10,645 bases of DNA, taken from positions 1 to 10,645 of the forward strand of contig JAKQGS010000048.1 of the NCBI GenBank assembly GCA_029556045.1, in the 5' to 3' direction. The notes below the pieces were generated by a model. The model was not told where the DNA came from. It ran no database searches and was given only the letters and a program-made list of their open reading frames with translations. The stretch's first letter is position 1. Every line of letters begins with the position of its first letter. A program made the translations under genes and the position numbers. Of this stretch, positions 1 through 10,645 are shown in pieces. This DNA is from Pseudomonadota bacterium. GTDB lineage: Bacteria; Bdellovibrionota; Oligoflexia; Oligoflexales; Oligoflexaceae.

Positions 1-2267
1 TTCAGGGGGCGTCCCAGCCCTTCGTTGCCAGCGACCTCGGAGCCGCCATCCTCCCCTAACCCTCGCTCGTATCCCAGACTGGGCAGAGATCCCGTGGATC
101 CCAACACCCGGAACTGGTTCAGGAGAGACCGCATGGTCCCATCCGTAAACAAGGATTCCGCTCCCCGCTCCTTGACGTGCGCTTCGATCTTGCTCCAGTC
201 CTCGTCCATTTGCTGACCCAAAGACATCAAACGCTCGTAGTTATTCTTAAGGAGTCGGATCCGGATGCCCTTCTCACTCTCTCCCCCGTCTTCAACGGGC
301 ATACCGCGCACGGCTTTCATCTCAGCGGCATATCCACGCCCCCACCACATTTTGGCGAGATTTTCATAGTGGTGAACCCGCCCTGCAAACAGCAGGTCTG
401 CCCGCACGGACTCCACCGCTTTTTCCAGGAGGTATTCCCGGATGCCATCGTTATCAAGCTGCACCCCGGTTTCCTTGGCCACCCGGTAATGGTAGTCCCG
501 CTCCGATTCCCCATCCTTGGGCAACAGCCCCAGAAATCCCATCAACTCCTGAAATTGTTCATAACGCAGTTTGTCCAGAAGATTGGCTGTCAGGTAAACC
601 GACGCTAAGTTTTCCGATTTTACACCGGCCCACAGCATGGACACCCGCCGGTAAGGACTGACGTGGTCACCGCGGGGGAAATAGAATTTACCCTGAAACG
701 GAAATAGCCGACGCTCGTTATCAAGGGGATCGAGGATGGTCCACCCCAACTGCAGTGCGGCAAAATAAACCACCGACTTGAATACCGAACCGGGCTGGCG
801 GGTGGCAAACATCGCGCGGTTAAAGCCCTGCCCATCAAAGCCAGCCACCACCGCACGAACCTCCCCCCTGTCCACCGCGATCAGACCGCCGTTGACGGAG
901 GGATAACGCCGCAGTTCCAGTTGGGCCAGGTGAGACTTCTCGTCGTATTCCTTGACTTCCGTAAAGACCACGTCCCCTTCTTTGACTTTCTTCAGCAGGT
1001 TTTGGTTAATCTGCCAGGGGACCCCCTTGTACATGGGAATATCCAGGTTCTTGGCAGCCCGCATCAAGGCCTCATTTGAAATCAAACCCTTGGGCAAACC
1101 AAAATCCACATGGATCTCCGGCTTGGCCCCCTTCACCACCTTACTGACTTTGCCAAAATAGAACCGGTTGACCTCCAGATTCTTCAGAGGTTTGTAATTT
1201 TCCTTTAACTCGGGTTTATAGTCGCTGAGCACCATGGTGAGACGCGACAGGTTGCGCCGCATGGCCAATTGGGCTTCCGCCTGCATCTGAGCGTCAATGG
1301 TGGTAAAAACCTTAAGGCCCGCATGGTTCAGATCCTCCGGTGACTCCACATTGAGGGCCTCCATGATCTCTTTTTTGTTCAATTGATTGCGAATCAAGGA
1401 CACCAGGGCCACCTCGCGGGTGGTAAATTTACCCTGTTTGAATGGCACCCGTTCCTTCCAGGCGACCTCCAGCTCCTCCCGGGACAACCAGCCCTGCTCG
1501 TACATCCGACGTAGCACGTAGTTTTTGCGCTGATCCGCTTCATCCCAGGCTTTCTCGCGATCCTCTTTGGTGGACTTTATAAACGGGTTGTATTTGCTGG
1601 GGGCCTTCACAGACCCCGCAATAAAGGCAGCCTCCACAAGGCTCAGTTCCTGCACGTCCTTGCTGAAGTAGTAACGGGCCGCAATGCCGATACCGTTGCC
1701 GTTGGCGGTGACGTGGAACTGATTCAGGTAAAACTCCAGGATCTGCTCTTTGGAATACATGCGCTCCAGCTGTAAGGCCCGCACCATTTCCTTGAACTTC
1801 CGCCGAAAACTTCGTTCACGGCGATCCATGATATTTTTGACCGTCTGCTGGGTGATGCTGGAGGCCCCCCGTCTAAACCGAAAGCCAGCCCCCACCCCCT
1901 CCACAAAAGCCGTGGCAATAGCGATGGGGTCGATCCCCACATGGTCAAAAAAGTTTTTATCCTCAGAGGCCACCATGGCGCGGATCATGTGATCCGGAAT
2001 CTGGTCGATGGGCACGTAGGAACGGTGTGAGCTTTCGAAAAACGAGCCGATCTTGGTCTGCTCGTCTGCGGTGTACAGGGTGGTCTCCTCGTTGATCCGC
2101 GACATGATGGCGGATTTCTTCAACTCGGACACGTCACCAAGGTATACCTCAAAGATAACCACCGCCACGACACCGATGCCAAGAGCCACCAGCAATCCAA
2201 AAAAGCCCAGAACTCCCAGTCCTAAATATCGCAGCAGCATACGGGGGGTCAAAGATGCCAGGTTCAA
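1..2267 (-). CDS. mrcA: Penicillin-binding protein 1A family, bifunctional transglycosylase/transpeptidase (partial, C-terminus beyond left edge)
   Basis: Class A PBP that polymerises lipid II glycan strands and cross-links the peptides on the outer face of the inner membrane. The window holds 755 codons. A short cytoplasmic start is followed by one membrane anchor (about residues 15-39). The GT51 domain shows E102 in EDKNFF, the RGASSITQQ motif, an RRKFKE segment and LERMYSKEQILEFYLN. An OB-like linker region precedes the transpeptidase domain, which has S494-V-F-K497 in RQPGSVFKS (SxxK) and S551-E-N553 (SxN). The KTG motif must lie beyond the edge, so activity cannot be fully confirmed. The TTG start at 2267 is chosen because GGAGGA lies 7 bases upstream and a stop codon in frame closes the reading frame just above; the first ATG (codon 10) lacks a ribosome site and would cut close to the membrane anchor. 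The last ~190 visible residues, after SxN, are predominantly charged and helical-looking. It has its own promoter, downstream of the HU terminator. Confidence 0.93.
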   Translation of the reverse strand, partial: MNLASLTPRMLLRYLGLGVLGFFGLLVALGIGVVAVVIFEVYLGDVSELKKSAIMSRINEETTLYTADEQTKIGSFFESSHRSYVPIDQIPDHMIRAMVASEDKNFFDHVGIDPIAIATAFVEGVGAGFRFRRGASSITQQTVKNIMDRRERSFRRKFKEMVRALQLERMYSKEQILEFYLNQFHVTANGNGIGIAARYYFSKDVQELSLVEAAFIAGSVKAPSKYNPFIKSTKEDREKAWDEADQRKNYVLRRMYEQGWLSREELEVAWKERVPFKQGKFTTREVALVSLIRNQLNKKEIMEALNVESPEDLNHAGLKVFTTIDAQMQAEAQLAMRRNLSRLTMVLSDYKPELKENYKPLKNLEVNRFYFGKVSKVVKGAKPEIHVDFGLPKGLISNEALMRAAKNLDIPMYKGVPWQINQNLLKKVKEGDVVFTEVKEYDEKSHLAQLELRRYPSVNGGLIAVDRGEVRAVVAGFDGQGFNRAMFATRQPGSVFKSVVYFAALQLGWTILDPLDNERRLFPFQGKFYFPRGDHVSPYRRVSMLWAGVKSENLASVYLTANLLDKLRYEQFQELMGFLGLLPKDGESERDYHYRVAKETGVQLDNDGIREYLLEKAVESVRADLLFAGRVHHYENLAKMWWGRGYAAEMKAVRGMPVEDGGESEKGIRIRLLKNNYERLMSLGQQMDEDWSKIEAHVKERGAESLFTDGTMRSLLNQFRVLGSTGSLPSLGYERGLGEDGGSEVAGNEGLGRPL

Positions 2268-2274
2268 TTCGCGC

Positions 2275-2280
2275 TCCTCC
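2275..2280 (-). promoter_or_regulatory. Ribosome binding site GGAGGA that decides a TTG start
   Basis: On the minus strand GGAGGA is followed by 7 bases (GCGCGAA) and then TTG at 2267. No ATG lies at a usable distance, so this strong site fixes the PBP1A start on TTG. Confidence 0.75.
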
Positions 2281-2298
2281 AACTTAAGCTATCGGAAA

Positions 2299-2328
2299 AT
2301 TATGGCTTGGGGGTCCGTCTATTGTCCA
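2299..2328 (-). promoter_or_regulatory. Sigma70-type promoter for the PBP1A gene
   Basis: Reading the minus strand, TGGACA (-35, 2323-2328) and CATAAT (-10, 2299-2304) are separated by 18 bases. Each hexamer matches the consensus at five of six positions. The predicted transcript would begin near 2292, giving a leader of about 25 bases. It lies between the HU terminator and the PBP1A start, as expected for a separate transcription unit. Confidence 0.55.
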
Positions 2329-2358
2329 GTTTTTTGGGGGTAGCAGGCGGGCAGGCAC

Positions 2359-2385
2359 AAAAAAACGGGAGGTTTAACCCTCCCG
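2359..2385 (-). terminator. Intrinsic terminator of the HU gene
   Basis: On the minus strand a perfect 7-bp stem CGGGAGG/CCTCCCG (2379-2385 with 2366-2372) with a 6-base loop is followed by seven T (2359-2365). It lies 27 bases after the HU stop codon. Confidence 0.9.
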
Positions 2386-2412
2386 CTGATGCAATCACTT
2401 GCAGTTCAGGCA

Positions 2413-2694
2413 TTATTTGCCTTTACGAACGATTTCTTTCAGCATGGCGCCAGCGCGGAAAACCGGAACGGTGCGGGCTGGGATTTTGATGGTCTTGCCA
2501 GTCTGTGGGTTGCGGCCAGTGCGAGCTTTGCGCTTAGCGGTGGTGAAGGTCCCAAAACCTACGAGCTTAACGCCTTCGCCTTTTTTGATGTTCTTTTCAA
2601 CAGTGGTCATGAAAGCGGTCAGCCAACGCTCACAGTCTGCTTTGGAGCAGTCGGTTTGTTTGGCGAGGCTTTCGATCAGTTCTGCGCGATTCAT
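2413..2694 (-). CDS. hup: HU-family histone-like DNA-binding protein
   Basis: Small basic nucleoid protein that dimerises and bends DNA without strong sequence preference. The 93-residue product has the usual family length. Residues 1-40 form the helical dimer base (starts MNRAELIESLAKQ), 41-53 hold the conserved VKLVGFGTF strand, and the DNA-binding arm carries GRNPQTGK with the intercalating proline P63, followed by IPARTVPVFRAG and a lysine-rich C-terminal helix. The start has AAGGAG 5 bases upstream. It has its own promoter and terminator, so it is monocistronic. Two cysteines (C16, C21) in the N-terminal helices are an unusual detail. The sequence fits HU better than IHF, but alpha- and beta-type HU cannot be separated here. 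Confidence 0.96.
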   Translation of the reverse strand: MNRAELIESLAKQTDCSKADCERWLTAFMTTVEKNIKKGEGVKLVGFGTFTTAKRKARTGRNPQTGKTIKIPARTVPVFRAGAMLKEIVRKGK

Positions 2695-2727
2695 AAGAAC
2701 TCCTTTTCTTTCTCAACGAAAAACAAA

Positions 2728-2756
2728 AATGTAAATGAGTGATGAAGTATTGTTAA
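2728..2756 (-). promoter_or_regulatory. Putative sigma70-type promoter for the HU gene
   Basis: On the minus strand TTAACA (2751-2756) and TACATT (2728-2733) are exactly 17 bases apart. The region between it and the start codon is A/T-rich. Transcription would start near 2721, giving a leader of about 27 bases before the HU ATG. Confidence 0.5.
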
Positions 2757-2917
2757 ACGGATTCACCTAGCGACGCAAGCTTTTCCTACACATGGATCAT
2801 AATTTTTTCCGCGCGTTACCCCTGACCACCGGCGTTACGGGGGATACCTCCCGCACCACAACATCGGCAAAACCCTTCACCGCAGTGGTTCCACAAATTC
2901 CAAGCCCACCATCATCC

Positions 2918-2945
2918 TTGAGTTTTGCATCATGCGTGCTAAGAT
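2918..2945 (+). promoter_or_regulatory. Putative sigma70-type promoter for ispA
   Basis: TTGAGT (2918-2923) and TAAGAT (2940-2945) are 16 bases apart. Predicted transcription start is near 2952, about 30 bases before the ATG at 2984. This promoter lies inside the longer open frame that begins at 2792, which supports the downstream start for ispA. Confidence 0.5.
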
Positions 2946-2983
2946 CCCCCCGGTCGCAAACACCAACCCACATGAGGATTCCC

Positions 2984-3862
2984 ATGACACCGCCCCACCT
3001 GCAAGGAGCTTTTTCTGACTACCTCCGCTCCTATCACCGCAGTCTTCCTCACGAGAGGGGTAACTTCTGGGAAGCTTATCGTTACGCCCTCGATGGTGCC
3101 GGTAAAAGGGTGCGCCCCATGCTGGTGCTGCTCGGCAACCAAGCTATGGGGGGGCGCATCGACAACGCTCTCCCCGCCGCCTTGGCGGTGGAAATGATTC
3201 ACACCTATAGTTTGATCCACGACGATCTCCCCTGTATGGACAACGACAGCCTGCGACGGGGACGCCCCACCCTGCATGTGGCTTTTGATGAGGCCACCGC
3301 TCTGCTGGTGGGGGACGCACTCTTGACGGACGCCTTTCACGTCTTGACCACAGGGATACCAGAGATGCCTCATTCCCCCCGTCCAGACGACGCTCTGGCG
3401 ATGGTGCGGGAACTCAGCTCCTGTGCCGGGGGACTTGGCATGGTGGGAGGACAGGCGATGGATACTTACTGGACCGGACGTCCCGGCTACCTTCAGCAGG
3501 ATCTTGATGGCATACACCGCCGCAAGACCGGCCGCCTGATCGCCGCGTCCCTGGCGCTGGGAGGCATCGGCGCTCATGCAGACGAAACAGCGGTGCAGGC
3601 GCTGCACACCTGTGGTGAAAAGGTGGGGCTGGCTTTCCAGATCATCGACGACACCCTGGATGAAACGGGGGGCATCGGCAAAACCTCCGGCAAAGACCTT
3701 GCCCAGGGAAAACTGACCTATCGGGCAGTGATGTCCCGCCCAGAGGCATTGGCCAAAGCGCGTCAGCTCACCGAAGATGCCCTTGCGGGCTTAAAGAAGC
3801 TGGCACCCAATGCAGAGGAACTACAAAATTATATCGAGGGTTTGCTGGAGCGGCGGATTTAG
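2984..3862 (+). CDS. ispA: Farnesyl diphosphate synthase (short-chain E-polyprenyl diphosphate synthase)
   Basis: Condenses isopentenyl diphosphate with dimethylallyl or geranyl diphosphate in the cytoplasm, supplying C15 precursor for undecaprenyl phosphate and quinones. The 292-residue product matches the length of bacterial IspA. It has GAGKRVRP near residues 38-45, the first Asp-rich motif D80-D-L-P-C-M-D86 followed by RRGRPTLH, and the second motif D222-D-T-L-D226 followed by GKTSGKDLAQGKLTY. The insertion inside the first motif (DDxxxxD) is typical of bacterial FPP/GGPP synthases. The start at 2984 has GAGGA 5 bases upstream; the frame is open back to 2792 but that region has no ribosome site, no family similarity and contains the putative promoter. 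GGPP synthase is the main alternative. No dxs or xseB partner is adjacent. The next gene starts 35 bases downstream. Confidence 0.93.
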   Translation: MTPPHLQGAFSDYLRSYHRSLPHERGNFWEAYRYALDGAGKRVRPMLVLLGNQAMGGRIDNALPAALAVEMIHTYSLIHDDLPCMDNDSLRRGRPTLHVAFDEATALLVGDALLTDAFHVLTTGIPEMPHSPRPDDALAMVRELSSCAGGLGMVGGQAMDTYWTGRPGYLQQDLDGIHRRKTGRLIAASLALGGIGAHADETAVQALHTCGEKVGLAFQIIDDTLDETGGIGKTSGKDLAQGKLTYRAVMSRPEALAKARQLTEDALAGLKKLAPNAEELQNYIEGLLERRI

Positions 3863-3869
3863 GTATTCT
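3842..3869 (+). promoter_or_regulatory. Putative promoter for the HepT-MntA cassette, inside the 3' end of ispA
   Basis: TTGCTG (3842-3847) and TATTCT (3864-3869) are 16 bases apart. The -35 lies in the last codons of ispA. The predicted start near 3876 falls inside the inverted repeat 3868-3887. Hexamer matches are moderate, so read-through from ispA remains possible. Confidence 0.35.
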
Positions 3870-3887
3870 GGGATATTACGATCCCAG
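3868..3887 (+). promoter_or_regulatory. Perfect inverted repeat, candidate operator or RBS-proximal hairpin
   Basis: CTGGGAT (3868-3874) and ATCCCAG (3881-3887) form a perfect 7-bp inverted repeat around a 6-base centre (ATTACG). It lies between the ispA stop and the hepT-like start, and ends two bases before the GAGG ribosome site (3889-3892). No T-tract follows, so it is not an intrinsic terminator. Its place over the predicted transcription start fits an autoregulation operator; an RNA hairpin next to the ribosome site is the alternative. The repeat is seen directly; its role is inferred. Confidence 0.5.
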
Positions 3888-3897
3888 CGAGGTACCC

Positions 3898-4293
3898 ATG
3901 ACACCGGAACAAAAAATTCGCTTTAAACTGGATGTCCTGATCAAGGCCTCCTCGTCACTGAAAAAAAGCCTGGCCCTACCCAAGGATGACATCGTTCGGG
4001 ATTCCGTGATTCAGCGGTTTGAGTATACCTACGAACTGGCGTGGAAAGCTGTTAAGCGATATCTGGAATACAATTCCGGCAAGGTTGAGTTTGTGGTTAA
4101 AAACATCTGGCGGGAAGCGGGGACCCAGGGACTGATCGATGATGTGGAATTATGGTTTTCATTCCACCTCGCACGGAACAAGACCTCCCACACCTACCAT
4201 GAACCCACGGCGGAGGAGGTTTATCAAAAAGCCAGGGAATTTTCCCCCTGCGTCGATGAATTAATCCGCCGCCTGGAGAAAAACATTGCCTAA
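3898..4293 (+). CDS. hepT: HEPN-domain protein of the HI0074/HepT type (candidate toxin)
   Basis: All-helical protein of 131 residues, the family length. Known relatives act as an RNase toxin (HepT) or were named nucleotidyltransferase substrate-binding subunits (HI0074). The family core is visible: IQRFEYTYELAWKAVKRYLE (about residues 38-57), a GLIDD turn at 78-82, and the HEPN active motif R93-N-K-T-S-H98-T-Y100, an exact Rx4HxY. In studied HepT proteins R and H are required for RNA cleavage and the Y is the residue AMPylated by the MntA antitoxin. All three are present, so the protein appears intact. The ATG has GAGG 5 bases upstream. Its stop overlaps the start of the nucleotidyltransferase gene, so the two are co-translated. 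Toxin-first order matches the Shewanella hepT-mntA operon as I recall it. Function is inferred from motifs and pairing. Confidence 0.85.
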   Translation: MTPEQKIRFKLDVLIKASSSLKKSLALPKDDIVRDSVIQRFEYTYELAWKAVKRYLEYNSGKVEFVVKNIWREAGTQGLIDDVELWFSFHLARNKTSHTYHEPTAEEVYQKAREFSPCVDELIRRLEKNIA

Positions 4294-4651
4294 CCCCATC
4301 GATCCAACCACATTTGGATTCACTGCGGCGCAGGCTCAACTGCTCAGAGAGCAAATCGAAAAAGTTCTTTTGCCGGGGCAGGCCATCGATGTGTGGATTT
4401 TTGGCTCCCGCGCCCGGGGAACCCATCGGCGGTATAGCGATGTGGACATCGTTATATCGACGAAAGCTGGCGCAGCCTTTACCCACCGCCAAAAGCTGGA
4501 CCTCCAGGACGCCATCGAGGACAGTGATTTCCCGTACAAGGTGGAATGGGTTCTTGAGCCGGACATTTATCCTCCCTATCGTCCAGGGATTCAGGCGGAT
4601 CGCAAAATGTTGTTTCCAAGCCTTGCGAATCCGCAGCCCATCCCGACATAA
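4286..4651 (+). CDS. mntA: MNT-domain minimal nucleotidyltransferase (candidate MntA antitoxin, HI0073-like)
   Basis: Single-domain DNA polymerase beta-fold nucleotidyltransferase of 121 residues. The motif G40-S41 ... D52-V-D54 is an exact GSx10DxD, with the two metal-binding aspartates kept, and E87 (in KVEW) takes the place of the third carboxylate. In studied MntA-HepT pairs this enzyme transfers AMP to the Tyr of the HepT Rx4HxY motif and so neutralises it. The start is TTG at 4286: GGAG lies 7 bases upstream, and no ATG or GTG occurs in frame before the catalytic core. The 8-base overlap with the upstream gene (TTGCCTAA) implies translational coupling, which would tie antitoxin supply to toxin synthesis. 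The third acid as Glu instead of the more usual Asp is a mild oddity. The antitoxin role is inferred; nucleotidyltransferase activity is well supported by the motif. Confidence 0.85.
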   Translation: MPNPIDPTTFGFTAAQAQLLREQIEKVLLPGQAIDVWIFGSRARGTHRRYSDVDIVISTKAGAAFTHRQKLDLQDAIEDSDFPYKVEWVLEPDIYPPYRPGIQADRKMLFPSLANPQPIPT

Positions 4652-4692
4652 ATCGTTTCTATGTGAAAGACGGTTCTCCCCGTTTCGTCGTC

Positions 4693-4704
4693 TATGGTAC
4701 CATA
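4693..4704 (+). promoter_or_regulatory. Perfect 12-bp palindrome upstream of the HtrA protease gene
   Basis: TATGGTACCATA is a complete self-complementary dodecamer, 37 bases before the start at 4742. It overlaps CATAAT (4701-4706), a plausible -10 hexamer, although no good -35 sits at the right distance. It may be an operator, or chance. Confidence 0.35.
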
Positions 4705-4741
4705 ATCCAACAATCCGCCCTATTCGATGAAGGAGTCCCTT

Positions 4742-5827
4742 ATGTACCGAATGGTACGGGCTTTGGTTTTAGCCCTTCCTCTGATGACGTCCGTGGCATG
4801 GACCGGATCCCTGGAAGCAAAGTTCTATGAAAGTTTTGCGGACGTGGCGGAGCGGGCCATCCCTGGGGTGGTCAACATCCGTACCACCCAGTACGTCAGC
4901 GGTCGGGATGCAGTTCTTGATCCCTACCAGTTTTTCCTGAGGGGGCGTCAGCCCCGCAGTGCGGAGAATCATTCGCTGGGCAGCGGGCTGATCCTGGATA
5001 CCCGCGGTTACATCATCACCAATTACCACGTTATCCAGGGAGCGAATGTCATCGATATCCTGTTTGCCAAAAGCAAACAAAAGGCCCGCGCCACCATCGT
5101 GGGGGTGGATCAGAAAACCGATCTGGCACTGCTCAAAATCAATCCACGCAAGGGCCTATCCCCTCTGGATCTGGGGGACAGCGACAAGTTGCGGGTGGGA
5201 GACATCGTGTTGGCCATCGGTAACCCCTTTGGGTTTGCCCATACGGTAACCAGCGGTATCATTTCTGCGAAGGGTCGTGTGATTGGCACAGGCCCCTATG
5301 AAAGTTTTCTCCAGACCGACGCCCCCATCCATCCCGGCAACTCCGGCGGTCCCCTGATCGACGTGCGGGGACGAGTCATCGGTATCAATACCGCAGTGAG
5401 TGCAGAAGGTGCCGGGATCGGTTTTGCCATTCCTATCAATATGGTAAAGGATGTCGTACGCGACCTCATTCAACACGGAAAAGTGGTGCGCCCTTGGCTG
5501 GGGATCGTGGGGAAAAACATCGTGTCCGTCGATGACCTGGGGGACAGTTATGATCCGCAGGGCGTCTATGGGGTCATCGTGGAAAACCTGATCGTGGATG
5601 GTCCGTCCCATCATGCCGGACTGAAGATCGGCGATCTGATTATGTCCATGAATGGGGAGAAGGTTTTCGACATCAATATGCTGCAGCGATTTTTGAGCCA
5701 GCGCAGCCCCCGCGACAAGGTTAAACTGCGGGTTTACCGGCGAACCCGTGGGTTTTTAGAGGTAACGGTACCCCTGTCTGAAATACCGAAAGCCCAGGAA
5801 CTGCCGCAGGAAAAGGACCTATTCTAG
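4742..5827 (+). CDS. Periplasmic HtrA-family serine protease, single PDZ domain (DegS/DegQ-like)
   Basis: Trypsin-fold protease for envelope protein quality control or stress signalling. At 361 residues with one PDZ domain it has the size of DegS rather than DegP. Residues 1-26 form a Sec signal peptide (basic MYRMVRA, then a hydrophobic stretch, likely cleavage near SLEA-KF), so it is probably secreted rather than tethered. The protease domain carries the full triad: H96 (TNYHVI), D127 (KTDLALL) and S201 (GNSGGPL), with the IGNPFG segment at 159-164. The PDZ domain spans about 245-345 and includes GVIVENLIVDGPSHHAGLKIGD. The usual N before PGNSGG is H197 here. The start at 4742 has AAGGAG 6 bases upstream; the in-frame ATG at 4727 has no ribosome site. 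It lies 90 bases downstream of the HepT-MntA cassette and probably has its own promoter. Which of the DegP/Q/S roles it fills cannot be decided from sequence. Confidence 0.93.
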   Translation: MYRMVRALVLALPLMTSVAWTGSLEAKFYESFADVAERAIPGVVNIRTTQYVSGRDAVLDPYQFFLRGRQPRSAENHSLGSGLILDTRGYIITNYHVIQGANVIDILFAKSKQKARATIVGVDQKTDLALLKINPRKGLSPLDLGDSDKLRVGDIVLAIGNPFGFAHTVTSGIISAKGRVIGTGPYESFLQTDAPIHPGNSGGPLIDVRGRVIGINTAVSAEGAGIGFAIPINMVKDVVRDLIQHGKVVRPWLGIVGKNIVSVDDLGDSYDPQGVYGVIVENLIVDGPSHHAGLKIGDLIMSMNGEKVFDINMLQRFLSQRSPRDKVKLRVYRRTRGFLEVTVPLSEIPKAQELPQEKDLF

Positions 5828-5832
5828 GCATG

Positions 5833-5849
5833 GATATTGCAATAATATC
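5833..5849 (+). terminator. Weak A/T-rich hairpin after the HtrA gene
   Basis: GATATT/AATATC forms a 6-bp stem with a 5-base loop, 6 bases after the stop codon, followed by only three T. It is a poor intrinsic terminator because the stem is A/T-rich. It is the only candidate close behind the gene. Confidence 0.25.
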
Positions 5850-5864
5850 TTTGGGTTATAAAAT
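5837..5864 (+). promoter_or_regulatory. Tentative promoter for the calpain-like lipoprotein gene
   Basis: TTGCAA (5837-5842) and TAAAAT (5859-5864) are 16 bases apart in the A+T-rich stretch 5828-5960. This would give a leader of about 100 bases. In such A/T-rich DNA hexamer matches arise easily by chance. Confidence 0.25.
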
Positions 5865-5911
5865 ATCGATCCGAAAAATAAAGACTTTGCAAAAAATGCC
5901 GATAATAAGCC

Positions 5912-5950
5912 GTCTTGAAAATCCCGAATAGTAAGATTTTTTTATAAGAC
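5912..5950 (+). other. Possible leader stem-loop upstream of the lipoprotein gene
   Basis: GTCTTGAAAATC (5912-5923) can pair with GATTTTT (5935-5941, one G-U pair) and, after a 4-base bulge, AAGAC (5946-5950). It ends 12 bases before the GAGGA ribosome site. It could be a leader structure or coincidence in A/T-rich sequence. Confidence 0.2.
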
Positions 5951-5973
5951 CAAACCCTTTGCGAGGACTTTGT

Positions 5974-7155
5974 ATGCAAACGAAATATCTGGCTTTTGCG
6001 TTACTGGCATCAGTAGTTGCCTGCAAAAAACCAAGCGATGCATCCAGCCTGAGAGCCGGTAGTTCCACTCCGCAGGATACCAGTGCCATCAGCAACCTTT
6101 TTGCATCAGCGCCCGCTAATAGCATCAACGTTATTACCAAAGCCTTTCAAACTGCGGGTGCTGACAAGGATGTGACACCGGATGAGGCTCGCGCCATTAT
6201 GACGGGAATTTATCTCAATAACGTAACGCTGGCGGAATCCCGGCGGTTTCGCGATCTGACGGATCCGGATTTTTGGGCCTTTAGCCGGGATGTGGAACGA
6301 GACACCTTTGCGGTGTTTGCCACCTTCGCCGGAGCGCCTGCTCAGGAGCCAACCTTGCCAGCCCCCCCGCCTTTGGCTGCATCCATTTCCGGAGCGGTCT
6401 TTATGCCGGTGGATGGGGATGTCATGCGGGTGAGCGACGCCATCAACCTGCGCCAGGGTCTCGTCAATGATAGTTATTTTCTGGCCACTGTGATGGCAGC
6501 CCAGGCCAAAGGCCCTCGGTTTCATAAGCGGATCGTTCAAAATGATGACGGCACCTTTGGTGTGAAGTTTTTCAATTGCAGCGGCTCGGGACAGGGCATT
6601 GCCGCAGAAACCGTTCAAGTCAATGGCTCTCTGCCCGTCTATACCGGCAATAAACTGGTGGGGGCCCACAATAAGGATGCCATGGAAATGTGGCCGTCCA
6701 TCGTGGAAAAGGCTTATGCCACCTGGAAAGGCGGCTATGACAAGATCGAAGACGGCAGCCCCTCTCTCGCCAATGCCCTTTGTGAAAACTCCGGAGTGGC
6801 TGTGGAATCAGTTTCAGACTTAAGTGTGCTTCCTGATCAGGGCGTGGCACTTTTTGATAAAATGCGAGCGTATGACCTCAACAAACAGCCGATGGTGGCC
6901 ACCACCGGAGCGGAAGTTGGGGCCACCGGCCTGCAGCCCAATACCACGTACGCGGTGTCCCAAGCGATCCTGCGGGATAAGGGCACCACCCGCATCATTG
7001 AACTGCGTGCCACCAAAGGTCCTGCTGGTGAGCCCGCCAGCAATGGCAGCGCTCTCGATGGCGATCCCGATGGAGAATTCCGCATCAACTATGAATACTT
7101 CCTGCGGTATTTCCAAAAGGTGGACATGGCCTCCACAAAGCCGGCTGATCTTTAA
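5974..7155 (+). CDS. Lipoprotein with a catalytically dead calpain-like (peptidase C2) domain
   Basis: 393-residue product. Residues 1-16 are a lipoprotein signal peptide with lipobox VVA-C17, followed by KK, a Ser/Thr-rich linker, a helical region (about 45-115) and a Pro-rich linker (PTLPAPPP). From about residue 150 it follows the calpain protease core: LRQGLVNDSYFLA matches the family's QGxLGDCWFLA, then the calpain-like DGTFGVKFF and MWPSIVEKAYATWKGGYDKI, TTYAV where the family has HAYSV, ELRATKG where it has LRNPWG, and the closing DGEFRINYEYFLRYFQKVDM. Catalytic Cys is S167, His is T324 and Asn is A346, so no cysteine protease activity is expected, although the oxyanion-hole Gln (Q161) is kept. 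The start at 5974 has GAGGA 6 bases upstream. It lies behind the HtrA gene after a 146-base A+T-rich gap. Calpain ancestry is strongly supported; the present role (binding, scaffold) is unknown. Residues +2/+3 after Cys are KK, not Asp, so outer-membrane sorting is plausible by the E. coli rule. Confidence 0.8.
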   Translation: MQTKYLAFALLASVVACKKPSDASSLRAGSSTPQDTSAISNLFASAPANSINVITKAFQTAGADKDVTPDEARAIMTGIYLNNVTLAESRRFRDLTDPDFWAFSRDVERDTFAVFATFAGAPAQEPTLPAPPPLAASISGAVFMPVDGDVMRVSDAINLRQGLVNDSYFLATVMAAQAKGPRFHKRIVQNDDGTFGVKFFNCSGSGQGIAAETVQVNGSLPVYTGNKLVGAHNKDAMEMWPSIVEKAYATWKGGYDKIEDGSPSLANALCENSGVAVESVSDLSVLPDQGVALFDKMRAYDLNKQPMVATTGAEVGATGLQPNTTYAVSQAILRDKGTTRIIELRATKGPAGEPASNGSALDGDPDGEFRINYEYFLRYFQKVDMASTKPADL

Positions 7156-7161
7156 GCCGGC
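7140..7161 (+). other. Hairpin over the lipoprotein stop codon
   Basis: GCCGGC (7140-7145) and GCCGGC (7156-7161) can pair across a 10-base loop that contains the TAA stop. No T-tract follows. It may protect the mRNA 3' end or form part of a two-hairpin termination region with 7195-7239. Confidence 0.35.
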
Positions 7162-7194
7162 AGAGAATCCGAACAGATACTTCCTCGCTTTACT

Positions 7195-7239
7195 GATAAT
7201 GATACGCCCCTGGCTCCTTCAGGCCAGGGGCCCATTATC
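7195..7239 (+). terminator. Long two-part hairpin, terminator-like but without a T-tract
   Basis: An inner 9-bp perfect stem GCCCCTGGC (7206-7214) with GCCAGGGGC (7223-7231) and 8-base loop is extended by an outer perfect 7-bp stem GATAATG (7195-7201) with CATTATC (7233-7239), separated by a 4/1-base internal loop. No run of T follows on either strand (CCTCTATAAT on the plus strand). It probably marks the end of the lipoprotein transcript, but it could also act as an RNA stabiliser or a protein site. Confidence 0.5.
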
Positions 7240-7309
7240 CCTCTATAATCACTGGAATTTTTAAAGCATTGCGCCCCTTGCGTTCCCCATTGTTTTTTCC
7301 AGAAATCCC

Positions 7310-7338
7310 TTTTTAAAGCCCATTTTCCCCGTTATACT
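7310..7338 (+). promoter_or_regulatory. Putative promoter for transketolase
   Basis: TATACT (7333-7338) is a good -10 hexamer. The -35 region is weak (TTTTTA at 7310-7315, 17 bases upstream). Predicted start is near 7345, with a leader of about 50 bases that contains an eight-T run (7349-7356). Confidence 0.35.
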
Positions 7339-7393
7339 CCCGCCCACAACAGCGCGATTTTTTTCTTAAATCTCAAGGCCAAGGTGGGGGACC

Positions 7394-9358
7394 ATGAACG
7401 ATTTACAGACGATCAATGTATTAAAAGGACTGGTGATTGACGGGGTCAACAAAGCCCAATCGGGGCATCCCGGTGGCGCCATGTCCAGCATGGACTTCGC
7501 TTATCTGCTGTTCACGGAGTTTCTCAACTATTCCCCCGACGATCCCCGCTGGCTGGGACGAGACCGCTTTATCCTCAGCGCTGGTCATGAGTCGATGCTG
7601 ATTTACTCGCTGCTGCACATGCAGGGTTTTTTGGGTATGGATGAGCTGAAACGCTTTCGCCAGCTCCACTCCAAAACCCCCGGACACCCGGAAAACTATT
7701 TGACCCCCGGCATTGAATGCACCACTGGCCCCCTGGGGCAAGGGGTGGCCATGTCGGTGGGGTTTGCCATCGCCGCCAAGCATCTGGCCGCCACACAGGA
7801 CTCTGAGCTGTTCAATTATAAGATCTGGGCCCTGATGGGGGATGGCTGCGTGCAGGAAGGCGTCACCCTGGCGGCCGCCTCCACCGCTGGTCATTTTAAA
7901 CTGAACAACCTCATCTGGTTTTACGACCGCAACCGGGTACAGATCTCCGGCCGCATCGATCGTTCAGTGTCTGATGATCATAAAAAAGTTTTTGAAGGCT
8001 CCGGCTGGCACGTGGTGGAAGTGGATGGCCATGACCACGGCAAACTGCGGGCGGTGATGGAAGAAGCCCGCAGCGGCAAACATCAAAAGCCGTTTTTGAT
8101 CATCGGGGACACCACCATGGCCCGGGGAACTTTTTCAATGGAAGGCAGCGCCAAAACCCACGGCTCACCGCTGCCTGCCGACGAGCGCCTCAAGACCAAA
8201 GAAAAACTCGGCTTACCCACCGATCAGGATTTTTACTGCCCCACCGAAGCGGTGCAACACTTCCGCCGCAATTGGGACGGACTGCGGCAGAAAGTCGCTG
8301 GGTGGAATCAGCGCTTTGAAACAAAACTGGCCAGTGACAGCAAGTTCAAGTCGTTTTACGAACAGGCCTTTAACCCCAACGCATCCTACTCACACCTTCC
8401 CCCCATGGAATGGCCGCGGGACAAGGCGGTGGCGACCCGTAACGCCTTTGGGGACATCATTGAAAAATGGGCGGATCATCTGCCGCAGCTGATTGGGGGC
8501 AGCGCCGACCTGGAGCCTTCCAATATGACTGGGGCGTTTGCCAAAAAGGTGGGAGACTTTGGGGGCGAAACACCACAGAACCGCAATATTTCATTTGGGG
8601 TGCGGGAATTTCCCATGTCCGCCATCGCCAACGGCATCGCCCTGCATGGGGGCTTGATCCCTTTTGATGCCACCTTCCTGTCGTTTGCGGATTATTCGCG
8701 TCCTGCGCTGCGGTTGGGAGCGATTCAAAAGGTGCGGGTGATCCATGAGTTCACCCACGACTCCTTTCAACTGGGAGAAGACGGCCCCACCCACCAGCCG
8801 GTGGAGCACCTGATGTCCTTGCGGGTGATTCCCAACTTTTATGTGATGCGCCCCGCTGATGCCTTTGAAACCGAAATGATGTTCCGCACCGCCCTCACCC
8901 TGCAGGCACCATCCGCCATCTGTCTCTCGCGGCAGAATCTGCCAATCCTGCCGTTAACCCGTGAGCAGGTGGCTCAATCGGTTCGGGGAGCCTACACCAT
9001 CAGTGGCCCCGAGGATGCCACCATGACCCTTATCGCCACCGGGGGCGAAGTGGCCCTGGCCATGGAAGTGGCGAAACGCATCACGGATCGCACGGTTAAA
9101 GTGGTATCGATGCCCTGCTGGGAATTGTTTGAAGCTCAAGATGCCTCTTACCGCCATCGCGTCATCAATCCAAACTGCTCACAGCTGGTATCCATGGAAG
9201 CTGGAACCACATTAGGGTGGCAAAAGTACACCGGCGCTAAGGGGCTGAACATCGGCTTGGATCATTTTGGCGACAGCGCTCCCGCCAAAGATCTCGAAAA
9301 AGAATATGGCTTCACGCCCGATCAGGTGACGGAGCGGATTCGCCAGCATTTTGGGTAA
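7394..9358 (+). CDS. tkt: Transketolase
   Basis: Thiamine-diphosphate enzyme moving two-carbon units between ketose and aldose phosphates in the non-oxidative pentose phosphate pathway, in the cytoplasm. The 654 residues are close to the usual ~660. Visible sites: H25 in SGHPGG, H65 in SAGHES, the ThDP/metal motif starting G149-D-G151 and ending near FYDRN, catalytic E405 in GVREFPMSAIANGIALHGG, and the substrate-binding D463 and H467 in GEDGPTHQP, followed by CLSRQNLP. The order is the full pyrimidine/PP/C-terminal layout. The start has AAGGTGG 6 bases upstream. The first-domain wording (FAYLLFTEFLNY, SAGHESMLIYSLLHMQG) differs from E. coli TktA (SNGHGSML) and resembles another bacterial subtype. 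It is monocistronic: its own promoter region and a clear terminator; no transaldolase or Rpe gene is nearby. Confidence 0.97.
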   Translation: MNDLQTINVLKGLVIDGVNKAQSGHPGGAMSSMDFAYLLFTEFLNYSPDDPRWLGRDRFILSAGHESMLIYSLLHMQGFLGMDELKRFRQLHSKTPGHPENYLTPGIECTTGPLGQGVAMSVGFAIAAKHLAATQDSELFNYKIWALMGDGCVQEGVTLAAASTAGHFKLNNLIWFYDRNRVQISGRIDRSVSDDHKKVFEGSGWHVVEVDGHDHGKLRAVMEEARSGKHQKPFLIIGDTTMARGTFSMEGSAKTHGSPLPADERLKTKEKLGLPTDQDFYCPTEAVQHFRRNWDGLRQKVAGWNQRFETKLASDSKFKSFYEQAFNPNASYSHLPPMEWPRDKAVATRNAFGDIIEKWADHLPQLIGGSADLEPSNMTGAFAKKVGDFGGETPQNRNISFGVREFPMSAIANGIALHGGLIPFDATFLSFADYSRPALRLGAIQKVRVIHEFTHDSFQLGEDGPTHQPVEHLMSLRVIPNFYVMRPADAFETEMMFRTALTLQAPSAICLSRQNLPILPLTREQVAQSVRGAYTISGPEDATMTLIATGGEVALAMEVAKRITDRTVKVVSMPCWELFEAQDASYRHRVINPNCSQLVSMEAGTTLGWQKYTGAKGLNIGLDHFGDSAPAKDLEKEYGFTPDQVTERIRQHFG

Positions 9359-9389
9359 GGAGGGCTTCGGCCCCCCTTCTCTTTATTTT
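9357..9389 (+). terminator. Intrinsic terminator of transketolase with UUCG tetraloop
   Basis: AAGGAGGGC (9357-9365) pairs with GCCCCCCTT (9370-9378) with one A-C mismatch, closed by C(TTCG)G, an extra-stable tetraloop. It starts inside the stop codon and is followed by the T-rich TCTCTTTATTTT. Confidence 0.85.
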
Positions 9390-9466
9390 GATTTAACTGG
9401 CACTTTGCGGCTCCTCGGTCGTACAATGATGGGACCAAATCTCGTTGTTAGCAAAAGGAGTTGCTT

Positions 9467-10645
9467 ATGGCCCTCAAAATACGAAGGGCGGCGGTGCTGG
9501 GTTCTGGCGTCATGGGCGCCCAGATCGCAGCTTTACTGGCAGCCGCCGGCGTGCGCACCCACCTGTTGGATCTGGCTTCCGAAGCCCCTCCCGCCGACCC
9601 CAAAGCGGCTAAGGCGGTGGGAAGCAACTTTCGCTCCACCCGCGCTATTCTGGCGGTGGAGAACCTCAAAACATTAAAACCCTCGCCCCTCTACTCGGAA
9701 TCGGTGCTGGTCAATATCATTCCCGGCAACTTTGATGACGATATGTCCGTTTTAAACGACGTGGACTGGGTGATCGAAGCGGTGGCGGAGCGCATGGACA
9801 TTAAGAAGTCCATGTTAAAACGCATCGCCCAGAATACCCGACCCGCCACCCCCATCACCACCAATACCTCCGGTCTGTCGATGGCGGCCATCTGTGCGGA
9901 TGAGGATGAGTTTGTGAAACGGCGGTTTTTCGGCACCCACTTTTTTAACCCGCCCCGCTATATGAAACTGCTGGAGATCATCCCCCATGGGGAAACGGAT
10001 CCCGAACTGGTGAAAGATCTTTCCCTGTGGATTCGCACCCGTCTTGGCAAGGGATTGGTGACTACCAACGATACCATCAACTTTATCGCCAACCGCATTG
10101 GGGTCTTTAATATCCAGGCCACCCTGCGGCATATGGCGGATCTCAAACTCAATATTGAAACCGTCGATGCCCTGACGGGCAAACTGATGGGACGCCCGGC
10201 TTCCGCAACATTTCGCACCATGGACGTGGTGGGCCTTGATGTTTTCCATCATGTGGCCCGCAATGTCTACGACTACGATCCCAAGGATCCTTATCGTGAA
10301 TGGTTTCTCGCTCCCTCCTGGCTGGAGGGCCTGATCAAGAGCGGACGGCTGGGACAGAAAACCAACAGCGTCGGCATGTATAAAAAGGATAAATCACCCG
10401 CCGGTGAAACCGTGATCCTGGCCTATCGTCCGGATAAGGATAGTTACGAAACGCAATCGCCCCAGTCATTTGCCTGGGTCAAAGAAGCCACCAAAATGCC
10501 GGACACCATGGCGCGGATGAAGTTCATCCTGAGCCAGAAGGACGATGGTGCGGAATTTATCTGGCGCGTCTTGCGGGACACCATGGCCTATTCCGCACTG
10601 CTGCTGTCGGATATCGCTAACGACAACGTCCTGGCGGTGGACCAG
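9467..10645 (+). CDS. fadN: 3-hydroxyacyl-CoA dehydrogenase, FadN-like (partial, C-terminus beyond right edge)
   Basis: NAD-dependent oxidation of 3-hydroxyacyl-CoA in fatty-acid beta-oxidation, cytoplasmic. The 393 visible codons hold the Rossmann fold with G12-S-G14-V-M-G17 and D35 for the NAD ribose, then the active-site residues S135 (NTSGLS), H158 (GTHFFNPP), E170 (LLEIIP) and N209 (FIANRIG). The text RPASATFRTMDVVGLD and HVARNVYD matches, from memory, the FadN group of long hydroxyacyl-CoA dehydrogenases (about 790 residues), in which an enoyl-CoA hydratase-like domain follows. That part lies beyond the window, so the bifunctional nature is inferred. The start has AAAAGGAG (9453-9460) 6 bases upstream. 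TACAAT at 9422-9427 may be the -10; no good -35 is seen. In FadN operons a thiolase (fadA) and acyl-CoA dehydrogenase (fadE) often follow; look to the right of the window. Confidence 0.9.
   Translation, partial: MALKIRRAAVLGSGVMGAQIAALLAAAGVRTHLLDLASEAPPADPKAAKAVGSNFRSTRAILAVENLKTLKPSPLYSESVLVNIIPGNFDDDMSVLNDVDWVIEAVAERMDIKKSMLKRIAQNTRPATPITTNTSGLSMAAICADEDEFVKRRFFGTHFFNPPRYMKLLEIIPHGETDPELVKDLSLWIRTRLGKGLVTTNDTINFIANRIGVFNIQATLRHMADLKLNIETVDALTGKLMGRPASATFRTMDVVGLDVFHHVARNVYDYDPKDPYREWFLAPSWLEGLIKSGRLGQKTNSVGMYKKDKSPAGETVILAYRPDKDSYETQSPQSFAWVKEATKMPDTMARMKFILSQKDDGAEFIWRVLRDTMAYSALLLSDIANDNVLAVDQ

What the first reader, a model, noticed from the sequence alone, without database searches (positions are those of the whole stretch)
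5974..7155. Lipid-anchored pseudo-calpain: all three catalytic residues of a calpain core are replaced
Seen: S167 stands in the Cys position of the QGxLGDCWFLA motif (here QGLVNDSYFLA), T324 in the His position (TTYAV for HAYSV) and A346 in the Asn position (LRATKG for LRNPWG). The Cys-to-His spacing is 157 residues, the same as I recall for calpain-2 (C105 to H262), and the His-to-Asn spacing is 22 against 24. The oxyanion Gln at -6 (Q161) remains. The Ser codon is AGT, one base from the Cys codon TGT. The frame is open from signal peptide to the domain's end, so the gene looks maintained rather than decaying. Inference: a surface or periplasmic pseudoprotease used for binding or as a decoy or regulator, attached by a lipidated Cys17. 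I do not know of a described bacterial lipoprotein of this kind.
Basis: partly seen in the sequence, partly recalled or inferred. Interest (0 to 1): 0.78.

Follow-up and report, generated by a model that had tools for sequence, protein, structure and literature searches.

The report
Catalytically dead lipid-anchored bacterial calpain
A bacterium carries an intact gene for a probably membrane-tethered relative of the calpain proteases whose three cutting residues are all replaced, so the protein most likely binds something rather than cutting it.

The parts
5974..7155 (+). pseudo-calpain lipoprotein gene, 393 aa
5974..6024 (+). signal peptide with lipobox VVA-C; Cys17 (6022-6024) is the predicted lipidated residue
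   Evidence: sequence; pattern scans; codon position; lipidation not tested
6025..6081 (+). tether between Cys17 and the first helix of the mature part, residues 18-36, rich in Ser and Ala
   Evidence: pLDDT under 50 to residue 31, helix from residue 37
6082..6327 (+). N-terminal helical region, residues 37-118, weakly like the N-terminus of about 345-residue Myxococcota calpains
   Evidence: helices; 9.4 bits for the best stretch (residues 55-99) against a profile of that N-terminus, best shuffle 5.0
6367..7137 (+). calpain protease core (CysPc), about residues 132-388
6454..6456 (+). Q161, oxyanion Gln position, retained
6472..6474 (+). S167 in place of the nucleophilic Cys
6691..6747 (+). 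WPSIVEKAYATWKGGYDKI, well-kept family motif, residues 240-258
6943..6945 (+). T324 in place of the His
7009..7017 (+). A346-T347-K348 in place of Asn-Pro-Trp
7195..7239 (+). strong hairpin after the stop codon, possible transcript end
   Evidence: -27.3 kcal/mol, z -4.1 for 7190-7260; not called by the terminator scan
4727..5827 (+). degQ/htrA-type protease gene, left neighbour
   Evidence: best NCBIfam match TIGR02037, 350 bits, below its cut-off of 416; 73% identical gene in L102
7333..7338 (+). TATACT before tkt, a promoter-like element also seen in relatives
   Evidence: compared by eye with the spacers printed: TATACT in 5 of 9 genomes, TATAAT in one
7394..9358 (+). transketolase gene, right neighbour
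   Evidence: TIGR00232 over its cut-off; 69% in G033

Best explanation
The gene encodes a maintained, lipid-anchored non-peptidase homologue of the calpain family. Shown: the family match and modelled fold, the loss of all three catalytic residues and of the Pro and Trp after the Asn, a lipobox, and an open frame with most conserved core positions kept. Inferred: the protein is exported and tethered by Cys17 and a short flexible linker to the inner or outer membrane, and uses the two-lobed cleft, or its surface, to bind a polypeptide or partner protein without cleaving it. Also inferred: the gene entered this lineage as its own transcription unit between degQ and the tkt promoter (loss in the relatives examined is the less simple alternative).
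Against: One sequence only; no orthologue, so no dN/dS. Against the whole family it keeps fewer conserved non-catalytic positions than most: 23 of 141 rows keep fewer, family mean 0.80. Four of its 11 losses there lie beside the triad, so the cleft may no longer bind peptide. Its end branch is long (2.13, median 0.51; six of 95 rows are longer), which fits relaxed constraint as well as a new role. Its third-position G+C (0.584) is the lowest of the nine genes, though close to HU at 0.585. The simulation assumes even rates; selection could have changed the active-site codons fast, before a recent onset of decay.
Confidence: 0.62

Rival explanations
1. It is a young relic: a calpain gene, perhaps gained by transfer and no longer needed, that lost catalysis and has not yet collected a stop or frameshift.
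For: Patchy distribution (1 of 58 related genomes has a calpain match), a long branch, 11 of 35 conserved non-catalytic positions lost and no orthologue found.
Against: Frame open over 393 codons, host-like codon use, kept fold positions, and stops in every qualifying run of simulated neutral drift to such an active site.
Confidence: 0.22
2. It is an enzyme with a changed mechanism, for example using S167 as nucleophile with another base.
For: Ser is a possible nucleophile and Q161, the oxyanion position, is kept.
Against: Thr and Ala at the other two sites cannot do the work of His and Asn (general knowledge), the Pro and Trp of the loop are lost, and none of the other 297 aligned rows has Ser at the Cys position. 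Atomic distances in the model were not available, so another base was not looked for.
Confidence: 0.06
3. It is a structural lipoprotein that only borrows the calpain fold, with no role for the old substrate cleft.
For: Conserved residues next to the triad are changed; lipobox and linker.
Against: The motif at residues 240-258 is kept, and so is G261, aligned with the second glycine of calpain-1 'sggs', a cleft position by my recall.
Confidence: 0.1

Closest known systems
Bacterial calpains of about 345 residues, several named Myxococcota (P0002, P0003 and relatives)
   Same: Same core, about 31-33% identical over it, and a weakly similar N-terminal region
   Different: All 134 other proteins of the database searches keep Cys/His/Asn and none fits the lipobox pattern
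Lipobox-bearing calpain ORFs L131, L134, L172, L176, L181 (phylum of L041, taken to be Myxococcota)
   Same: Lipobox near the N-terminus and a calpain core
   Different: Triad intact in five of five; four of them (not L172) were read in full and have a long C-terminal extension and group together in the tree
Other bacterial calpain homologues without the Cys found here: L221 and L227 (phylum of L041), L249 (phylum of L042, a Pirellulales record)
   Same: Calpain core without the nucleophile
   Different: L221 keeps His and Asn, L249 keeps His and has Asp, L227 has Asp and an uncertain His; none is S/T/A
Eukaryotic non-peptidase calpain homologues: calpamodulin, androglobin, C. elegans clp-3
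   Same: Calpain core with replaced active-site residues and a presumed binding role (PMC4631099, passages)
   Different: Eukaryotic; no bacterial lipoprotein anchor (recalled)
Frankia sp. EUN1f calpain homologue
   Same: The single bacterial non-peptidase homologue named in Rawlings 2015 (passage)
   Different: Named there for the unconserved Asn; its sequence was not examined here

Membership tests
Calpain family C2 / Pfam PF00648 | Sequence match to the Peptidase_C2 domain above the curated cut-off | tested here: met
   55.5 bits, cut-off 23.8
Calpain family C2 / Pfam PF00648 | Calpain protease-core fold | tested here: met
Calpain family C2 as an active peptidase | Catalytic Cys, His and Asn | tested here: not met
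   S167, T324, A346
Calpain family C2 as an active peptidase | Oxyanion Gln | tested here: met
   Q161
Calpain family C2 as an active peptidase | Proteolytic activity | not testable with these tools
   needs purified protein
Classical calpains | C2-like and EF-hand domains after the core | tested here: not met
   core runs to about residue 388 of 393; only PF00648 passes its Pfam cut-off
Classical calpains | Calcium site 1 of the core | tested here: inconclusive
   calpain-1 D106 aligns with N158 and E185 with E238 (site residues recalled, given for calpain-2); binding not tested
[quoted passage not shown]
   all three replaced; criterion as worded in PMC4631099
Bacterial lipoprotein | Signal peptide with lipobox and Cys | tested here: met
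   MQTKYLAFALLASVVA-C17 fits a simple pattern; no trained predictor was run
Bacterial lipoprotein | Lipid attachment and membrane location | not testable with these tools
   needs labelling and fractionation
Decaying pseudogene | Stops, frameshifts or loss of codon bias | tested here: not met
   open frame, codon use host-like, simulation

The most novel reading that the evidence does not exclude
This is the first of a class of bacterial membrane-tethered pseudo-calpains in which the whole active site, including the Asn-Pro-Trp loop, was rebuilt into a binding site, so that the protein acts as a peptide receptor or as a decoy that captures substrates or partners of active calpains, parallel to calpamodulin in animals but evolved independently.
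Probability: 0.15. Interest if true: 0.7.

Novelty: new variant of a known kind. Interest (0 to 1): 0.45.

Why it matters
Dead members of the calpain family are described mainly in eukaryotes; the 2015 family survey names one bacterial case (PMC4631099, passage). A bacterial one with the entire triad replaced, an open frame and a lipobox suggests that bacteria too can keep the calpain fold for something other than cutting. The survey here also turned up three further bacterial homologues without the Cys, so a small set now exists with which to ask what a dead calpain does in a bacterium.

Tried and rejected
Orthologue search: none by protein search (database of 5.8 billion, of which the 7996 candidates sharing most words were scored), none in viral contigs, none in 58 related genomes (where nothing rang and which also missed the one calpain that one search found there, so it would miss distant relatives). 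dN/dS was therefore not possible.

Sequencing error rejected: several bases differ in the active-site codons. Misalignment rejected: the profile and MAFFT alignments agree on all three sites and the PDB alignment on the Cys. TerB match (E 0.12, below cut-off) treated as chance. The viral fold search gave one match with E under 0.001; not pursued. Tree: the place of the window protein is unsure (fork support 86, drawn open; long branch), so no donor is named.

Survey limits: of 139 match rows, 109 were loaded and 30 left out; of 93 rows, 33 were loaded; all rows were loaded (1, 14, 4, 1). Searches used a stricter cut-off (1e-7). Six of the 298 rows are C/-/- or C/H/- (cut off or not aligned at the other sites) and L217 is split over two frames; none of these is counted as intact. 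Near-identical rows were not removed from the 298.

Full report
What was checked. The ORF at 5974-7155 on the + strand encodes 393 residues. Pfam finds one family over its cut-off, Peptidase_C2 (calpain), residues 156-346, 55.5 bits against 23.8. The matches among PDB sequences are calpains (calpain-1, -2, -3, -5, -8 and -9). A profile built from bacterial calpains aligns residues 155-386 at 158 bits.

Active site. In that alignment the Cys, His and Asn columns hold S167, T324 and A346, and the Pro and Trp after the Asn hold T347 and K348; the oxyanion Gln Q161 is kept. The five replaced codons are AGT, ACC, GCC, ACC and AAA. In 141 aligned rows of relatives the columns are Cys 99%, His 99%, Asn 96%, Pro 99% and Trp 73%.

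How unusual. I searched genomes with PF00648 in the group of the nearest named relative, L001 (1 of 58), and in the phyla of other records that the transketolase scan had brought in: L041 (86 of 377), L019 (44 of 292 over the family's cut-off, 69 at E 0.001), L042 (9 of 294), L059 (4 of 296) and L022 (1 of 247). I take these to be Myxococcota, Cyanobacteria, Planctomycetota, Bacteroidota and Desulfobacterota from the record titles. With the proteins this gave 298 ORFs and proteins (163 from 160 loci, 135 proteins, the window's included): 284 plain C/H/N, one C/H/N with an extra letter (P0072), two C/H/D, six with the Cys but cut off or unaligned elsewhere, one piece without the Cys part (L217), and four without the Cys: the window (S/T/A), L221 (I/H/N), L249 (G/H/D) and L227 (Cys motif lost, His uncertain, Asp). 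Among the database proteins alone, 134 of 134 others keep the triad. What was left out is told under Tried and rejected.

Is it maintained? Conserved non-catalytic columns are kept in 24 of 35 cases (0.69). The 33 listed rows of similar or lower mean identity range from 0.46 to 0.86, among them two that also lack the Cys (L227 0.46, L221 0.57). Against the whole set the window protein is low: 23 of 141 rows keep fewer, mean 0.80. Of seven columns conserved at 95% or more, Q161, G162 and E245 are kept, and the four lost are the triad and the Pro after the Asn. In simulated neutral change, every run in which five generic active-site codons were replaced had at least two stops (at the two lowest distances one run each qualified). 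Synonymous codon choice follows the host: score 0.158, other eight genes 0.04-0.33, unselected codons -0.17 to -0.35; third-position G+C (0.584) is the lowest of the nine genes, next to HU (0.585). These argue against a gene drifting for long. They do not exclude a recent loss of use. The end branch in the tree is long (2.13, median 0.51), though six of 95 rows have longer ones.

Anchor and domains. The N-terminus is a signal peptide ending in a lipobox (VVA-C17), followed by a low-confidence stretch to about residue 31 and helices from residue 37. The helical region is weakly like the N-terminus of the 345-residue calpains (9.4 bits; best shuffle 5.0, 180 of 200 shuffles scored). By a simple pattern six of 298 rows carry a lipobox: the window and L131, L134, L172, L176 and L181, these five with the triad intact. 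The loci are stop-to-stop frames and some start at contig ends, so this count is a lower bound. A lipobox-bearing calpain thus occurs elsewhere; a lipobox-bearing dead one was seen only here.

Setting. In four relatives the order PBP, degQ-type, tkt, 3-hydroxyacyl-CoA dehydrogenase is kept. In nine related genomes the degQ-type and tkt genes lie 53-161 bases apart with no calpain between; the protease is 56-73% identical to the window's in five of them and 31-38% in four (12 loci read, three genomes twice). In the window the distance is 1566 bases and holds the calpain gene. The tkt spacer keeps the TATACT element seen in five of the nine (by eye), and a strong hairpin follows the calpain stop (z -4.1), so the gene may be its own transcription unit; a promoter-like match lies at 5837-5864 (9 of 12; 4 such sites found, 1.4 expected, so weak). 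G+C is like the surroundings.

Interpretation. I take it to be a maintained, lipid-anchored, catalytically dead calpain that binds a polypeptide or a partner. The family, the triad loss and the open frame are shown; export, lipidation, binding and the gain of the gene are inferred. The main rival is a relic that has not yet broken.

Compared with print. Rawlings 2015 (PMC4631099; abstract and passages seen) counts 337 of 3795 calpain homologues as non-peptidases because of unconserved active-site residues, and states that all bacterial homologues are predicted peptidases except one from Frankia sp. EUN1f; three of 66 bacterial ones had predicted signal peptides. A 2022 study of cyanobacterial calpains (PMC9380684; passages) found the triad in all 13. 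In the listings of six searches (one search listed 19 of 20 papers and 10 of 130, one search found none) I saw no paper on a bacterial pseudo-calpain lipoprotein; apart from the two named papers only titles and starts of abstracts were seen, and the library holds open-licence papers only.

Noticed in passing
window 3898-4651: Two overlapping ORFs look like a HEPN-MNT pair: an HI0074-type partner (TIGR01987, 90 bits, over its cut-off) and a MntA-like nucleotidyltransferase (29 bits, below its cut-off of 60), a type VII toxin-antitoxin arrangement.
   Followed up: partly
window 2413-4651: HU, a polyprenyl synthase-like ORF (named from its sequence, no family scan) and the HEPN-MNT pair lie between the PBP and degQ genes, which are neighbours in four relatives: a second insertion or rearrangement beside the first.
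   Followed up: partly
L131, L134, L172, L176, L181: Calpain ORFs with a lipobox and intact triad; Rawlings 2015 lists only three bacterial calpains with signal peptides.
   Followed up: partly
L221, L227, L249: Three further bacterial calpain homologues without the catalytic Cys.
   Followed up: partly
L081: The only calpain match in 58 genomes of the host's group; triad intact, repetitive N-terminus cut by the end of the locus.
   Followed up: no
window 7195-7239: Very stable hairpin after the calpain stop without a clear T run.
   Followed up: partly
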